Below are positions 1 to 64,000 of a stretch of DNA of 64,000 nucleotides, one piece after another. The stretch is from NCBI RefSeq assembly GCF_000739695.1, contig NZ_BBIO01000002.1, positions 1 through 64,000 of the forward strand, read 5' to 3'. Below the pieces are notes generated by a model that had not been told where the DNA came from, ran no database searches, and worked only from the letters and a program-made list of their open reading frames with translations. Position numbers and translations under genes: made by a program. The stretch's first letter is position 1. The number at the start of each line of letters is the position of its first letter. Source of the stretch: Tepidicaulis marinus. Its GTDB lineage: Bacteria; Pseudomonadota; Alphaproteobacteria; Parvibaculales; Parvibaculaceae.

Positions 1-5
1 TTCCC

Positions 6-425
6 CTATTTCCGTTTTGACTTTCCCCTTTTTGCGTCCGCGCTGGCGGCTTTGAGAAGACGCTGGAAGGTCGGGCATTCCAGATGGCTGGGTGCGGGAC
101 ACTCGGCGGCGTGGCGCAGTCCGTCCCGCATCGCGCGCAGCCGCCGGATCAACCGGTCGAGCTCGTCGGCCTTGTCATGCAGTTGGGCCCGGTCGATGCG
201 CGGGTTGCCGTCTTGGGCGAACATGGCGCCGATTTCCTTCAGTGAAAAGCCGGCGTTGCGTCCAAGTGAAATCAGTGCGAGCCGCTCGTAAATCCCGGGA
301 TCGAAAAGCCGCCGCAATCCCTTTCGCCCGCTCGAAGTGATGAGACCGATTTCCTCATAATAGCGCAGCGTGGAAGTCGCCAGGCCGGTTTCGCGCGCGA
401 CAGCGCCGATATCGGGATCTTTCAT
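6..425 (-). CDS. MerR-family transcriptional regulator
   Basis: A 139-residue helix-turn-helix activator/repressor. The N-terminal 70 residues match the MerR fold (GAVARETGLATSTLRYYEE, then ITSSGRKGLRR), followed by a dimerisation helix (about residues 80-105) and a C-terminal CPAPSHLECP segment with two cysteines. SoxR carries a four-cysteine cluster, so this is not a canonical [2Fe-2S] SoxR. The frame is open well upstream, but the ATG at 425 starts exactly where MerR proteins begin. It is divergent from a DUF2938 gene, and a MerR-type promoter with an inverted repeat lies between them, so local and autogenous control is likely. The effector is unknown. Confidence 0.9.
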   Translation of the reverse strand: MKDPDIGAVARETGLATSTLRYYEEIGLITSSGRKGLRRLFDPGIYERLALISLGRNAGFSLKEIGAMFAQDGNPRIDRAQLHDKADELDRLIRRLRAMRDGLRHAAECPAPSHLECPTFQRLLKAASADAKRGKSKRK

Positions 426-427
426 GC

Positions 428-458
428 TTGACCTCAAGTTCACTTGAACTCGTAAGGT
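428..458 (+). promoter_or_regulatory. MerR-type promoter and operator
   Basis: TTGACC (428-433) and TAAGGT (453-458) are separated by 19 bp, the long spacer typical of MerR/SoxR-activated promoters. The perfect inverted repeat TCAAGT-TC-ACTTGA (434-447) sits in the spacer. It fires toward the DUF2938 gene at 498 and overlaps the regulator's 5' region. Confidence 0.7.
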
Positions 459-497
459 GCCTTCCGGTTGATCTGAAAACAAGCCGGGAGAGATGTC

Positions 498-1001
498 ATG
501 GCGCCGTTCTGGGAATTCATTTGGGGCGCATTGGCTCTGGGCGCGGGCGCGACCTTGTGCATGGATGTGTGGGGCCTCGTTCAAAAACACATCTTGAGGA
601 TAAGTGTGCTGGACTATGCCCTGCTCGGGCGGTGGATCGGTCATCTGCCCCAAGGCCGGGCGCGCCATGAGGCGATTGCCCGCGCGGCGCCGGTGAAAGG
701 CGAAAGAACGCTCGGCTGGGCCGCGCATTATCTGATCGGGATTGTCTTCGCCGCGCTGTTTCTTGCTGCCGCTGGGCGGTCCTATCTGGCGGCCCCTGCC
801 CTTGCCCCGGCACTGGCCATGGGACTTGTAACGGTGGCCGCGCCCTACTTCATTCTGCAACCGGCCTTCGGGCTCGGCATTGCCGCCGCGCGAACCCCGA
901 AGCCTTGGCTTGCCCGGCTCAAGAGCCTGTCCACGCATCTCGTTTTCGGACTGGGGCTTTATTTGAGCGCGCAGATATGGGCCGGGTTTCTGGCAACTTG
1001 A
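498..1001 (+). CDS. DUF2938 family membrane protein
   Basis: A 167-residue integral membrane protein of the DUF2938 family. Hydrophobic segments lie near residues 5-25, 75-95, 98-120 and 140-165. The start is supported by the purine-rich GGGAGAG just upstream. The biochemical role of the family is not known. The divergent MerR gene and the MerR-type promoter suggest induction by a small molecule or stress signal sensed by that regulator. Confidence 0.85.
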   Translation: MAPFWEFIWGALALGAGATLCMDVWGLVQKHILRISVLDYALLGRWIGHLPQGRARHEAIARAAPVKGERTLGWAAHYLIGIVFAALFLAAAGRSYLAAPALAPALAMGLVTVAAPYFILQPAFGLGIAAARTPKPWLARLKSLSTHLVFGLGLYLSAQIWAGFLAT

Positions 1002-1009
1002 GAAGAAGC

Positions 1010-1038
1010 GGAAGCGCCCTTTACCTAAGAGCGCTTCC
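1010..1038. terminator. stem-loop between convergent genes
   Basis: GGAAGCGC (1010-1017) pairs with GCGCTTCC (1031-1038). It lies between the convergent DUF2938 gene and the VOC gene. The T-runs are weak, so termination strength is uncertain. Confidence 0.45.
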
Positions 1039-1047
1039 GGTGGTTTG

Positions 1048-1467
1048 CTAAATCGTCACGAAGCCTTCCGGGGACAGCGTCCAGTATGGGTTCCAGGCAA
1101 CTTCCCAGGCATGGCCGTCCGGATCTTCGAAATAGCCTGAATAGCCGCCCCACTCCCGTTTTACGGGCTCACTGAGAATGGCGCCGCCCTCAAGTTTGCG
1201 GATCTCGCTTAAGAGCGCATCGACCGCCTCCGGGCTTTCGACGTTGTGCGCGAGCGCAATGCCGCCGCGCCGCGCGGCGATGTCACGGCCAAGTTCCTTT
1301 GCCATCTCATCCTGTTTGAACAGCGCGAAAGCGACACCGTTCATTTGAAAGAAGGCGATATTGCCGGCGGTGAAACCCGGCGTCCAGCCAAGCCCGTCCC
1401 GGTAAAAGGCGAGCGCGCGGGGAAGGTCTTCCACCGCAAGGGTGATAAGTGTCAGTGCTTGTTTCAT
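1048..1467 (-). CDS. VOC family (glyoxalase-like) protein
   Basis: A 139-residue protein with the paired beta-alpha-beta-beta-beta units of the vicinal oxygen chelate superfamily (LTLITLAVEDLPRALAFY at the N terminus; YFEDPDGHAWEVAWNP at the C terminus). The C-terminal glutamate that usually binds metal is present, but the N-terminal histidine ligand is not (TLAVED). It may therefore be a non-metal binding member or use different ligands. It is monocistronic and convergent with the DUF2938 gene. The substrate cannot be read from the sequence. Confidence 0.85.
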   Translation of the reverse strand: MKQALTLITLAVEDLPRALAFYRDGLGWTPGFTAGNIAFFQMNGVAFALFKQDEMAKELGRDIAARRGGIALAHNVESPEAVDALLSEIRKLEGGAILSEPVKREWGGYSGYFEDPDGHAWEVAWNPYWTLSPEGFVTI

Positions 1468-1844
1468 GTGTCTTCTAAGTCCCGTTTAACTGGGGCGTAA
1501 GACGCCCGGTTGAACTGGGCGCGCCGGGCAGCAGGAATGGGGAGGAAATTTCCACGCTCCATCCCCGCCGGCCCGAGCGGCCAGCGGCAATGCCGCGGGA
1601 CTGAACGAAGGCACGCCTTCGAGCGCCAGTGCATTGTCCGGAAAGAACGAGTTGCTCAACCAGATCAACGGGACGGATCAACCAGACCGGCCTGACTTTT
1701 TCGACAGGGTGAGTATGGCGCGCGCCTTGAAAAAGCGTCAAGTCCGCGCGCACTGCTTTTCGCTGCGGAAGAGCGGGCTTCCTTTGCGCAATTTTTGTGT
1801 AGAATGCCCGCCAACAAAAAGACGGATGGCCAAGGGAGAGAGCT
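1468..1844. other. 377-bp non-coding interval with imperfect repeats
   Basis: No convincing gene is present. Near the VOC start there is a direct repeat (CGTTTAACTGGGGCG at 1483-1497 and CGGTTGAACTGGGCG at 1507-1521) with a short hairpin GGGCGT-AAG-ACGCCC (1493-1507) between the copies. A possible -10 box TAGAAT (about 1800-1805) lies ahead of the deacylase gene, without a good -35 partner. Confidence 0.5.
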
Positions 1845-3566
1845 GTGGCGGATTACGATCTGATCATCAAAGGCGGCAAGATTGTCGATGGAACGGGCGC
1901 GCCCGCCTTTACCGGCGACATTGCGGTGAAGGACGGCAAGATCGCCGCCGTGGGTCAGGTCGCAGGCACAGCCACGCGCGAGATCGATGCCGGCGGGCTT
2001 TTGGTGACGCCGGGCTTCGTCGACATTCACACGCATTACGACGCGCAGGCGACCTGGGATCCTTATCTCACCCCCTCCTCTCTCCACGGCGTGACCACCG
2101 TCGTCATGGGCAATTGCGGCGTCGGCTTTGCGCCGGTGAAGCCGGAGCAGCGGGACGATCTCATCGACCTCATGGAAGCGGTGGAGGACATTCCTGGCGT
2201 TGCCATGCATGAAGGCATCAAATGGGAATGGGAGACCTTTCCCGAATATATGGACGCGCTCGACAAACGCCGCTTCACCATGGATGTGGGCGTGCAGATG
2301 CCCCACTGCGCGCTGCGCGTTTATGTGATGGGCAAGCGCGGCGTCGATAATGAATTTGCGACCGCCGAAGACATAGAAAAGATGAGCAAGCTCACCTATG
2401 AGGCGATCAAGGCGGGCGCGCTCGGCTTTTCCACCTCGCGCACGGATTTGCACAATACGCTGGAAGGCAATCCGGTACCCGGCACCTTCGCGGCCAAGGA
2501 CGAGCTTTTTGCGATCGGCGGCGCGCTGGAGAAAGCCGGGACTGGCGTCTTCCAGATTTCGGCGACACACCGCGACATGGATCAGGAATTCGAGTGGATG
2601 CTGGAAATGGCGCGCAAGACGGGCCGCACAGTGACCTTCAACCTGCAGCAGATCGACGAGCGTCCCGACCTTTACAAGAAGCTTTTAAAGATGCTGGACA
2701 AGGCGCGCGCAGAAGGCGTGACCAATCTGCGCGGCCAGCATTCGGGCCGCCCGGTCGGCATCCTGATGGGCTGGCAGACGTCGGTTCATCCCTTCATCGC
2801 GCACCGCGAATACGCAAAGCTCGCCAAGCTGCCGATCAAGGAGCGGATCGAAAAGCTGAAAGACCCGGCGGTGAAAGCCGCCATTCTGGCGGACAGCAAT
2901 CCCAATCTCGGGGATTTCGGAAATTTCGTCACCGGCTCCTTCCACAAGATGTATCCGATGGGCGTCGAGGAAAATTACGAACCGGCCCAGGAAGATTCCA
3001 TTGCGGCGATCGCGGCGCGCGAGGGCAAGAGCGCCAAGGAAATCGCTTACGATGCGATGATGATGAATGGCGGTGAGGCGCTGTTGTACTTCCCGCTTTT
3101 CGGCTATTCGGATAATGATTTTTCCGCCATCGAGGAACTGCTCGAACATCCGCAGACGGGGCTCAGCCTGGCGGATGCGGGCGCCCATTGCGGCGCGATC
3201 TGCGACGGGGCGACACCGACCTTCATGCTGACCCACTGGGTGCGGGACAGAAAGCGCGGGCGCCGCCTGCCGCTCGAACAGATCGTGCGTATTCAGACGA
3301 AAGATACGGCCGAGCAATATGCGCTCTTCGACCGGGGCGTCATTGCGCCGGGCATGCGGGCGGATATCAATGTCATCGATTTTGATAACCTGAGCTGCCC
3401 GCCGCCGGAAATGGTGTTCGACCTGCCGGCCTCGGGCCGCCGCCTTTTCCAGGGCGCGGAAGGTTATGTGGCGACCATCGTCAAGGGCGAGATTGTGATG
3501 GAAGACGGCAAGCCGACGGGCACCCTGCCCGGCAAATTGCTGCGCGGCCCGCAAGCTGCCGCCTGA
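1845..3566 (+). CDS. N-acyl-D-amino-acid deacylase family amidohydrolase
   Basis: A 573-residue metal-dependent hydrolase. The amidohydrolase N-terminal strand DLIIKGGKIVDGTG is followed by the metal-binding HTHYD (about residues 61-65), the GNCGVGFAP cysteine motif and the EDIP motif of the D-aminoacylase subfamily, then a C-terminal composite beta domain ending with ATIVKGEIVMEDG. Members remove acyl groups from N-acyl-D-amino acids or act on related cyclic amides. The GTG start has a GGGAGAG ribosome binding site. It stands alone, with a bidirectional terminator after it. Exact substrate specificity is uncertain. Confidence 0.92.
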   Translation: MADYDLIIKGGKIVDGTGAPAFTGDIAVKDGKIAAVGQVAGTATREIDAGGLLVTPGFVDIHTHYDAQATWDPYLTPSSLHGVTTVVMGNCGVGFAPVKPEQRDDLIDLMEAVEDIPGVAMHEGIKWEWETFPEYMDALDKRRFTMDVGVQMPHCALRVYVMGKRGVDNEFATAEDIEKMSKLTYEAIKAGALGFSTSRTDLHNTLEGNPVPGTFAAKDELFAIGGALEKAGTGVFQISATHRDMDQEFEWMLEMARKTGRTVTFNLQQIDERPDLYKKLLKMLDKARAEGVTNLRGQHSGRPVGILMGWQTSVHPFIAHREYAKLAKLPIKERIEKLKDPAVKAAILADSNPNLGDFGNFVTGSFHKMYPMGVEENYEPAQEDSIAAIAAREGKSAKEIAYDAMMMNGGEALLYFPLFGYSDNDFSAIEELLEHPQTGLSLADAGAHCGAICDGATPTFMLTHWVRDRKRGRRLPLEQIVRIQTKDTAEQYALFDRGVIAPGMRADINVIDFDNLSCPPPEMVFDLPASGRRLFQGAEGYVATIVKGEIVMEDGKPTGTLPGKLLRGPQAAA

Positions 3567-3588
3567 TCTTCAAAGAGGGCGAAACGAA

Positions 3589-3619
3589 AAAAGGGGGAGA
3601 GGCCCGGCCTCTCCCTTTT
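3589..3619. terminator. bidirectional rho-independent terminator
   Basis: AAAAGGGGGAGAGGCC / GGCCTCTCCCTTTT forms a long hairpin flanked by A-run and T-run, between convergent genes at 3566 and 3641. Confidence 0.85.
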
Positions 3620-3640
3620 CTTTTTCAGTAGGGTCCGGTT

Positions 3641-4471
3641 TCAGCCGGCGTCTTTGAATTTCGCGGGGCGCTTTTCCAGGTTCGACATGATGGATTCGAT
3701 CTGGTTCGGCGAGCCGATCAGTTTGTCCTGTTCGATGGATTCCATCAACAGCCCGTCCGCCGCCGTCGCATAAGGCGCGGCATTGTAAATCCGCTTCATG
3801 GCGCGGATGGCATCCGGGCTCTTGCCGGCGATTTCCTTTGCCGTTGCCAGCGCTTCGGCAAGCGGGTCTTTCGTCACACGCGTGGCGAAACCATAGTTGA
3901 AAGCTTCCTCGCCTGAGAAGATGCGGCCCGTATAGCTCAGCTCGCGGATAATATCTTCACGGGCAAGATGGCGCATGAGCTGGGAACCTGCCATGTCGGG
4001 CACGAGGCCCCATTTGACTTCCATGACGGAAAGTTTCGTGTCCGGCGCGACATAGCGGATATCCGCGCCGAGCATGACCTGAAAGCCGCCGCCAAAGGCG
4101 ACGCCGTGCACGGCTGCGATCACGGGCACCGGCACCTCGCGCCAGATCCAGGCGGCATATTGCGCGTCATTGGCGATGCCCTGGGTGCGCTTTTCAAGCC
4201 GTCCTTCCCCGCTGCCTGCCGCCGGGTTCGAACCCTTGCCGCTACCGCCGTCTTTCATCTTGGCGAAATTGCCCATGTCGAGCCCGGCGCAAAAGGCCCG
4301 GCCTTCGCCCGAGATGACGGCGACGCGCACGGAAGGATCGCTTTTCAGCTTTTCACCCGTCTCCAGCAAGGCCTGAAACATGGCCGGGTCGAGCGCATTC
4401 ATCTTGTCCGAACGCACGAGCCGGATATCGGCCACACCCTCTTCGATTTTCAGCGAAACGCGGTCGCTCAT
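3641..4471 (-). CDS. crotonase / enoyl-CoA hydratase family protein
   Basis: A 276-residue crotonase fold. Oxyanion-hole regions are visible as GRAFCAGLDMGN and GVAFGGGFQVMLGAD. In standard hydratases the first catalytic glutamate sits in GGGxE; here that position is glutamine (GGGFQ). The second acidic position is conserved (MEVKWGL). The protein may therefore be an isomerase, hydrolase or other crotonase activity rather than a classic hydratase. A glycine-rich insert (about residues 75-95) is unusual. The ATG at 4471 is preferred because GGTGGAG lies just upstream; a GTG four codons earlier would overlap that site. Confidence 0.88.
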   Translation of the reverse strand: MSDRVSLKIEEGVADIRLVRSDKMNALDPAMFQALLETGEKLKSDPSVRVAVISGEGRAFCAGLDMGNFAKMKDGGSGKGSNPAAGSGEGRLEKRTQGIANDAQYAAWIWREVPVPVIAAVHGVAFGGGFQVMLGADIRYVAPDTKLSVMEVKWGLVPDMAGSQLMRHLAREDIIRELSYTGRIFSGEEAFNYGFATRVTKDPLAEALATAKEIAGKSPDAIRAMKRIYNAAPYATAADGLLMESIEQDKLIGSPNQIESIMSNLEKRPAKFKDAG

Positions 4472-4573
4472 CTTTGTCTCCACCCTATTGAAATGGCTGT
4501 TGGCGGCAGATTAGGCGAGTGGCAAAGCTCGCGCAAATGCCGCAGCGTCGCCGCCGCTTTGCCGCCTTGAAAA

Positions 4574-4981
4574 CTACTTGCCGATTTTGAATGTGGCACT
4601 TGCCCGCGCCACGAGCGTGCCCTCGGGCGTGAAAAGCTCGGCCTCGGCAAAGGCGATGGATTTACCCCTATGGCGCACCCAGCCTTCGCCGTGAAGCTCG
4701 CCGATCCCGGCTGCGCCTAGAAAACTGGTTTTCATTTCCAGCGTGACCTGCGGTGTACCCGGCACCTCATGGGTGCTGCGCACCGCATGGCCGCACAGCC
4801 CGTCCAGCATGGCGGCAATAAAACCGCCATAGATGCGCCCGCCCCGGTTGATGAAGTTTTCGCCTGCATAATAAGAAGCTTTCACCCGGCCAGGCTCAAC
4901 CGAAATGACTTTCTTGCCGAGGGTGACGGCGGCCGGAGATTCCCATGTCTGATCTTCCGGGCGCAGCTCGCTATCGCTCAC
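4574..4981 (-). CDS. PaaI-like hotdog-fold thioesterase
   Basis: A 135-residue single hotdog domain (INRGGRIYGGFIAAMLDGLCG, then VTLEMKTSFLGAA, and a terminal strand LVARASATFKIGK). Family members hydrolyse acyl- or aryl-CoA thioesters. The GTG start overlaps the stop of the upstream dienelactone hydrolase gene (GTGA at 4978-4981), so the two are translationally coupled and probably act on the same class of metabolites. The native CoA ester is not evident. Confidence 0.88.
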   Translation of the reverse strand: MSDSELRPEDQTWESPAAVTLGKKVISVEPGRVKASYYAGENFINRGGRIYGGFIAAMLDGLCGHAVRSTHEVPGTPQVTLEMKTSFLGAAGIGELHGEGWVRHRGKSIAFAEAELFTPEGTLVARASATFKIGK

Positions 4982-5730
4982 GTATCGGTTCCTTCAGGCT
5001 GCGGCAAACGGCGCCGGTAAAGATCGAAGACTTTTTCCCAAACCGCTTCCGCCGCATCGGCCTTGTAAAGCGGGCGTTCGGGAAAGCAGAAGCCGTGCTC
5101 CGTGCCGGGCCAGATGTCGAGCCGGTAAGGCACGTTGTTTTTCTCCAGGGCCTCTTTCAAATCAGGAATGACGTTGTCCGGCACCCAGGCATCGGTTTCG
5201 GCAAAACCGAAATAGAGTTCCGCTTTGATGTGGGGGCTGAGCAAATGGGGCGAGTCTTCCTTATCCGTGACGATGCCAACGCCATAAAGCGAGGCAGCGG
5301 CGGCAAAGCGGTCGGGAAACGTGCCCGCCGCGGAGACGACATATTGCCCGCTCATGCAATAGCCGATGCAGCCGGCAGGCCCGAACGCGGCGTTTACATT
5401 CGTATCGAGAAAATCGAGCAGCGCGCGGGTGTCTTCCATCACCAGCCCATTGTTGAGCGAATACATGGCATCGAACACTTCTTTGCGCACATCATCGTTC
5501 GGAATGGGGGTCGGGAAGCGTTTGCGCCCCAGCCGGTAATAAAGGTCCGGCAGGAGCACGTAATAGCCTTGCGCGGCAATGCGGCGGCAAAAGCCGTAAA
5601 GCTCCTCGCGGATGCCCGGCGCGTCCATGTAAAGAATGACGGGCGGATGGCGTTTGCCGTCTTCCGGCCAGACGGTAAAGGTTTCGATCTGGCCGCCCGG
5701 CCCTTCTATCTGCTCGATCTTTTCGTGCAT
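4978..5730 (-). CDS. dienelactone hydrolase family protein
   Basis: A 250-residue alpha/beta hydrolase. The nucleophile elbow GYCMSGQ carries the cysteine of dienelactone hydrolases, and the triad is completed by the aspartate in FAETDAWVP and the histidine in PGTEHGF. Family members open dienelactones or hydrolyse esters of hydroxylated or halogenated acids. It is the first gene of a two-gene unit with the thioesterase. Three 16-bp tandem repeats lie just upstream of its start. Confidence 0.9.
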   Translation of the reverse strand: MHEKIEQIEGPGGQIETFTVWPEDGKRHPPVILYMDAPGIREELYGFCRRIAAQGYYVLLPDLYYRLGRKRFPTPIPNDDVRKEVFDAMYSLNNGLVMEDTRALLDFLDTNVNAAFGPAGCIGYCMSGQYVVSAAGTFPDRFAAAASLYGVGIVTDKEDSPHLLSPHIKAELYFGFAETDAWVPDNVIPDLKEALEKNNVPYRLDIWPGTEHGFCFPERPLYKADAAEAVWEKVFDLYRRRLPQPEGTDT

Positions 5731-5769
5731 GAGGCTCCTCCAGCGCGCAGCTTAAAAAGCTGCGGCCCC

Positions 5770-5817
5770 CTGTCAAAGAAAAAGACTGTCAAAGGAAAAC
5801 ACTGGCAAAGAAAAACG
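5770..5817. repeat. three tandem 16-bp imperfect repeats
   Basis: The copies are CTGTCAAAGAAAAAGA (5770-5785), CTGTCAAAGGAAAACA (5786-5801) and CTGGCAAAGAAAAACG (5802-5817). They lie upstream of the hydrolase gene (start 5730, minus strand) and run into the stem of the terminator of the downstream-facing GST gene. Confidence 0.85.
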
Positions 5818-5835
5818 CCGGCGCGGGGCCGGCGT
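5815..5835 (-). terminator. rho-independent terminator after GST gene
   Basis: ACGCCGGC (5815-5822) pairs with GCCGGCGT (5828-5835). On the minus strand it is followed by TTTTTCTTTG. Confidence 0.8.
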
Positions 5836-5864
5836 CTCATCTTCATCTCTACCGGTAGCCGAGG

Positions 5865-6506
5865 TCAGGCCGTCGCCTTGGCGCTGTCGCGTTCCTTCAT
5901 GCGCTCATACCAGGCAAGCACATTCTTGTTTTCCGGCTTGAGCGGCTGTCCGACCGCCACACCGAAATCGAGGAAACAGAAGAGCAGAATATCGGCAAGG
6001 CTCATGCGGCTCCCGGCAAGATACTCTTTGCCTTGAAGCTGCCCATCGAGCCAGGCGAGTTTGTCCTGGGCAATGGCTTTCAGCCCGTCTGCCGCTTCCG
6101 GCAGGCAGCGCATCCGGTTCTTGAACATCTCAAGGCCTTCGGAAAAACGGAAGCCGTTCGCCAGCGGCTCGCAAATGCCAAGATCGACACGGCGTGTCCA
6201 CATGCGCGTTTCGGCACGCTCTTCCGGCGTTTTGCCGATAAGGCCGGACTGGCCTTCCTTCTCATCGAGATATTCGCAAATGGCCGTCACTTCCGCGAGC
6301 ACCGTGCCGTCATCGAGCTCGAGGCAAGGCAGCTGCCCGGCCGGGTTCTTTTGCAGGTAAGGTTCGGCGCGGTTCGCCGCGCCCATAATGTCCACTTCCT
6401 CGAACGGCACCTCGATGCCGCGTTCGGCCATATACATTTTGACGACCCGGGGATTGGGGCCGATCGAATTATAGAATTTCACTGCGCGCTCCTGTTGTTT
6501 GGCCAT
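5865..6506 (-). CDS. glutathione S-transferase family protein
   Basis: A 213-residue protein with an N-terminal thioredoxin-like GST domain (VKFYNSIGPNPRVVKMY; the cis-proline motif NPAGQLPCLEL near residues 54-64; then the EVTAICEYLDE glutathione-binding segment) and an all-helical C-terminal domain with the N-capping SLADILLF segment. It probably conjugates or reduces electrophiles with glutathione in the cytosol. It is divergent from an MFS transporter gene across about 110 bp. Confidence 0.9.
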   Translation of the reverse strand: MAKQQERAVKFYNSIGPNPRVVKMYMAERGIEVPFEEVDIMGAANRAEPYLQKNPAGQLPCLELDDGTVLAEVTAICEYLDEKEGQSGLIGKTPEERAETRMWTRRVDLGICEPLANGFRFSEGLEMFKNRMRCLPEAADGLKAIAQDKLAWLDGQLQGKEYLAGSRMSLADILLFCFLDFGVAVGQPLKPENKNVLAWYERMKERDSAKATA

Positions 6507-6510
6507 TCAG

Positions 6511-6550
6511 ATTGGCTCTTTTGTGCAAGCCCATTTTCATAATTGGCTCT
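6511..6550. repeat. spaced direct repeat in divergent promoter region
   Basis: ATTGGCTCT occurs at 6511-6519 and again at 6542-6550, 31 bp apart (about three helical turns), between the divergent GST and MFS genes. It could be an operator pair; no regulator gene is adjacent. Confidence 0.4.
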
Positions 6551-6615
6551 GCTCTAGGGCAAAGAAGACATGTCTGCTATGACAGGATCAATAGAAATCT
6601 TGAACGAGCAGGCCA

Positions 6616-7920
6616 ATGTCGGAGTTGCGGGACGAGGTGCCGGGGAAACGGGCGCCCCTTTTCTATGGCTGGTACATTGTGGCCGCGGCCTTTGTCGTCA
6701 TGACCGTGTCGGCGGGGCTGGGGTTTTACAATCTCGGCGTTTATCTGAAAGCCTTTGTGGCCGAGCGGGATTTTGCGGTTTCGGTGACATCGGCTGCGAC
6801 CGCGAGCTTTTTCATTTCATCGGGCCTTACAGGCCTTGTCGTCGGCGCCTATATCGAAAAGCACGATCCGCGCTGGTCGGTCCTGGCGGGCGCCGTCATC
6901 GCCTCTGCCGCCATGTTCGGCGTGCGCTGGGTAGAAGAGCTCTGGCAGCTTTATGCTTTCCACATTCTCTTTGGCGCGGGTTATGCAGCCTGCGCGCTTT
7001 TGCCCTGCACGACGCTGGTGGCGCGCTGGTTCAACGAAAAACGCTCCATCGCGCTTTCTTATGCCTCCACCGGGCTTTCCGTCGGCGGCATTCTGCTCAC
7101 CCCGCTTTCCGCCAAGCTCATCGATATTGGCGGCATCGGCTGGGCGGCGCAGTGGCTCGCCTTGATTTTCTTTATCGGCATCGTGCCCGTGTCTCTTCTT
7201 GTCTTCCGCCCCTCGCCTGCCTCCATGGGGCTTCGGCCGGACGGGGCGGCGGTAAGCCGGGATGAAAAAGGCAACGCGCTGCCGGAAGCGGCGGCGGAAG
7301 GCGCGGATTTCGGCGCGGCGGTGCGCTCACGGCTCTTTCTTTTCATGGTCGCGGCCTTCGTCTTTGCCATGATGGCGCAGGTCGGCACGATCGCGCATCT
7401 CTTCCGCCTCGTTGCCACGCGCACGGGCAGCGATGATACCGCCTCCCTTGCCGTGGCGCTGATGGCAGGCTCCAGCATTGCCGGGCGCCTCATTGGCGGG
7501 CAAGTGCTCACGCGTCTTCCCGCCCGGCCCTTCGTTCTCGCGCTGACGCTCGTGCAGGGAAGCGCTTTGGTTTTTTACGCTTTTGCGCAAAGCGAGGCGG
7601 CGCTCTTTGCCGTCGCGCTTTTATTCGGCACCTCCGTCGGCAATTTGCTGATGATGCAGCCGCTCATCGTGGCCGAGGCTTTCGGGCTCAAAGCCTATGG
7701 GCGGCTTTTTTCCTGGAGCCAGTTTGCCATGACGCTCGGCGTTGCCTCCGGCCCTGCAATGATTGGCTTCATCTATGAAAAGGCAGGCGGCTATCAACCG
7801 GCCTTCCTGCTGATGGCCGCCGCCTCGCTCGCCGCTTTCTTCTGCCTTCTGGCGGCAGGCTCTTTCGATGTCTTCCGCAAGAACGGCTGGCAGGCGCCAG
7901 TAAAAAAGATAAGCAGATAA
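6616..7920 (+). CDS. MFS transporter, monocarboxylate-carrier-like
   Basis: A 434-residue permease with about 12 membrane segments in two halves separated by a cytoplasmic loop (about residues 200-235). The opening PLFYGWYIVAAAFVVMT segment and overall length resemble the monocarboxylate/oxalate-formate branch of the MFS. It probably exchanges or imports organic acids across the inner membrane. The gamma-carbonic-anhydrase-like gene starts 11 bp after its stop, so the two form an operon. Confidence 0.88.
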   Translation: MSELRDEVPGKRAPLFYGWYIVAAAFVVMTVSAGLGFYNLGVYLKAFVAERDFAVSVTSAATASFFISSGLTGLVVGAYIEKHDPRWSVLAGAVIASAAMFGVRWVEELWQLYAFHILFGAGYAACALLPCTTLVARWFNEKRSIALSYASTGLSVGGILLTPLSAKLIDIGGIGWAAQWLALIFFIGIVPVSLLVFRPSPASMGLRPDGAAVSRDEKGNALPEAAAEGADFGAAVRSRLFLFMVAAFVFAMMAQVGTIAHLFRLVATRTGSDDTASLAVALMAGSSIAGRLIGGQVLTRLPARPFVLALTLVQGSALVFYAFAQSEAALFAVALLFGTSVGNLLMMQPLIVAEAFGLKAYGRLFSWSQFAMTLGVASGPAMIGFIYEKAGGYQPAFLLMAAASLAAFFCLLAAGSFDVFRKNGWQAPVKKISR

Positions 7921-7931
7921 GAGGAAACGCA

Positions 7932-8504
7932 ATGTCCCGATTTGGCCCCGGCGTCACGCTCAACGATCCCGCTTTCATTCACGAGACGGCGCTTGTCTAT
8001 GGCAAGGTGACGATCAGTGAAGGCGCCTCGCTTTGGCCCTATGTCGTCATCCGCTCGGAAATGCATGAAGTGCGGATCGGCAAGCGCACGAATATTCAGG
8101 ACTTCGTCATGATCCATGTCGGCAATACGACGCAGACGATCATTGGCGATAATTGTTCGATCACTCACCATGTCACGGTGCATGGGGCGGAGATCGGCGA
8201 CAATTGCCTCATCGGCATCAACTCGACGCTGATGGACGGGGTGAAAATCGGCAAGAACTGCATCATTGCCGGGCATTCCATTCTGACGGAGGGAACGGAA
8301 ATTCCCGACAATTCTATCGTCGCGGGTGCGCCAGCCAAAGTGATCAAGACGCGGGACAATGGAGCGGCCAATATCATGAATGCCGCCTTCTATTTTGAAA
8401 ACGCCAAAGCCTATGCGCGCGGCGAGCACCGGGTGACGGACTTGCCGGAATTCGGCGCGGCCATGCAGGCCGAGCTCGAAAAACTGGGTCAGAACAAGGG
8501 CTGA
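7932..8504 (+). CDS. gamma-carbonic anhydrase-like hexapeptide-repeat protein
   Basis: A 190-residue left-handed beta-helix protein with repeated isoleucine-rich hexapeptides (residues about 20-130) and a C-terminal helix. The histidines placed like the zinc ligands of gamma-carbonic anhydrases are present (IHVG and THHVTVHG). Homologues form trimers; some hydrate CO2 and others bind CoA or carnitine esters, so catalysis is not certain. GAGGAAACGC precedes the ATG. Cotranscription with the MFS carrier suggests a shared role in acid or bicarbonate metabolism. Confidence 0.88.
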   Translation: MSRFGPGVTLNDPAFIHETALVYGKVTISEGASLWPYVVIRSEMHEVRIGKRTNIQDFVMIHVGNTTQTIIGDNCSITHHVTVHGAEIGDNCLIGINSTLMDGVKIGKNCIIAGHSILTEGTEIPDNSIVAGAPAKVIKTRDNGAANIMNAAFYFENAKAYARGEHRVTDLPEFGAAMQAELEKLGQNKG

Positions 8505-8595
8505 CAAGGTTGTTATGGCAGGGCTGGCGGAGGCCGCCCGCTGCCGTTAGACTGCGCGCCAAATCACTCCCGTTTTCACACCAATGGCAGGACCG

Positions 8596-9639
8596 ATGAA
8601 ACTTCCCAGCCAATTTTACAAACCCCTCGCCATCGGCGCGCCCGCGCCTTTCCGGGAGCTTCCCGTGCGCACGGAGCGGATGATTCATTTTTTCCCGCCG
8701 CAAAACGAGAAGATGCGCGCCAAGGTGCCGGACCTGATTTCCAAGGTGGATGTGATCTTGGGCAATCTGGAAGACGCCATTCCCGCCGAGGCGAAGGAAG
8801 CGGCGCGGGCCGGGTTCATCGAAGTCGTCAAAGCCAATGATTTCGGCCAGACGGGTCTTTGGACGCGGATCAACGCCCTGAATAGCCCCTGGGTGCTTGA
8901 CGATATTACCGAGATCGTCAGCGCCGTCGGCGACAAGCTCGATGTCATTATGCTGCCCAAGGTCGAGGGCGACTGGGATATTCATTATCTCGATCAGCTT
9001 CTCGCGCAGCTGGAAGCGAAGAACGGCATCAAGAAGCCCATTCTCATTCACGCCATTCTGGAAACCGCGCAAGGGGTGAAGAACGTGAACGAGATTGCCG
9101 CAGCCTCCCCGCGCATGCATGGCATGAGCCTCGGCCCGGCGGACCTTGCCGCCTCCCGCGGGATGAAAACGACGCGTGTGGGCGGCGGTCATCCTTATTA
9201 CGGCGTGCTGGCGGATGCCGAGGAAGGCCAGAGTGAGCGGCCCTTCTATCAGCAGGACCTTTGGCACTACACCGTGGCGCGCATGGTGGATGCCTGTGTC
9301 GCCAACGGCCTGCGTGCCTTCTATGGCCCCTTCGGCGATTTCGGCGACGAGCGGGCCTGCGAAGCGCAGTTCCGCAATGCCTTCCTGATGGGCTGCTCCG
9401 GGGCGTGGTCGCTCCATCCCTCGCAGATCGACATTGCAAAGCGCGTCTTCAGCCCGGAAGTAAACGAAGTGCTCTTTGCCAAAAAGATTCTGGACGCGAT
9501 GCCGGACGGCACGGGCGCCGTCATGATCGACGGCAAGATGCAGGACGATGCGACCTGGAAACAGGCTAAGGTGATCGTCGATCTTGCCAAGATGGTGGCG
9601 GAAAAAGACCCGGAGCTGGCGAAAGCCTACGGCTTCTGA
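8596..9639 (+). CDS. mcl: malyl-CoA / beta-methylmalyl-CoA lyase (CitE-like)
   Basis: A 347-residue HpcH/HpaI/CitE-type lyase that cleaves L-malyl-CoA to acetyl-CoA and glyoxylate, and often beta-methylmalyl-CoA to propionyl-CoA and glyoxylate. Mg-binding residues are in LETAQG and [16 protein letters not shown] and the C-terminal AWSLHPSQ are characteristic. From memory, the protein resembles the Chloroflexus lyase of the 3-hydroxypropionate bicycle from its first residues ([10 protein letters not shown]) to its last (AKAYGF), more closely than the shorter Rhodobacter Mcl1. I chose the second ATG (8596) because AGGA precedes it and homologues start there; 8584 is the alternative. Its stop abuts that of the convergent glycosyltransferase gene. 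Confidence 0.88.
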
Positions 9640-10674
9640 TCAGCCGGCGCGGACAAGCAGCCGGTTTAAAGCCTCTTCAACGGCGGCGATGGGCACGAGC
9701 GATGCGTCCACGCCGCCGTAATCTTTTGCATCGACGACTTCCAGCAGCCGTGCGCCGGGCGCATATTTCTTCGGATCGTGCTTGGCGAAGATAGAAACGA
9801 GCGGCGCACCGCCCACCGCAAGCATGTGTCCCGTGCCGGAATCATTGGCGACCGCCGCCTTTAGCCGCGCGGCCAGCGCCATGACGAGCAGCGGGCCTTT
9901 TACATCGCCATAAGGGTCGCGCCGGTTCCATTCGGGAAAGAGCGCGTCAGGCACAGCGGAGGCAAGCGGTGCGAGCCAGTCTTTTTCATCCGGCCCCAGA
10001 AAGAACACGGGCACGCGCCCTGCGTCTTTCTGCTTGCGGGCAAGCGCGATGAAATTATCGAGCGGCCAGCATTTGCTCTTATCCCCCGCCCCCGGCGAAA
10101 AGCCGATATAGGACGGTCCTTCCGGGAGGAGCGCGATAGCTGCCTCATGCACGCGCTCGGCAAGCGGCATGGCAAAAGCCGGGTCGGGAACGGCAGGCGG
10201 CGCGGCAAGGTCGAGCAGCTGCATTAGATAAGCGGAGAACGAGCGCGGTGAACCGTTTCCCTTCTCCGGGCGGGTATCGGAGAACATGAACCCGGCTGTG
10301 CCCGAGACGAAATGCCGGTGCGAGAGCCGTTTCAGGATGAGTGTGCGCAGGACAAGGCGCTGCGTATCGATGATGACGTCGAAATGGCGGTTGCGGACAA
10401 TGGCGCGCGGCAGCAGCAATTCGCCGGGCGATTTGCCGACCCCGGCGCATTCGATCACTTCATCAACGAAAGGCGTGGCGGCATCTTTCAAAAGCCCGGC
10501 ATAAACGGTCTTGCCGAGGCCGGAGAGCCAGGTGATGTGCGCGCCCGGAAAACGGGCCCGGCAGGCATGCAGGAACGGCAATTTGATAATGCCGTCGCCG
10601 ATCTGGTCCTGGCCGGAATAAATTAATACCGAGCGGGCCCCGGCCGCGTTGGCCCCTTCTGAACGTTTCGCCAC
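9640..10674 (-). CDS. glycosyltransferase family 9 (heptosyltransferase-like)
   Basis: A 344-residue GT-B enzyme of the ADP-heptose:LPS heptosyltransferase family. The N-terminal Rossmann half begins SVLIYSGQDQIGDGIIKLPF, and the nucleotide-binding half includes FSPGAGDKSKCWP and the donor-site ANDSGTGHMLAVGGAP. It probably adds a sugar to lipopolysaccharide core or another surface glycan on the cytoplasmic face. No other LPS-core gene is adjacent, so the acceptor is unknown. The stop codons of this gene and of the malyl-CoA lyase form TGATCA with no spacer. Confidence 0.88.
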   Translation of the reverse strand: MAKRSEGANAAGARSVLIYSGQDQIGDGIIKLPFLHACRARFPGAHITWLSGLGKTVYAGLLKDAATPFVDEVIECAGVGKSPGELLLPRAIVRNRHFDVIIDTQRLVLRTLILKRLSHRHFVSGTAGFMFSDTRPEKGNGSPRSFSAYLMQLLDLAAPPAVPDPAFAMPLAERVHEAAIALLPEGPSYIGFSPGAGDKSKCWPLDNFIALARKQKDAGRVPVFFLGPDEKDWLAPLASAVPDALFPEWNRRDPYGDVKGPLLVMALAARLKAAVANDSGTGHMLAVGGAPLVSIFAKHDPKKYAPGARLLEVVDAKDYGGVDASLVPIAAVEEALNRLLVRAG

Positions 10675-10710
10675 CCGTTTGTCCCTAATGTCCTCAGGCG
10701 TAATAAAACA

Positions 10711-10744
10711 ATGCCCCGCCGAGCGGTAAGCACCGGCGGGGCAT
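10711..10744 (-). terminator. rho-independent terminator after OYE gene
   Basis: ATGCCCCGCCG (10711-10721) pairs with CGGCGGGGCAT (10734-10744). On the minus strand the hairpin is followed by TGTTTTATT. Confidence 0.85.
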
Positions 10745-10770
10745 GGCTAATGTCGCCTATCGGCTAGGGG

Positions 10771-11874
10771 TTAGGCAAGCGCCGCCAGCGCTTCCTTGGT
10801 GAAGGGCACGAGGTCTTTCGAGCGGCCTTCGCGGATCTTGTTCGGCCATTCCGGATCGACCAGCAGAGCGCGGCCAACGGCCACCATGTCGAACTCGTCC
10901 TTTTCCAGCCGGTCGAGCAATTTGTCGATGCTGGTCGGCTCGGAAGATTCGCCCATGAAGGCGCCGATGAATTCCCCCGACAACCCGACGCTGCCCACGG
11001 TCATGGTGGGTTTGCCGGTCAGTTTCTTCGTCCAGCCGGCAAGGTTGAGATCGGAGCCTTCGAATTCCGGTTCCCAGAAGCGGCGGGTCGAGCAATGGAA
11101 CATGTCGACACCGGCATCGGAGAGCGGCTTGAGGAAGGCGGCCAGCTCATCCGGGGTCGGCGCGATCTTGTGTTCGAAGTCCTGCTGTTTCCACTGCGAG
11201 AAGCGCAGGATGAGCGGATAGTCGTGGCCCACCTCGCGGCGCACTGCATTGATGATATCGACGGCGAATTTCGTGCGCTGAGCTGCCTGCTCGCCGCCAT
11301 ATTCATCGTCACGCTCATTCGTGCCGGCCCAGAAGAACTGGTCGATGAGATAGCCATGGGCGCCGTGCAGCTCGATCGCATCGAAGCCGAGCTCGCGCGC
11401 GTCTGCCGCCGCGCGGCCGAACGCGTCGACGACGCTCTGGATATGCTCTTTCGACATTGGCTCGGAAACTTTTTTGCCCGGTTTGAAGAGGCCGGAAGGC
11501 CCGGCGCTCGGCAACTCGGAACGCGGGGCTTTGCCCGGATCGCGCATCGTGCCGACGTGCCAAAGCTGCGGTGCGATGAGCCCGCCTGCATCATGGACTT
11601 CCTCCACAACGCGCTTCCAGCCTTTCAGCGCCTCTCCGTGAAAGGCGGGTACATTTTCCGCCATGGTGGCGACGGGATCGGCAACGGTCGTGCCTTCCGT
11701 GATGATGAGGCCCGTTCCCCCTTCCGCGCGGCGGCGGTAATAGGTGGCGACATCTTCGCCCGGCGTTTCGCCCGGTGAGAACTGGCGCGTCATCGGCGCC
11801 ATGGCAATGCGGTTCGGAACCGTCAGGCCGTTAAAGGTGAAAGGGCTGAAAAGTTTGTCGAGTGATCCGCTCAT
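10771..11874 (-). CDS. NADH:flavin oxidoreductase / Old Yellow Enzyme family
   Basis: A 367-residue FMN-dependent TIM barrel. The FMN and active-site motifs are clear: NRIAMAPMTRQFS at the N terminus, the catalytic pair region ELHGAHGYLIDQFFW (about residues 165-180), and the phosphate-binding GRALLVDPEWPNKI near the C terminus. Such enzymes reduce activated C=C bonds or nitro groups using NAD(P)H. It is single, with its own terminator; the physiological substrate is unknown. Confidence 0.92.
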   Translation of the reverse strand: MSGSLDKLFSPFTFNGLTVPNRIAMAPMTRQFSPGETPGEDVATYYRRRAEGGTGLIITEGTTVADPVATMAENVPAFHGEALKGWKRVVEEVHDAGGLIAPQLWHVGTMRDPGKAPRSELPSAGPSGLFKPGKKVSEPMSKEHIQSVVDAFGRAAADARELGFDAIELHGAHGYLIDQFFWAGTNERDDEYGGEQAAQRTKFAVDIINAVRREVGHDYPLILRFSQWKQQDFEHKIAPTPDELAAFLKPLSDAGVDMFHCSTRRFWEPEFEGSDLNLAGWTKKLTGKPTMTVGSVGLSGEFIGAFMGESSEPTSIDKLLDRLEKDEFDMVAVGRALLVDPEWPNKIREGRSKDLVPFTKEALAALA

Positions 11875-12064
11875 GAAGGTCCTTTGAAATGTGATGAGGC
11901 GGCCCGAGGCCGCCCGGTTCGAATTTGAATGGCGTACATATTGAGACTAAGGCCGTAAAAGGCAACCTCTGGGCGTTCACTTTCCGCACGGCGGCTCACG
12001 CCTTTCCTTTCGGGGCCAATCGGCTAGGCTGCGGTAAAACAACGGGAAATGCGGGGAGGAAAGC

Positions 12065-12973
12065 ATGTGGGGTCCAAATCCGGTTCTGGAGAAACTGGGA
12101 TTCGGCGAAAATGACCGTGTCGCCATCATCCATACGGACGATATCGGCATGTGTCAGGCCTCGGTTTCCGCCTTTATCGACCTTTGGGAGGCAGGCCGCA
12201 TCACCGCTGGGGCGGCCATGGTGCCCTGCCCTTGGTTCGGGGAAATCGCCGCTTATTGCCGGGCGAACCCGGAAGCGGATATGGGCGTTCACGCAACTTT
12301 GACCTGTGAATGGCCGACCTTCCGCTGGGGCCCGCTGAGCACGAGGGATGCAGGCACCGGCCTTCTGGATGAGGAAGGGGGACTGCACAAGACCTGCGAG
12401 GCGCTGGCCGCAAAAGGGCGCCCGCCCGCCGTGCGAGCCGAGCTTGCCGCGCAGATTGCCCGTGCCCGTGCCGCCGGTATTTCCCCTACCCATATGGACA
12501 CGCATATGGGCTCCGTTATGCATGCGAAATTCTACGAAGGCTTTGCCGAGACGGCGCTGGCCGCCGGTATTCCGCCTTTTACGCTCCGGCTGGAAGAAGC
12601 CCAATGGCTGAAAGGCGGCTATGACGCGGAAAGCGCGGCGGTGCTTTTCAAACAGAGCCAGCGGCTGGAAAAACTCGGTGTGCCGCTGCTCGACCGGATC
12701 CTGAATGTTCCGCTTGCGGAGGAGGAAGACAGGTTGGAGAAGACCCGTGCCGTTTTCCGGACTATGAAACCGGGGCATTTGAGCTATTTCATTTTGCATC
12801 CGAGCCAGGATACGCCGGAGCTGCGGGCGATCTGCTCGGATTGGCGCTCACGGGTCGCCGATTATGAGATTTTCCTCTCTGGCGGCGTTGCGGAAACGAT
12901 TGAGGAGGAAGGCATCCACCTCATCGGTTGCCGGGATTTGGCAAATCTGATGCCGGACTGGGCGAATGCTTGA
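12065..12973 (+). CDS. ChbG/HpnK (YdjC-like) carbohydrate deacetylase
   Basis: A 302-residue deacetylase of the ChbG/HpnK family. The metal-binding residues are seen in IHTDDIGMC (residues about 22-30), GVHATL and the THMDTHMG motif. Members deacetylate chito-oligosaccharides (ChbG) or hopanoid intermediates (HpnK). No hopanoid or chitobiose genes are adjacent, so the substrate is open. GGGAGGAAAGC precedes the ATG. It could act on a surface or storage glycan. Confidence 0.88.
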   Translation: MWGPNPVLEKLGFGENDRVAIIHTDDIGMCQASVSAFIDLWEAGRITAGAAMVPCPWFGEIAAYCRANPEADMGVHATLTCEWPTFRWGPLSTRDAGTGLLDEEGGLHKTCEALAAKGRPPAVRAELAAQIARARAAGISPTHMDTHMGSVMHAKFYEGFAETALAAGIPPFTLRLEEAQWLKGGYDAESAAVLFKQSQRLEKLGVPLLDRILNVPLAEEEDRLEKTRAVFRTMKPGHLSYFILHPSQDTPELRAICSDWRSRVADYEIFLSGGVAETIEEEGIHLIGCRDLANLMPDWANA

Positions 12974-13072
12974 CCTGAGGGCCCGCGGTGTCCGGCAATG
13001 CTTGCCGAATATGCGGGGCGCGGGTAACAATAAGGGATAAAAATTGTTCTGTAACCGCAGGTTGAGCGGCTG

Positions 13073-13402
13073 ATGTTAAAGCGTGATGCAAAGTTTCAGA
13101 TCGGCCAGGTCGTGCGCCACCGGTTCTATCCGTTCCGGGGCGTGGTGTTCGATGTCGATCCCACTTTCAACAATACCGAGGAATGGTGGCAGTCCATTCC
13201 CGCCGAAGTGCGCCCCCGCAAGGACCAGCCCTTTTATCATCTTCTGGCGGAGAACGAGGAGACGGAATATGTCGCCTATGTTTCCGAGCAGAACCTTTTG
13301 GAAGATGAGACGGGCCGCCCGATCCGGCATCCGGAGGTCCGGCATTTTTTCGGGTCGCTGGAAAACGGTGTTTACCAGCTGCGCTCGGATATTGCACATT
13401 GA
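13073..13402 (+). CDS. hspQ: heat shock protein HspQ
   Basis: A 109-residue YccV-like domain protein (FQIGQVVRHRFYPFRGVVFD, then EEWW and QPFYHLL, and VSEQNLLED). HspQ is known from E. coli as a hemimethylated-DNA-binding protein and as an adaptor enhancing Lon protease. I did not find a convincing heat-shock sigma promoter in the 100 bp upstream. A left-handed beta-helix acyltransferase follows after about 35 bp and is probably cotranscribed. Confidence 0.92.
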   Translation: MLKRDAKFQIGQVVRHRFYPFRGVVFDVDPTFNNTEEWWQSIPAEVRPRKDQPFYHLLAENEETEYVAYVSEQNLLEDETGRPIRHPEVRHFFGSLENGVYQLRSDIAH

Positions 13403-13440
13403 CGGCACGCCATCACCGCCGGGCATAAGGACCAACGACA

Positions 13441-14163
13441 CTGCGTAAAGATCGCCGCCCCTACCCGGTCCGCCGCATCAGAGACGGGTTAGAACGTTTT
13501 TACACGCGGCATTATCTCGCCCCTCATTTCGCGGACATCGGACCTGGGCTAGACGCTTCATACCCCTGGACCATCGAAGTCTGGGGCCCCAACGTGACGG
13601 CTGGAAAGAATCTACATATCCGCTCGGCGCGCGGCCACATGGTACGCCTTTCCACATGGGATACGGGCACACGCCAGGGCCGCATCGAGATCGGCGACAA
13701 TGTGCTGATCTCGCCTTCCAATCAGATCGTCTCGTCCGTCGGCATTACCATCGGCTCCAACACGATGCTGGCGAGCGGCTGCTATATCTCCGATTCAGAT
13801 TGGCACGACACCTATGACCGCACGGCGGAGCATGAAAAATATGCGCCGGTCGTTCTCAAAGACAATGTCTGGCTCGGCGTGCGCACTATCGTCGGCAAGG
13901 GTGTGACGATCGGCGAGAACAGCATTATCGGCGCAGGCTCCGTGGTGATGACGGATATTCCGGCCAATGTCATTGCCGTCGGCAATCCGGCAAAGCCCGT
14001 GCGCGAGTTGGACATGACCCGCGAGTTCCGCAAGCGCGAGGAACTCTTCCATAATCCGGAAAAGCTTGCCCGCGATATGGACCAGCTGCAGCGCTATCTT
14101 TTGCGCGAGAATACGTTCCTCAACTGGCTGCGCATCCTGGTGGCACCGCGCCGGGGTGACTGA
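13441..14163 (+). CDS. hexapeptide-repeat acyltransferase with non-canonical start
   Basis: A sugar O-acetyltransferase-like left-handed beta-helix protein. Hexapeptide repeats (IEIGDNVLISPSN, ITIGSNTMLASG, VWLGVRTIVGKGVTIGENS) are followed by the VVMTDIPANVIAVGNPAKPV signature. The first conventional start (GTG 13594) would remove about 50 residues that look genuinely coding (KDRRPYPVRRIRDGLERFY) and match, from memory, the conserved N terminus of this family. The frame is open only from 13429, and the available initiators are ACG (13435) or CTG (13441), 3 and 9 nt after AAGGA. About 240 residues from CTG. Either initiation is non-AUG or the ATG has decayed. Confidence 0.75.
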   Translation: MRKDRRPYPVRRIRDGLERFYTRHYLAPHFADIGPGLDASYPWTIEVWGPNVTAGKNLHIRSARGHMVRLSTWDTGTRQGRIEIGDNVLISPSNQIVSSVGITIGSNTMLASGCYISDSDWHDTYDRTAEHEKYAPVVLKDNVWLGVRTIVGKGVTIGENSIIGAGSVVMTDIPANVIAVGNPAKPVRELDMTREFRKREELFHNPEKLARDMDQLQRYLLRENTFLNWLRILVAPRRGD

Positions 14164-14177
14164 TCAGCCGTGCCCCG

Positions 14178-15227
14178 TCACCAGCGCAGATACTGCGTTT
14201 CGGTGAAACCGGGCATGGCTGCGATATCAAATGCTTTTCCATCTCCGTCTTTCAGCACGCCTTTGAAGAAACCGAACATCTGGTGGAAATTGCTGGCGAT
14301 TTTCTCGCTCTCGCCGGTCGCGTGATAACCGCCCGCCGGTGTGAACGTCAGATCGACTTTGCCGTCCTGGGAAGAGATCCGCCAGGGCGCTTCGAGATTC
14401 TCGTCGTCGAAATCGATCATCGCATGATCGCATTTCACCATCGCGCCATTCACCCAGAAACAATTTTCCGTTTGGCCTGTCTCGTTGACGCCGTTCGAGA
14501 CGTTGAGGCCGAGCAGCGCGCCATTTGCCGCGCGGCCGGAAAAACAGGCCCAGTTCCAATAGGTCTCCGGGCGCAAGAACCCTGCCGTATAATCATGATG
14601 CGCGCAGGCACCGAGCGCGGCAAAATCATAGCGCCCGAAGGGACCGGAGGCCTCCCCTTCGGCTGTAACGCCTGCAACCTTTTGCGCATAAGTCCAGCCG
14701 GCCGCCCCCGTTTGCGTACAAAGGCGCAAGGTCTCGAACCCCGGTTTGCTTTCGCTGAAGGAAAGCGAGATCGCCGTGCCGTCATCGAGGCAGACGTCCA
14801 GTTTTTTCGACAGTGTTTCCTTTTCGGCGCACATCACGATGCGGTTTTCGCCGAAGCGGAAAAGGCTCTCGCCCGCATCCGGATCGAGGGCGAAGCGGCA
14901 CTCATCGCCCTGGCGCGCGCCGAAGCGGCGCTCCAGCACGAAGCGGTTTTCTGAAAAGTCGAAAATATAAAGAAAGGCGGATTTGAGCGCGGCGGAATAA
15001 GTCACCGCGCAGCCCAGCGCAAAACGGGCCGAGACGGCGCCTAGAAACTGAAAGCCCTTGAAGTCGCTCTCGCGCCGCTCTTCCGGCAGGAGCGCGCCGA
15101 GCGGTGATTTGAGCCTGTAGCCGCGGTAATGGATGGGGCCGATGGGTGCGCCGAAGAGCCCCTTCTTCACCTTCCCGTTTTCATCAATGAGCGGGCCGAT
15201 TCGGGGTCTGGTGTCAGGTTTTTTCAT
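14178..15227 (-). CDS. DUF2804 domain-containing protein
   Basis: A 349-residue member of DUF2804, a beta-rich family without a settled biochemical function, sometimes linked to lipid or carbohydrate storage granules. Recognisable blocks include IHYRGYRLKSPLGALL near the N terminus, YWNWACFSGRAANGALLGLN in the middle and NFHQMFGFFKGVL at the end. It is convergent with the acyltransferase (14 bp apart) and divergent from a 33-residue membrane protein. Confidence 0.85.
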   Translation of the reverse strand: MKKPDTRPRIGPLIDENGKVKKGLFGAPIGPIHYRGYRLKSPLGALLPEERRESDFKGFQFLGAVSARFALGCAVTYSAALKSAFLYIFDFSENRFVLERRFGARQGDECRFALDPDAGESLFRFGENRIVMCAEKETLSKKLDVCLDDGTAISLSFSESKPGFETLRLCTQTGAAGWTYAQKVAGVTAEGEASGPFGRYDFAALGACAHHDYTAGFLRPETYWNWACFSGRAANGALLGLNVSNGVNETGQTENCFWVNGAMVKCDHAMIDFDDENLEAPWRISSQDGKVDLTFTPAGGYHATGESEKIASNFHQMFGFFKGVLKDGDGKAFDIAAMPGFTETQYLRW

Positions 15228-15303
15228 TGATGAAGATCAATGCCCCGCCTTTTCGCCAGCGCTTTAAATTCCCTTCTGGGGAACGCGCTGAAAGGACAAT
15301 AAA

Positions 15304-15405
15304 ATGACCGACGCCGATACGCTTTATCTTGCCATCGTTCTGGGCGGCTTTGTGCTCTTTGCCGGTGTACTGGCCTATTGTTCGGCAAAAGCCTCGCACC
15401 GGTAA
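15304..15405 (+). CDS. 33-residue single-pass membrane protein
   Basis: A short gene starting ATGACCGACGCC, with AAAGGA 8 nt upstream. The product has a polar start (MTDADT), one hydrophobic helix (LYLAIVLGGFVLFAGVLAY) and a basic tail (CSAKASHR). A terminator hairpin embraces the stop codon, which supports a short independent transcript. Similar tiny proteins occur in alphaproteobacteria but I know of no function. Confidence 0.72.
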   Translation: MTDADTLYLAIVLGGFVLFAGVLAYCSAKASHR

Positions 15406-15420
15406 GGTGCGAGGACTTTT
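15392..15420 (+). terminator. terminator overlapping the stop of the 33-residue gene
   Basis: CCTCGCACC (15392-15400) pairs with GGTGCGAGG (15406-15414). The loop GGTAA contains the TAA stop; ACTTTT follows. Confidence 0.85.
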
Positions 15421-15435
15421 CCCAAACCAAGACGC

Positions 15436-16002
15436 TTACTGTTTACCGAGCCAATCGAAGGCAGCCGAAATACCCGACAGGCTGACCGGCACTTTTACCG
15501 GGCCGCGCTGGGCGTGCACGAAGGCAACCTGCATCGTATTGCCTGCCCGCATCTGCGAAATGACATCGGTTGAAAGCGCCATATGCGCTTCGCAGCCGCC
15601 GCCATGGCAGATGACGAAAGGCGCGCCGAATTCCTTGTTCTCATCGACCTTGAAGCCGACGCCCTGCGGCAGCAATGTGCCGAGCGGCGTCAAGGCGATC
15701 GCGCCGAAACCGCCATCCTTGACGTTCGGGCCGATGGCTACGGAAATGATCCGCGTTTCCGGGTCTTCTTCCGCGCGAATGTCCACATAGACATTGCACA
15801 CCTTGCGGGTGCTGCCGTCATTGAGGCCCATCTGCTGGCACCGCCCCGCCCAATTGCCGAATTTTTCAACCTGGGGCGCCGCCGCGCCCGTACCGGCGCC
15901 GGCACCGAGACCTTCTTGCGCAGAGGCCGTAACCGAGCCGAAAGCAAGAGCGATCAATGCGGTGAGAACAGCGATCGGCGTGAAAATCCGCCGTTGAATC
16001 AT
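15436..16002 (-). CDS. invasion-associated locus B (IalB) family protein
   Basis: A 188-residue exported protein. A signal peptide (basic MIQRR start, hydrophobic core, AxA-like cleavage site near SVTASAQE) precedes a glycine/alanine-rich spacer and the IalB domain (EKFGNWAGRC, VCNVYVD, GFKVDENKEFGAPFVICH). IalB was first linked to erythrocyte invasion in Bartonella; in environmental alphaproteobacteria it is a common periplasmic protein of unknown role. The ATG at 16002 is preferred because GAGG lies 6-7 nt upstream; an in-frame ATG four codons earlier is possible. Confidence 0.88.
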   Translation of the reverse strand: MIQRRIFTPIAVLTALIALAFGSVTASAQEGLGAGAGTGAAAPQVEKFGNWAGRCQQMGLNDGSTRKVCNVYVDIRAEEDPETRIISVAIGPNVKDGGFGAIALTPLGTLLPQGVGFKVDENKEFGAPFVICHGGGCEAHMALSTDVISQMRAGNTMQVAFVHAQRGPVKVPVSLSGISAAFDWLGKQ

Positions 16003-16184
16003 GATAAACCTCATAAGTTGACGTCACGGGAAAGAAGCCACCACCCGGCCTCTATTTCCAATCGGGCACAATATAGACATGCTCTGCGGCATAAAAGGGG
16101 CAGAAGCATGAAGAAGCATGATTGGCTATCTTGCGGGCGCTTTGCGCCTGCGTCATGGTTGAAAAAAAGCTCTCGGGAGGGGAT

Positions 16185-17981
16185 ATGCGGCGATTCTGGG
16201 CAAAAATAACCTGTGCGGCGGTGTTTTTGGCGGCCTTTGCGGCGGGTGGTGCGGCCTTTGCCCAGCCGCAACATGCCATCGCCATGCATGGCAGCCCGCT
16301 TTATGAGCCCGGCTTTTCGCATTTTTCATATGCCAATCCGCACGCGCCGAAAGGCGGCACGCTGAAGCTGGCGGCCATCGGCTCTTTCGACAGCGTCAAT
16401 CCCATGATTGTGCGGGGCACAGCAGGGCTCGGCGCGCGCGAGCACGTTTTCGAAAGCCTGATGGCGCGCTCCTATGACGAGCCCTTCTCGCTTTACGGGT
16501 TGATTGCCGAAAGTATCGAAACGCCGGACGACCGCTCCTGGGTCGCTTTCACCTTGCGGCCCGAAGCGAAATTTTCAGACGGTACGCCTATCACGGTCGA
16601 GGACGTGGTTTTCTCCATCGAAACCTTGCGGGAAAAAGGCCGGCCCAATCACCGCTATTATTATTCGAAGGTCGAAAAGATCGAGCGGCCGGATGCGCGC
16701 ACCGTCAAACTGATTTTCGGCGAGGAGCGCGACCGGGAAATGCCGCTCATCATGGGGCTGATGCCGATCTTGCCCAAGCATATCTACGAGGGAAAGGATT
16801 TCGAAAAGACCACGCTCGATCCCATGATCGGTTCCGGTCCTTATGTGATGAGCGAAATCAAGCCGGGCACGCGCATCACCTATAAGCGCAATCCGGATTA
16901 TTGGGGCAAGGACCTGGCGGTCAATCGCGGCCTCAATAATCCCGATGAAATCATCTACGACTATTTCCGCGATACGAACGCTTCTTTCGAAGCGTTCAAG
17001 GCGGGGCTTTACGATGCGCGGCCGGAATCCGATCCGGCGCGCTGGGTGGCGGGGTTTGACTTCACCGCCGTTCAAAAAGGCGATGTGCGCAAGCTCGCCT
17101 TCAAACCGCAAACGCCGTCCGGCATGCGCGCTTTCGTCTTCAACACCCGCCGCGCCGTTTTCCAGGAAAAGAAAGTCCGTGAAGCGCTGATCCATGCTTT
17201 CGACTTCGAATGGGTGAACAAGAACCTCTTCTACGGCGCTTATGAACGTATCCAATCTTATTATGACGGCTCGGAGCTTTCCTCCCATGGCCGCCCGGCC
17301 AGCGAGAAGGAAAAAGCCTTGCTCGCCCCATACATGGATGCCGTCGATCCCGCGATCCTGGCGAGCGGTTATCAGGCGCCGGTGAGCGACGGGACGGGTC
17401 GCAACCGGGAAAACCGGCGTAAAGCCATCATGCTGCTTCAGGAGGCGGGCTGGACGCTGCAGGACGGGCAGATGAAAAATGCCGAAGGCGAGCCGCTGCG
17501 CTTTGAGATCCTCGTTTCAAGCCCTGATGATGAGCGCCTCGCGCTCAACTATGCCCAGTCGCTGAAAGGCATCGGTGTTGCCGCCAATGTGCGCAATGTG
17601 GATTCGACGCAATATGAGCAGCGCCGCCAGACTTACGACTTCGATATGATCCTCAATTTCTGGTACGCCTCGCTCTCCCCCGGCAATGAGCAGAGCTTTT
17701 ATTGGGGCTCGGACGCGGCACGCACCGACGGATCGCGCAATTATATGGGCGCGGAAAACCGGGCCATCGATGCCATGATCGAGGCCATGCTGGCCGCCCG
17801 CAGCCGGGAGGATTTCGTTGCTGCGATCCGCGCGCTCGACCGGGTGCTGCTCTCCGGCTATTACGTCGTCCCGCTCTATTACCAGCCCGAGCAATGGGTC
17901 GCGCTTTGGGACAAAGTAAAGGTGCCGGAAAAGACCTCTCTTTACGGTTACCGCAGTGATGCCTGGTGGGTGAGCGAATAA
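16185..17981 (+). CDS. ABC transporter periplasmic substrate-binding protein, YejA-like
   Basis: A 598-residue family 5 solute-binding protein. A Sec signal peptide (MRRFWAKI then a hydrophobic core, cleavage near AAFAQ) precedes the mature protein with FSYANPHAPKGGTLKLA and the family 5 signature segment (VAFTLRPEAKFSDGTPITVEDV). It resembles the YejA oligopeptide / microcin C binders. No ABC permease or ATPase gene is adjacent, so it is an orphan that must use a transporter elsewhere. The start is supported by GGGAGGGG; an earlier in-frame ATG at 16122 lacks this. The stop overlaps the next gene. Confidence 0.9.
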   Translation: MRRFWAKITCAAVFLAAFAAGGAAFAQPQHAIAMHGSPLYEPGFSHFSYANPHAPKGGTLKLAAIGSFDSVNPMIVRGTAGLGAREHVFESLMARSYDEPFSLYGLIAESIETPDDRSWVAFTLRPEAKFSDGTPITVEDVVFSIETLREKGRPNHRYYYSKVEKIERPDARTVKLIFGEERDREMPLIMGLMPILPKHIYEGKDFEKTTLDPMIGSGPYVMSEIKPGTRITYKRNPDYWGKDLAVNRGLNNPDEIIYDYFRDTNASFEAFKAGLYDARPESDPARWVAGFDFTAVQKGDVRKLAFKPQTPSGMRAFVFNTRRAVFQEKKVREALIHAFDFEWVNKNLFYGAYERIQSYYDGSELSSHGRPASEKEKALLAPYMDAVDPAILASGYQAPVSDGTGRNRENRRKAIMLLQEAGWTLQDGQMKNAEGEPLRFEILVSSPDDERLALNYAQSLKGIGVAANVRNVDSTQYEQRRQTYDFDMILNFWYASLSPGNEQSFYWGSDAARTDGSRNYMGAENRAIDAMIEAMLAARSREDFVAAIRALDRVLLSGYYVVPLYYQPEQWVALWDKVKVPEKTSLYGYRSDAWWVSE

Positions 17982-18901
17982 TGCGCCAGAAACTGTTCCC
18001 GAACCTGCGCTTGCCGCTGATGGCTGCGCCGATGTTTCTGGTCTCGGGGCCCGATCTTGTGGTCGCCGCTTGCAAGGCGGGGATTATCGGTACCTTCCCG
18101 ACTCCCAATGCCCGCACGCCGGAGATATTGGAAGAATGGCTTCAGGACATTACCGGGCGTCTTGAAGGGGATGCGGCGGCAGCGCCCTGGGCGGCCAATC
18201 TCGTCGTTCACCGCTCCAATACCCGCCTTGGCGATGATCTGGCGCTCGTCAAAAAATACCGCGCGCCGCTCGTCATCACGGCCCTCGGCAGCCCGCGCGA
18301 TATCGTTTCGGAAGTTCATGCCTATGGCGGGCGCGTTTTTGCCGATGTGAATTCGGTTCCCTTCGCCCGCAAGGCGGCGGCTGCCGGCGTGGACGGGCTG
18401 GTGCTTGTCGCCTCCGGCGCGGGCGGGCATACGGGGCAGATGACGGGCTTTTCTTTCGTGCCGGCGGTGCGGGAGTTTTTCGATGGGCCCATCGTGCTCG
18501 GCGGCGGCATCACGACCGGCGGCGGCATCGCGGCGGCGGAGATGCTGGGCGCCGATTTCGCCTATATGGGCACGCGCTTCATTGCCGCAGAAGAAAGCCT
18601 CGCCTCGCCCGACTATAAGCAGATGCTGACGGAAGTGAGCGCCGAAGACTTGGTGCCGACCCGCGCGGTAACAGGCGTGCTTGCCAATTGGCTACGCCCC
18701 ACGCTGGAGCGCGCAGGCTATGACGTGGCGATGTTGGAAGAAAAACCCAATATCGATTTCACCGATCCGCAAAGCGATGCCAAACGCTGGGCGAATGTCT
18801 GGTCCGCCGGGCACGGCGTCGGCGCCATCAAACAGGTCGAGCCGGTGCGCGCGATCGTGGACCGCCTGAAAGCGGAATATGACGCCGCGCGGCAGACATA
18901 A
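17981..18901 (+). CDS. nitronate monooxygenase family protein
   Basis: A 306-residue FMN-binding TIM barrel of the nitronate monooxygenase / 2-nitropropane dioxygenase family. Motifs include LPLMAAPMFLVSGPDLV at the N terminus, VLVASGAGGHTGQM (with the catalytic-region histidine) and the phosphate-binding GGGITTGGGIAAAEMLGAD and AYMGTRFIA. Family members oxidise alkyl nitronates or reduce quinones/enoyl substrates. The ATG shares its A with the TAA stop of the binding-protein gene (TAATG), so translation is coupled. Confidence 0.9.
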   Translation: MRQKLFPNLRLPLMAAPMFLVSGPDLVVAACKAGIIGTFPTPNARTPEILEEWLQDITGRLEGDAAAAPWAANLVVHRSNTRLGDDLALVKKYRAPLVITALGSPRDIVSEVHAYGGRVFADVNSVPFARKAAAAGVDGLVLVASGAGGHTGQMTGFSFVPAVREFFDGPIVLGGGITTGGGIAAAEMLGADFAYMGTRFIAAEESLASPDYKQMLTEVSAEDLVPTRAVTGVLANWLRPTLERAGYDVAMLEEKPNIDFTDPQSDAKRWANVWSAGHGVGAIKQVEPVRAIVDRLKAEYDAARQT

Positions 18902-18942
18902 GTCATAGGGGGTTTTCTTTCGGCCATTGGGGAGGACGGGCC

Positions 18943-20628
18943 ATGGGATACCGCGTGAGTGAGGAAGAGGCGTCGCTTTACCGCGATGCCGGGTTCTGGG
19001 GGAAAGAGACTCTCAGTACTCTTTTCCATGAGAATGTGAAAAGGACCCCGGAAGCGCTTGCCCTCTGCGACATGCCGGGCAAGGAAGCGGCCACCGGCCT
19101 TGCCGAACGCCGCTTGAGCTACGCGGCGCTTCACCGCGCCGTGCAGGGGCTGGTAAATCAGCTTACGGGCGCGGGGCTTGAGGCGGGTGATATTCTGCTC
19201 GTCCAATTGCCGAATATTGCCGAGCTTGCCGCCACGTATCTCGCGGCCTGGAAATGCGGGATCATCGTGTCGCCCGTTCCCATGCAATGGCGCCGGCATG
19301 AGCTTGAAGGTGTGCTGGAGACGACGGGCGCCAAAGCACTCATGACGCTGCCGCGCTTCAAGGAAGAAAACCACGAAGAGATTGCCCGCGCCGCTGCCGA
19401 AAAAGCGCCGGTGCGCCCTCACCTTCTCGTCTGGGGCGCGGCAGCGTCAAAGGGTGTTCAGCCGCTTGAATGGCGTGAGGTGGAACCTGCGCCAGGCAAG
19501 GCCGATGATCCGCAGCGCCTTGCCACGATCTGCTGGACCTCCGGCACGGAGGCGCGGCCCAAAGGCGTGCCGCGCCATCACGATCATTGGCGCGCCGCCG
19601 GCATGGCCATGGTGGAGGCCTGCGGGCTTGGCCAAGGCGACGTCATTCTCTGTCCCTTCCCGCTCGTCAATATGGCGGCCCTCGGCGGTACCTTCGTGCC
19701 CTGGCTTTTGACGGGCGGCACATTGGTTCTCCATCACCCGCTCGATCTGCCGGTTTTCTTAAAGCAGCTTGTTGCGGAGAAAGTGAATTACACCGTCGCT
19801 CCGCCCGCCGTGCTCAATATGCTGCTGAAGGATGAAAAGCTGCTGGCGATGCTGGACCTATCCAATTTCCGCAGCATCGGGTCCGGCTCCGCGCCGCTTG
19901 CGCCCTTTATGGTGAAAGGCTTTCAGGAGCGTTTCGCTTTGCCGATCGTCAATATTTTCGGCTCGAATGAAGGCACTTGTCTTTCCTCCGGCGCGGGCGA
20001 TGTGCCGGAGCCGGAAAACCGGGCGCAATTTTTCCCGCGCATCGGTGGCGGCGGGCTGGACTGGCCATCTGTAATTTCCACCGTCACCCGCACGAAGCTC
20101 GTCGATCTTCAAACCGGCGATGAAATCCTTAAAGAAGGCGTGCCGGGCGAGCTTGTCATCAAAGGGCCGACGGTTTTTGACGGCTATTGGCAAGAAGGCA
20201 GTGAGGATGGCCCGGCCCCTGCTATCGATGCGGAAGGGTTCTTCCATACCGGAGATGTTTTTGAGATTGCGGGAAACGGCGGGCGCTACTACCGCTTCGT
20301 TGAACGGGCCAAGGACATCATCATTCGCGGCGGCATGAACATATCGCCCGGTGAGATCGACGGGCTCATGGCAGGCCATCCCGATATTGCCGAAGCCGCC
20401 GTCTTCGGGGCGCCGGATGAGAGACTGGGCGAGCGTATCTGCGCGGCACTCGTGCCGGCTAATGGCAAGGCGGTCACACTTGAAAGCCTGACGGACTATC
20501 TGAGAGCCGAAGGGATCGCCGCCTATAAGCTCCCGGAAATGATTACAGAAGTCGAAGCCCTGCCGCGCAATCCGCTCGGCAAGGTGCTGCGCCGCGTCTT
20601 GAAAGAAAGCTATCTGGCAAAAGCGTAA
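18943..20628 (+). CDS. class I adenylate-forming enzyme / acyl-CoA ligase
   Basis: A 561-residue ANL-superfamily ligase expected to activate a carboxylic acid as an acyl-AMP and transfer it to CoA. The P-loop TSGTEARPKGVPRHHDHW (about residues 196-213) deviates from the usual TSGTTGxPKG. Other motifs are the HTGD block (GFFHTGDVFEIA), the hinge (RYYRFVERAKDIIIRGG) and the C-terminal catalytic lysine in PRNPLGKVLRR. It sits 41 bp after the nitronate monooxygenase gene on the same strand and is convergent with a VOC gene. The acid substrate is unknown. Confidence 0.9.
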   Translation: MGYRVSEEEASLYRDAGFWGKETLSTLFHENVKRTPEALALCDMPGKEAATGLAERRLSYAALHRAVQGLVNQLTGAGLEAGDILLVQLPNIAELAATYLAAWKCGIIVSPVPMQWRRHELEGVLETTGAKALMTLPRFKEENHEEIARAAAEKAPVRPHLLVWGAAASKGVQPLEWREVEPAPGKADDPQRLATICWTSGTEARPKGVPRHHDHWRAAGMAMVEACGLGQGDVILCPFPLVNMAALGGTFVPWLLTGGTLVLHHPLDLPVFLKQLVAEKVNYTVAPPAVLNMLLKDEKLLAMLDLSNFRSIGSGSAPLAPFMVKGFQERFALPIVNIFGSNEGTCLSSGAGDVPEPENRAQFFPRIGGGGLDWPSVISTVTRTKLVDLQTGDEILKEGVPGELVIKGPTVFDGYWQEGSEDGPAPAIDAEGFFHTGDVFEIAGNGGRYYRFVERAKDIIIRGGMNISPGEIDGLMAGHPDIAEAAVFGAPDERLGERICAALVPANGKAVTLESLTDYLRAEGIAAYKLPEMITEVEALPRNPLGKVLRRVLKESYLAKA

Positions 20629-20639
20629 GGCGGGGCGTT

Positions 20640-21233
20640 TTAATCCGCTGCCTTGAAAAGCTCCATCCGCGCCTGCTTGATTGCTTTCGTCTTCTCCGAC
20701 CACTCGGCAATGGCCTGCGCCGCCTTGCCGCCTTCTTCCCTCATGTAAACATCATGACAAGCGTCTTTGGTCGTGATCTCGCAGGCAAGGCCGTTCGGAT
20801 CGAAGAAATAGAGCGAATGGCAGAAGGTGTGGTCGATGGGGCCGAAGGCGGGAACCTTCGCTTCTTCAAGAAGGGTTTTGAACGTCATGACCTCGTCCAT
20901 CGTGCCGACTTCAAACGCGAAGTGATAATCGTCGATGCCGTCTTTCAGGTTGAAAGTTTCATCGCTGGCGCTTGACGGCGCATCGAAAAAGGCGATGAAA
21001 TTACCGTCGCCCATCTCGAAGAAAAGATGCATGAAGGGCTTGTCCTCACCGGACGGCGTCTTGTCGAACGACAGCGCGGCGGCGGGCTTCAGGCCCAGAA
21101 GATCGACGTAGAATTTGTAAGTCTCCTCCGCATCGCGGCAGCGATAGGCGATGTGGTGAAACCCTTTGATCTGAGGCGCGGCGGTTTTCGTTTCGCCGAT
21201 ATGATCGACACTGCCCATCAGTTCACGGCTCAT
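20640..21233 (-). CDS. VOC family protein, extradiol-dioxygenase-like
   Basis: A 197-residue glyoxalase/dioxygenase-fold protein with the full set of metal-type ligands: FHHIAYRCRD at the start of module one, DDYHFAFEVG at the start of module two, and ACEITTK at the end. A C-terminal amphipathic helix (AIAEWSEKTKAIKQ) extends the domain. The ATG at 21233 follows GGGAGGAG; the frame upstream is open but lacks such a site. It may be a ring-cleavage or related lyase. The next gene on this strand is a histidine phosphatase. Confidence 0.85.
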   Translation of the reverse strand: MSRELMGSVDHIGETKTAAPQIKGFHHIAYRCRDAEETYKFYVDLLGLKPAAALSFDKTPSGEDKPFMHLFFEMGDGNFIAFFDAPSSASDETFNLKDGIDDYHFAFEVGTMDEVMTFKTLLEEAKVPAFGPIDHTFCHSLYFFDPNGLACEITTKDACHDVYMREEGGKAAQAIAEWSEKTKAIKQARMELFKAAD

Positions 21234-21321
21234 GGCTTCTCCTCCCAAAAATGCCCGGCGTGCTTGAACAAGCTTACGCCTCAAAGCGAAGCTTGAAAAG
21301 CTGCGGTTTCAGGGTGGGGGT

Positions 21322-22068
21322 TCAGGCAGGTTCGCGGGAGAAAATCGCCTCGAGGCTCGTCATGTTCATGCCGTGCTTGACGTAATTGTAAGGCGTGATG
21401 TTCACGGCCTTGACGATGGTGCGGGCGATTTCTGTGCCCACCTGTCCGTCTTCCTGCGGCACAATGTCGAAATCGATCATGTTGATGCAGGCGGTATCCT
21501 GCTCGAAGGCGGAGGCGGCATGAAGCCCGCCGCTGACGGCCCAGCTCAGGATAAGCCGGTTGATGCCTTCATGGGCTGCGATCAATGCCGTATGCCAGCC
21601 CGGTTCGGCCAAAAGCCGCTTGATGACGCCGAGCGCGCGGGCCTGGGCGTCAGCGAAAGGCTCGCCCCCTTCCAGCAGCGTCGCACCGGGCTCGCCCGCT
21701 TTCTCGAAGTAAAGCGTCATGATGCGGGCGACATCGTCCCGCGATTTCACGGTGCCGAAGCCGCCGCCGTGAATCTCGTAGAGGTCTTCATCGGTTTCGA
21801 GCACCGGGCGCGCTGCCTCGTCCTGCATGTCCAGAACGAGCTCGGCGGTCGAGCGCGTGCGCGGCGCGCCGGAGCAAAGTGCCCGGTCGAAACGGACATG
21901 AGAGAGTGCCTTTCCGGCCGCAATGGCTTCCTTCCGGCCGCGCGGGGTCAGCGGCACCACTTTAGTGTCGCCGCCCGCAGCCTGAATTTCCTTGCCGAAA
22001 TAATCCACATGCCCGTGACGCATGAGATAGATCCGGCGGCGGCCCGTCGTGCCCGGCAATGCGCTCAT
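21322..22068 (-). CDS. histidine phosphatase (phosphoglycerate-mutase-like) family protein
   Basis: A 248-residue phosphatase. The phosphohistidine motif is LMRHGHVDYF (about residues 15-24) and the second catalytic histidine is in IAAHEGINR. Such enzymes dephosphorylate small metabolites or proteins. The gene lies 22 bp after the CaiB/BaiF gene on the same strand, suggesting an operon CaiB-phosphatase, possibly with the VOC gene. Substrate unknown. Confidence 0.88.
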   Translation of the reverse strand: MSALPGTTGRRRIYLMRHGHVDYFGKEIQAAGGDTKVVPLTPRGRKEAIAAGKALSHVRFDRALCSGAPRTRSTAELVLDMQDEAARPVLETDEDLYEIHGGGFGTVKSRDDVARIMTLYFEKAGEPGATLLEGGEPFADAQARALGVIKRLLAEPGWHTALIAAHEGINRLILSWAVSGGLHAASAFEQDTACINMIDFDIVPQEDGQVGTEIARTIVKAVNITPYNYVKHGMNMTSLEAIFSREPA

Positions 22069-22090
22069 CAGATGTCTTTCTGGTGAAAGC

Positions 22091-23230
22091 TTATATCGCT
22101 TCCGCCTTTTTCAATGCGTCGATATCGCTGCCCGAAAAGCCCCAGTCTTCCAGCGCGCTTTCCGTATGCTCGCCAATGGAAGGCGGCGGACCCTGAATTT
22201 CCGACGGCGTGCCGAAGAAACGCGGCGCGATATTGGGCTGCGCCACCCCGTCCCGCTCGACGATCGTCTCGCGCGCCTTGTTATGGGCGTGGTCTTTGGC
22301 TTCCTTGATGGAAAGAACGGGGGCAAAGCAGATATCTGTGCCTTCCATAATGGCGCACCATTCGTCGCGGGTTTTCGTTTTGAAAACCTCGATGAGCTTT
22401 TCTTTCATCTCCGGCCATTTGGCGCGGTCCATCTGCGCATCCCAGATCGCGTCCGAAAGCCCCGCCTTCTCGCGCAGGATGGCGTAGAATTGCGGTTCGA
22501 TGGAGCCGATGGAGATCCACTTCCCGTCTTTCGTCTCATAGGTGTCGTAGAAATGCGCGCCGCCATCGAGCATGTTCGTGCCGTGCTCGTCCGCCCACAT
22601 GCCCGACGCCGTAAAGCCGTAGAACATGGCCATCAGCGAGGTCGCGCCATCGGTCATGGCCGCATCGACCACCTGGCCTTTGCCGGAGCGGTTTGCTTCA
22701 TGCAGCGCCGCCAACATGCCCATGGCAAGGTAAAGCGCGCCGCCGCCGAAATCGCCCACGAGATTGAGCGGAGGCACCGGGCGCTCGCCCGGCCGGCCGA
22801 TGGCGTGGAGCGCGCCCGTCAGCGAGATATAGTTGATGTCGTGACCGGCGGCATTGGCGAGCGGGCCTTCCTGCCCCCAGCCCGTCATGCGGCCGTAAAC
22901 GAGCTTCGGATTGCGCTTCAGACAGACATCGGGGCCGAGCCCGAGGCGCTCCATCACGCCGGGGCGGAAGCCTTCCTGCAGGATATCCGCCTTCTCGATG
23001 AGTTTGAGGCAGGCTTCCACGGCATCCGGCGATTTCAGGTTCATCGCCACGGAGCGGCGCCCGCGGGCGGAGATGTCGAATTTCGAGCCGCCCTGGCCGC
23101 CTTTCCGGTCGATGCGGATCACGTCCGCGCCCATATCCGACAGCAGCATGGCGCAGAACGGGCCCGGCCCGATGCCCGCGAATTCGACGACTTTCACCCC
23201 GGAAAGCGGCCCTTTGCCCGTTTTGCCCAT
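22091..23230 (-). CDS. CaiB/BaiF CoA-transferase family (alpha-methylacyl-CoA racemase-like)
   Basis: A 379-residue class III CoA-transferase fold. The N-terminal block [17 protein letters not shown] and the [23 protein letters not shown] and MTGWGQEGP motifs match alpha-methylacyl-CoA racemases, which epimerise 2-methyl branched acyl-CoAs so that beta-oxidation can proceed. AGGGAGATT precedes the ATG; a longer open frame upstream is not supported. It diverges from an acyl-CoA ligase, fitting branched-chain lipid or isoprenoid breakdown. Confidence 0.9.
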
Positions 23231-23386
23231 GACAGAATCTCCCTGATTTGTGGCCTTTGGCTTTATTGGCCCCTGTTTTACCGGCTGGCCGGGAACGGGT
23301 AAACCGGCGAAAGAGGCCCCGTCGCCGTGACGTAGCGTTCCTGCGGGCGCTTGCGCGGGCGCGGCGCACGGGGTAGATGCCCACAG

Positions 23387-24970
23387 ATGACAGACTTGAG
23401 CATGACAGAAACGCTTTCCCTCACTGCGCCCCGCTATACCGGCGCCTTGCCGCCTGCCCGTTTCAACATGGCGCAATATTGCCTGGAAGCGGCGGCCAGA
23501 GCCACGCCGGAGAAAATCGCCCTGCGCGTCGTGCATGATCTTGCCGCGCCCGCAGAGGCGGCGGAAATCTGGACCTATGGCGGGCTTGAAAAAGCGGTGC
23601 GCGCGGTTGCCGCCGGGCTTCTGGACGGCGGGCTGAAACCGGGCGAGCGGCTGATGATCCGCCTGCCCAACACAAGCGATTATGCCCTGCTCTTTTTCGG
23701 CGCGCTGGCGGCGGGCATCGTGCCGCTGCCCGCCTCCGCCCAGCTCACCGCGCGTGAGGCAAATTTCCTGCTGGCCGATTCAGGCGCCCGAGCCGTCGCG
23801 CTTGGCGAGGGCATGGAGATCGAGGCGGCGGAAACGCAAGTCCTCACGCCCGCCGATATTGCCCGGTTCAAGCAAGGCGCGCCGCTGAGCTCTTACGCGG
23901 CGACGCGGGCCGATGATCCCGCCTATCTCGTCTATACGTCCGGCACCAGCGGCAATCCGAAAGGCGTGCTCCATGCGCACCGCGCCGCCTGGGGGCGCCG
24001 GCCCATGTATCAGGGCTGGTACGGCATTGGGCCCGAAGACGTCATGCTGCATGCCGGTGCCTTCAACTGGACCTACACGCTGGGCGTCGGGCTCACCGAT
24101 CCTTGGGCGAACGGGGCAAGCACCGTGCTTTATACCGGTGAGAAGAATGTGCAGGTCTGGGGCGAGCTGATGGCGCGCTATGACGCGACGCTTTTTGCCG
24201 CCGTGCCCTCGCTCTACCGGCAGATCCTGAAATATTGCGACACGGAGCTTATTCGCGGCTCCGCACTGCGCCATGGGCTGACGGCGGGTGAAGCTTTGCC
24301 GGAGCCGCTGCTCGAGGAATGGCGCGCGCGCACCGGCCGCGAGCTATACGAGGCGCTGGGGATGAGCGAATGCTCGACCTATGTGTCGACCGGCCCCGGC
24401 ATGGAAATTCGCGCAGGCTCCCCCGGAAAGCCGCAGGAAGGCCGCGCCGTCGCCATTTTGCCGGTTGAAGGAGGAAGCGATCCCTTGCCGCGCGGGCAAG
24501 ACGGTCTTCTTGCTGTCCACCGCTCAGATCCAGGGCTGATGCTCGGCTATTGGAACCGGCCGGAGGAAGAGGCCGAGGTGTTCCGGGGAGAGTGGTTTAT
24601 CGGCGGCGACGTCGCCGCGCTCGATGAAGACGGCTATCTCTGGTACCGGGGCCGCGCGGACGATGTGATGAACGCCATGGGCTACCGCGTCTCGCCTATG
24701 GAAGTGGAAGCGGCGCTCGCCCCCCATCCCGGCATCGGGGAAGTCGCGGTTACCGAGCTTCGCGTGCGCGCTGATGTCAGCGTCATTGCGGCCTTTGTCG
24801 TTCCGGCGGAAGGCGCGGCGCGCGATGCGCAAAGCATACTGGATTTTGCGGCAGACGTTCTTGCCGGTTACAAACGCCCGCGCGAGATCATCTTCGTTGA
24901 AAGCCTGCCCCGCACGGCCAATGGCAAAGTGCAGCGCAAGGTGCTGGCTGAGCGGTACGCAAAGCATTAG
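23387..24970 (+). CDS. AMP-dependent acyl-CoA synthetase
   Basis: A 527-residue ANL ligase, benzoate-CoA-ligase-like in layout. The ATP-binding loop [16 protein letters not shown], the [11 protein letters not shown] motif, the [18 protein letters not shown] block and the C-terminal [11 protein letters not shown] lysine are all intact. It activates an aromatic or aliphatic acid to its CoA thioester. Two nearby ATGs (23387 and 23402) are possible and neither has a strong ribosome binding site. It is divergent from the racemase-like gene. Confidence 0.88.
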
Positions 24971-24985
24971 AGGCAAACAACCGTC

Positions 24986-25071
24986 ATGCCCCGCTTTATG
25001 CGGGGCATCCAGGAGCGGGTTTGTCGAGCGTTGAGTAGATATCCGTCAATGGCCCGGCTAAACTGGGCCAT
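24986..25071. repeat. tandem pair of intergenic palindromes
   Basis: ATGCCCCGC-TTTAT-GCGGGGCAT (24986-25008) and ATGGCCCGG-CTAAA-CTGGGCCAT (25049-25071). Each is preceded by CCGTCA. This is the look of the short palindromic intergenic repeats common in alphaproteobacteria. The first could also end transcription from the ligase gene, though no T-run follows. Confidence 0.7.
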
Positions 25072-25105
25072 GACAACGTGGAAGGAAGTATGATGCGTGA
25101 GGGCA

Positions 25106-25228
25106 TCAATCCTCGATCGCGTCCCAGGTCTCTTCCCAAAGCGCTTCGACGGCATCGTCGAGATCGATTTCGTAAGCCCAAACGCAGGCTAGAAACCCGA
25201 GCACGAAGCCCAGCAGAAATTTCGCCAT
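25106..25228 (-). CDS. 40-residue single-pass membrane protein with acidic tail
   Basis: A short gene with an N-terminal hydrophobic helix (MAKFLLGFVLGFLACVWAY) and a strongly acidic helical tail (EIDLDDAVEALWEETWDAIED, read here in two parts: EIDLDDAVEAL and WEETWDAIED). AAGGGGGG precedes the start; an adjacent ATG one codon upstream is possible. It lies between the palindromic repeats and the SDR gene's stop. Function unknown. Confidence 0.6.
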   Translation of the reverse strand: MAKFLLGFVLGFLACVWAYEIDLDDAVEALWEETWDAIED

Positions 25229-25251
25229 CATCCCCCCTTGTGATCCTGCGT

Positions 25252-26031
25252 TTAGGCAGGCTTCAGTGATTGTCCGTCATCCACGGTGAAAAGGGAACCC
25301 GTGATCAGGCGGCCCTGATCTCCTGCCAGCAGCAGCAGCGTACCGTCGAGGTCGGAATCTTCGCCCAGCCGCTTGCGGGGGAAGCCGGCAATCTGCTTTT
25401 GCCCGCCCGCGCTGTCGAACCATTCGGAGTTGAGCTCGGTGCGGATATAGCCGGGGCAAATCGCGTTGACGTTGATTTCGTGTTTCGCCCATTCGCGCGC
25501 CAGCGATTTCGTCATCATGGCCGTTGCTGCTTTCGACATGCAGTAAACGGCAAGGCCCGGCAGCACGCTATGTGCGCCGATGGAGGCGATATTGATGATC
25601 CGCCCGCCTGCCCCGCGCGCGATCATCCGCCGCCCGGCGGAGGTTGCCATGAAAAACGCGCCGCGCGTATTCGTGCCCATGATCTGGTCATAGGCTTCCG
25701 GTGTGACGTCCGTCGCCATGGCCTGCACATTCATGCCGGCATTGTTGACGAGAATATCGAGGGGCCCGAGCTGCGCTTCGATCTTGTCCATCGCCGTTTC
25801 GATACCCGCGGCATCCGTCACATCGAGTGCGACGGGCAGTGCTTTGCCGCCTTCACTGGCGATTTTCTTTGCCAGTTCATCGAGCCGCTCCACGCGCCGC
25901 CCGGCAATGGCGACCGCGGCGCCCGAGGCCGCCAGCACCCGCGCGAACCGCAGGCCGAGCCCGCTCGTTGCGCCCGTCACAAGTGCAATTTTACCGCTCA
26001 AATCCTGAGATGCGATTTTCACGCCAGACAT
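25252..26031 (-). CDS. SDR family NAD(P)-dependent oxidoreductase
   Basis: A 259-residue short-chain dehydrogenase. The cofactor motif TGATSGLGLRFARVLAASG, the NNAG motif and the catalytic Ser-Tyr-Lys (NIASIGAHS ... YCMSKAA) are all present, and the C terminus reads LITGSLFTVDDG. The arginines after the second strand (AGRRVERL) favour NADP(H). It is likely a 3-hydroxyacyl-CoA or alcohol dehydrogenase in acyl-CoA metabolism, given the neighbours. Confidence 0.92.
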   Translation of the reverse strand: MSGVKIASQDLSGKIALVTGATSGLGLRFARVLAASGAAVAIAGRRVERLDELAKKIASEGGKALPVALDVTDAAGIETAMDKIEAQLGPLDILVNNAGMNVQAMATDVTPEAYDQIMGTNTRGAFFMATSAGRRMIARGAGGRIINIASIGAHSVLPGLAVYCMSKAATAMMTKSLAREWAKHEINVNAICPGYIRTELNSEWFDSAGGQKQIAGFPRKRLGEDSDLDGTLLLLAGDQGRLITGSLFTVDDGQSLKPA

Positions 26032-26168
26032 GACCCCGTCCTTACCTTTTGGTTCTGATTGGCCCGCATCCTACAAGGTGCCAAAGGGGGGTCAAGGAGA
26101 CGTGTTTTGCGTAGGGGCGCAGGCTCTGTCACACTGCTCCCAAAGATTTGAAGCCGAGGAGACGCCCC

Positions 26169-26813
26169 ATGAAACTCGATATTATTTCCGATACGGTTTG
26201 CCCCTGGTGCTATATCGGCAAGAAACGTCTGGAAAAAGCGTTGGCCGATAGCGGGCGCAGCGATGTTGAAATCAATTGGCGCCCCTTCCGCCTCGATCCT
26301 TCCATTCCGCCTGAAGGCGTGGACCGCCAGGAATATCTGGAACGCAAGTTCGGCCCGGAAAAAATGAAGGAAGCGGGCAGCGCGCTGAAAGAGATGGGCG
26401 CGCGCGAGGGCATTCCCTTCGCCTTCGACAAGATCGAGCGCTCGCCCAATACGCTGGACTCGCACCGCCTGATCCTTTGGGCCGGCAGCGCCGGTGTGCA
26501 GGACGAAGTCGTCAGCCTGCTCTTCAAAGCCTATTTCGAGGAAGGCAAGGATATCGGTGACAAGGAGGTGCTCGTTGCCGTGGCCGAGGAAGCGGGCATG
26601 GAAGGCGATGTGGTGCGCGATCTGCTCAATTCCGATGCGGACCTCAAGCGGATCGAATATGACGATTTCCAGGCCCGGCAGATGGGGATCACCGGCGTGC
26701 CCTGCTTCCTTTTTGAAAATCAGTTCGCGCTGGTCGGCGCGCAGGATGCGGACACGCTGGTGAAAGTGTTCGACCGTATCGAGATGAAGCTGAAGGAAGC
26801 GGCGGAAGCTTAA
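26169..26813 (+). CDS. DsbA family oxidoreductase, FrnE-like
   Basis: A 214-residue thioredoxin-fold protein with a helical insertion. The active site is CPWC (VCPWCYIGKKRLE, about residues 11-23) and the cis-proline loop is GITGVPCFLFE. There is no signal peptide, so it acts in the cytosol, as FrnE-type disulfide isomerases do. GAGGAGAC precedes the ATG. It is convergent with mfd, with only 6 bp between stops. Confidence 0.9.
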   Translation: MKLDIISDTVCPWCYIGKKRLEKALADSGRSDVEINWRPFRLDPSIPPEGVDRQEYLERKFGPEKMKEAGSALKEMGAREGIPFAFDKIERSPNTLDSHRLILWAGSAGVQDEVVSLLFKAYFEEGKDIGDKEVLVAVAEEAGMEGDVVRDLLNSDADLKRIEYDDFQARQMGITGVPCFLFENQFALVGAQDADTLVKVFDRIEMKLKEAAEA

Positions 26814-26819
26814 GGCACA

Positions 26820-29800
26820 TCAGGCCGCCGCTGCCGCTTCTCCTGCAATTTCCGCAAGTTTGCGCATCATCAACCGTGTGCCATTGAGCCTGTCTTCCGG
26901 CAGCGGCCAGTTGCGCATGAAAACGAGCTTGTGATCCGGGCGCAGCTTGGCCTTATCGCGCTCGTCATTGATGAATTCGACAAGCCCGCCCGGGTTCGGA
27001 AACTCGTTATTGCGGAAAGTGAGCACCGCGCCCTTCGGCCCCGCATCGACTTTTTCTACCAAGGCCTTGCGGCAGAGACCTTTGATCTCGACGATTTTCA
27101 GCAGATGCTCGACCTCATCTGGCAGCGGGCCAAAACGGTCGATCAGCTCGGCGGCGAAACCGTCAATATCCTGCTGGTCCTCGACACTGGAAAGACGCCG
27201 GTAAAGCGCCATCCGGGCATTGAGGTCCGGCACGTAATTCTCCGGGATAAGAACCGGCGTGCCGATATTGATCTGCGGCGACCATTGGCCTTCATCGCCG
27301 CTGCCTTCTTCCCCGCGCAGCGAGGCGACGGCTTCTTCCAGCATTTCCTGGTAAAGCTCGTAGCCCACCTCTTTGATATGGCCGGACTGCTCTTCACCCA
27401 GAAGATTGCCCGCCCCGCGAATGTCGAGATCGTGCGAGGCAAGCGTGAACCCGGCGCCGAGCGAGTCGAGCGATTGCAGCACCCGCAGGCGTTTTTCCGC
27501 CGTCGGGGTCAGCTTTTTGTTCGCCGGCACGGTCATATAGGCATAGGCACGGGATTTGGAACGCCCCACCCGGCCCCGAAGCTGATAAAGCTGCGAGAGA
27601 CCGAACATATCCGCCCGGTGAATGACCATGGTGTTGGCGGTCGGAATATCGATGCCCGATTCCACGATTGTCGTCGAAATCAGCACGTCATATTGACCGT
27701 CATAAAAGGCGGTCATCTTGTCTTCGATTTCCGTCGGCGCCATCTGCCCATGGGCGGTGATGAATTTCACTTCCGGCACATATTCTTTCAGAAAGTCTTC
27801 CGCTTCCTTCAGATCGGAAATGCGCGGACAGACATAAAAGCTCTGCCCGCCCCGGTAATGCTCGCGCAAAAACGCCTCGCGGATGATGACGGGATCGAAC
27901 GGCGCCACATAAGTGCGCACCGCCAGCCGGTCCACGGGCGGGGTGGCGATAAGCGAGAGCTCCCGCACACCGGAAAGGGCGAGCTGCAGCGTGCGCGGAA
28001 TGGGCGTTGCCGTCAGCGTCAGCACATGCACATCCGAGCGCAGCTCTTTCAAACGTTCTTTGTGTTTGACGCCGAAATGCTGTTCTTCATCGACGATCAT
28101 GAGGCCGAGATTGTTGAATTTGATGGTCTTGCTGAGCAGCGCATGAGTGCCGATGACGATATCAACGTCGCCGCTTGTAAGCCCGGCCTTCGTTTCCTGC
28201 GCTTCCTTATGCGGCACGAGACGGGAGAGCTGACGGATGTTGAGCGGCAATCCGGTAAAACGCTCTCTAAAGGATTTGAAATGCTGGCGGGCAAGCAGCG
28301 TCGTCGGCACGACGACCGCCACCTGATGCCCGTCCATGGCGGCGGTAAAGGCGGCGCGCAAGGCGACTTCCGTCTTGCCGAAGCCGACATCGCCGCAAAC
28401 CAGCCGGTCCATCGGCCGTCCTTTGGAAAGATCTTCCATCACCGCGTCGATGGCCTGGGCCTGATCGTCCGTTTCCTCGTAAGGAAAACGTGCGCAAAAC
28501 TCGTCGTAAATGCCGTCTTGAATATTGATGGGCGGGGCGTCTTTCAGCTCGCGTGCCGCGGCGATCTTGATGAGCTGCGCCGCCATATCGCGCAGGCGTT
28601 CTTTCAGCTTCGCCTTGCGCGCTTGCCAGCCCGAGCCGCCGAGACGGTCCAGCTGCACGGCGGCATCGTCGGAGCCGAAGCGGGAAAGAAGCTCGATATT
28701 CTCGACCGGCAGATAGAGCTTGTCGCCGCCATGATAAAGAATGAGAAGGCAGTCATGGGGCGCGCCGGAAACGTCCACCGTCTGCAGCCCTTCGAAACGG
28801 CCAATGCCGTGATCGACATGCACCACCACATCGCCCGGCGTCAGGCTCGAGGCTTCGGTGAGGAAGTTGTCCGCGCGTTTCTTGCGCTGGCGGCGCACCA
28901 GCCGGTCGCCCAGCACGTCCTGCTCGCTGATGATTGCAAGCTCATCCGTTTCGAAGCCGTGCTCGAGCCCGAGCACCACGAGCTTCACGGTGGCCGCATT
29001 GCCGCTCAGCGCTTCGGCCCATGTTTCGGCCAGCGCTTCGTTCTCGATGCCGTGTTCGGCCAGCACCCCTTGCAGGCGCTCGCGCGCCCCGCCGCTCCAG
29101 CTTGCAATGACAACGCGCTTACCTGCTTTCCGGAGCCCCTGGATATGGCCGCCTAACGCATCGAAGACATTCACGCCTTCCTGCTGGCGCTCGGGGGCGA
29201 AGCTGCGCCCTTCCCGCGCGCCGAAATTGATGACGTTTTTCTGCGTTTCCGGCAGGGCGAAGGGTGAGAAGGCGCGCACCCGTTTGCCTGCGAGCTCAGC
29301 TTTCCAATCGTTCTCGGTCAGATAGAGTGCTGAAGGTTTGAGCGGTTTATACGCGGGCACATCCATGTTCTTCATGGGTTTGAGCGAAACGCGCGCGTCG
29401 AAATAATCCTGAATGAGATCGAGCCGGGCGGCGCGCGCTTCATCGACCTGATGGTCGAGCGTGATAAGCGCGCCCGGCACATAATCGAAAAGCGTTTCGA
29501 GTTTTTCGTGGAAGAGCGGCAGCCAATGCTCCATGCCCTGATGCTTGCGCCCTTCGCTCACCGCTTCATAAAGCGGATCGCCGTCATTGGCCGGGCCGAA
29601 AGTCGCGACATAGCCCGCGCGGAAACGTTTGATGGAGGCCGGGTCGAGATTGACCTCGCTCACGGAGACAAGCTCGAGGCCGGAAAGCTGACCTACAGTG
29701 CGCTGGCTTTCAGGATCGAAGGAGCGCACGGAATCGAGCGTGTCTCCGAAAAGATCGAGCCGCACCGGCTCATCGAGGCTTGGCGGGTAAATATCGACAA

Positions 29801-30314
29801 TCCCGCCGCGCACCGCATATTCGCCAGGCTCACGCACCGTGCCCGTACGGGCAAAACCGTTCTCGGCGAGATAAAGCAGAAGCTCGTCGAGATCGATCCG
29901 GTTGCCGACATGGGCATGCCAGCCGCCCGCGGCGAGCATTTTACGCTCCGGCACCCGCTGAATTGCAGCATTGACGGTGGCCAGTACGATGAGGGGCTTT
30001 GCCGCCCCCTCGGCGCGCTTGGCCAGCCGGGTGAGCGTTGCCATGCGCCGGGCGACGATATCCGTATGGGGCGAGACCCGGTCATAAGGCAGGCAGTCCC
30101 AGGCCGGAAAGGTTGCGATTTCCACATCCGGCGCAAAGAAAGCAAGCGCCTCTCTCAAAAGGCTCATGCGCGCATCGTCCCGGGCGATGTGCAGCAGCAC
30201 CTCACCCTCCAGCGCCCGGGCGAGATCGCTCAGCACCAAGGCATCGAAGCCTTCCGGCGTTTCGCCAAGGGTCAAAAGGCCATCGGTTTTAATGAGGGGG
30301 CGTATGTCGGTCAC
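26820..30314 (-). CDS. mfd: transcription-repair coupling factor Mfd
   Basis: A 1164-residue DNA translocase that removes RNA polymerase stalled at lesions and recruits UvrABC. Visible modules are the UvrB-like N-terminal region (FPAWDCLPYDRVSPH), the RNAP-interaction domain (GDVVVHVDHGIGRFEGL), the RecG-like helicase core (CGDVGFGKTEVALRAAF, VDEEQHFG, TATPIPRTLQLALSG, QLRGRVGRSKS) and the C-terminal autoinhibitory domain. Length and order are normal. It follows sdhE by 45 bp on the same strand. Confidence 0.97.
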   Translation of the reverse strand: MTDIRPLIKTDGLLTLGETPEGFDALVLSDLARALEGEVLLHIARDDARMSLLREALAFFAPDVEIATFPAWDCLPYDRVSPHTDIVARRMATLTRLAKRAEGAAKPLIVLATVNAAIQRVPERKMLAAGGWHAHVGNRIDLDELLLYLAENGFARTGTVREPGEYAVRGGIVDIYPPSLDEPVRLDLFGDTLDSVRSFDPESQRTVGQLSGLELVSVSEVNLDPASIKRFRAGYVATFGPANDGDPLYEAVSEGRKHQGMEHWLPLFHEKLETLFDYVPGALITLDHQVDEARAARLDLIQDYFDARVSLKPMKNMDVPAYKPLKPSALYLTENDWKAELAGKRVRAFSPFALPETQKNVINFGAREGRSFAPERQQEGVNVFDALGGHIQGLRKAGKRVVIASWSGGARERLQGVLAEHGIENEALAETWAEALSGNAATVKLVVLGLEHGFETDELAIISEQDVLGDRLVRRQRKKRADNFLTEASSLTPGDVVVHVDHGIGRFEGLQTVDVSGAPHDCLLILYHGGDKLYLPVENIELLSRFGSDDAAVQLDRLGGSGWQARKAKLKERLRDMAAQLIKIAAARELKDAPPINIQDGIYDEFCARFPYEETDDQAQAIDAVMEDLSKGRPMDRLVCGDVGFGKTEVALRAAFTAAMDGHQVAVVVPTTLLARQHFKSFRERFTGLPLNIRQLSRLVPHKEAQETKAGLTSGDVDIVIGTHALLSKTIKFNNLGLMIVDEEQHFGVKHKERLKELRSDVHVLTLTATPIPRTLQLALSGVRELSLIATPPVDRLAVRTYVAPFDPVIIREAFLREHYRGGQSFYVCPRISDLKEAEDFLKEYVPEVKFITAHGQMAPTEIEDKMTAFYDGQYDVLISTTIVESGIDIPTANTMVIHRADMFGLSQLYQLRGRVGRSKSRAYAYMTVPANKKLTPTAEKRLRVLQSLDSLGAGFTLASHDLDIRGAGNLLGEEQSGHIKEVGYELYQEMLEEAVASLRGEEGSGDEGQWSPQINIGTPVLIPENYVPDLNARMALYRRLSSVEDQQDIDGFAAELIDRFGPLPDEVEHLLKIVEIKGLCRKALVEKVDAGPKGAVLTFRNNEFPNPGGLVEFINDERDKAKLRPDHKLVFMRNWPLPEDRLNGTRLMMRKLAEIAGEAAAAA

Positions 30315-30359
30315 GGGAGGGGGCTCGCAGGCAAAGGGCTCGGGGTTTGGTGCGGAGGC

Positions 30360-30644
30360 TTATTTTTGGCGGAACATCGTTCCATCGAGATGGCTGAGAT
30401 CGCATATCCGTTTGAAGAGCGCGGTATCATGGACCGGCTCCACCGGCTCACGGCCCACCACCCAGGCATAAAGCATGTCGTCCGGCACCTCGAGCAGCGC
30501 TTCCAGCGTGCCCAGCTCTTCGGCGGACAGGTTTTCCAGCTCGGCATCGATGAAAATGCCCAGAATGAGGTCCATTTCCTTCATTCCGCGGTGCCAGCCG
30601 CGGAATCGGATACGCTTGCGGCGCACGTCGAGTGGGTCGCTCAC
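30360..30644 (-). CDS. sdhE: FAD assembly factor SdhE
   Basis: A 94-residue helical protein (formerly YgfY/DUF339) that promotes covalent flavinylation of the succinate dehydrogenase flavoprotein. The conserved RGMKEMDLILG motif that contacts the flavoprotein lies near residues 20-30. The GTG start at 30644 follows GGAAGTGAT. It is upstream of mfd in one unit and divergent from recG, an arrangement common in alphaproteobacteria. Confidence 0.93.
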   Translation of the reverse strand: MSDPLDVRRKRIRFRGWHRGMKEMDLILGIFIDAELENLSAEELGTLEALLEVPDDMLYAWVVGREPVEPVHDTALFKRICDLSHLDGTMFRQK

Positions 30645-30767
30645 ATCACTTCCTTTCCTTGTTGACCCCACGATATAGACCTAGAAAGGGACGCTGTCAG
30701 CCCGCCGGTTGTTCACGCTCCGTTGCACGCTAGAATTAGCGCTCCCGATACTCGTAAAAGGCTGAAA

Positions 30768-32858
30768 ATGCGGCCAGAAATCCTCTTTCCCCTCTTTGCC
30801 CCCGTCACTCGCCTGCCCGGCATCGGGCCGCGGCTGGAGAAGCTTTATGAGCGGCTGGCGGGCCCGCATGTGGTGGATTTGCTCTGGCACCTGCCCACGG
30901 GAATCATCGACCGGCGCTTCCGCCCGCCCGTTTCAGAGGTCAAAGACGGGGAAATCGCTACGCTGGCGGTGACCGTGGAGCTGCATGTGCCCCCGCCGCC
31001 CCGCAACAACCGGGTGCCTTACCGGGTCTGGGTTTCGGACGGGACGGGGGAAATGTCCCTCGTTTTCTTCCGCGCGCGGGCCGATTACATCCAGAAAATG
31101 CTGCCCGAGGCGCAAAAGCGGCTGATCAGCGGCAAGGTCGATTTTTATCAGGGCCAGCCCCAAATGACCCACCCGGACCACATCGTCGCCCCTGAAAACG
31201 AAAAGGACATGCCGCTCATCGAGGCGGTTTATCCCCTCACCCAAGGGCTGACGCAAAAGCAGGTGCAAAAGGCGGCGGCAAATGCGCTGGCCAAAGCCCC
31301 CGTCCTTGCCGAATGGCTGGACCCGGCCTGGAAGGCGAAAAACGCCTGGCCGGATTGGCAAGAAGCGATCAAGGCCGCCCATGCCCCGGAAAGCGAGGCG
31401 GACCTGGCACCTGAGGCCCCTGCCCGCGCCCGCCTTGCCTATGACGAGCTTCTTTCCAATCAGCTGGCATTGGCGCTCGTGCGTCTTAGGATGCGCGCCC
31501 GGGCGGGCCGCCCGGTCAAGGGCGATGGCCGCCTGCGGGCCAAGGTCGAAAAGGTCCTGCCTTTCGCCCTTACTGGCGCCCAGAAAAACGCAATTGCCGA
31601 GATCGATGCCGATCTTGCCTCGAACCGGCGCATGCTGCGCCTCCTTCAAGGGGATGTGGGCTCGGGCAAAACGCTGGTCGGCCTCATGGCCATGCTTTCG
31701 GCCATTGAGAGCGGCGCGCAGGCTGCCCTTATGGCGCCGACCGAAATTCTCGCCCGTCAGCATGCCGCAGGCCTTGCCCCGCTCTGCGAGGCGGCGGGTG
31801 TCACCCTCGCGCTTCTCACCGGCCGGGAGAAAGGCAAGTCCCGCGAGGCGGTGCTGAGCCGCCTTCAATCCGGGGAGATCGATATTCTGGTCGGCACCCA
31901 TGCGCTCTTTCAGGAAGATGTGCATTTCAAGGACCTTGCCGTTGCCGTGGTGGACGAGCAGCACCGTTTCGGTGTCCATCAGCGCATGCAGCTGCAATCG
32001 AAAGGCGGCGCGGGCACGAACGTGCTGGTGATGACGGCAACGCCTATTCCCCGCACCCTGACGCTGACGGCTTATGGGGATATGGATGTTTCCCGCCTCA
32101 CTGAGAAGCCGCCCGGCCGCCAGCCCATCGACACGCGTCTTGTCTCCGCCGAGCGCCTTCACGAGGTGGTGGAAGCCGTGCGCCGGGCGATGCAGAGCGG
32201 CGCGCGTGTCTATTGGGTCTGCCGGCTCGTCGAAGAATCCGACGTCCTTGACGTTGCCGCGGCCGAGGAACGTTACGGCGCGCTCAGCCATACATTCGGG
32301 GATAAAGTTGGGATCGTGCATGGGCGCATGCGGGCGGCGGAAAAAGACGCCGTAATGGCGAAGTTCCAGTCCGGGGAGATTTCGCTGCTCGTCGCCACCA
32401 CGGTGATCGAAGTCGGCGTCGATGTGCCCGAAGCCACGGTCATGGTGATCGAACATGCCGAGCGTTTCGGCCTTGCCCAGCTGCATCAGCTGCGCGGGCG
32501 CGTCGGGCGCGGCAGCGGTAAGTCCACCTGCCTTCTCCTTTATCACGGCACCTTGGGCGAGACGGCAAAGGCGCGGCTCAAGATCATGCGGGATACGGAA
32601 GACGGGTTCATCATCGCCGAAGAGGATCTGCGTCTGCGCGGCGCAGGCGAACTGCTCGGCACACGCCAAAGCGGCATGCCGGAATTCCGCCTTGCCGATA
32701 TCACCGCGCACCGCGAGCTTTTAAGTGTCGCCTATGACGATGCGCGGCTGATCATGGAAACGGACCCGGAGCTTGAAGGCGCGCGCGGTGAGGCACTGCG
32801 CACCCTGCTCTATCTCTTCGAGCGGGACGAGGCGATCAGGTATCTTCGCTCGGGTTAA
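30768..32858 (+). CDS. recG: ATP-dependent DNA helicase RecG
   Basis: A 696-residue branch-migration helicase that regresses stalled forks. The N-terminal wedge domain begins TRLPGIGPRLEKL; helicase motifs include LLQGDVGSGKTLVGL, DEQHRFGVHQRMQL, TATPIPRTLTLTAYGD and HQLRGRVGRGSGKS, and the C-terminal block GAGELLGTRQSGMP is typical. The ATG at 30768 follows AAAAGG. The last 23 bp overlap the convergent DUF502 gene. Confidence 0.96.
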   Translation: MRPEILFPLFAPVTRLPGIGPRLEKLYERLAGPHVVDLLWHLPTGIIDRRFRPPVSEVKDGEIATLAVTVELHVPPPPRNNRVPYRVWVSDGTGEMSLVFFRARADYIQKMLPEAQKRLISGKVDFYQGQPQMTHPDHIVAPENEKDMPLIEAVYPLTQGLTQKQVQKAAANALAKAPVLAEWLDPAWKAKNAWPDWQEAIKAAHAPESEADLAPEAPARARLAYDELLSNQLALALVRLRMRARAGRPVKGDGRLRAKVEKVLPFALTGAQKNAIAEIDADLASNRRMLRLLQGDVGSGKTLVGLMAMLSAIESGAQAALMAPTEILARQHAAGLAPLCEAAGVTLALLTGREKGKSREAVLSRLQSGEIDILVGTHALFQEDVHFKDLAVAVVDEQHRFGVHQRMQLQSKGGAGTNVLVMTATPIPRTLTLTAYGDMDVSRLTEKPPGRQPIDTRLVSAERLHEVVEAVRRAMQSGARVYWVCRLVEESDVLDVAAAEERYGALSHTFGDKVGIVHGRMRAAEKDAVMAKFQSGEISLLVATTVIEVGVDVPEATVMVIEHAERFGLAQLHQLRGRVGRGSGKSTCLLLYHGTLGETAKARLKIMRDTEDGFIIAEEDLRLRGAGELLGTRQSGMPEFRLADITAHRELLSVAYDDARLIMETDPELEGARGEALRTLLYLFERDEAIRYLRSG

Positions 32859-33588
32859 CGTTCGTGCCGTTTTCTTGTCCCCTATCTTTTTTGGGCAGTT
32901 TCTTCACTTCCTCGGTCGGCGGGGACACGAGACCGGCGGAGATGATGAGCTTGGCCGAATCTTCGATCGACATTTCGAGCGGGTAGATTTCCTTGCGCGG
33001 CACGAACAGCAGAAAGCCCGAAGTGGGGTTGGGTGTCGTCGGCAGGAAGACGCTGACAAGGTCATCATCCGTCGGCGCTTTTTCCGCCACCTCGCCTTTC
33101 GTGCTGGTGGTGATGAAAACAAGCGCATAAAGCCCGCGCCTTGGATACTCGATGAGGGCCGCTTCCCGGAAGGACGTGTTGCTCTGGGAAATCACCGTCT
33201 CGAAAATCTGCTTCAGCGCGCCGTAGATACTGCGCACCACGGGCATCCGGTTGACCAGGCGCTCGCCCCAGACCAGCAATTGCCGGCCGAAGAAATTGGC
33301 GGTCAGCGCGCCGAGCAGGGTCAGCACGACAAGCGCAATCAGAAGCCCGACGCCTGGAATGGAAAAGGGAATGTACCTGTCCGGCTGATAGGCAGCGGGA
33401 ATGAGCGGCAGGAACCAGTAATCCACAAGCTCGACGAACCAGCTTGTCAGGTAGATCGTAATGCCGATCGGCGCGGCCACGACAAGGCCGGTCAGAAAGT
33501 AGTTCCGCAACCGGGTGAGAAATCCCACGCGGGCCGCGGGCAATATAAGATGCGGTTCGCTTGAAGATTTGTCCTGCTTGTCGCTCAT
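32836..33588 (-). CDS. DUF502 family membrane protein
   Basis: A 250-residue protein with two membrane helices (about residues 30-55 and 75-100) followed by a soluble beta-rich region (GLYALVFITTSTKGE, FLPTTPNPTSGFLLFVP), the standard DUF502 layout. The C-terminal tail is charged. The family is widespread but uncharacterised in bacteria. Its 3' end overlaps recG antisense by 23 bp. Confidence 0.88.
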   Translation of the reverse strand: MSDKQDKSSSEPHLILPAARVGFLTRLRNYFLTGLVVAAPIGITIYLTSWFVELVDYWFLPLIPAAYQPDRYIPFSIPGVGLLIALVVLTLLGALTANFFGRQLLVWGERLVNRMPVVRSIYGALKQIFETVISQSNTSFREAALIEYPRRGLYALVFITTSTKGEVAEKAPTDDDLVSVFLPTTPNPTSGFLLFVPRKEIYPLEMSIEDSAKLIISAGLVSPPTEEVKKLPKKDRGQENGTNVNPSEDT

Positions 33589-33732
33589 GTTCTTGCCATT
33601 TGACGTAGGGGGGAAAAGGCATTGCGCCGGGGGTTTTTCAACATCCCTGAAACATGCCAGAAATAGGAACCGGATTCACGAAAACAAACCCGCCCGTGGA
33701 CAAAAGAGCGGCGGAACCGGGGAGGATAAAAA

Positions 33733-33777
33733 ATGACCGGCTATGACAAACCCTATTCCGGGCGGGGCGCGCAATGA
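33733..33777 (+). CDS. 14-residue leader ORF coupled to the phosphotransferase gene
   Basis: ATG at 33733 follows GGGGAGGATAAAAA, the best ribosome binding site in this operon, and encodes MTGYDKPYSGRGAQ before TGA. The stop overlaps the phosphotransferase ATG as ATGA (33774-33777). The phosphotransferase itself has only GGGGCGCGC upstream. This looks like a translation-coupling leader rather than chance. No attenuator hairpin is evident. Confidence 0.55.
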   Translation: MTGYDKPYSGRGAQ

Positions 33778-34778
33778 GCAAGGGCGAAGAAGAACTTGCA
33801 CAGGGCCTTGCGAGGGTGATGGGCCAAAAGGCCGGCGCGCTGAAGGGCATCGAGAATCTCAACCGCCTGTCGGGCGGCGCAAGCCAGGAAACATGGGCCT
33901 TTGACGGCATAACGGCGGATGGACCCCTGCCGCTCATTCTGCGCCGCGCGCCGGGGGGAACAGCGGCTTCGAAGCGGGAAACCGCCGTGCCGCTTGCCAC
34001 CGAAGCTGCCCTCATCCGGCTGGCGGAAAAGGCCGGTGTGCCAGTGCCCCCCGTGCGCTATGTGCTCGATGAGGAAGACGGGCTCGGCCCCGGTTTCGTG
34101 ATGGACCGGGTGGAGGGCGAAACCATCGCCCGGAAAATCCTGCGCGATGACGCCTATAAGGCCGCCCGCCCGAAGCTCGCCCGCCAATGCGGGGAAATTC
34201 TAGCAAAGCTCCATTCCGTGCCGATGGACACGCTGCCGGAGCTGCGCCATTCCCCGGCCGCTGCCGAGATCAAGCAATATTGGGAAACCTATAAGACCCA
34301 CGGCCATCCCCACCCCGTCTTCGAGCTTGCCTTCAAATGGCTCAGGGACAATGTGCCGGCGGAAGACCGCATTACCCTTGTCCATGGCGACTTCCGGAAC
34401 GGCAATTTGATGATCGGGGAAGACGGCGTGCGCGCCGTGCTCGATTGGGAGCTCGCGCATACGGGCGACCCGATGGAAGATCTCGGCTGGATCTGCGTCA
34501 ATTCCTGGCGCTTCGGCAATATCGACCAGCCGGTTGGCGGCTTCGGCCAGCGCGAGGAGATGTTTGCAGGCTATGAAGCGGCGGGCGGCCCGCCTGTCGA
34601 TCCCGAGCGGGTGCGGTTCTGGGAAATTCTCGGTACGCTGAAATGGGGCATCATGTGCACACTGATGTATGAAGCCTTCAAGACGGGCATGGACCGCTCC
34701 GTCGAACGCGCCGCCATTGGCCGGCGCTCGTCAGAAACTGAGATCGATCTCCTTCACCTTTTGCTGCCACGGAGCTGA
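33774..34778 (+). CDS. LvaA/ACAD10-like phosphotransferase family protein
   Basis: A 334-residue APH-fold kinase. The catalytic loop is VHGDFRNGNLM (about residues 203-213) and the Mg-binding DWELAHTGDP follows. The related Pseudomonas LvaA phosphorylates 4-hydroxyacyl-CoA during levulinate breakdown and needs a small partner, LvaB; the ACAD10/11 kinase domains in animals act similarly. Here a DUF6285 protein of LvaB-like size follows after 3 bp, then an enoyl-CoA hydratase. A role in hydroxyacyl-CoA catabolism is therefore inferred; the acyl-CoA-dehydrogenase-like third component (LvaC) is not in the window. Confidence 0.85.
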   Translation: MSKGEEELAQGLARVMGQKAGALKGIENLNRLSGGASQETWAFDGITADGPLPLILRRAPGGTAASKRETAVPLATEAALIRLAEKAGVPVPPVRYVLDEEDGLGPGFVMDRVEGETIARKILRDDAYKAARPKLARQCGEILAKLHSVPMDTLPELRHSPAAAEIKQYWETYKTHGHPHPVFELAFKWLRDNVPAEDRITLVHGDFRNGNLMIGEDGVRAVLDWELAHTGDPMEDLGWICVNSWRFGNIDQPVGGFGQREEMFAGYEAAGGPPVDPERVRFWEILGTLKWGIMCTLMYEAFKTGMDRSVERAAIGRRSSETEIDLLHLLLPRS

Positions 34779-34781
34779 GCC

Positions 34782-35156
34782 ATGCAGGACATGCCCAAAT
34801 CATCAGAAATCGTGGAAGTCGTGAGTGAATTCATGCGCCAGCATGTGCTGCCTCAATTGCAGGGCCATACAGCTTTCCACGCGCTTGTCGCCGCCAATGC
34901 GCTCGATATCGTCAAGCGAGAGCTCGCCATCGCGCCGGAGGCGAATGAAGCTGAAAAGGCGCGGCTTGAAAAACTGCTGGGCCGGGAAGGCACGCTTGAA
35001 GAATTGAACCGGCTCCTTTGCGCGCGTATCGAGGCGGGCGATGTCACCGTGGAAACACCCGGCCTTGCCGATCATCTTTGGGAGACGACGCTGACGAAGC
35101 TTGCCATCGATCAGCCGAAATATTCCGGCTACCGGCGCGCCAAAGGAGAAATCTAA
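34782..35156 (+). CDS. DUF6285 protein, LvaB-like partner
   Basis: A 124-residue mostly helical protein of DUF6285 (VVSEFMRQHVLPQLQGHTAF, then VAANALDIVKRELAI, ending LAIDQPKYSGYRRAK). DUF6285 genes usually sit beside APH-type phosphotransferases and acyl-CoA dehydrogenases. By position and size it corresponds to LvaB, which is required with LvaA for 4-hydroxyacyl-CoA phosphorylation; this equivalence is my inference. It lies 3 bp after the kinase gene and 11 bp before the hydratase gene. Confidence 0.85.
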   Translation: MQDMPKSSEIVEVVSEFMRQHVLPQLQGHTAFHALVAANALDIVKRELAIAPEANEAEKARLEKLLGREGTLEELNRLLCARIEAGDVTVETPGLADHLWETTLTKLAIDQPKYSGYRRAKGEI

Positions 35157-35167
35157 CGGAGGGCCAC

Positions 35168-35980
35168 ATGGCGCTTGTTACGGAAAGACGCGAGAAATCC
35201 GCCGCCATCATCACCTTCGCCAATCCGCCCCGCGGCTATATGAATGCGGCGCAGGTAAGCGAACTTGGTGTGCTGATTGAGAATATCGAGACAGATGCCA
35301 GCGTGCGCACGGTAATCTTTACCGGCGGTGTGCCCGGCGTATTTATCCGCCACTACGATGTGGGAGATATTCTGGAGGCGGCAGGGGCGGTGCGTAAATC
35401 GGGCTTCGATGGCGATGCGCTTATGGAAGCGGGCAAGCGCGGCAATCCCATCTCACAGCTTTTCGACAAGATCGATCGCTTGAGCAAACCCACGATCGCC
35501 GCAATCAACGGATATTGTCAGGGCGGCGGCTTTGAATTCGCACTTTGCTGCGATATCCGCGTAGCCGAAGAAGGCGATTACCGCATCGGTTTGCCGGAAA
35601 CCAATGTCGGCATCTTTCCGGGTGCAGGCGGCACGCAGCGCCTGCCCCGCGTCATCGGCGAGGCAAAGGCGCTCGAACTGATCTTAAAAGGCGAAACGCT
35701 GCCGCCGCAGGAAGCCGCTAACGTGGGGCTTGTCCATGAATTCGTGCCTGTGGGCGGCGCGCTTACCCGGGCATTGGAGCTTGCGGAAAACTTCGCCGCC
35801 AAGACCCCGCGCGCCCTGGCGGAGGCCAAACATCTGGTCAAACAGGCCGCCAGGGGACCCTTGCCGGAAGGTTGTGCCGAAGAGCGCGGGCGCTTTTCCC
35901 GGCTGCTTTTGGAAGATGACGAGGCCCTGCGCCTTATGCAAAACTTCCAAAACGGAAATCAGGATATCAACAAGGCGTAA
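35168..35980 (+). CDS. enoyl-CoA hydratase/isomerase
   Basis: A 270-residue crotonase. Unlike the crotonase near position 4000, both catalytic glutamates are in place (GYCQGGGFEFALCCD and GLPETNVGIFPGAGGTQRL). It should hydrate 2-enoyl-CoA to 3-hydroxyacyl-CoA, the step expected after a hydroxyacyl-CoA kinase/dehydrogenase module. ACGGAGGGCCAC precedes the ATG. A DUF3089 gene follows 6 bp later. Confidence 0.9.
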   Translation: MALVTERREKSAAIITFANPPRGYMNAAQVSELGVLIENIETDASVRTVIFTGGVPGVFIRHYDVGDILEAAGAVRKSGFDGDALMEAGKRGNPISQLFDKIDRLSKPTIAAINGYCQGGGFEFALCCDIRVAEEGDYRIGLPETNVGIFPGAGGTQRLPRVIGEAKALELILKGETLPPQEAANVGLVHEFVPVGGALTRALELAENFAAKTPRALAEAKHLVKQAARGPLPEGCAEERGRFSRLLLEDDEALRLMQNFQNGNQDINKA

Positions 35981-35986
35981 GCGATT

Positions 35987-37105
35987 ATGTTCAGGAAGTT
36001 TGTGTACGGGCTGGCTGCCCTTCTGGTCGTCGGCGCAATTGCCGTTCTTTATCTTTCCATGAACCCCGATGTCGCCCAGCGGCTGTTCCTGAAACCGGAT
36101 GGGCCTTTCGATGTGGCGAGCGCCCCGCCCGCGCCCGATTACAAGCTGCCCGAAAGCTGGGCCTCCCTGCCCGATAGGAAAGACCCTGCCGACACGCTCA
36201 TCCCCGCAAGCGGCTACCGGGACGGCCAGGCCGAAGCGCAAGTCGATGTCTTCTTCATTCATCCCACCACCTATTACAGCAAGGACAGCTGGAATGCGGC
36301 TTATGACGAGGATGGGGAGACGCGCGAACTTTTGGAGGCCGGTGTGCTGCGCTTCCAGGCCAGTGCCTTTAACGGCGATGCGCGCATCTATGCGCCGCGC
36401 TACCGCCAAGCCACACTCTATTCTTTCATGGGTGACGGGGAAGACGAACAGAAGGCGCTCGCTTTCGCCTATGAAGATGTCGCCCGCGCCTTCCGCCACT
36501 TTATCGAAACCTATAATCGGGGCCGTCCCTTTATTCTGGCTGCGCATAGCCAGGGTTCGCTGCATGGCATGAGGCTTTTGCAGGAACGTATTGCCGGCAC
36601 GCCGCTCGCAAACCGCATGGTGGCGGCTTATCTTGTCGGCTATTCGATCCCCGAAGATATGGGGCGCGATGATTTGCGCCCCTGCGCAAAGGCTTACAGC
36701 ACGGGCTGCTACCTCAACTGGAATTCCATCAGCGCGGAAGCGGACCGGAACGGCTGGACGCAAGACAACAAGATTTGGCTGAACGGCGAAATGACGACCA
36801 TGGCCGGCCACCGGCTTACCTGCGTTAATCCCCTGACCGGAACCAAGGACGGCAAGGCCGACGCGAAGAAAAATCTGGGCGGTCTCCCCTTCGCTGAAGC
36901 AGATAAAGAGATGCCTGAACTCATTCCTAGCGTCAGCGATGCAGCCTGTGAAGACGGGGTTCTTATCGTTAATCCGGACGAAGACAGAGGTGATTTTTCC
37001 TACGGCGTCTTCGACGGAGACTTCCACATTTACGATTACAACTTGTTTTATGCGAATATTAGGCAAGACATCCGCACACGAATTGGTGCATTCTGGAAAA
37101 GATGA
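35987..37105 (+). CDS. DUF3089 alpha/beta-hydrolase-like membrane-anchored protein
   Basis: A 372-residue protein with one N-terminal membrane helix (residues about 5-25) and a large extracytoplasmic domain. The blocks VDVFFIHPTTYY, FILAAHSQGSLHGMRLL (GxSxG-like nucleophile) and LTCVNPLTG match DUF3089, a family of predicted lipases/esterases. It is the last gene of the operon that starts with the 14-residue leader. Substrate unknown. Confidence 0.85.
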   Translation: MFRKFVYGLAALLVVGAIAVLYLSMNPDVAQRLFLKPDGPFDVASAPPAPDYKLPESWASLPDRKDPADTLIPASGYRDGQAEAQVDVFFIHPTTYYSKDSWNAAYDEDGETRELLEAGVLRFQASAFNGDARIYAPRYRQATLYSFMGDGEDEQKALAFAYEDVARAFRHFIETYNRGRPFILAAHSQGSLHGMRLLQERIAGTPLANRMVAAYLVGYSIPEDMGRDDLRPCAKAYSTGCYLNWNSISAEADRNGWTQDNKIWLNGEMTTMAGHRLTCVNPLTGTKDGKADAKKNLGGLPFAEADKEMPELIPSVSDAACEDGVLIVNPDEDRGDFSYGVFDGDFHIYDYNLFYANIRQDIRTRIGAFWKR

Positions 37106-37157
37106 TCGGCTGTCCGGCGTGTTTTGATGAGATGGGGGAACACAAGGATGATCCTCG

Positions 37158-37664
37158 ATGCCTCTTCGCCCCAAAACGCTGTCGCCTTCCGATATTCATC
37201 CGGCTCATCCCGTCGGCGTATTCTTGAGCTATTACCGTGCGCTTGCCGACGAACGCGGTTTCCTGTTGCGCGAACGGTTCGATCCGTCGCGGGTATCCGG
37301 TGTGTTGGGCTGGCTTCTCGTCTTTGAAAATGTCTATGACGGACAAACCGAGAGCTATCTGTGCACTTTATGCGGCGCCAGCGCGGGCGATCTTTTCGGT
37401 TATGATTATACCGGTAACTTGCTGGGGGAAGTCATGCCCCGCCAGGCGGCGGAATGGCGCATCGAGGAATTTCGAAATGTCACTGAAACGGCGCGCCCCA
37501 GTTTGACGCGGGCTAGCCTGCCGAATGCCGAGCGCGATTTCATCACCCTTATCCGCGGCGTCTTTCCGGTTTCCAAATCCGCCACACACGTGGATGAAAT
37601 TATGCTTGTCGCCGCACCGGAAGAAATACGCGTTTCGTTTTATGGAGGAACACACGGCCATTAA
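37158..37664 (+). CDS. PAS-domain-only protein (first of tandem pair)
   Basis: A 168-residue protein consisting of one PAS_5-type domain (LGWLLVFENV, YLCTLCGASAGDLFGYDYTG, FITLIRGVFPV) with no output domain. AAGGA lies 9 nt before the ATG. The next gene encodes a paralogue with the same layout, and the two reading frames overlap (TAATG at 37662-37666). Such single-domain proteins may bind a ligand or signal by protein contact. No kinase or cyclase gene is nearby. Confidence 0.82.
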   Translation: MPLRPKTLSPSDIHPAHPVGVFLSYYRALADERGFLLRERFDPSRVSGVLGWLLVFENVYDGQTESYLCTLCGASAGDLFGYDYTGNLLGEVMPRQAAEWRIEEFRNVTETARPSLTRASLPNAERDFITLIRGVFPVSKSATHVDEIMLVAAPEEIRVSFYGGTHGH

Positions 37665-37677
37665 TGACTTGGCGAAA

Positions 37678-37706
37678 GTTGCAACCTATACTCGTTGCAA
37701 TATGCA
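37678..37706 (+). promoter_or_regulatory. possible promoter/operator before second PAS gene
   Basis: GTTGCAAC (37678-37685, itself palindromic) recurs as GTTGCAA at 37694-37700. TTGCAA (37679-37684) and TATGCA (37701-37706), 16 bp apart, could form a -35/-10 pair for the gene at 37724. Confidence 0.35.
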
Positions 37707-37723
37707 CATACAGTCAAAAAACC

Positions 37724-38206
37724 ATGGTTCTTAATCCAGTCCCACTGGACGCGCTTGACCCCAAACACCCCGTCGCGGTCTATGCGCATTATCATAAAGC
37801 CAAACAGGGCATGGAAGATGTTCTGCTTAAGGACAATTTCGATCCGATCGATTTGCCCAGAGTGATCCCCTGGATGCTCATCCTGGATAAGATCGGCCGG
37901 CCGGAACATCCGGACTTCCTTTACCGGCTGGCAGGCACCGGGTGCCGGGAGATATTCGGGATCGATTATACGGGTAAGCTCCTGGGGGATGATTTGCCCC
38001 CTGCCGCCGCCGACGAGCGGCGCGAGGAAATTCTTGGCGTGATGGAAAGCAAAGCGCCGAGCATTACCCGAACGGAAATTCCTCTGGCAGGCCGGGAGTT
38101 CATCACCATTATTCGCGGTGTATTCGCGGTCTCTAGCAGCGGCAAGGCCGTTGACCGTATCCACATTATCATTGCTCCGGAAGATCAACGCGTCGGCAAT
38201 ACGTAA
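37724..38206 (+). CDS. PAS-domain-only protein (second of tandem pair)
   Basis: A 160-residue paralogue of the preceding protein (ALDPKHPVAVYAHYHKA, then YRLAGTGCREIFGIDYTGKLLGD and FITIIRGVFAV). I chose ATG 37724 because the product then aligns from its first residue with the upstream copy; an in-frame ATG at 37664 that overlaps the preceding stop would add 20 residues. It ends at a strong bidirectional terminator. Confidence 0.8.
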   Translation: MVLNPVPLDALDPKHPVAVYAHYHKAKQGMEDVLLKDNFDPIDLPRVIPWMLILDKIGRPEHPDFLYRLAGTGCREIFGIDYTGKLLGDDLPPAAADERREEILGVMESKAPSITRTEIPLAGREFITIIRGVFAVSSSGKAVDRIHIIIAPEDQRVGNT

Positions 38207-38230
38207 AAGCCGGGCGCAAGGCCCGGCTTT
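38206..38230. terminator. bidirectional terminator
   Basis: AAAGCCGGGC (38206-38215), loop GCAAG, GCCCGGCTTT (38221-38230), between the convergent PAS and thiolase genes. Confidence 0.85.
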
Positions 38231-38257
38231 CACTCGCTTTAGTGCTGAGGCTTGGTT

Positions 38258-39460
38258 TTAGACGCCTTCGAGCCCGACAATCGCGACCGAGCAAACATTC
38301 TGCGACGGCGAGCCGCCCAGATTGTGGGTCAGGCCGATCTTCGGATTGGCAAGCTGGCGCTCACCGGCGCGGCCCTGGAGCTGCAGATACATCTCATAGG
38401 CCATGCGCAGCCCGCTCGCCCCGATCGGGTGGCCGAAACATTTCAGCCCGCCATCGATCTGGCAAGGAACCGAACCGCTGGAATCGTAAAACCCGTCCAT
38501 CACGTCTTTCACCGCGCCGCCCTCGGGCGAAATGAAAAGGTCTTCCATCGTGACAAGCTCCGTGATCGAGAAACAGTCATGCACCTCGATCATGGAAACT
38601 TCCTCGCGCGGCTTTTCGATACCGGCTTCCTGATAGGCTTTCTTGGCGGCGATGCGCGCCGTGTGGAAGTAGGAGCCGTCCCAGGAATTGTGCTGGGATT
38701 CCAGACCGTTCGACACGGAAAGCTGCATGGCTTTGATCGTCACGAGGTCCTTCTTGCCCATTGCCTTGGCGATTTCCGGCGTGGTGACGATGGCCGCGGC
38801 CGCCCCGTCCGAAACGCCGCAGCAATCGAAAAGGCCGAGCGGTTCGGCGATCATCGGCGCGTTGAGCGCCTGATCTTCAGAAATCTCGTTGCGTAGATGC
38901 GCCTTAGGGTTCTTCGAGCCGTTGGCATGGCTCTTGACCGAAACATGGGCGATGGCGCGTTTCAGGTCTTCTTTCGCAATGCCGTGCTTTGCCCGGTAGG
39001 CGGAAGCAAGCTGCGCAAAATTGCCCGGCGCGGAACCGTTCGGCGCCCATTGCGGATTGAGTGTGCCAGGATTGGAAACGGGAAGCCCGCCATAACCCGT
39101 GTCCTTCAGCTTTTCGACACCGAGCGCGAGCGCGATATCCGCGGCGCCCGAGGCAACGGCATAAACCGCGCCGCGCAGAGCTTCGGAACCCGAAGCGCAG
39201 AAGTTCTCAACGCGCGTCACGGCGATATTCGGCAGGCGCAGCGCGAGCGAAAGCGGTGTGCCACCCTTGCCGGTGCCGATCTCATCGATATGGGTGGAGA
39301 ACCAGGCCGCGTCGAGCTGCGTCGGCTCGATGCCGGCATCCTGCATCGCCTCCAGATAGGCTTCCACCATCAGTTCTTCCGGGCCGGTGTCCCAGCGCTC
39401 GCCGAATTTCGAGCATCCCATGCCCAGAATTGCGACCTTATCTTTGATACCACGTGCCAT
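38258..39460 (-). CDS. thiolase family protein (SCP2/acetyl-CoA acetyltransferase type)
   Basis: A 400-residue thiolase. The nucleophilic cysteine is in VENFCASGSEALRGA (about residue 88), and the HDCFSITE and CFGHPIGASGLRMAYE blocks supply the other active-site residues. It is of the lipid-transfer-protein/SCP2 thiolase type, which often works with DUF35 partners. The gene upstream on the same strand (42 bp away) encodes an HMGS-DUF35 fusion, so the two products probably form a complex handling acetoacetyl-CoA-like or sterol side-chain substrates. Confidence 0.92.
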   Translation of the reverse strand: MARGIKDKVAILGMGCSKFGERWDTGPEELMVEAYLEAMQDAGIEPTQLDAAWFSTHIDEIGTGKGGTPLSLALRLPNIAVTRVENFCASGSEALRGAVYAVASGAADIALALGVEKLKDTGYGGLPVSNPGTLNPQWAPNGSAPGNFAQLASAYRAKHGIAKEDLKRAIAHVSVKSHANGSKNPKAHLRNEISEDQALNAPMIAEPLGLFDCCGVSDGAAAAIVTTPEIAKAMGKKDLVTIKAMQLSVSNGLESQHNSWDGSYFHTARIAAKKAYQEAGIEKPREEVSMIEVHDCFSITELVTMEDLFISPEGGAVKDVMDGFYDSSGSVPCQIDGGLKCFGHPIGASGLRMAYEMYLQLQGRAGERQLANPKIGLTHNLGGSPSQNVCSVAIVGLEGV

Positions 39461-39501
39461 GTTTCTCTCCCTTTGGGTGCCAGTATTGGTAAACCGGTCG
39501 C

Positions 39502-41013
39502 TTATTCGGCGGCCTGGCCTGTGCTTTGGCCCGTTGCTTGACCTGTTGCGGAAGAGCGAACGGGAACCGCCTTCCAGAAATAGCGTTTGAAGCCGCGCTT
39601 CTCGTCCACGTCTTTGACGCGGAAAACCATCTTCACTTCCATGCCGGACTCAACTTCGCCCGGCGCGACATCGGTAATGTCCATGAAAATGCGCCCGCCG
39701 CCGTCGAAGACGATCATGCCGTAATGGTTGGGTGGTGACATGGAGAAAGTCAGATAGTCCGCCGACCAGGAAAGGATCGAGGCTTTCCGCTCGGCGAACT
39801 TATATGGCTCCTGCGTGTCGACGGCCGGATTGTTAGGGTTCACGGAAATGCGTGAGCGCGGAAACTGCACATTGCCCGTCTCCGTGCAGCGCCCGCCGAC
39901 GAGACCGAGGATCATGTCCTCATTGCGGTAAAGCGTGGTGAGTGCGGTTTTCTTGTCCTGCTCCGCGCGCATGCCTTTTTCCCACTCGACAAGTCCGTTA
40001 AAGGTCAGGAACTTCATGTAGTTGGTTTCTTCCTGACGGTCGGCGAGCGAGCCGGTAATGCCGCGCCGGTCATCCATGCTGGAAAGCTTGTCCGTCGTCT
40101 CGAAGATGAGCGCATCCGCGCCGCCGCCGAATTGCGCCACGAGGATTTTCTCACCGGGCTTTGCTTCCTGCAGCGCATGAACCAGCATGACGAGGCCGTG
40201 GGCCGCGCCCGTTTCCCCGCAATTGGCGGCGAGATTGTCCCGCACTTTTTCCGCCGGAATGCCGAGCTTCTTGGCAACCGATTGAGGCACTTTGGGCAGG
40301 GTGCACGGCAGAATGAAGTGATCGATGTCACTGGCCTCAAGGCCTGCCTCTTTCAGCGCGCCTTCCACGGCCTGAGGGATAATTTTCAGATAGCCCTCGT
40401 CACGGATCCAGCGCTCTTCCCAATTATAGTCGAACTCTTCATGGGCGCCGCGGAAGTGGTCGACGAAATCCACGGTCAGCGAGTGCGCGCCGAGAAACTT
40501 CGCAATGACGTTCTCAGAGCCGACGCTGAGCGCCGCCGCTCCGTCGCCGAAATCAAGCTCTTGCGGGCTCACAGCCCGGGCTTTGCGCTTGTCGGAGGCA
40601 AGCACCAGTGCATTCTTGGCGGCGCCCGCCTTTGCCGCGTGAAGTGCCTGCAAGAGCGCGCTCGTCCCCGCCCGCTGAGTGGAGGTGATGTCCACAGCCT
40701 GAATGCCTTTCTCAAGGGTGAGTGCGGCGGAAATAATCCCCGCATTCAACCGGTCGGCGAAAGGCTGGGTCGTCGTGCCGAAATAAAGCGCATCGACATG
40801 AGAGCGGTCGTCATCCGGGCCCAGAAGATCGCGCGCCGCTTCCACGGCCATGGTGATCGTGTCTTCGTCCCAATTCGCCATGGACCTCTCGCCCTTACCC
40901 TTCCCGGCAAGGTTGGGCGCCACCCAGGCATTGGCCGTGGTAATTGCTTTGCGCTGCAGACGCAGGCGCGGAATATAGCCGCCCAGCGCGGTAAGCCCGA
41001 TTTCTCCGCTCAT
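39502..41013 (-). CDS. HMG-CoA-synthase-like protein fused to DUF35 OB-fold domain
   Basis: A 503-residue two-domain protein. Residues about 1-330 have the thiolase-superfamily fold of HMG-CoA synthase/KAS III (GLTALGGYIPRLRLQR; ELDFGDGAAAL; QFGGGADALIF). The position of the catalytic cysteine (ACxAGT in archaeal HMGS) is Gln113 in STQRAGTSAL. Residues about 345-485 form a DUF35 domain; its usual four-cysteine zinc ribbon is reduced to one cysteine (GGRCTETGN), while the OB fold (YGMIVFDGGGRIFMDITDV) is intact. The tail repeats TGQ. It is likely a scaffold or non-condensing partner of the adjacent thiolase. Confidence 0.88.
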   Translation of the reverse strand: MSGEIGLTALGGYIPRLRLQRKAITTANAWVAPNLAGKGKGERSMANWDEDTITMAVEAARDLLGPDDDRSHVDALYFGTTTQPFADRLNAGIISAALTLEKGIQAVDITSTQRAGTSALLQALHAAKAGAAKNALVLASDKRKARAVSPQELDFGDGAAALSVGSENVIAKFLGAHSLTVDFVDHFRGAHEEFDYNWEERWIRDEGYLKIIPQAVEGALKEAGLEASDIDHFILPCTLPKVPQSVAKKLGIPAEKVRDNLAANCGETGAAHGLVMLVHALQEAKPGEKILVAQFGGGADALIFETTDKLSSMDDRRGITGSLADRQEETNYMKFLTFNGLVEWEKGMRAEQDKKTALTTLYRNEDMILGLVGGRCTETGNVQFPRSRISVNPNNPAVDTQEPYKFAERKASILSWSADYLTFSMSPPNHYGMIVFDGGGRIFMDITDVAPGEVESGMEVKMVFRVKDVDEKRGFKRYFWKAVPVRSSATGQATGQSTGQAAE

Positions 41014-41318
41014 GACCGTTCTTCCCTGTTGTTGTTGGCCTTTTCCGACCGCTTTTCAGCCAGTTTAGCGGCATTTACGGGCGGGCGACAATATCGGCCC
41101 CGGGCGGGGTTTCCGGGCGTTCCGGCTTTGCGTCAAAGGGAAAGGAGACGCTGCGTCAAATAGGCATCTCGCCTTGAAGGGGCGACGGGGCACTCCATTT
41201 TCAAAGGATTCGCAGACAGCCTGTCCGTACAAATCTTAGCGGTTTGGTGAGGCGGATAGGGCAAGGTAAAATGAGAGTGATGAGGGCGCTTCGAGCCCTC
41301 TAACGGCAGCGGATCGAT
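41014..41318. other. 305-bp divergent intergenic region
   Basis: No gene is seen. CTTTGCGTCAAA and CTGCGTCAAA recur about 20 bp apart near 41130-41160. A small hairpin GAGGGC-N7-GCCCTC (41282-41300) sits 18 nt before the ybaN start. Confidence 0.4.
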
Positions 41319-41702
41319 ATGGCTTACCGCAACATCTTTTTGATCGTGTTCGGCTGGATTTGCGTCGGTCTTGGCATTGTCGGCGCGGTGCTGCCCGTCA
41401 TGCCGACCACGGTCTTTTTGCTGATCGCCGCCTGGGCCTTTGCCAAGGGCTCGCCCCGGCTCCACGGGTGGCTTTTGGATCATCCGCGCCTTGGCTCTTA
41501 TATCCGCGACTGGGAGCTTTACGGCGCCATTCCCTTGCGCGGTAAAATAACCGCGCTGGTAATGATCAGTCTTTCGGCAAGCTGGATGGTGTTCTTTTCC
41601 ACCCTGCCCGCCCTTGCCGTTGGCGGCACGCTGGCGGTTCTGGCCTGCGTGCTGGTTTTCATTTTCACCCGCCCGTCGGCAGCGCCTCAGAGCGATATTT
41701 AG
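41319..41702 (+). CDS. YbaN family (DUF454) inner membrane protein
   Basis: A 127-residue protein with three to four membrane helices. The conserved VGLGIVGAVLPVMPTTVFLL start and the FAKGSPRLHGWLLDHP loop identify DUF454/YbaN, whose function is unknown. It is convergent with the TPR-SPOR gene, with 3 bp between stops. No partner gene is apparent. Confidence 0.9.
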   Translation: MAYRNIFLIVFGWICVGLGIVGAVLPVMPTTVFLLIAAWAFAKGSPRLHGWLLDHPRLGSYIRDWELYGAIPLRGKITALVMISLSASWMVFFSTLPALAVGGTLAVLACVLVFIFTRPSAAPQSDI

Positions 41703-41705
41703 GCG

Positions 41706-43346
41706 TTATTGGGATGCGGCGGAGGCCCGTTTGACGAAACAGTCCGTGCCTTCCGCTTTCAGCGACCGGCAAAGTCCCTCAGCCTTTGAAAAGCCGCTAA
41801 AGGCGCCGATCTGCAAGCGGTAATAAAGGCCTTTCTCGCCGAGATCCGCCTCCACGATATAAGGCTGCATGTCTTTCAAAAGCGCGGGGTGCTTGGCGGT
41901 TGCCTTCGTCCAGGAGGCGCTGGCATCGCTCGGCGAGCGGAACGAGCCGATCTGCACCCGGTAGGTTGGAAGCGCGCCAGCATCGTTCTGCACGGGCTCT
42001 TCGGCACTTGCCTGGGCATAGCGCAGCGCATCGGCCTGGGTTTGTAACGCCGCGGTTGCCGGGCGGGAGGCGGGAGGCAGGCTGCCGGTCAGCGAGCGGT
42101 CGGCGGGCACAGCCGGCTTCTTGAGGCTGATCTGCCCCTGCGGCACGCCATTGGCGGCTGCGGCATAGCGGATGACGGTTGCCTTCCAGCCGCTCAGGCT
42201 TGCAAGTTTCACGTCCCTTGCATTGGTGGCGGACCACGGGTCCTGTGCCGCAGTGGCAGCTTGAGGCGCACTTTCCTCGATCGGCGCGCGCGACGGCGCG
42301 GCCAGCGGCGAGGCGACTTCCTGGGTTTTTTCAGGTTTTACTTTTTCAGGCGCGTTCTTCGGCAGCGCCGTTTCAAGCCGCGCCACCTGCACTTGCGGGG
42401 CGCGGATTTCTTCAAGCGCCAGCGAGGGGCTGCGCGGCACAGGCGCAGCGGCAGGAGGCGTAATAGCTGCCGTGCGGGCAGGCTCTTTGGCACCTGGCTC
42501 TTGCTTCGGTTCGCTCAGCGCAGCCGAAGCACCGATGGGCGAGAGGCTTTTCACTTCCAGCGGCTTTTGCTTTTGTGCAGGAAGCACGGGCAGCGGCGCG
42601 ACGGGTTTGTTTTCGGCAAGCTTCTCGGGCGTCAGTTGCGGCGCCATGGCGCTCAGCGTTTCCCGGGCCAATGTAAAGGATGGATCGAGGGCTACGGCCT
42701 TCTCAATATCCTCGACTGCGCCCAGCTTATCGCCATTTGCATCTTTCGCCATGCCGCGCCCGAAAAAGGAAAGCGCCGCGCGCTTACCCATATTGGCATC
42801 GATCGCGGCGTTGTAATCGGCAATCGCTTCGCCGTAGCGGCCCTGCTGGCGGCGGATATTGGCGCGGTTGTGATAGGCGACCGCGTAATCGGGGTTCAGC
42901 TCCAGCGCTTTGGAATAATCTTTCTCCGCGCGGGCGGCATCGCCCGTGCGCGAATAGGCGGCAGCGCGGTTGTAATAAGCGCGCGGCAGAATATCAGCGG
43001 GCAGCGCGTCGCGCCAAATGGCATTGGTGTAATCGGCAACCGCGTGACCCGGCTGACCGAGCTGCAGATTGGCGATGCCGCGATGGTGATAGGCCATCGC
43101 CTCGCCTTGCGCCGAAAGGCCGCCCGATTGCAGGGCTTTATCGAGATAGTCGAGTGCAGCGCGTGCATTGCCCGATTGCAGTGCGGCGGTGCCGGCATTC
43201 AGCGCGGCAATCGCCCCGCCCCCCGTTTCGCTGGTGCCGCCGGAAAGGCCGGTTTCGTCTGCACGCGCGCCGCTACCCGCCGGCGCCATAACCAGCGTCA
43301 GTGCGATAGCAAAAATCATGTTCAGCTTGAAAAACGAGCGCCGCAT
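41706..43346 (-). CDS. exported TPR protein with C-terminal SPOR domain
   Basis: A 546-residue protein. A signal peptide (MRRSFFKLNMIFAIALTLVM) is followed by about five TPR units (residues about 50-220; for example AVADYTNAIWRDALPADILP and ALELNPDYAVAYHNRANIRR), a proline/alanine-rich linker, and a SPOR domain (YRVQIGSFRSPSDASASWTK ... LYYRLQIGAFSGFSKAEGL). SPOR domains bind denuded septal peptidoglycan, so it is probably periplasmic and linked to division. The ATG at 43346 follows GAGGACCAAG; the open frame upstream is not supported. glmS lies upstream. Confidence 0.88.
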   Translation of the reverse strand: MRRSFFKLNMIFAIALTLVMAPAGSGARADETGLSGGTSETGGGAIAALNAGTAALQSGNARAALDYLDKALQSGGLSAQGEAMAYHHRGIANLQLGQPGHAVADYTNAIWRDALPADILPRAYYNRAAAYSRTGDAARAEKDYSKALELNPDYAVAYHNRANIRRQQGRYGEAIADYNAAIDANMGKRAALSFFGRGMAKDANGDKLGAVEDIEKAVALDPSFTLARETLSAMAPQLTPEKLAENKPVAPLPVLPAQKQKPLEVKSLSPIGASAALSEPKQEPGAKEPARTAAITPPAAAPVPRSPSLALEEIRAPQVQVARLETALPKNAPEKVKPEKTQEVASPLAAPSRAPIEESAPQAATAAQDPWSATNARDVKLASLSGWKATVIRYAAAANGVPQGQISLKKPAVPADRSLTGSLPPASRPATAALQTQADALRYAQASAEEPVQNDAGALPTYRVQIGSFRSPSDASASWTKATAKHPALLKDMQPYIVEADLGEKGLYYRLQIGAFSGFSKAEGLCRSLKAEGTDCFVKRASAASQ

Positions 43347-43507
43347 CTTGGTCCTCGAGCCTTCCCCGCAAAATAAATAGCACGAAGACGCTACCGCAAG
43401 CAGATTGCCGCGAGATTTAGCGGAAATCCGCCAATTAATTAAAGTTTTCAGGTCTCGCTTAAGGATGAGGCGCGGTTTTGCCGGAAAATAGGCGGCGTTG
43501 ATTCGGC

Positions 43508-45331
43508 TCATTCCACCGTTACGGATTTGGCGAGGTTGCGCGGCTGGTCCACATCCGTGCCTTTGGCAAGGGCGGTGTGATAGGCCAGCAATTGCACCGG
43601 CAGGGAATAGATCAGCGGTGCCGTCAGCCTGTCGCATTCGGGAACTTCGATCACGGCAACCGCATCCTTGCCCGCCGCGCCGATCCCTTTCTTGTCGGAG
43701 ATCAGGATGACCCGGCCCCCCCGGGCCATGACGACTTGCATATTGGAGACCGTCTTGTCAAAGAGAACGGTGCTGGGCGCGATGACGACGACGGGCACGT
43801 TTTCATCTACCAGCGCCACGGGGCCGTGTTTGAGTTCGCCCGCCGCATAGCCTTCCGCGTGAATGTATGAAATTTCCTTGAGCTTCAGCGCGCCTTCCAA
43901 GGCCATGGGATACATCGGCCCGCGCCCGAGATAGAGCACGTCGCGCGCCTTGGAAAGATTATGCGCAATCGCCTGAATGAGATCGTCATGGGCCAGCACG
44001 TCCGACATGAGACGCGGCACTTCCATGAGCCGGCGCACGGAAAGACGCTCTTCCGCTTTATTAAGATGGCCGCGCGCTTTGGCCGCTTCCAGTGCCAGAA
44101 GCGCCAGCACAGTAAGCTGGCAGGTGAAGGCTTTGGTGGAGGCAACGCCGATTTCCGGTCCGGCATAGGTCGGAACGATGGCATCGGATTCCCGGGCGAT
44201 GGAGCTTTCCGTCACATTGACGATGGAAAGGATCTTCTGCCCCTGCTCCCGGCAATAGCGCAGTGCGGCGAGCGTGTCCGCCGTTTCGCCTGACTGGGAA
44301 ACGAAGACGGCAAGGCCGTTTGCCGGCATGGGCGCTTCACGGTAGCGGAACTCAGAAGCGATATCGATTTCCACGGGCAGGCGGGCAAGCTGCTCGAACC
44401 AATACTTGGCGACATGGCCCGCATAAGATGCGGTGCCGCAGGCAACGATTGTGACTCTGCTTAGGGTTGAAAAATCCACAGGCAGGGAAGGCAGCGCCAG
44501 GCGGTTATCCATCGTGTCGATATATTCGGTCAGCGTATGACCAATCACTTCTGGCTGTTCGAAGATTTCCTTCGCCATGAAATGCCGGTGGTTGCCCTTA
44601 CCGACAAGCGCCGCGCTCGCATCGGTAATCTTCACCGGCCGTTCGACTTCTTTGCCCTGCGCGTCGTAAATCGTTACGCCGCCGCGCTGGACCACGGTCC
44701 AATCGCCCTCTTCCAGAAAAGCAACGCGGTTCGTCATGGGCGCCAGCGCGAAAGCATCCGAACCCAAATACATCTCGCCATTTCCATAACCGATGGCGAG
44801 CGGGCTGCCTTTGCGCGCGCCGATCATCAAATCTTCTTCACCATGAAACAGGATGCAGAGCGCAAACGCGCCTTCAAGACGGCTCAGCGTTTGCGAGGCG
44901 GCATCCACGGCGCTGGCCCCTGCCTTCATAGCCTGAGTGATGAGATGAGCGACAATCTCCGTATCCGTTTCGCTGGTAAAGGTGACGCCATCCGCCTCGA
45001 GTTCGGCGCGCAGCTCGCGGAAATTTTCGATAATGCCGTTGTGAACCAACGCCACCTTGTCGGTGACGTGCGGGTGGGCATTGTTTTCCGAGGCAGGCCC
45101 ATGCGTCGCCCAGCGCGTGTGGCCAATGCCGGCCGTACCCCCAAGCGGGTTTGCCTGGAGCACGGCATCGAGCGCGGTGAGCTTGCCGACGGCGCGGCGC
45201 CGGTCGATGCCGCCATTGACTAGCGTGGCGATCCCGGCGGAATCATAACCTCGATATTCAAGCCGCTTTAGCGCGTCCAGAATGACTGGAGCCGCAGGCT
45301 GAGTGCCAAGAACGCCGACAATGCCGCACAT
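43508..45331 (-). CDS. glmS: glutamine-fructose-6-phosphate aminotransferase GlmS
   Basis: A 607-residue enzyme making glucosamine-6-phosphate from fructose-6-phosphate and glutamine. The N-terminal nucleophile is Cys2 (MCGIVGVLG), the glutaminase domain includes HTRWATHGPASENNAHPH, and two SIS domains follow (CGTASYAGHVAKYW, SQSGETADTLAALRY), ending DVDQPRNLAKSVTVE. It follows glmU by 24 bp on the same strand, so amino-sugar synthesis is one operon. No glmS ribozyme is present upstream. Confidence 0.97.
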   Translation of the reverse strand: MCGIVGVLGTQPAAPVILDALKRLEYRGYDSAGIATLVNGGIDRRRAVGKLTALDAVLQANPLGGTAGIGHTRWATHGPASENNAHPHVTDKVALVHNGIIENFRELRAELEADGVTFTSETDTEIVAHLITQAMKAGASAVDAASQTLSRLEGAFALCILFHGEEDLMIGARKGSPLAIGYGNGEMYLGSDAFALAPMTNRVAFLEEGDWTVVQRGGVTIYDAQGKEVERPVKITDASAALVGKGNHRHFMAKEIFEQPEVIGHTLTEYIDTMDNRLALPSLPVDFSTLSRVTIVACGTASYAGHVAKYWFEQLARLPVEIDIASEFRYREAPMPANGLAVFVSQSGETADTLAALRYCREQGQKILSIVNVTESSIARESDAIVPTYAGPEIGVASTKAFTCQLTVLALLALEAAKARGHLNKAEERLSVRRLMEVPRLMSDVLAHDDLIQAIAHNLSKARDVLYLGRGPMYPMALEGALKLKEISYIHAEGYAAGELKHGPVALVDENVPVVVIAPSTVLFDKTVSNMQVVMARGGRVILISDKKGIGAAGKDAVAVIEVPECDRLTAPLIYSLPVQLLAYHTALAKGTDVDQPRNLAKSVTVE

Positions 45332-45355
45332 ATTATTCCCCGGATCGTTTGGGTC

Positions 45356-46705
45356 TTAAGAAGATTTCGACTTTTCTTTGGAAGCGCGGAAACTCGCCGC
45401 CCATCCTTTCTTCTCGAACTGCTTGCCGCGGGCAACGGCGAGCGCGTCCGGCTCGACATTTTTCGTTACCACGCTGCCCGAGCCCACATAGGCGCCAGCC
45501 CCGATGGAAACCGGCGCGACAAGCGAGCTATTGGAGCCGACGAACGCCCCGTCGCCGATATCGGTGAAATGCTTGTCATAGCCATCGTAATTGCAGGTGA
45601 TGGTGCCCGCGCCGATATTGGCGTCCACGCCGACACGCGCATCTCCGATATAAGAGAGATGGCTGATCTTCGCGCCGTCCTCGACCTTGGCCTTTTTCGT
45701 TTCGACGAAATTTCCGATCTTGGCTTTCTTGCCGACATCGGTGCCGGGACGCAGCCGGGCAAAGGGGCCGATCTGGGCGCCGGCGCCGACATGCACACCT
45801 TCAAGATGGCTGAAAGGCTTCACTTCCGCCCCGTCATCAACCTTCACACCCGGCCCGAAAACGACATTCTGCCCGATAAGCACATCGCGCCCGAGCTGCG
45901 TGTCGTGACTGAAATAGACCGTAGACGGATCGAGCAGCGTCGCTCCATTGAGCAGGGCCTGTTCGCGCATCCGGTCCTGAAAGATTTCTTCCGCCACGGC
46001 AAGATCGAGCCGGCTGTTAATGCCGAGAATTTCTTCTTCCGGGCATTCGATGACGGACATGGACAGTCCGCGTGCCCGGGCCTCTGCGGCAATATCGGTC
46101 AGGTAATATTCGCCTTGCGCGTTATCGGGCTTGAGATCGTTCAGAAGCTCGAAAAGCAGCGGCGTGCGCACTGCCATGGCGCCGCCGTTGCACAAATCGA
46201 TGGCGGCTTCTTCGGGGCTTGCGTCCTTCGCTTCGACGATCTTGACGAGCGCGCCTTCACCGTTCAGCACCAAACGGCCATAGGGCGCAGGGTCTTCCGC
46301 CTGAAACCCGAGAACGACGACATCGTTCCCCGCCGCGCAAGCCTGCTTCATACGGATTAACGTCTCGGGTGTGACAAGCGGGGTGTCGCCGAAAACGACA
46401 ATCGCCACGCCGTCGAGACCGGACAGCAGCTCTTCGGCCGCTTTCACCGCATCGCCCGTGCCGTTCTGTTCTTTTTGATAAGCAACATGGGTTGCTCCAT
46501 GCGAAAGCGCATATTCGGCAACATCGTCCATGCCGGGCGCGAGCACAGCAACGGTTTTATCGCCCGCACAGGCTGCTGCCGAAGCCAGCACATGGCCAAG
46601 CATGGCCTTGCCGCCCAGTTCATGAAGAACTTTCGGGCGTGCCGATTTCATCCGCGTGCCCTTGCCTGCCGCAAGAACGATAATGGCTGAATTGATCACT
46701 GACAT
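45356..46705 (-). CDS. glmU: bifunctional GlmU (GlcN-1-P acetyltransferase / GlcNAc-1-P uridylyltransferase)
   Basis: A 449-residue enzyme producing UDP-GlcNAc. The N-terminal pyrophosphorylase has IIVLAAGKGTRMKSARPKVL, and the C-terminal left-handed beta helix has GARVGVDANIGAGTITCNYDGYDKH (given in parts GARVGVDANIGAG and CNYDGYDK) with the catalytic histidine region. It is the first gene of glmU-glmS. The AT-rich 140 bp upstream probably holds the promoter. Supplies precursors for peptidoglycan, LPS and the UDP-sugar enzymes next door. Confidence 0.97.
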   Translation of the reverse strand: MSVINSAIIVLAAGKGTRMKSARPKVLHELGGKAMLGHVLASAAACAGDKTVAVLAPGMDDVAEYALSHGATHVAYQKEQNGTGDAVKAAEELLSGLDGVAIVVFGDTPLVTPETLIRMKQACAAGNDVVVLGFQAEDPAPYGRLVLNGEGALVKIVEAKDASPEEAAIDLCNGGAMAVRTPLLFELLNDLKPDNAQGEYYLTDIAAEARARGLSMSVIECPEEEILGINSRLDLAVAEEIFQDRMREQALLNGATLLDPSTVYFSHDTQLGRDVLIGQNVVFGPGVKVDDGAEVKPFSHLEGVHVGAGAQIGPFARLRPGTDVGKKAKIGNFVETKKAKVEDGAKISHLSYIGDARVGVDANIGAGTITCNYDGYDKHFTDIGDGAFVGSNSSLVAPVSIGAGAYVGSGSVVTKNVEPDALAVARGKQFEKKGWAASFRASKEKSKSS

Positions 46706-46849
46706 ATATTTTGATCGCTAAAGAAATGAGTGCCGAATCCCCCGTAACCGGCAGCTCAACCTGTCACAGATCAGGGATATGTAAGAAATAAAATAATATT
46801 TCAGGTTTTAACAGTTGTCCCCGCCCTTAACCTAAACGGATTTTCCGGT

Positions 46850-48802
46850 TCAGGCAGAAGGATCCTCGCGCATGGGAAAAGCGGATGAGGCTTCCTGGTC
46901 TTCCAGCCGGTCCGCGCGGGTCGCAAAATCGGGCAGAATTCGCTCGAGAAGCTCCCGGGTGCGCTCATGGTCGGACGCGCTGGCCGCTTCGATGAGCGAA
47001 TCGAGCATTTTCCCCACAAATGCCTCGTCGGGCACCCGCGGGCGGGCTAGCATGATGGCCTCGTGCGAGCTGTTGATCAGCGCCTCTTGATGCTGGAAAA
47101 GGATTTCATAGAGCCGTTCGCCGGGGCGCAAGCCCGTAAAGGTGATTTCCACGTCCTTGCCGGGTTGAAGGCCGGCCAGACGGATCATTTGCCGGGCCAT
47201 ATCCAGAATATTGACAGGCTCGCCCATATCCAGAACGACAATGCCTCCCCCCTCCTCCAGGGCCGTATCGCGCATGGTGGAAGCCTGAAGCACCAGTTCG
47301 ACCGCCTCCCGGATGGTCATGAAATAGCGCGTCATACGCGGGTCCGTGACCGTGAGGGGGCCGCCCTGTTCCAACTGCCTCTGGAAAAGCGGCACAACGG
47401 AACCTGCCGAGCCCAGCACATTGCCGAAGCGCACCGTCACGAAGCGCGTACCGCCCTGTTCGCGCCCGCGAATGTCCTGCGTCTGGCAATAGGTTTCCGC
47501 GATGCGCTTCGAGGCGCCCATGACGCTGACGGGCTGAACGGCCTTGTCCGTGGAGACCATCACCATCATCTGGATATGATGGGCGATGCAGGCATCGGCG
47601 ACATTGCGCGTGCCCATGACATTCGTGAGCACCGCTTCAGCCGGCTGCGATTCCAAAAGCGGCACGTGCTTGAGCGCGGCCGCATGGAAAACGATTTCCG
47701 GCTTTTCCCGTTCGAACATATCGAAGAGCGCTTGGCGGTCGCGCACATTCACCAATCGCGCATTGCGCTCGATACCGGGAAATGTCCGCGCCATTTCGCC
47801 GTCTATTTCGAAAAGATTGAATTCGCTGGCATCGACAAGCGTTAGCTGCGACGGCGTGAAAGCGGCAATCTGGCGGACAAGTTCGGAACCGATGCTGCCG
47901 CCCGCCCCTGTCACAAGCACGCGTTTGCTGGTGAGAAGTGCTGCCATCGCTTTCCGGTCGAGCCGGGCCTGTGGGCGGCTGAGCAGGTCTTCTACGTTGA
48001 TCGGCTGAACCGCAATGCGGTTGCTGTCGGCAAGCTGCAATTGCGACATTTCCGGCAGGCGCGAGAGGCGGATCCCTTCTTCCTCGGTCAGCTCCAACAG
48101 CTTTTTGACGGGCTCGCCCTTCAATGCCGGGTCGGAAAGGATGAGATGGCCGATATGCTCGCCCTGGCTACGCAGGCGCCTGACGATCTTTGCGATCTCT
48201 TCTGATCCGCCCAGAACCTTCACGCCCCTTATGCGGCTGCCGACGGGTCTTTCCTTGTCCGCATTGATCAGACCGGAGACATGGTAAGGGGCATTGCTGC
48301 TGCGGGACATTTTCCGGATAAAGGCTTCCGCTTCGTCCGTTACCCCTACAAGAAGGACATTCAACCGCTGCCCTTTCGGAGCGCCTTTCGCAAACCCGGG
48401 TTGGCGTTCATGCCAAAGGCGGAAGACAAGCCGGCTGCCAATGAAAAGGCCGCTCAGGCAGAGAATATTAATGCCGATGAAGGATCTCGGGAAACCATCC
48501 AGACGGGTGGTTAGAAACAAAACCGCCAGAAAAACCAGATTGATGAACACGGCGGTGCGCGCCAGCAGGATTGCGTCGTCGACCGAAACCCAGCGCCAGG
48601 CAATTCGCCCATGGCGTGAGAAGAAAACCGAGACCGCCGCGATGCCGATAAAAATACCGGTGGCAAGCACTGTCAGATCGAAACGCTGCTGGACCCCGTC
48701 CACCCCGAGACGCAGGGCAAGCGAGATCGGGACCGAGAGGGCCGCCAGAAAAATATCTATGGCGAGAATAACGGCGTTTCTGAACCGGTGGGAGATCACC
48801 AT
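46850..48802 (-). CDS. UDP-sugar 4,6-dehydratase / polysaccharide biosynthesis protein (WbpM/PglF-like)
   Basis: A 650-residue membrane-bound dehydratase. Four N-terminal membrane helices (residues about 10-120) and a first Rossmann-like CoA-binding-type domain precede the catalytic extended-SDR domain (VLVTGAGGSIGSELVRQIA; FHAAALKHVPLLE; MVSTDKAVQPVSVMGASKR). The methionine replacing the SDR tyrosine is normal for this group. It likely makes UDP-4-keto-6-deoxy-GlcNAc for surface glycans. GalE is 99 bp upstream on the same strand. Confidence 0.92.
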   Translation of the reverse strand: MVISHRFRNAVILAIDIFLAALSVPISLALRLGVDGVQQRFDLTVLATGIFIGIAAVSVFFSRHGRIAWRWVSVDDAILLARTAVFINLVFLAVLFLTTRLDGFPRSFIGINILCLSGLFIGSRLVFRLWHERQPGFAKGAPKGQRLNVLLVGVTDEAEAFIRKMSRSSNAPYHVSGLINADKERPVGSRIRGVKVLGGSEEIAKIVRRLRSQGEHIGHLILSDPALKGEPVKKLLELTEEEGIRLSRLPEMSQLQLADSNRIAVQPINVEDLLSRPQARLDRKAMAALLTSKRVLVTGAGGSIGSELVRQIAAFTPSQLTLVDASEFNLFEIDGEMARTFPGIERNARLVNVRDRQALFDMFEREKPEIVFHAAALKHVPLLESQPAEAVLTNVMGTRNVADACIAHHIQMMVMVSTDKAVQPVSVMGASKRIAETYCQTQDIRGREQGGTRFVTVRFGNVLGSAGSVVPLFQRQLEQGGPLTVTDPRMTRYFMTIREAVELVLQASTMRDTALEEGGGIVVLDMGEPVNILDMARQMIRLAGLQPGKDVEITFTGLRPGERLYEILFQHQEALINSSHEAIMLARPRVPDEAFVGKMLDSLIEAASASDHERTRELLERILPDFATRADRLEDQEASSAFPMREDPSA

Positions 48803-48901
48803 GGGCGGTATCCATCATCCTTTTGCGCAGCGTTTGACCCTCTTTAGCACGTGGTCAAGCCCAGAGCTAGAATAAGGCGTTGGATCACAAATAAGACAAG
48901 G

Positions 48902-49888
<987 letters not shown>

Positions 49889-49924
49889 GTACTTCCCCAG
49901 GTTAGCGTGACACGTTACGCCAAC

Positions 49925-51838
49925 TTATACGCGAAAATTTCTCTCCACATAATTAACCAGGGTTTCCAAGCATTCTTCGAGCGGCGTTTCGGCCGTATCG
50001 ATGACCAGATTCGGTGAATCCGGTTCCTCATAAGGCGCCGAAATGCCGGTAAACTCTTTGATCTCCCCGGCAATGGCTTTCTTGTAGAGCCCTTTAGGGT
50101 CGCGTTGCTTACAGGTTTCCACATCCGCTTTGACATAGATCTCATGGAAGCCGTCGCCGGCTGCGGCCCGCGCCCGGTCCCGGTCCGAGCGATAGGGAGA
50201 GATGAAGGAGGTAATGGCCAGCATCCCGGCCCGCTGGAAAAGCGCCGCGGTTTCGCCCACACGGCGGATGTTTTCCGCCCGGTCTTCCGGAGAGAATCCG
50301 AGATTGGCGTTCAGCCCGTGGCGCACATTGTCGCCGTCGAGCACATAGGAGTTGTAGCCTTTCTCGAAGAGCAGTTTTTCAAGCGCGACAGCAAGTGTCG
50401 ATTTGCCTGCGCCCGAAAGGCCGGTAAACCAAAGAACGCCGCCTTTATGGCCATTGCGCCGCGCCCGTTCTTCGATCGAAACACCATGTTCGACGCGCGT
50501 GATGTTGGTCGACTTGGTCGCCATGATCATGGCGCGCTGGTCGGCATATCCTTCCATGGAAATGATGCCGCCGCCGGCAATATCGTATTTATCGACAAGC
50601 ACGAAACGGCCCGTGCGGCCATTGCTAGTGAACTCGTCCAGGGCGAGCATACGGCGTGAGCGGATGGTTACTTCCGCCACCTGATTGCGTTCGACCTGTT
50701 CGGACTCGGAATTGGAAAGATCGCTCGTATCGATGATGCGGTCGACTTTCTGCACCGTAACGGGAGTGTCGAAGGTTCCCAGCTTGAGTTTGTAGCTCTT
50801 GCCGGCGGTCAAAGGTTCATGCCCCAGCCAGAACAGGCGCGCCTTGAAGACTTCCGTTTCGATCGGCGCTTCTTCAACATGGCTGATGAGTTCGCCGCGC
50901 TCGACGAAAATCTGCTCATCGAGTGTGATGCCAACGGACTGACCCGCCGCGGCTTCCGACGGGGGCGTGAAATCTTCGCGGGCCGACCAGCTTTCGATGG
51001 TTTGTACTTTGGCGGTTTTGTTCGACGGCGAGAACATCAGCGTGTCGCCGACTTTCAGCCTGCCGGACTCGATGCGCCCGGCGATGATCCGGCGCTGGTC
51101 GAATTTGTAAACGTCCTGCACCGGAAACCGCAAAGCCTGATCCACCAGCGGGGCATTCGGCAAAAAACTGTCCAGAGCTTTGACGACCGTCGGCCCCTTG
51201 TACCAAGGCATGCTTTTCGAGCCATTGGCGATATTGTCGCCTTCACGCGCGGAAACGGGAATGACGAAAGTCGGCTCCACACCGATCGAGCGCAGGTAGT
51301 CGCGGTATTCTTCCTCGATCAGATCGAACTGTTCCTGTTCATAGCCCACAAGGTCCATCTTGTTAACGGCAACGGCGACCTGGCGCACACCCATCAGATG
51401 AAGCAGATAGCCATGGCGGCGGGATTGCTCGCGCACACCTTCTGCCGCGTCGATGATCAGCAGCGCCGCATCGGACTGCGCCGCGCCCGTGATCATGTTC
51501 TTCAGGAATTCTTTGTGGCCCGGCGCATCGATGATCGTGTAATCGCGCGCTTCCGTCTTGAACCAGATCTGGCTCGTGTCGATGGTAATGCCCTGGTCGC
51601 GCTCAGCCTGCAGCGCGTCCATGAGGAAGGCATATTCGAACGGCACGCCGCGGCGTTCGCACATCGCTTTGATGGATTCATATTTACCATCGGGCAGCGA
51701 GCCCGTGTCATGGAAAAGCCGGCCGACCAGCGTCGACTTGCCGTGGTCGACGTGACCGACGATGACGATTCTGAGAAGGTCCCGGGCTTTTTGCGCATCC
51801 GGGTTGATAGAAGCCAGTTTCACGTTTGTCTCACCCAT
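49925..51838 (-). CDS. cysNC: bifunctional sulfate adenylyltransferase subunit 1 / APS kinase CysNC
   Basis: A 637-residue fusion that activates sulfate to PAPS. Residues about 1-430 are the CysN GTPase ([34 protein letters not shown]) with EF-Tu-like beta barrels. Residues about 450-637 are the CysC APS kinase ([35 protein letters not shown]). This is the same domain order as rhizobial NodQ. It follows cysD by 12 bp. No cysH, cysI or sulfotransferase gene is in the window, so assimilation versus glycan sulfation is open. Confidence 0.95.
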
Positions 51839-51850
51839 TTTCCCGGTTCC

Positions 51851-52645
51851 TTATAGATAGCCGTCGGCCCGAAGACGTTCAAAGGCGTCTTCGCTTTCAT
51901 GGTCCATGGCGCGGCCGGACCGTTCGGAAATCTTCGTCGTGCGCAATTCCTCGATAATCTCGGGAATCGTCGTCGCATTGCTGTCGACCGGGAACGTGAT
52001 GTCCTTGTCGCCCAGCGACCGGTAGCGTTTGCCGTCTTTGGCAAAGTAAAGTTCGATCGTGGGAATCTGTTCACGCAACGTGTAAGCCCAGATGTCCACT
52101 TCCGTCCAATGCAAGAGAGGATGCACGCGGATGTGCGTGCCGGGCGGGAAATCGGTTTTGTACTGATCCCAGAATTCCGGCGGCTGATCGCGGAAATCCC
52201 ACTGCCCGCCCTGGCCGCGCGGCGAGAAGACGCGCTCCTTCGCGCGCGTGGCCTCTTCATCGCGCCGAATGCCCGCGAACAATGCGTTGAACTGATATTT
52301 CTCGATCGCCTTTTTAAGGCCGGCGGTCTTGCGGGCTGCGGAGCGGGCAGCCGGCGGCAGGCTCTCATCCATTTCGTCCAGCGGCGGGCACTCTTCGCGC
52401 AGGAATTTCAATCCCCACTCATCCGCATAGCGGTCGCGGAAGGCATACATTTCCGGAAACTTCTTGCCGGTATCCACATGCATGACGGGAAACGGCACAT
52501 GGCCGAAAAACGCCTTGCGCGCCAGCCAGATCATGACGTTGGAGTCTTTCCCCAGCGACCACAGCATCGCGATATTCTCGATGCGGTTAAACGCTTCACG
52601 GAAAATGTAGATGCTTTGGCTTTCCAGCTGATCCAGCCGATCCAT
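51851..52645 (-). CDS. cysD: sulfate adenylyltransferase subunit 2 CysD
   Basis: A 264-residue PP-loop ATP pyrophosphatase, partner of CysN, forming APS from sulfate and ATP. The PP motif is LWSLGKDSNVMIWLARKAF; VMHVDTGKKFPEMYAFRD and FAGIRRDEEATRAKERVFSP follow. It is shorter than the E. coli protein (about 300 residues), as I recall is usual for NodP-type proteins, and no core motif is missing. GGGAG lies 7 nt before the ATG. It is the first gene of cysD-cysNC-galE. Confidence 0.95.
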   Translation of the reverse strand: MDRLDQLESQSIYIFREAFNRIENIAMLWSLGKDSNVMIWLARKAFFGHVPFPVMHVDTGKKFPEMYAFRDRYADEWGLKFLREECPPLDEMDESLPPAARSAARKTAGLKKAIEKYQFNALFAGIRRDEEATRAKERVFSPRGQGGQWDFRDQPPEFWDQYKTDFPPGTHIRVHPLLHWTEVDIWAYTLREQIPTIELYFAKDGKRYRSLGDKDITFPVDSNATTIPEIIEELRTTKISERSGRAMDHESEDAFERLRADGYL

Positions 52646-52803
52646 CAATGTGCTCCCGCAATTCCACTTTTTTACAAAAAAAGAATGTATTAAATTCAGT
52701 TACCCCGTGGGCGACTGTGATTTAATAGTCCGGCAAGACGAATGCAAGTGCGAATTCTGAGGATCGGACCGGATTCATGCTGTGCGCTGCCCGGCCGCCC
52801 CTG

Positions 52804-53154
52804 CTACGTCCGGTAGGAAGGAACCGGATGGTAGCGCGGAACGGATTGTTGGCGCCGCTTTTCCTCGCCGCGGGCGCCGGTTTTACGCAGCGGGCGGTTC
52901 ATTCTCGTCAATGCCGAGTAACGTCCCTCAAGGCTAGCAGTGTCTTTAAGCCGGGTTCCGGGCAAATTTGGGGCGGCGAAGATGGAAGGCACGCTGCGCG
53001 GCGAGAGCGCCGATTGGCGGGCCTCCTTGGCAAGGCGGCGCGAGGTCACGGCCAAATGCGCCAAAAGAAGCACCAACAAGCCGCCGGCAAATCCGTAAAT
53101 CCCGGCTTGCGCGCCCAGCGGCCAGGCGTCAAAAGGCAAGGCATCGAGTGTCAT
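52804..53154 (-). CDS. hypothetical membrane protein
   Basis: A 116-residue protein not recognised. It has one hydrophobic helix (GIYGFAGGLLVLLLAHLAV, residues about 18-36) and a long basic, arginine-rich, low-complexity tail. GGGAGA lies about 8 nt before the ATG. It is divergent from the SPOR lipoprotein gene. Coding status rests on the helix and the start signal only. Confidence 0.5.
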   Translation of the reverse strand: MTLDALPFDAWPLGAQAGIYGFAGGLLVLLLAHLAVTSRRLAKEARQSALSPRSVPSIFAAPNLPGTRLKDTASLEGRYSALTRMNRPLRKTGARGEEKRRQQSVPRYHPVPSYRT

Positions 53155-53329
53155 GAAGGGTCTCCCTTTATTTATGCCCGCCCTTACGCAAAAAGCCTGC
53201 CGGGCCGCAGCGTCCGTTTTCCAGGCATTGGCAAGGCAATTTCCTGTACCAGCCGCCGGAGCCGCTCAAGCCTTGGGCAAAATGCGTAATGGTTAATCAG
53301 TTCTGAACCGGCCTTCCCGTGTGCGTCAA

Positions 53330-53358
53330 TTGACCGCCTATAGCGACTCGCATAACAG
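53330..53358 (+). promoter_or_regulatory. predicted sigma70-like promoter for the SPOR lipoprotein gene
   Basis: TTGACC (53330-53335) and TAACAG (53353-53358), separated by 17 bp, 42 bp before the ATG at 53400. Confidence 0.5.
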
Positions 53359-53399
53359 TCGTTAACCGGCTCTTTGAGCGCATATCGGCGAGATGCGGC

Positions 53400-54089
53400 A
53401 TGGTCATAAAAAACGATCGGCGCTGGCTTTTTCTGAGCCTGCTTGGAGGAGCGCTCAGTCTTGGCGCCTGCGCCGGACAGGAGGCCGTCACCGGTGCCCC
53501 GCCAGCTAGCAAGCCCATTGCCGGTTATCAGCGGCTGGGTACCGAAAAGGAAACGCTTGAGGAGCGGGTCAACCGGCTGGAGCAGGATCTGGCGGAACTG
53601 CGGATCGATTATTCGGTGGTGCGCCCGGCCATGGAAAAACTGGTCTTTTCCGAAAACAGCCTCGACCGGCGCCTGGGCCGTATTGAAAACGCCTTCGGGC
53701 CCGCCACGGCCTCCCTCGTCGCGCCGGGCGGCGAGGCGGCTCAATCTTCGGCAAAACCCGCTGCAGTGGCCCGTATGGACCCGGTGCGCGACGAAACGAA
53801 GATGGCCGGGAAATCATCTTCTGCCGCCGGCTTTGGCATTCACCTGGCCTCATACAGAGGCAAGACGGCAGCAATGGAAGGCTGGCACATGCTCCAGCAA
53901 AGCTACAAGAGCGCCCTTGCCTCCTACCGGCCTATTATCCGCAGATTCGACGCGGGCAAAGACGGCACGTATCAGCGCCTGCTGGCTGGGCCTCTTTCCA
54001 CGCACGCCGCTGCGGAAAGCCTGTGCGCCTCCCTTAAAAAACAAGGCGCCTGGTGCCAAGTGCTTGCCCTCGACCCCTCATCGCAGTAA
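53400..54089 (+). CDS. SPOR-domain lipoprotein with coiled coil
   Basis: A 229-residue predicted lipoprotein. The signal peptide ends in the lipobox LGAC (cysteine near residue 24). A short linker leads into a coiled coil (EKETLEERVNRLEQDLAELR, about residues 49-68) and a C-terminal SPOR-like domain (GFGIHLASYRGKTAAMEGW ... RLLAGPLSTHAAAESLC). It probably sits in the outer or inner membrane and binds peptidoglycan. This is the second SPOR protein in the window. Confidence 0.82.
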   Translation: MVIKNDRRWLFLSLLGGALSLGACAGQEAVTGAPPASKPIAGYQRLGTEKETLEERVNRLEQDLAELRIDYSVVRPAMEKLVFSENSLDRRLGRIENAFGPATASLVAPGGEAAQSSAKPAAVARMDPVRDETKMAGKSSSAAGFGIHLASYRGKTAAMEGWHMLQQSYKSALASYRPIIRRFDAGKDGTYQRLLAGPLSTHAAAESLCASLKKQGAWCQVLALDPSSQ

Positions 54090-54134
54090 AGCCGGGCCTT
54101 AAGAAAAGCGGCACACAGGTTGTTGAGGTCACAG

Positions 54135-54788
54135 ATGGCGGACAATTCGGCAGAGATGGCACATCTTCTGGCTGGCTATAAGCGCTTCCGGGAAGGGACT
54201 TACGCGCAGAACCAGGAGCGCTTTGAGAGCCTGGCAAGCGCCCAGTCTCCGAAAGCCGCCATCGTTTGCTGCTGCGACAGCCGCGCCGATCCCTCCATGA
54301 TCCTTGACGTCAATCCGGGCGAGCTTTTCGTGATCCGAAATGTCGCCAATCTCGTGCCGCCATATGAAACCGACGGGGCCTATCACGGGACCAGCGCGGC
54401 GCTGGAATTCGCTGTCGAAGGTTTGCATATCAAGGACATCATCGTGATGGGCCATGCGCGCTGCGGCGGCATCAATGCGCTTTATGAGAACGCGCCCAAA
54501 GGCCATAAGCGGGGCTTTGTCGGGCAATGGATGAACATCGCAACCGAGCTTGCGCTTTTCATCCGCCGCCAATATGCCCATGAAACACCGGAGAAACAGC
54601 GTGACCGGCTCGAGCGGGAATCCGTCCTGGCGTCCATCGACCGTCTGAAAACCTTCCCCTTCGTCGAAGCGGCGCTGAAGGAAGGCCGCTTGCGGCTTCA
54701 TGCCTGGTTCTTCGATATCGGCAACGGCATTCTGCTGGCCTATGACGAGCAAGCAGAAGATTACCGCCCGGTCGATCTGCCCGGCTGA
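54135..54788 (+). CDS. beta-class carbonic anhydrase
   Basis: A 217-residue zinc enzyme interconverting CO2 and bicarbonate. Zinc ligands and the catalytic Asp-Arg dyad are visible: CCCDSRADPSMI (Cys-x-Asp-x-Arg), then HARCGGI (His-x-x-Cys). FVIRNVANLVPP and GTSAALEFAVEGL are family blocks. The ATG at 54135 follows GAGG. It is 45 bp after the SPOR lipoprotein gene. Confidence 0.93.
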   Translation: MADNSAEMAHLLAGYKRFREGTYAQNQERFESLASAQSPKAAIVCCCDSRADPSMILDVNPGELFVIRNVANLVPPYETDGAYHGTSAALEFAVEGLHIKDIIVMGHARCGGINALYENAPKGHKRGFVGQWMNIATELALFIRRQYAHETPEKQRDRLERESVLASIDRLKTFPFVEAALKEGRLRLHAWFFDIGNGILLAYDEQAEDYRPVDLPG

Positions 54789-54823
54789 ACATCTATCCCG
54801 AGTTTTTGAAGATGACGGGGAAA

Positions 54824-54899
54824 TGGTGAGCCCGACAGGGTTCGAACCTGTGACCTACTGATTAAAAGTCAGTTGCTCTACCAGCTGAGCTACGGGCCC
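54824..54899 (-). tRNA. tRNA-Lys (anticodon UUU)
   Basis: A 76-nt cloverleaf on the minus strand beginning GGGCCCGTAGCTCAGCTGG and ending with encoded CCA. The acceptor stem pairs fully (one G-U). The anticodon loop is ACTTTTAAT, giving TTT, and the T-loop GGTTCGAACC is normal. Discriminator base A. Confidence 0.97.
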
Positions 54900-55084
54900 T
54901 AAAATTTGGGGGGAAAACAAGGCTGCTTTCCATCTGGTCTTGCACCGCTGCGAGGTGATTCCGCCATGGCGGTGCAACGGGGCGGAACCTAAGCGGGGCG
55001 GCGGCGCTGGTCAACCCGAATAATGGCCTTTTCCCGCCCAAAATGCCGCATCTGCCGCTGGCTGGCCGCCGGGGCCGCACCCTG

Positions 55085-56224
55085 TTAGAGCGGCGAAATA
55101 TCGCCTTCCGCTTGCTCCTCCTTAAAACGCTTGTAAAAGCCCGCGAAATCCCCTGCCTCGATGGCCGCGCGCATATCCGCCATTAGGCGCTGGTAATAGG
55201 CGACATTGTTCCAGGTGAGCAGCATCATGCCGAGAATTTCACCGTTTTTGATCAGGTGATGCAGATAGGCGCGCGAGTAATCCCGCGCCGCCGGGCAGTC
55301 GAGGCTCTCATCGAGCGGCCGGGGATCGTCGGCATGGCGGGCATTCTTCAGATTAACCTTGCCGCGGCGCGTAAAGGCCTGGCCGTGACGCCCTGAGCGA
55401 GTAGGCATGACGCAGTCGAACATATCGACCCCGCGCGAGACGGCTTCGACGAGATCGTCCGGCGTGCCTACCCCCATCAGATAGCGCGGCCGGTCTTGCG
55501 GCAGCAGCGGCGCGGTATAATCGAGCACCCGCAGCATTTCCTTCTGCCCCTCCCCCACGGCGAGCCCGCCAATGGCATAGCCGTGAAAGCCCGTCTCGAT
55601 GAGCCCTGCCGCGCTTTCGGCACGCAGGTCCGGATAGGTGCTGCCCTGCACAATGCCGAAAAGCGCCTGACCTTCATGGCGGCGCGGATGGGCCTCGAAG
55701 GCCTCTTTGGAGCGCACGGCCCAGCGTTGGGAAAGCTGCATGGACTCCGCCGCCTGTTTTTCGGTGGCCGGAAAGGGCGTGCATTCATCCAGCACCATTT
55801 GAATATCCGAGCCCAGAAGGCACTGAATATCGATGCTGCGTTCGGGCGAGAGCATATGGCGCGAGCCGTCGAGGTGCGATTGAAAAGTCACCCCCTCCTC
55901 CGACATCTTGCGCAGCTTGGCGAGCGACATGACCTGAAAGCCCCCGCTATCGGTCAGGATCGGCCCATCCCAATTCATGAACTTATGAAGCCCGCCGAGC
56001 GAGGCGACGCGCTCCGCGCCAGGGCGCAGCATCAGATGATAGGTGTTGCCGAGCAGAATATCCGCACCGGTGCCGCGCACTTGCTCCGTATAAAGCGCTT
56101 TGACGGTTGCCGCCGTCCCCACCGGCATGAAGGCGGGCGTGCGGATGACCCCGCGCGACGTATGCACGGCGCCAAGGCGCGCCTTACCGTCTGTGGCGCG
56201 AAGGTCGAAACGGAACTCACTCAT
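55085..56224 (-). CDS. tgt: tRNA-guanine transglycosylase Tgt, degenerate zinc site
   Basis: A 379-residue TIM-barrel enzyme inserting preQ1 at position 34 of GUN tRNAs. Catalytic aspartates are in [13 protein letters not shown] and [20 protein letters not shown]. The C-terminal zinc site of bacterial Tgt (CxCxxC plus a histidine about 26 residues later) is largely gone: [10 protein letters not shown] keeps only Cys310, with Leu308 and Ala313 at the other cysteine positions and Asn339 ([10 protein letters not shown]) at the histidine. It overlaps queA by 8 bp, so both queuosine steps are coupled. Confidence 0.95.
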
Positions 56225-57278
56225 CGTCTTGTTCTTTCGGCATCAGCAAGCAGGCATCCCCATAAGAATAGAAACGGTACTGCGCGCCGATGGCATGGGC
56301 ATAGGCCGCTTTCATTTCTTCCGTTTCCCGGAAGGCGGAAACGAGCATGAAAAGCGTCGATTTGGGAAGGTGGAAATTCGTCATGAGAATATCCACGGCT
56401 TTGAAACGGTAGCCGGGCGTAATGAAGATATCCGTCTCGCCGGACCAGGCGGCAAGGTGGCCATCTTCACTTGCCGCCGATTCCAGCAGCCGCAAGGAGG
56501 TCGTGCCGACCGAAACGATGCGTCCGCCTCTCGCACGCGCCTCATTGAGCTTGGCGGCGGTCTCAGCGCTGACCTCGCCCCATTCGGCATGCATTTTATG
56601 AGCGTCCGTATCCTCCGCCGTCACCGGCAGGAACGTGCCTGCGCCGACATGCAAGGTGACGCGGGCGCTCTCCACGCCGCGCCCCGCGAGCGCGTCGAGC
56701 AGCGCTGGGGTGAAGTGCAGCCCCGCCGTTGGCGCGGCGACGGCGCCCGGCCGGTCGGCAAAGAGAGTCTGGTAATCCTCCTTGTCCTCCTCATCCGTCT
56801 TGCGCTTCGAGGCAATGTAAGGCGGCAAGGGAAGTTCGCCTGCCGCGGCAATCGCCGCATCGAGTGCGGGACCGGAGGCGGAAAATTGCAGTACGGTTTC
56901 CGCCCCGTCCCGGCTTTCGGTAAGGGCATGAAACCCCGCCGTGAAATCCACACGGTCGCCGGGCCTCAGCCGTTTGGCAGGCCGGGCAAAGGCTTTCCAG
57001 CGGTCCGGCCCAAGGCGCAGATGCAGCATGATCTCGACCTGCGCTTCTGCTTCTTCGCGTTTGCGGGTACCGCGCAGGCGGGCGGGAATGACTTTCGTGT
57101 CGTTGAAGACCAAGACGTCGCCCGGCTTTAAAATTTGAGGAAGATCGCGCACGCCGGCATCTTCCAGCCGGCCTTTATCCGGGCCGACCACCAGCATCCG
57201 CGCCGCATCGCGCGGGCGCGCCGGGCGCAGCGCGATGCGCTCTTCGGGTAATTCGAAATCGAAAATGTCCACCCGCAT
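56217..57278 (-). CDS. queA: S-adenosylmethionine:tRNA ribosyltransferase-isomerase QueA
   Basis: A 353-residue enzyme that converts preQ1-tRNA to epoxyqueuosine-tRNA using the ribosyl of SAM. Typical blocks: [22 protein letters not shown] at the N terminus (in parts [12 protein letters not shown] and RPRDAARML), [28 protein letters not shown] and [16 protein letters not shown]. It overlaps tgt by 8 bp. A terminator lies in the 98-bp gap after the cyclophilin gene upstream. Confidence 0.96.
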
Positions 57279-57327
57279 GAGGCAGTTCTCTATTGTCTCT
57301 GTTTAAAAAAAGCGGGACACAATGAAA

Positions 57328-57347
57328 AAGCGGGCCGGGGCCCGCTT
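57328..57347 (-). terminator. rho-independent terminator after cyclophilin gene
   Basis: AAGCGGGCC (57328-57336) pairs with GGCCCGCTT (57339-57347). On the minus strand a TTTTT run follows, before queA. Confidence 0.8.
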
Positions 57348-57376
57348 CCTCAGCTTCCGAAATCTCTTAGCGCCGA

Positions 57377-57847
57377 TTAGGCGTCCGCGGCAACTTTCAT
57401 CGAGACGATCTTGTCCGGATCCGGCACCGGTTCGCCGCGCTTGATGCGGTCCACATGTTCCATGCCGTCGATCACCTTGCCCCAGACCGTATATTGCCCG
57501 TCGAGGAAGGTGGCATCGTCGAAGCAGATGAAGAACTGGCTATCGGCGGAATTCGGGTCCATGGCGCGGGCCATGGAGCAGACGCCGCGCAGATGCGGCT
57601 CGCTGCTGAATTCGGCGGCCAGCTTCTTGCCGGAACCGCCGGTGCCCGTACCCGTCGGATCGCCCGTTTGGGCCATAAACCCATCGATCACGCGGTGAAA
57701 AACGATCCCGTCATAAAAGCCGTCACGGGCCAGTTCCTTGATGCGGGCGACGTGGTTCGGCGCCAGGTCCGGCCGCAAGCCGATGGTGACACGGCCCCAA
57801 TCGAGATCGAGAAAGAGCGTGTTTTCAGGGTCTTTGATATCGGTCAT
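57377..57847 (-). CDS. cyclophilin-type peptidyl-prolyl isomerase (cytosolic)
   Basis: A 156-residue single-domain cyclophilin without a signal peptide. The catalytic arginine and active-site loop are in FHRVIDGFMAQTGDPTGTG, and SQFFICFDDATFLDGQYTVW completes the pocket. It lies 14 bp after a related exported cyclophilin; the two clearly arose by duplication (both end in NPDKI/DPDKI and acidic residues). Confidence 0.93.
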   Translation of the reverse strand: MTDIKDPENTLFLDLDWGRVTIGLRPDLAPNHVARIKELARDGFYDGIVFHRVIDGFMAQTGDPTGTGTGGSGKKLAAEFSSEPHLRGVCSMARAMDPNSADSQFFICFDDATFLDGQYTVWGKVIDGMEHVDRIKRGEPVPDPDKIVSMKVAADA

Positions 57848-57861
57848 TCAATCCTCAGAGT

Positions 57862-58407
57862 TTAATAATTGGCCGCGTCGGCGACATCCGCTGCGACGAC
57901 CATCCGTACGATTTTATCGGGATTTGCAGGCGGCTCGCCGCGCGCGATCTTGTCGACATGCTCCATGCCTTCCACGACCTGGCCCCAAACCGTGTACTGA
58001 CCGTTCAGGAAAGAGGCGCTGTCGAAGCAGATGAAGAACTGGCTATTGGCGCTATCGGGATGCTGCGAGCGGGCCATGCCGAGCGTGCCGCGCTCGAAGG
58101 GAATGCGGGAGAATTCGGCGCGCAGGTCCGGATAGTCCGACCCGCCCATGCCGGTGCCCGTCGGATCGCCCGTCTGCGCCATGAAGCCTTCGATCACGCG
58201 GTGAAAGATAATGCCGTCGTAAAACCCTTCACGCGTCAGCTTCTTGATGCGCTCGACATGTTTCGGCGCCGCATCGGGCAGAAGCTCGATCACGACCCGG
58301 CCGTCTTTCAGATCGAGATAAAGCGTGTTCTCAAGGTCCCGGGCCTGTGCCGGAAGGCTGAGAATCGCCATGCCCGCCAGGGCGAGAAAAAATGCTTTCA
58401 ATCGCAT
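57862..58407 (-). CDS. cyclophilin-type peptidyl-prolyl isomerase (exported)
   Basis: A 181-residue cyclophilin with a Sec signal peptide (MRLKAFFLALAGMAILSLPAQA, cleavage near AQARD; given here as MRLKAFFLALAG then MAILSLPAQA). The active-site blocks FHRVIEGFMAQTGDPTGTG and SQFFICFDSASFLNGQYTVW are intact. It probably folds periplasmic proteins. Together with the cytosolic paralogue it forms part of the gyrA-coaD-ppi-ppi run. Confidence 0.92.
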   Translation of the reverse strand: MRLKAFFLALAGMAILSLPAQARDLENTLYLDLKDGRVVIELLPDAAPKHVERIKKLTREGFYDGIIFHRVIEGFMAQTGDPTGTGMGGSDYPDLRAEFSRIPFERGTLGMARSQHPDSANSQFFICFDSASFLNGQYTVWGQVVEGMEHVDKIARGEPPANPDKIVRMVVAADVADAANY

Positions 58408-58455
58408 ATGTGCAACCTCACTTACGGTACGCCCCAGCGCCCCGGTTCTCTTAAC

Positions 58456-58962
58456 TCAGTCGTCGTCTTCCTCGAACCGCTTGTGCAGCGCGGCGGCCAC
58501 CCGTGCAGGTACGAATTTTTCCAGATCCCCGCCCATCGCGGCAATCTGCCGGACAAGCGTCGAAGAGATGATCTGCAATCCGGGCGCTGCCGTCAAAAAC
58601 ACGGTTTCGACATCCGGTGCCAAAATGCCGTTCATGCCGACCATCTGCGCTTCATATTCATAATCGGCAGGGCCGCGAAGTCCACGGATAATGATCTTCG
58701 CATCGGCCTTGCGCGCGGCTTCCACCACGAGGCCGCTGAAGGAGGTGACGCTGACGCGGCAGCCTGCCTCCCGGGCCATCTCGGCGGTTTCCTCCTCGAT
58801 CAGCCGGGCCCGGTCTTCAAAGCTCAGCAGTGCCTTTTTCGTGGCGCTGACGCCGATGCCGACCACCACATGATCGACCAGACGGAAGGAACGGCGGATC
58901 ACATCGAGATGGCCATAGGTCACCGGATCGAACGATCCCGAATAGAAGCCCACACGTTCCAT
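58456..58962 (-). CDS. coaD: phosphopantetheine adenylyltransferase CoaD
   Basis: A 168-residue nucleotidyltransferase for the penultimate step of CoA synthesis. GFYSGSFDPVTYGHLDVIRR carries the T/HxGH motif and SSTLVRQIA the second ATP-binding motif. The ATG at 58962 follows GAGGGTGCTT; an in-frame ATG two codons upstream is less likely. It is 12 bp after gyrA. Confidence 0.95.
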   Translation of the reverse strand: MERVGFYSGSFDPVTYGHLDVIRRSFRLVDHVVVGIGVSATKKALLSFEDRARLIEEETAEMAREAGCRVSVTSFSGLVVEAARKADAKIIIRGLRGPADYEYEAQMVGMNGILAPDVETVFLTAAPGLQIISSTLVRQIAAMGGDLEKFVPARVAAALHKRFEEDDD

Positions 58963-58974
58963 AAGCACCCTCGT

Positions 58975-61806
58975 TTATTCTTGTTCTTCGTCTTCGTCGG
59001 AGCTTTCATCGATATGTTCCACCGAGACGACGCGCTCGTCTTTGTTCGTGCGGAAAATAACGACGCCCTGCGTGGAGCGTCCGGCAATGCGCACATCGTT
59101 GACTGGGCAGCGGATAAGCTGCCCGCGGTCGCTCACCAGCATGATCTCATCATGATCCTCGACGGGGAAACAGGCGGCCAGACGGCCGTTCCGTTTCGTC
59201 ACGGCCATGGCGATGATGCCTTTGCCGCCGCGGCCCGAGGTCCGGTATTCAAGCGAGGAAGAGCGCTTGCCATAGCCGTTTTCGCTGACGGTCAAGAGGA
59301 ACTGCTCCGCCGCACCGATCTCCGCATAGCGCTCGGCGCTGAGCGCCACGTCGCCTTCTCCGGCTTCATCGCCCTCTTCATCCGCCGCGATTTCCTCCGG
59401 CACGTCTTCGTCCCCGGCCGCCCGGCGCATGGCGTTCGACTGCTTGAGATAGGCGCGCGCTTCGGCAGGCGAGACGTCGAGATGCCGCAAAATGGCCATG
59501 GAGATGACCGTGTCGGAAGCATCAAGACGGATACCGCGCACGCCGGTCGAGGTGCGGCCGGAAAAGACACGCACATCCGTCACGGGGAAGCGGATGCAGC
59601 GCCCATTGGCGGAGGTCAGCACGATATCATCGTCTTCCGAACCGATCCGCACCGCGACAATCCCGTCATCGCCTTCGATCTTCATGGCGATCTTGCCATT
59701 GCGGTTGATCTGCACGAAGTCCGACAGCTTGTTCCGGCGCACATTGCCCGAGCGCGTGGCAAAGAGCACATCGAGCTCGTGCCAGGTATCCTCGTCTTCG
59801 GGCAGCGGCATGATCGTGGCGATCGTCTCACCCTGCTGCAGCGGCAGAAGATTGACGAGCGCCTTGCCGCGCGCCTGCGGCGTTGCCAGCGGCAGGCGCC
59901 AGACCTTCATCTTGTAGACCATGCCGGTCGAAGAGAAGAACAGCACGGGCGTGTGGGTGTTCGCGACGAAAAGACGGGTGACGAAATCCTCGTCCCGCGT
60001 CGACATGCCCGAGCGGCCCTTGCCGCCGCGCCGCTGCGCCCGGTAGGCGGAAAGCGGCACGCGCTTGATGTAGCCGAGATGGCTGACGGTAACGACCATA
60101 TCCTCACGCTGGATAAGATCCTCGTCCTCCATTTCGTTGGAGGCGTCGGTGATCTCGGTACGGCGCGGGGTGGCGAATTCTTCGCGGACTTTCGTCAGCT
60201 CATCCCGGATGATTTCCAGCACACGGGCGCGGCTCGACAGAATTGCCAGATATTTGGCAATCTTTTCGCCCAGCGCGTTGAGCTCGTCGCCCACCTCGTC
60301 CCGGCCGAGCGCCGTCAGACGCTGCAGGCGCAGATCGAGGATCGCGCGGGCCTGGGTCTCGGAAAGGCGGAACGTGCCGTCTTCCTTGATCAAGTGCCGC
60401 GGGTCATCGATCAGGCGGATCAGCGGCGCCACGTCATGGGCGGGCCAGTCCCGGCTCATCAGGGCATCGCGCGCCGCGCCGGGATCTGGCGCCGTGCGGA
60501 TGAGCTGAATGACCTCGTCGATATTTGCCACCGCAACGGCAAGGCCGACCAGCACATGGGCCCTGTCGCGCGCTTTGTTCAACTCGAACTTGGTGCGCCG
60601 CGTCACGACCGTCTGGCGGAACTCGACAAAAGCCTCGAGCAGTTCCTTGAGGTTCATCGTTTCCGGGCGGCCATGATAGAGCGCCACGGTGTTGCAGCCG
60701 AAGCTCGTTTGCAGCGGCGAGAAACGGTAAAGCTGGTTGAGCACCACGTCGGGCACCGCATCGCGGCGCAGCTCGATCACGACACGCATGCCCTGCCGGT
60801 CGGACTCATCGCGCAGATCGCCAATCCCCTCGATCCGCTTTTCGCGGACGAGTTCGGCAATCTTTTCGATCATCGAGGCTTTATTCACCTGATAGGGAAT
60901 TTCGGTGATGATGATCGCCATGCGGTCCTTGCGGACTTCCTCGATCTCCACCTTGCCGCGCATGACGACGGAACCGCGGCCCAGATGATAGGCGCTGCGG
61001 ATGCCCGCCCGGCCGAGAATGAGGCCGCCTGTCGGAAAGTCCGGCCCCGGCACGATTTCCATGAGCTGGTCGATGGAAAGATCCGGGTTCTCGATCAGCG
61101 CGATACAGGCATCCACCACTTCGCCCAGATTGTGGGGCGGAATATTGGTGGCCATGCCGACCGCGATACCGCCGGCACCATTGACCAGAAGGTTGGGAAA
61201 TTCGGCCGGCAGAACCTTCGGTTCGCGCTCGGAATTGTCGTAGTTGTCCTGATAATCGACCGTGTCTTTGTCGATGTCGTTGAGAAGCGCATGGGCGGCT
61301 TTGGCCATGCGCACTTCCGTGTACCGCATGGCGGCGGGCGGATCGCCGTCAACCGAGCCGAAATTGCCCTGCCCGTCGATCAGCGGCAGGCGCAGCGAGA
61401 AGTCCTGCGCCATGCGCACCAGCGCGTCATAGATCGAAGAGTCGCCATGAGGATGATATTTACCGATCACGTCCCCGACCACGCGGGCGGACTTGCGGTA
61501 AGGCTTATTCCAGTCGTAGCCGTTTTCGCCCATCGAGTAGAGAATGCGCCGGTGCACGGGCTTCAGCCCGTCCCGCACGTCCGGCAGCGCACGGCTGACG
61601 ATCACGCTCATCGCATAATCGAGATAGGAGCGTTTCATCTCCTCCTCGATCGCGATCGGGCTTACATCGCGCTCCGGCGGAATGCCGCCGCCAGTGCCGC
61701 CAGGGCCTCCGCCCGAACCATCGGAGCCCCCTCCATTGCCCAAATTTCCACCGCCTTCCGGGAGAGGTTCATCGCCCGGTGCTGTCGTGTCATGCGTGTC
61801 GGACAA
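58975..61806 (-). CDS. gyrA: DNA gyrase subunit A
   Basis: A 943-residue type IIA topoisomerase subunit. The catalytic tyrosine is Tyr162 ([10 protein letters not shown]). The quinolone-resistance region reads [17 protein letters not shown], with Ser and Asp at the positions of E. coli Ser83 and Asp87 (sensitive-type residues). The GyrA box is AQRRGGKG. An acidic insert (about [20 protein letters not shown]) is alphaproteobacterial. The N terminus has an unusual glycine-rich extension of about 40 residues. The only start consistent with the frame is TTG (61804-61806), after GAAGG. Confidence 0.96.
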
Positions 61807-61917
61807 ACTTGCTTACCTTCAAAAAACTGCCCCGGAAGCAGGATGCGCCGGGGCACATAATCGAACCCAGAAACGGATAAGGACGGCTGCCCGAATCCCC
61901 TGAAATATGAGACGCGA

Positions 61918-61946
61918 AGAATAGCATTTCACCCCTTCAAGGGCAA
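61918..61946 (-). promoter_or_regulatory. predicted gyrA promoter
   Basis: On the minus strand TTGCCC (61941-61946) and TATTCT (61918-61923) are 17 bp apart. The -35 box lies inside one arm of the inverted repeat at 61936-61964. Confidence 0.55.
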
Positions 61947-61964
61947 TGATCATATGCCCTTGAA
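61936..61964. repeat. perfect 10-bp inverted repeat overlapping gyrA -35
   Basis: TTCAAGGGCA (61936-61945), a 9-nt centre containing the palindrome TGATCA, and TGCCCTTGAA (61955-61964). It has no T-run, so an operator or cruciform is more likely than a terminator. Confidence 0.75.
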
Positions 61965-62075
61965 AGGACCCCTTAAGTCCCTGACTTTCAAAGAAAAAAT
62001 GCCTTCAGGAAAAGAGCCCCGCGCGCGCTCTTTGCCGCCTCGGAAACAAAGCCCGAAACGGGCGCGTTAAAACAC

Positions 62076-62099
62076 GAAGGGCGGCTTGCGCCGCCCTTC
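62076..62099 (-). terminator. rho-independent terminator after ssb
   Basis: GAAGGGCGGC (62076-62085), loop TTGC, GCCGCCCTTC (62090-62099). On the minus strand GTGTTTT follows. Confidence 0.8.
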
Positions 62100-62122
62100 A
62101 AAACCTTGCTTCGGAATGACCG

Positions 62123-62602
62123 TCAGAACGGAATTTCGTCGTCCATGTCCTGATTGAAGCTGCCGCCGCCGCTCTGGCCGCCGCCGAAATTGCCATTGTC
62201 ATAACCGCCCGAGGAGCCGCCGAAATCGCCCCCGCCGGAACCGCCGCCGCTGCGCCCGTCCAGCATGGTCAGCGACGAGTTGAAGCCCTGCAGCACGACT
62301 TCCGTCGAATAGCGGTCCTGGCCGGACTGATCCTGCCATTTGCGGGTCTGCAATTGGCCTTCCAGATAGACCTTGGAGCCCTTTTTCAGATATTGCTCGG
62401 CAATCTTGCAGAGCCCCTCATTGAAGATCACAACCCGGTGCCATTCGGTGCGCTCGCGCCGCTCGCCGGTATTCTTGTCGCGCCAGCTATCGGAGGTAGC
62501 AACGCGCAGATTGCAAATCGGCCGGCCGTCCTGGGTGTGGCGGATCTCCGGATCGGCGCCCAGGTTCCCGATCAAAATGACTTTGTTGACGCTCCCGGCC
62601 AT
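62123..62602 (-). CDS. ssb: single-stranded DNA-binding protein
   Basis: A 159-residue SSB. The OB fold begins [20 protein letters not shown] and includes [19 protein letters not shown]; a glycine-rich linker leads to the acidic tip DDEIPF that docks partner proteins. It is divergent from uvrA with an SOS box between them, the same arrangement as in E. coli, so LexA control of both is likely. Confidence 0.97.
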
Positions 62603-62954
62603 ATGTTGCTTCTCCTCGTATTGCAGGCCCCGCGGGCATCGCAGCTTAAAACAGGCGGCGCGCGGAACGGAATAATCTGGACGCGACCCTAAAGGAAAGC
62701 CCAGAGCGGGGCTATAGGTTCGGCGGAAATGGTCCCGCTTTACCTGTGGACAGAATGGGCCTGGCGGCTCTTGCCAGACTCAACGCCGCGTGGCATTTGT
62801 TCTTATTATGTTCCATAAGTGGCAGGAAGGGTCAAGAAGCCGTGTCCGCCCCCTCGCGCAGGGGTGAAAAATTCCCCGATGCGCTATATGAACGGCCAGA
62901 CGGTTTTCACCCGCCCCGACGCCCACACGAAGCCAGTTAGGATTTTGACGCGCC
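62603..62954. other. 352-bp ssb/uvrA divergent promoter region
   Basis: No gene is seen. It contains the SOS box at 62799-62813. For ssb, TTGACC (62830-62835, minus) and CATAAT (62805-62810, minus) are possible promoter boxes with a long 19-bp spacer; the SOS box covers the second. Confidence 0.5.
62799..62813 (+). promoter_or_regulatory. LexA (SOS) box, alphaproteobacterial type
   Basis: GTTC-TTATTAT-GTTC matches the alphaproteobacterial LexA consensus GTTC-N7-GTTC exactly. It lies between divergent ssb and uvrA. Confidence 0.85.
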
Positions 62955-64000
62955 ATGCAGAAGTTCATCACCGTTTCCGGCGCCCGCGAACACAATCTGA
63001 AAAACATCACCGTGCAGATCCCGCGCGACAAGCTGGTGGTGATCACGGGCCTGTCCGGGTCGGGTAAATCTTCGCTGGCGTTCGACACGATCTATGCGGA
63101 AGGCCAGCGGCGCTATGTGGAGAGCCTCTCGGCCTATGCGCGCCAGTTTTTGGAGATGATGCAGAAACCGGATGTGGACCAGATCGACGGTCTCTCCCCC
63201 GCCATTTCCATCGAGCAGAAAACCACCTCGCGCAACCCGCGCTCCACGGTCGGCACGGTGACGGAAATCTACGACTATATGCGCCTGCTTTGGGCGCGTG
63301 TCGGCATTCCCTACTCCCCGGCCACGGGCCTGCCCATCGAAAGCCAGACGGTCACGCAGATGGTGGACCGCATTATGGCGCTGCCCGAAGGCACGCGGCT
63401 TTACCTCCTCGCCCCCATCGTGCGCGGGCGCAAGGGCGAGTACCGCAAGGAATTCGCCGATCTGCAAAAACGCGGCTTCCAGCGCGTGAAGGTCGACGGG
63501 AAGTTTTATGAGATCGACGAGGTGCCGGCCCTCGACAAAAAGTACAAGCACGATATCGATGTGGTGGTGGACCGGCTGGTGGTGCGCGGCGATCTCGGCA
63601 ACCGGGTAGCGGACTCCCTTGAAATCGCCCTGCCGCTGGCCGACGGCATCGCCGTCGCCGAGCTCGCCGATGCCAAGGAAGGCGAGACGCCGGAGCGCAT
63701 CATCTTTTCGGAGCGTTTTGCCTGCCCCGTTTCCGGCTTCACGATCGACGAGATCGAGCCCCGGCTCTTTTCCTTCAACAATCCTTTCGGCGCCTGCCCC
63801 GCCTGTGACGGGCTCGGCACGCAATATATTATCGATGCCGATCTTGTGGTGCCTGATCCGGGATTGAGCCTGCGCCAGGGAGCCGTTGCGCCCTGGTCCC
63901 GCTCGACCTCGCCCTATTACACACAGACGCTCGACAGCCTGGCGCGCAAATACAAGTTCTCCATGACCAAGCCCTGGTCGGAGCTTCCCAAACAAGCGCA
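62955..64000 (+). CDS. uvrA: excinuclease ABC subunit UvrA (5' part, runs off window)
   Basis: The first 348 codons of UvrA, continuing past the window end. [18 protein letters not shown] is the standard N terminus; the first Walker A is [14 protein letters not shown], followed by [20 protein letters not shown] and the insertion/UvrB-binding region ([20 protein letters not shown]). A zinc-module pair CPAC lies near residue 280. UvrA scans DNA for damage and loads UvrB. The upstream SOS box suggests damage induction. Confidence 0.97.

Follow-up and report, generated by a model that had tools for sequence, protein, structure and literature searches.

Introduction

Both PhlABC, an acyltransferase of Pseudomonas protegens (PMC6392133), and the archaeal HMG-CoA synthase (HMGCS) complexes (PMC12329534) contain a DUF35 subunit. 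DUF35 is what keeps the archaeal thiolase and HMGCS in one complex, where the two enzymes have one CoA site in common (PMC12329534). The HMGCS-like subunit of PhlABC, PhlA, carries Gly115 in place of the catalytic Cys and Cys83 in place of the Glu and takes no direct part in acyl transfer. Contact with the substrate is made by PhlC alone, and the enzyme is functional only after joint expression of the three genes (PMC6392133). Thiolase-fold enzymes of this kind can be told apart by their motifs: HDCF together with a nucleophilic Cys marks the SCP2 thiolases, and YDCY or YDHF marks the Sal and Ltp2 aldolases, with Gly replacing the Cys in Sal (PMC12329534). An HMG-CoA synthase gene also belongs to the edc estrogen-degradation cluster, and the published study of that cluster assigned it no step (PMC7793797).

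Here, we describe a gene pair from Tepidicaulis marinus, an alphaproteobacterium of the Parvibaculaceae, in which an HMGCS-like domain and a DUF35 domain are one polypeptide, encoded next to a thiolase. The stretch analyzed, referred to as the window, comprises the first 64,000 nucleotides of contig NZ_BBIO01000002.1.

Results

An earlier note on the window had described an SCP2-type thiolase beside an HMGCS-like/DUF35 fusion, and both open reading frames (ORFs) lie exactly where it had placed them, with family models in agreement. The fusion (503 amino acids; positions 39502..41013, minus strand), characterized by family models, PDB alignment, and an AlphaFold2 model, is the presumed structural subunit. 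The presumed active subunit, the thiolase (400 amino acids; 38258..39460, minus strand), is encoded 41 nt downstream. All three components (thiolase, HMGCS-like domain, and DUF35 domain) are therefore encoded together, as they are in the archaeal complex and PhlABC, and the fusion is present in one copy in the window's genome. The plus strand across the fusion also carries long ORFs (e.g., 40132-41163), which resemble the shadow ORFs of high-GC coding DNA.

The first part of the fusion (approximately residues 1 to 340; 39994..41013, minus strand) is a catalytically degenerate thiolase-fold domain, as indicated by structure matches and by the archaeal-type HMG-CoA synthase model PRK04262, which aligned to residues 4 to 340 with 209.8 bits, under its cut-off of 244. 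TIGR00748 scored 145 bits against a cut-off of 353, so that neither HMG-CoA synthase model was passed. The AlphaFold2 model of the fusion was confident (pLDDT, 87.8; pTM, 0.90), and it has the HMGCS/FabH fold: archaeal HMGCS (6esq/6et9) matched with TMt of 0.88 to 0.89, and PhlA (9skh, 5mg5; TMt, 0.84) and MucABC (9vbo, 9vbt) were also among the best solved matches. The DUF35 (OB_ChsH2_C) domain spans approximately residues 371 to 486 (39556..39903, minus strand). Its OB fold is indicated both by PF01796, which scored 36.8 bits (cut-off, 27.1) over residues 407 to 465, and by the strand pattern in the model.

Residues 181 to 200 were the least confidently modeled part of the HMGCS-like domain (block pLDDT, 65 and 52). 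The peptide WEERWIRDEG (residues 198 to 207; 40393..40422, minus strand) is among the most conserved of the fusion (90%), yet it begins in this stretch. We read this as a segment that may be ordered only within a complex, which would make it a candidate for binding the partner.

The thiolase scored 710 bits against the NCBIfam equivalog PRK06157 (cut-off, 403), which places it in the SCP2-type family. Its matches in the PDB include 7yvy and the 6esq thiolase, and its score with the archaeal acetoacetyl-CoA thiolase, 186 bits, was far above that with PhlC (61 to 68 bits). The nucleophilic Cys88 (ENFCASG; codon at 39197..39199, minus strand), the SCP2-thiolase signature HDCF (residues 294 to 297, with His294 and Cys296; 38570..38581, minus strand), and the GHP motif around His344 were invariant in 101/101 sequences. 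By these residues, the protein is a thiolase and not an aldolase of the YDxF type, and thiolytic activity is predicted.

We aligned the fusion to archaeal HMGCS (6esq) and to PhlA and tabulated residues over 136 distinct homologues. The earlier note had placed Gln113 at the position of the catalytic Cys and had considered the active-site His apparently lost, and the alignment to 6esq bears out both. The catalytic Cys motif FACKAGT of 6esq reads TSTQRAGT in the fusion (Gln113, codon CAG; 40675..40677, minus strand), and the His motif VFHQP reads ILPCT, with Cys237 (40303..40305, minus strand) at the His position. The catalytic Glu (SES in 6esq), which the note did not mention, is also gone, replaced by Thr81 (40771..40773, minus strand; Thr in 132 of the 136 homologues). 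The Gln itself is not conserved among orthologues: position 113 was Gln in 106 homologues, Leu in 17, Met in 4, Arg in 4, Pro in 3, and Ile in 1, with one gap, and was never Cys. Position 237 was occupied by Cys, Ser, Ala, Thr, Val, Gly, and others and was never His. Further plasmid homologues, including those from Rhodococcus, Mycobacterium, Streptomyces, and haloarchaea, also lacked the Cys and the Glu. None of the catalytic Cys, Glu, and His of HMG-CoA synthase is thus present in the fusion.

It is important to consider whether another cysteine could have taken over the active site, a finding that the earlier note had named as evidence against its reading. Among 34 diverse sequences, Cys237 was conserved in 26% and Cys265 in 38%, and both were rejected as candidates. 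Because the catalytic residues are missing in all homologues examined and these two cysteines are poorly conserved, the sequences indicate that the HMGCS active site was lost early and that no conserved residue replaces it.

The zinc ribbon of the DUF35 domain is reduced as well. As the earlier note had seen, one Cys (Cys376) is left of the rubredoxin-like Cys4 ribbon in the window's fusion. We can refine this observation: ribbon cysteines occur at position 379 in 42/136 homologues and at position 395 in 42/136, and the ribbon is present in more distant orthologues such as L032, which still scores as one. The loss is clade-specific: it occurs in the branches of the Parvibaculaceae, Caulobacter, and PS1, where the gene pair is not disrupted by it.

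To describe the distribution of the pair, we used a sample of 288 alphaproteobacterial genomes, counting full-length fusions and thiolases at least 63% identical. The fusion and the thiolase were found in exactly the same 53 genomes, and neither was found in the other 235. Three of these 235 have a stand-alone HMGCS-like paralogue only; in one of the three (L174), a DUF35 gene separate from it was confirmed. The thiolase lies downstream of every one of the 57 fusion genes on the same strand, within 201 nt in 49 cases and within 2 kb in the rest. Three genomes of one family have a further, orphan copy of the thiolase; no fusion gene accompanied it in the stretches that were read. Orthologues at 73 to 98% identity were present in most family relatives, the nearest named one being Rhodobiaceae bacterium UBA4490 (fusion, 98% identical). 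Given these orthologues and the presence of both genes in 53/288 genomes, the arrangement is not due to chance.

Pairwise distances of the fusion and the thiolase were correlated (r = 0.91 over 99 pairs), and divergent paralogue pairs at 35% identity (L171, L172, L173, and L179) grouped together for both proteins. Co-occurrence and covariation are partly phylogenetic, with shared ancestry explaining part of the signal. Nevertheless, exact co-occurrence over approximately 30 families would be hard to explain if the two proteins did not form a functional unit. We also folded the two proteins as a single chain, using orthologues that have both genes in one frame and reading across the stop codon. 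This read-through model (orthologue L056, 18 sequences) had a pLDDT of 69.5 and a pTM of 0.69, with the thiolase half poor.

HMG-CoA reductase was not detected in the window's genome, and a role of the pair in the mevalonate pathway was therefore ruled out. Acetoacetate-CoA ligase lies directly downstream of a related pair at two homologous loci (L182 and L186), which points to acetoacetyl-CoA as the substrate there. Other pairs neighbor acyl-CoA dehydrogenases, enoyl-CoA hydratases, MaoC hydratases, dehydrogenases, CoA ligases, and transferases. A related pair of Novosphingobium sp. ES2-1 (L210) lies within a cluster whose layout resembles that of the edc estrogen-degradation genes, together with a Cys-less lipid-transfer protein and a separate DUF35 protein. 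Judging from the neighbor genes in these different genomes, members of the thiolase family appear to act on a range of 3-oxoacyl-CoAs; our guess for the window pair is a short or medium 3-oxoacyl-CoA.

A convergent block near the window pair is conserved and encodes an APH-type kinase, a DUF6285 protein, an enoyl-CoA hydratase, and a DUF3089 hydrolase. The same block holds a gene that we take to be recG from a reading of its sequence, so the conservation may be plain synteny, and we dropped the attempt to derive the substrate from the window's neighbors. The APH-type kinases of the block recall the ACAD10/11 4-hydroxyacyl-CoA kinases.

Discussion

We consider it likely that the two genes encode an active thiolase with the pseudo-HMGCS-DUF35 fusion as its obligate structural subunit. 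This reading rests on several observations: the catalytic residues of the fusion are lost in all homologues examined while those of the thiolase are invariant; HMG-CoA reductase was not found in the genome; the two genes share the same genomes, are always linked, and covary, with paralogue pairs that cluster alike; the closest solved proteins, PhlA and archaeal HMGCS, are themselves subunits of thiolase/DUF35 complexes; and related pairs occur in acyl-CoA catabolic operons. Among the options that the earlier note had offered for the fusion (a decarboxylase, a retro-aldolase partner, or a pure scaffold), the scaffold fits best, with the fusion gene upstream of a thiolase gene in 57/57 cases; the other two found no such backing, and the note is in this respect partly supported. 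The orphan thiolase copies in three genomes may mean that some members of the thiolase family work alone.

Under the structural-subunit reading, the two genes would yield one enzyme of two polypeptides, with the thiolase as the sole catalytic subunit. A 3-oxoacyl-CoA, either acetoacetyl-CoA or one with a related chain, would hand its acyl group to Cys88, with HDCF and His344 acting in acid-base catalysis; the products would be acetyl-CoA and a shortened acyl-CoA, unless the reaction runs in reverse. The DUF35 OB domain would dock on the thiolase and buttress the wall of its active site. Joined to it by a short covalent linker, the HMGCS-like domain would sit where the archaeal complex has HMG-CoA synthase and PhlABC has PhlA, giving the oligomer stability and probably forming part of a shared CoA/substrate cavity, and it would have no chemistry of its own. 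The gene pair, the residue losses, the co-occurrence, the linkage, the covariation, and the fold are what the data show; the physical complex, the role in the cavity, the substrate, and the direction of the reaction are what we infer from them.

A tentative and rather doubtful extension is that the pseudo-HMGCS domain still binds CoA at the shared cavity, where, as a gate or holding chamber, it would determine the substrate size and direction of the thiolase. If this were true, an ancient biosynthetic channeling complex would have given rise to catabolic thiolases, a family serving functions from acetoacetate use to estrogen degradation, and such thiolases would span Proteobacteria, Actinobacteria, and haloarchaea.

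An HMGCS-like domain with a new activity (as a lyase, a hydrolase, or a CoA-binding regulator) is unlikely. Conservation outside the old active site is strong, and Asp49, Glu50, Asp51, Thr81, Glu199, and Arg201, through which such an activity would work, are invariant in 34 sequences. However, the D-E-D stretch is common to PhlA and archaeal HMGCS and so is probably structural, and the other conserved peptide starts in the poorly ordered stretch, as an interface would.

We regard as quite unlikely a C-acyltransferase like PhlABC or MucABC, which would transfer acetyl to a non-CoA acceptor. The first domain of the fusion is structurally close to the Cys-less PhlA and to the HMGCS-like subunit of MucABC, but the thiolase is much nearer in sequence to acetoacetyl-CoA thiolase than to PhlC and keeps HDCF, and the genomic contexts are catabolic and linked to acyl-CoA.

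Very unlikely, too, is a retro-aldolase pair resembling those that act in the degradation of steroid side chains (Ltp2-ChsH2 and Sal-Shy), even with a DUF35 partner for an SCP2-type thiolase fold and with relatives inside a steroid gene cluster. Cys88 and HDCF are kept in every thiolase examined, as opposed to the YDxF/Y Tyr base of those aldolases (YDCY/YDHF in Sal and Ltp2) and the Gly-for-Cys replacement in Sal, and the Cys-less lipid-transfer/DUF35 pair of the ES2-1 cluster is the more aldolase-like one there.

A decarboxylase, in which the fusion would supply the thiolase by removing CO2 from a thioester of the malonyl or 3-oxoacyl type, recalls the Cys-to-Gln change of loading-module KSQ domains and has Gln as the commonest residue at position 113, but it is highly implausible given Leu, Met, Arg, Pro, or Ile there in 29 homologues (Leu or Ile in the PS1/OCS116 group) and, at the His and Glu positions, no catalytic residue in any homologue, whereas KSQ domains retain their His.

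What appears to be new, as judged from sequence comparison, is that catabolic SCP2 thiolases have a fused HMGCS-DUF35 protein without catalytic function as a probable subunit; we found no description of one in the open papers searched, a set with most subscription journals outside it. Annotation of such genes as HMG-CoA synthase, 3-oxoacyl-ACP synthase III, or hypothetical protein is found in organisms where the step makes no sense, and a dead, fused structural subunit would be one explanation for many of these annotations. The same reading suggests a role for the HMG-CoA synthase gene of the estrogen-degradation cluster. A further prediction is that the thiolase, when expressed without the fusion, will often lack stability or activity, by analogy with PhlABC, which needs all its subunits together (PMC6392133). 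The fusion would then illustrate clearly how an enzyme domain can persist as a pseudoenzyme through long evolution.

Comparison with known systems

In the edc cluster, a thiolase adjoins an annotated HMG-CoA synthase (EGO55_13550/EGO55_13555), like the window pair. Novosphingobium sp. ES2-1 was compared in place of N. tardaugens itself, and its equivalent pair has the fusion architecture and the same lost residues, in a fusion only ∼32% identical to that of the window.

The Sal-Shy and Ltp2-ChsH2 aldolases and the benzoylsuccinyl-CoA thiolase BbsAB likewise combine a thiolase-fold enzyme with a DUF35 partner domain. Unlike the window pair, they have no HMGCS-like domain, and the Sal and Ltp2 aldolases lack the nucleophilic Cys and the His of the window's thiolase. 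MucABC of Streptococcus macacae (9vbo, 9vbt) is a multicomponent acyltransferase whose HMGCS-like subunit matches the fusion, but it acetylates a tetramate in a natural-product cluster, and its subunits are separate.

The archaeal thiolase/HMGCS/DUF35 complex has the same three folds, with sequence matches of 186 bits for the thiolase and 98 bits for HMGCS. In contrast to the window's fusion, where the HMGCS site is gone and DUF35 is fused, archaeal HMGCS keeps its catalytic residues and serves the mevalonate pathway. The earlier note's comparison with this complex was apt, although PhlABC is closer; its description of DUF35 as passing acetoacetyl-CoA between the enzymes was loose, since DUF35 holds them together (PMC12329534).

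The closest precedent is PhlABC (PpATase, the diacetylphloroglucinol acyltransferase of Pseudomonas protegens; 5m3k, 5mg5, and 9skh). The first domain of the fusion matches PhlA best in both sequence and structure, and the two systems share an HMGCS-like part without the catalytic Cys and Glu, a thiolase-like catalytic subunit with Cys88, and a DUF35 bridge. PhlABC consists of three separate proteins and acylates phenols in antibiotic biosynthesis, whereas in the window a single polypeptide comprises the HMGCS-like and DUF35 parts, and their thiolase is of the SCP2/acetoacetyl-CoA type found in catabolic contexts.

Gene neighborhood of the pair

The SCP2-type thiolase (38258-39460) and the HMGCS-like/DUF35 fusion (39502-41013), both on the minus strand, face a convergent plus-strand block (33774-37105) encoding an APH-type kinase, a DUF6285 protein, an enoyl-CoA hydratase, and a DUF3089 hydrolase. 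A possible substrate for this block is a 4-hydroxyacyl-CoA, in the manner of ACAD10/11. Two neighboring small proteins that resemble each other, the second with a PAS_5 domain, are encoded between the block and the pair (37158-38206, plus strand), and in 15 loci the first of them lies next to the pair. In Parvibaculaceae, Caulobacterales, and PS1 relatives, the genes for the kinase and the DUF6285 protein again adjoin the pair, along with a recG-like gene. Extra thiolase copies (74% identity) occur in L221, L222, and L223 (genomes G110, G213, and G297) with no fusion gene adjoining.

Related gene sets

Three loci (L174, L175, and L176 in genomes G226, G306, and G131) form a separate clade that is the unfused form of the thiolase/HMGCS-like/DUF35 plan. 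Here the HMGCS-like protein stands alone, has Pro at the position of the catalytic Cys, and is adjoined by a thiolase (33-34% identity); in L174, the DUF35 protein is encoded separately. In the estrogen-degradation-type cluster of Novosphingobium sp. ES2-1 (L210), a second lipid-transfer protein, lacking the Cys, and its own DUF35 protein (13508-15099) lie beside the thiolase pair; by appearance, this lipid-transfer protein looks like the aldolase of the pair's pathway there. On a Priestia megaterium plasmid (L218, 4998-7776), a PhlA-like protein in which Gly takes the place of the Cys, a thiolase-like protein, and a DUF35 protein adjoin NRPS genes; the three probably make up a muc-like set serving tetramate acylation.
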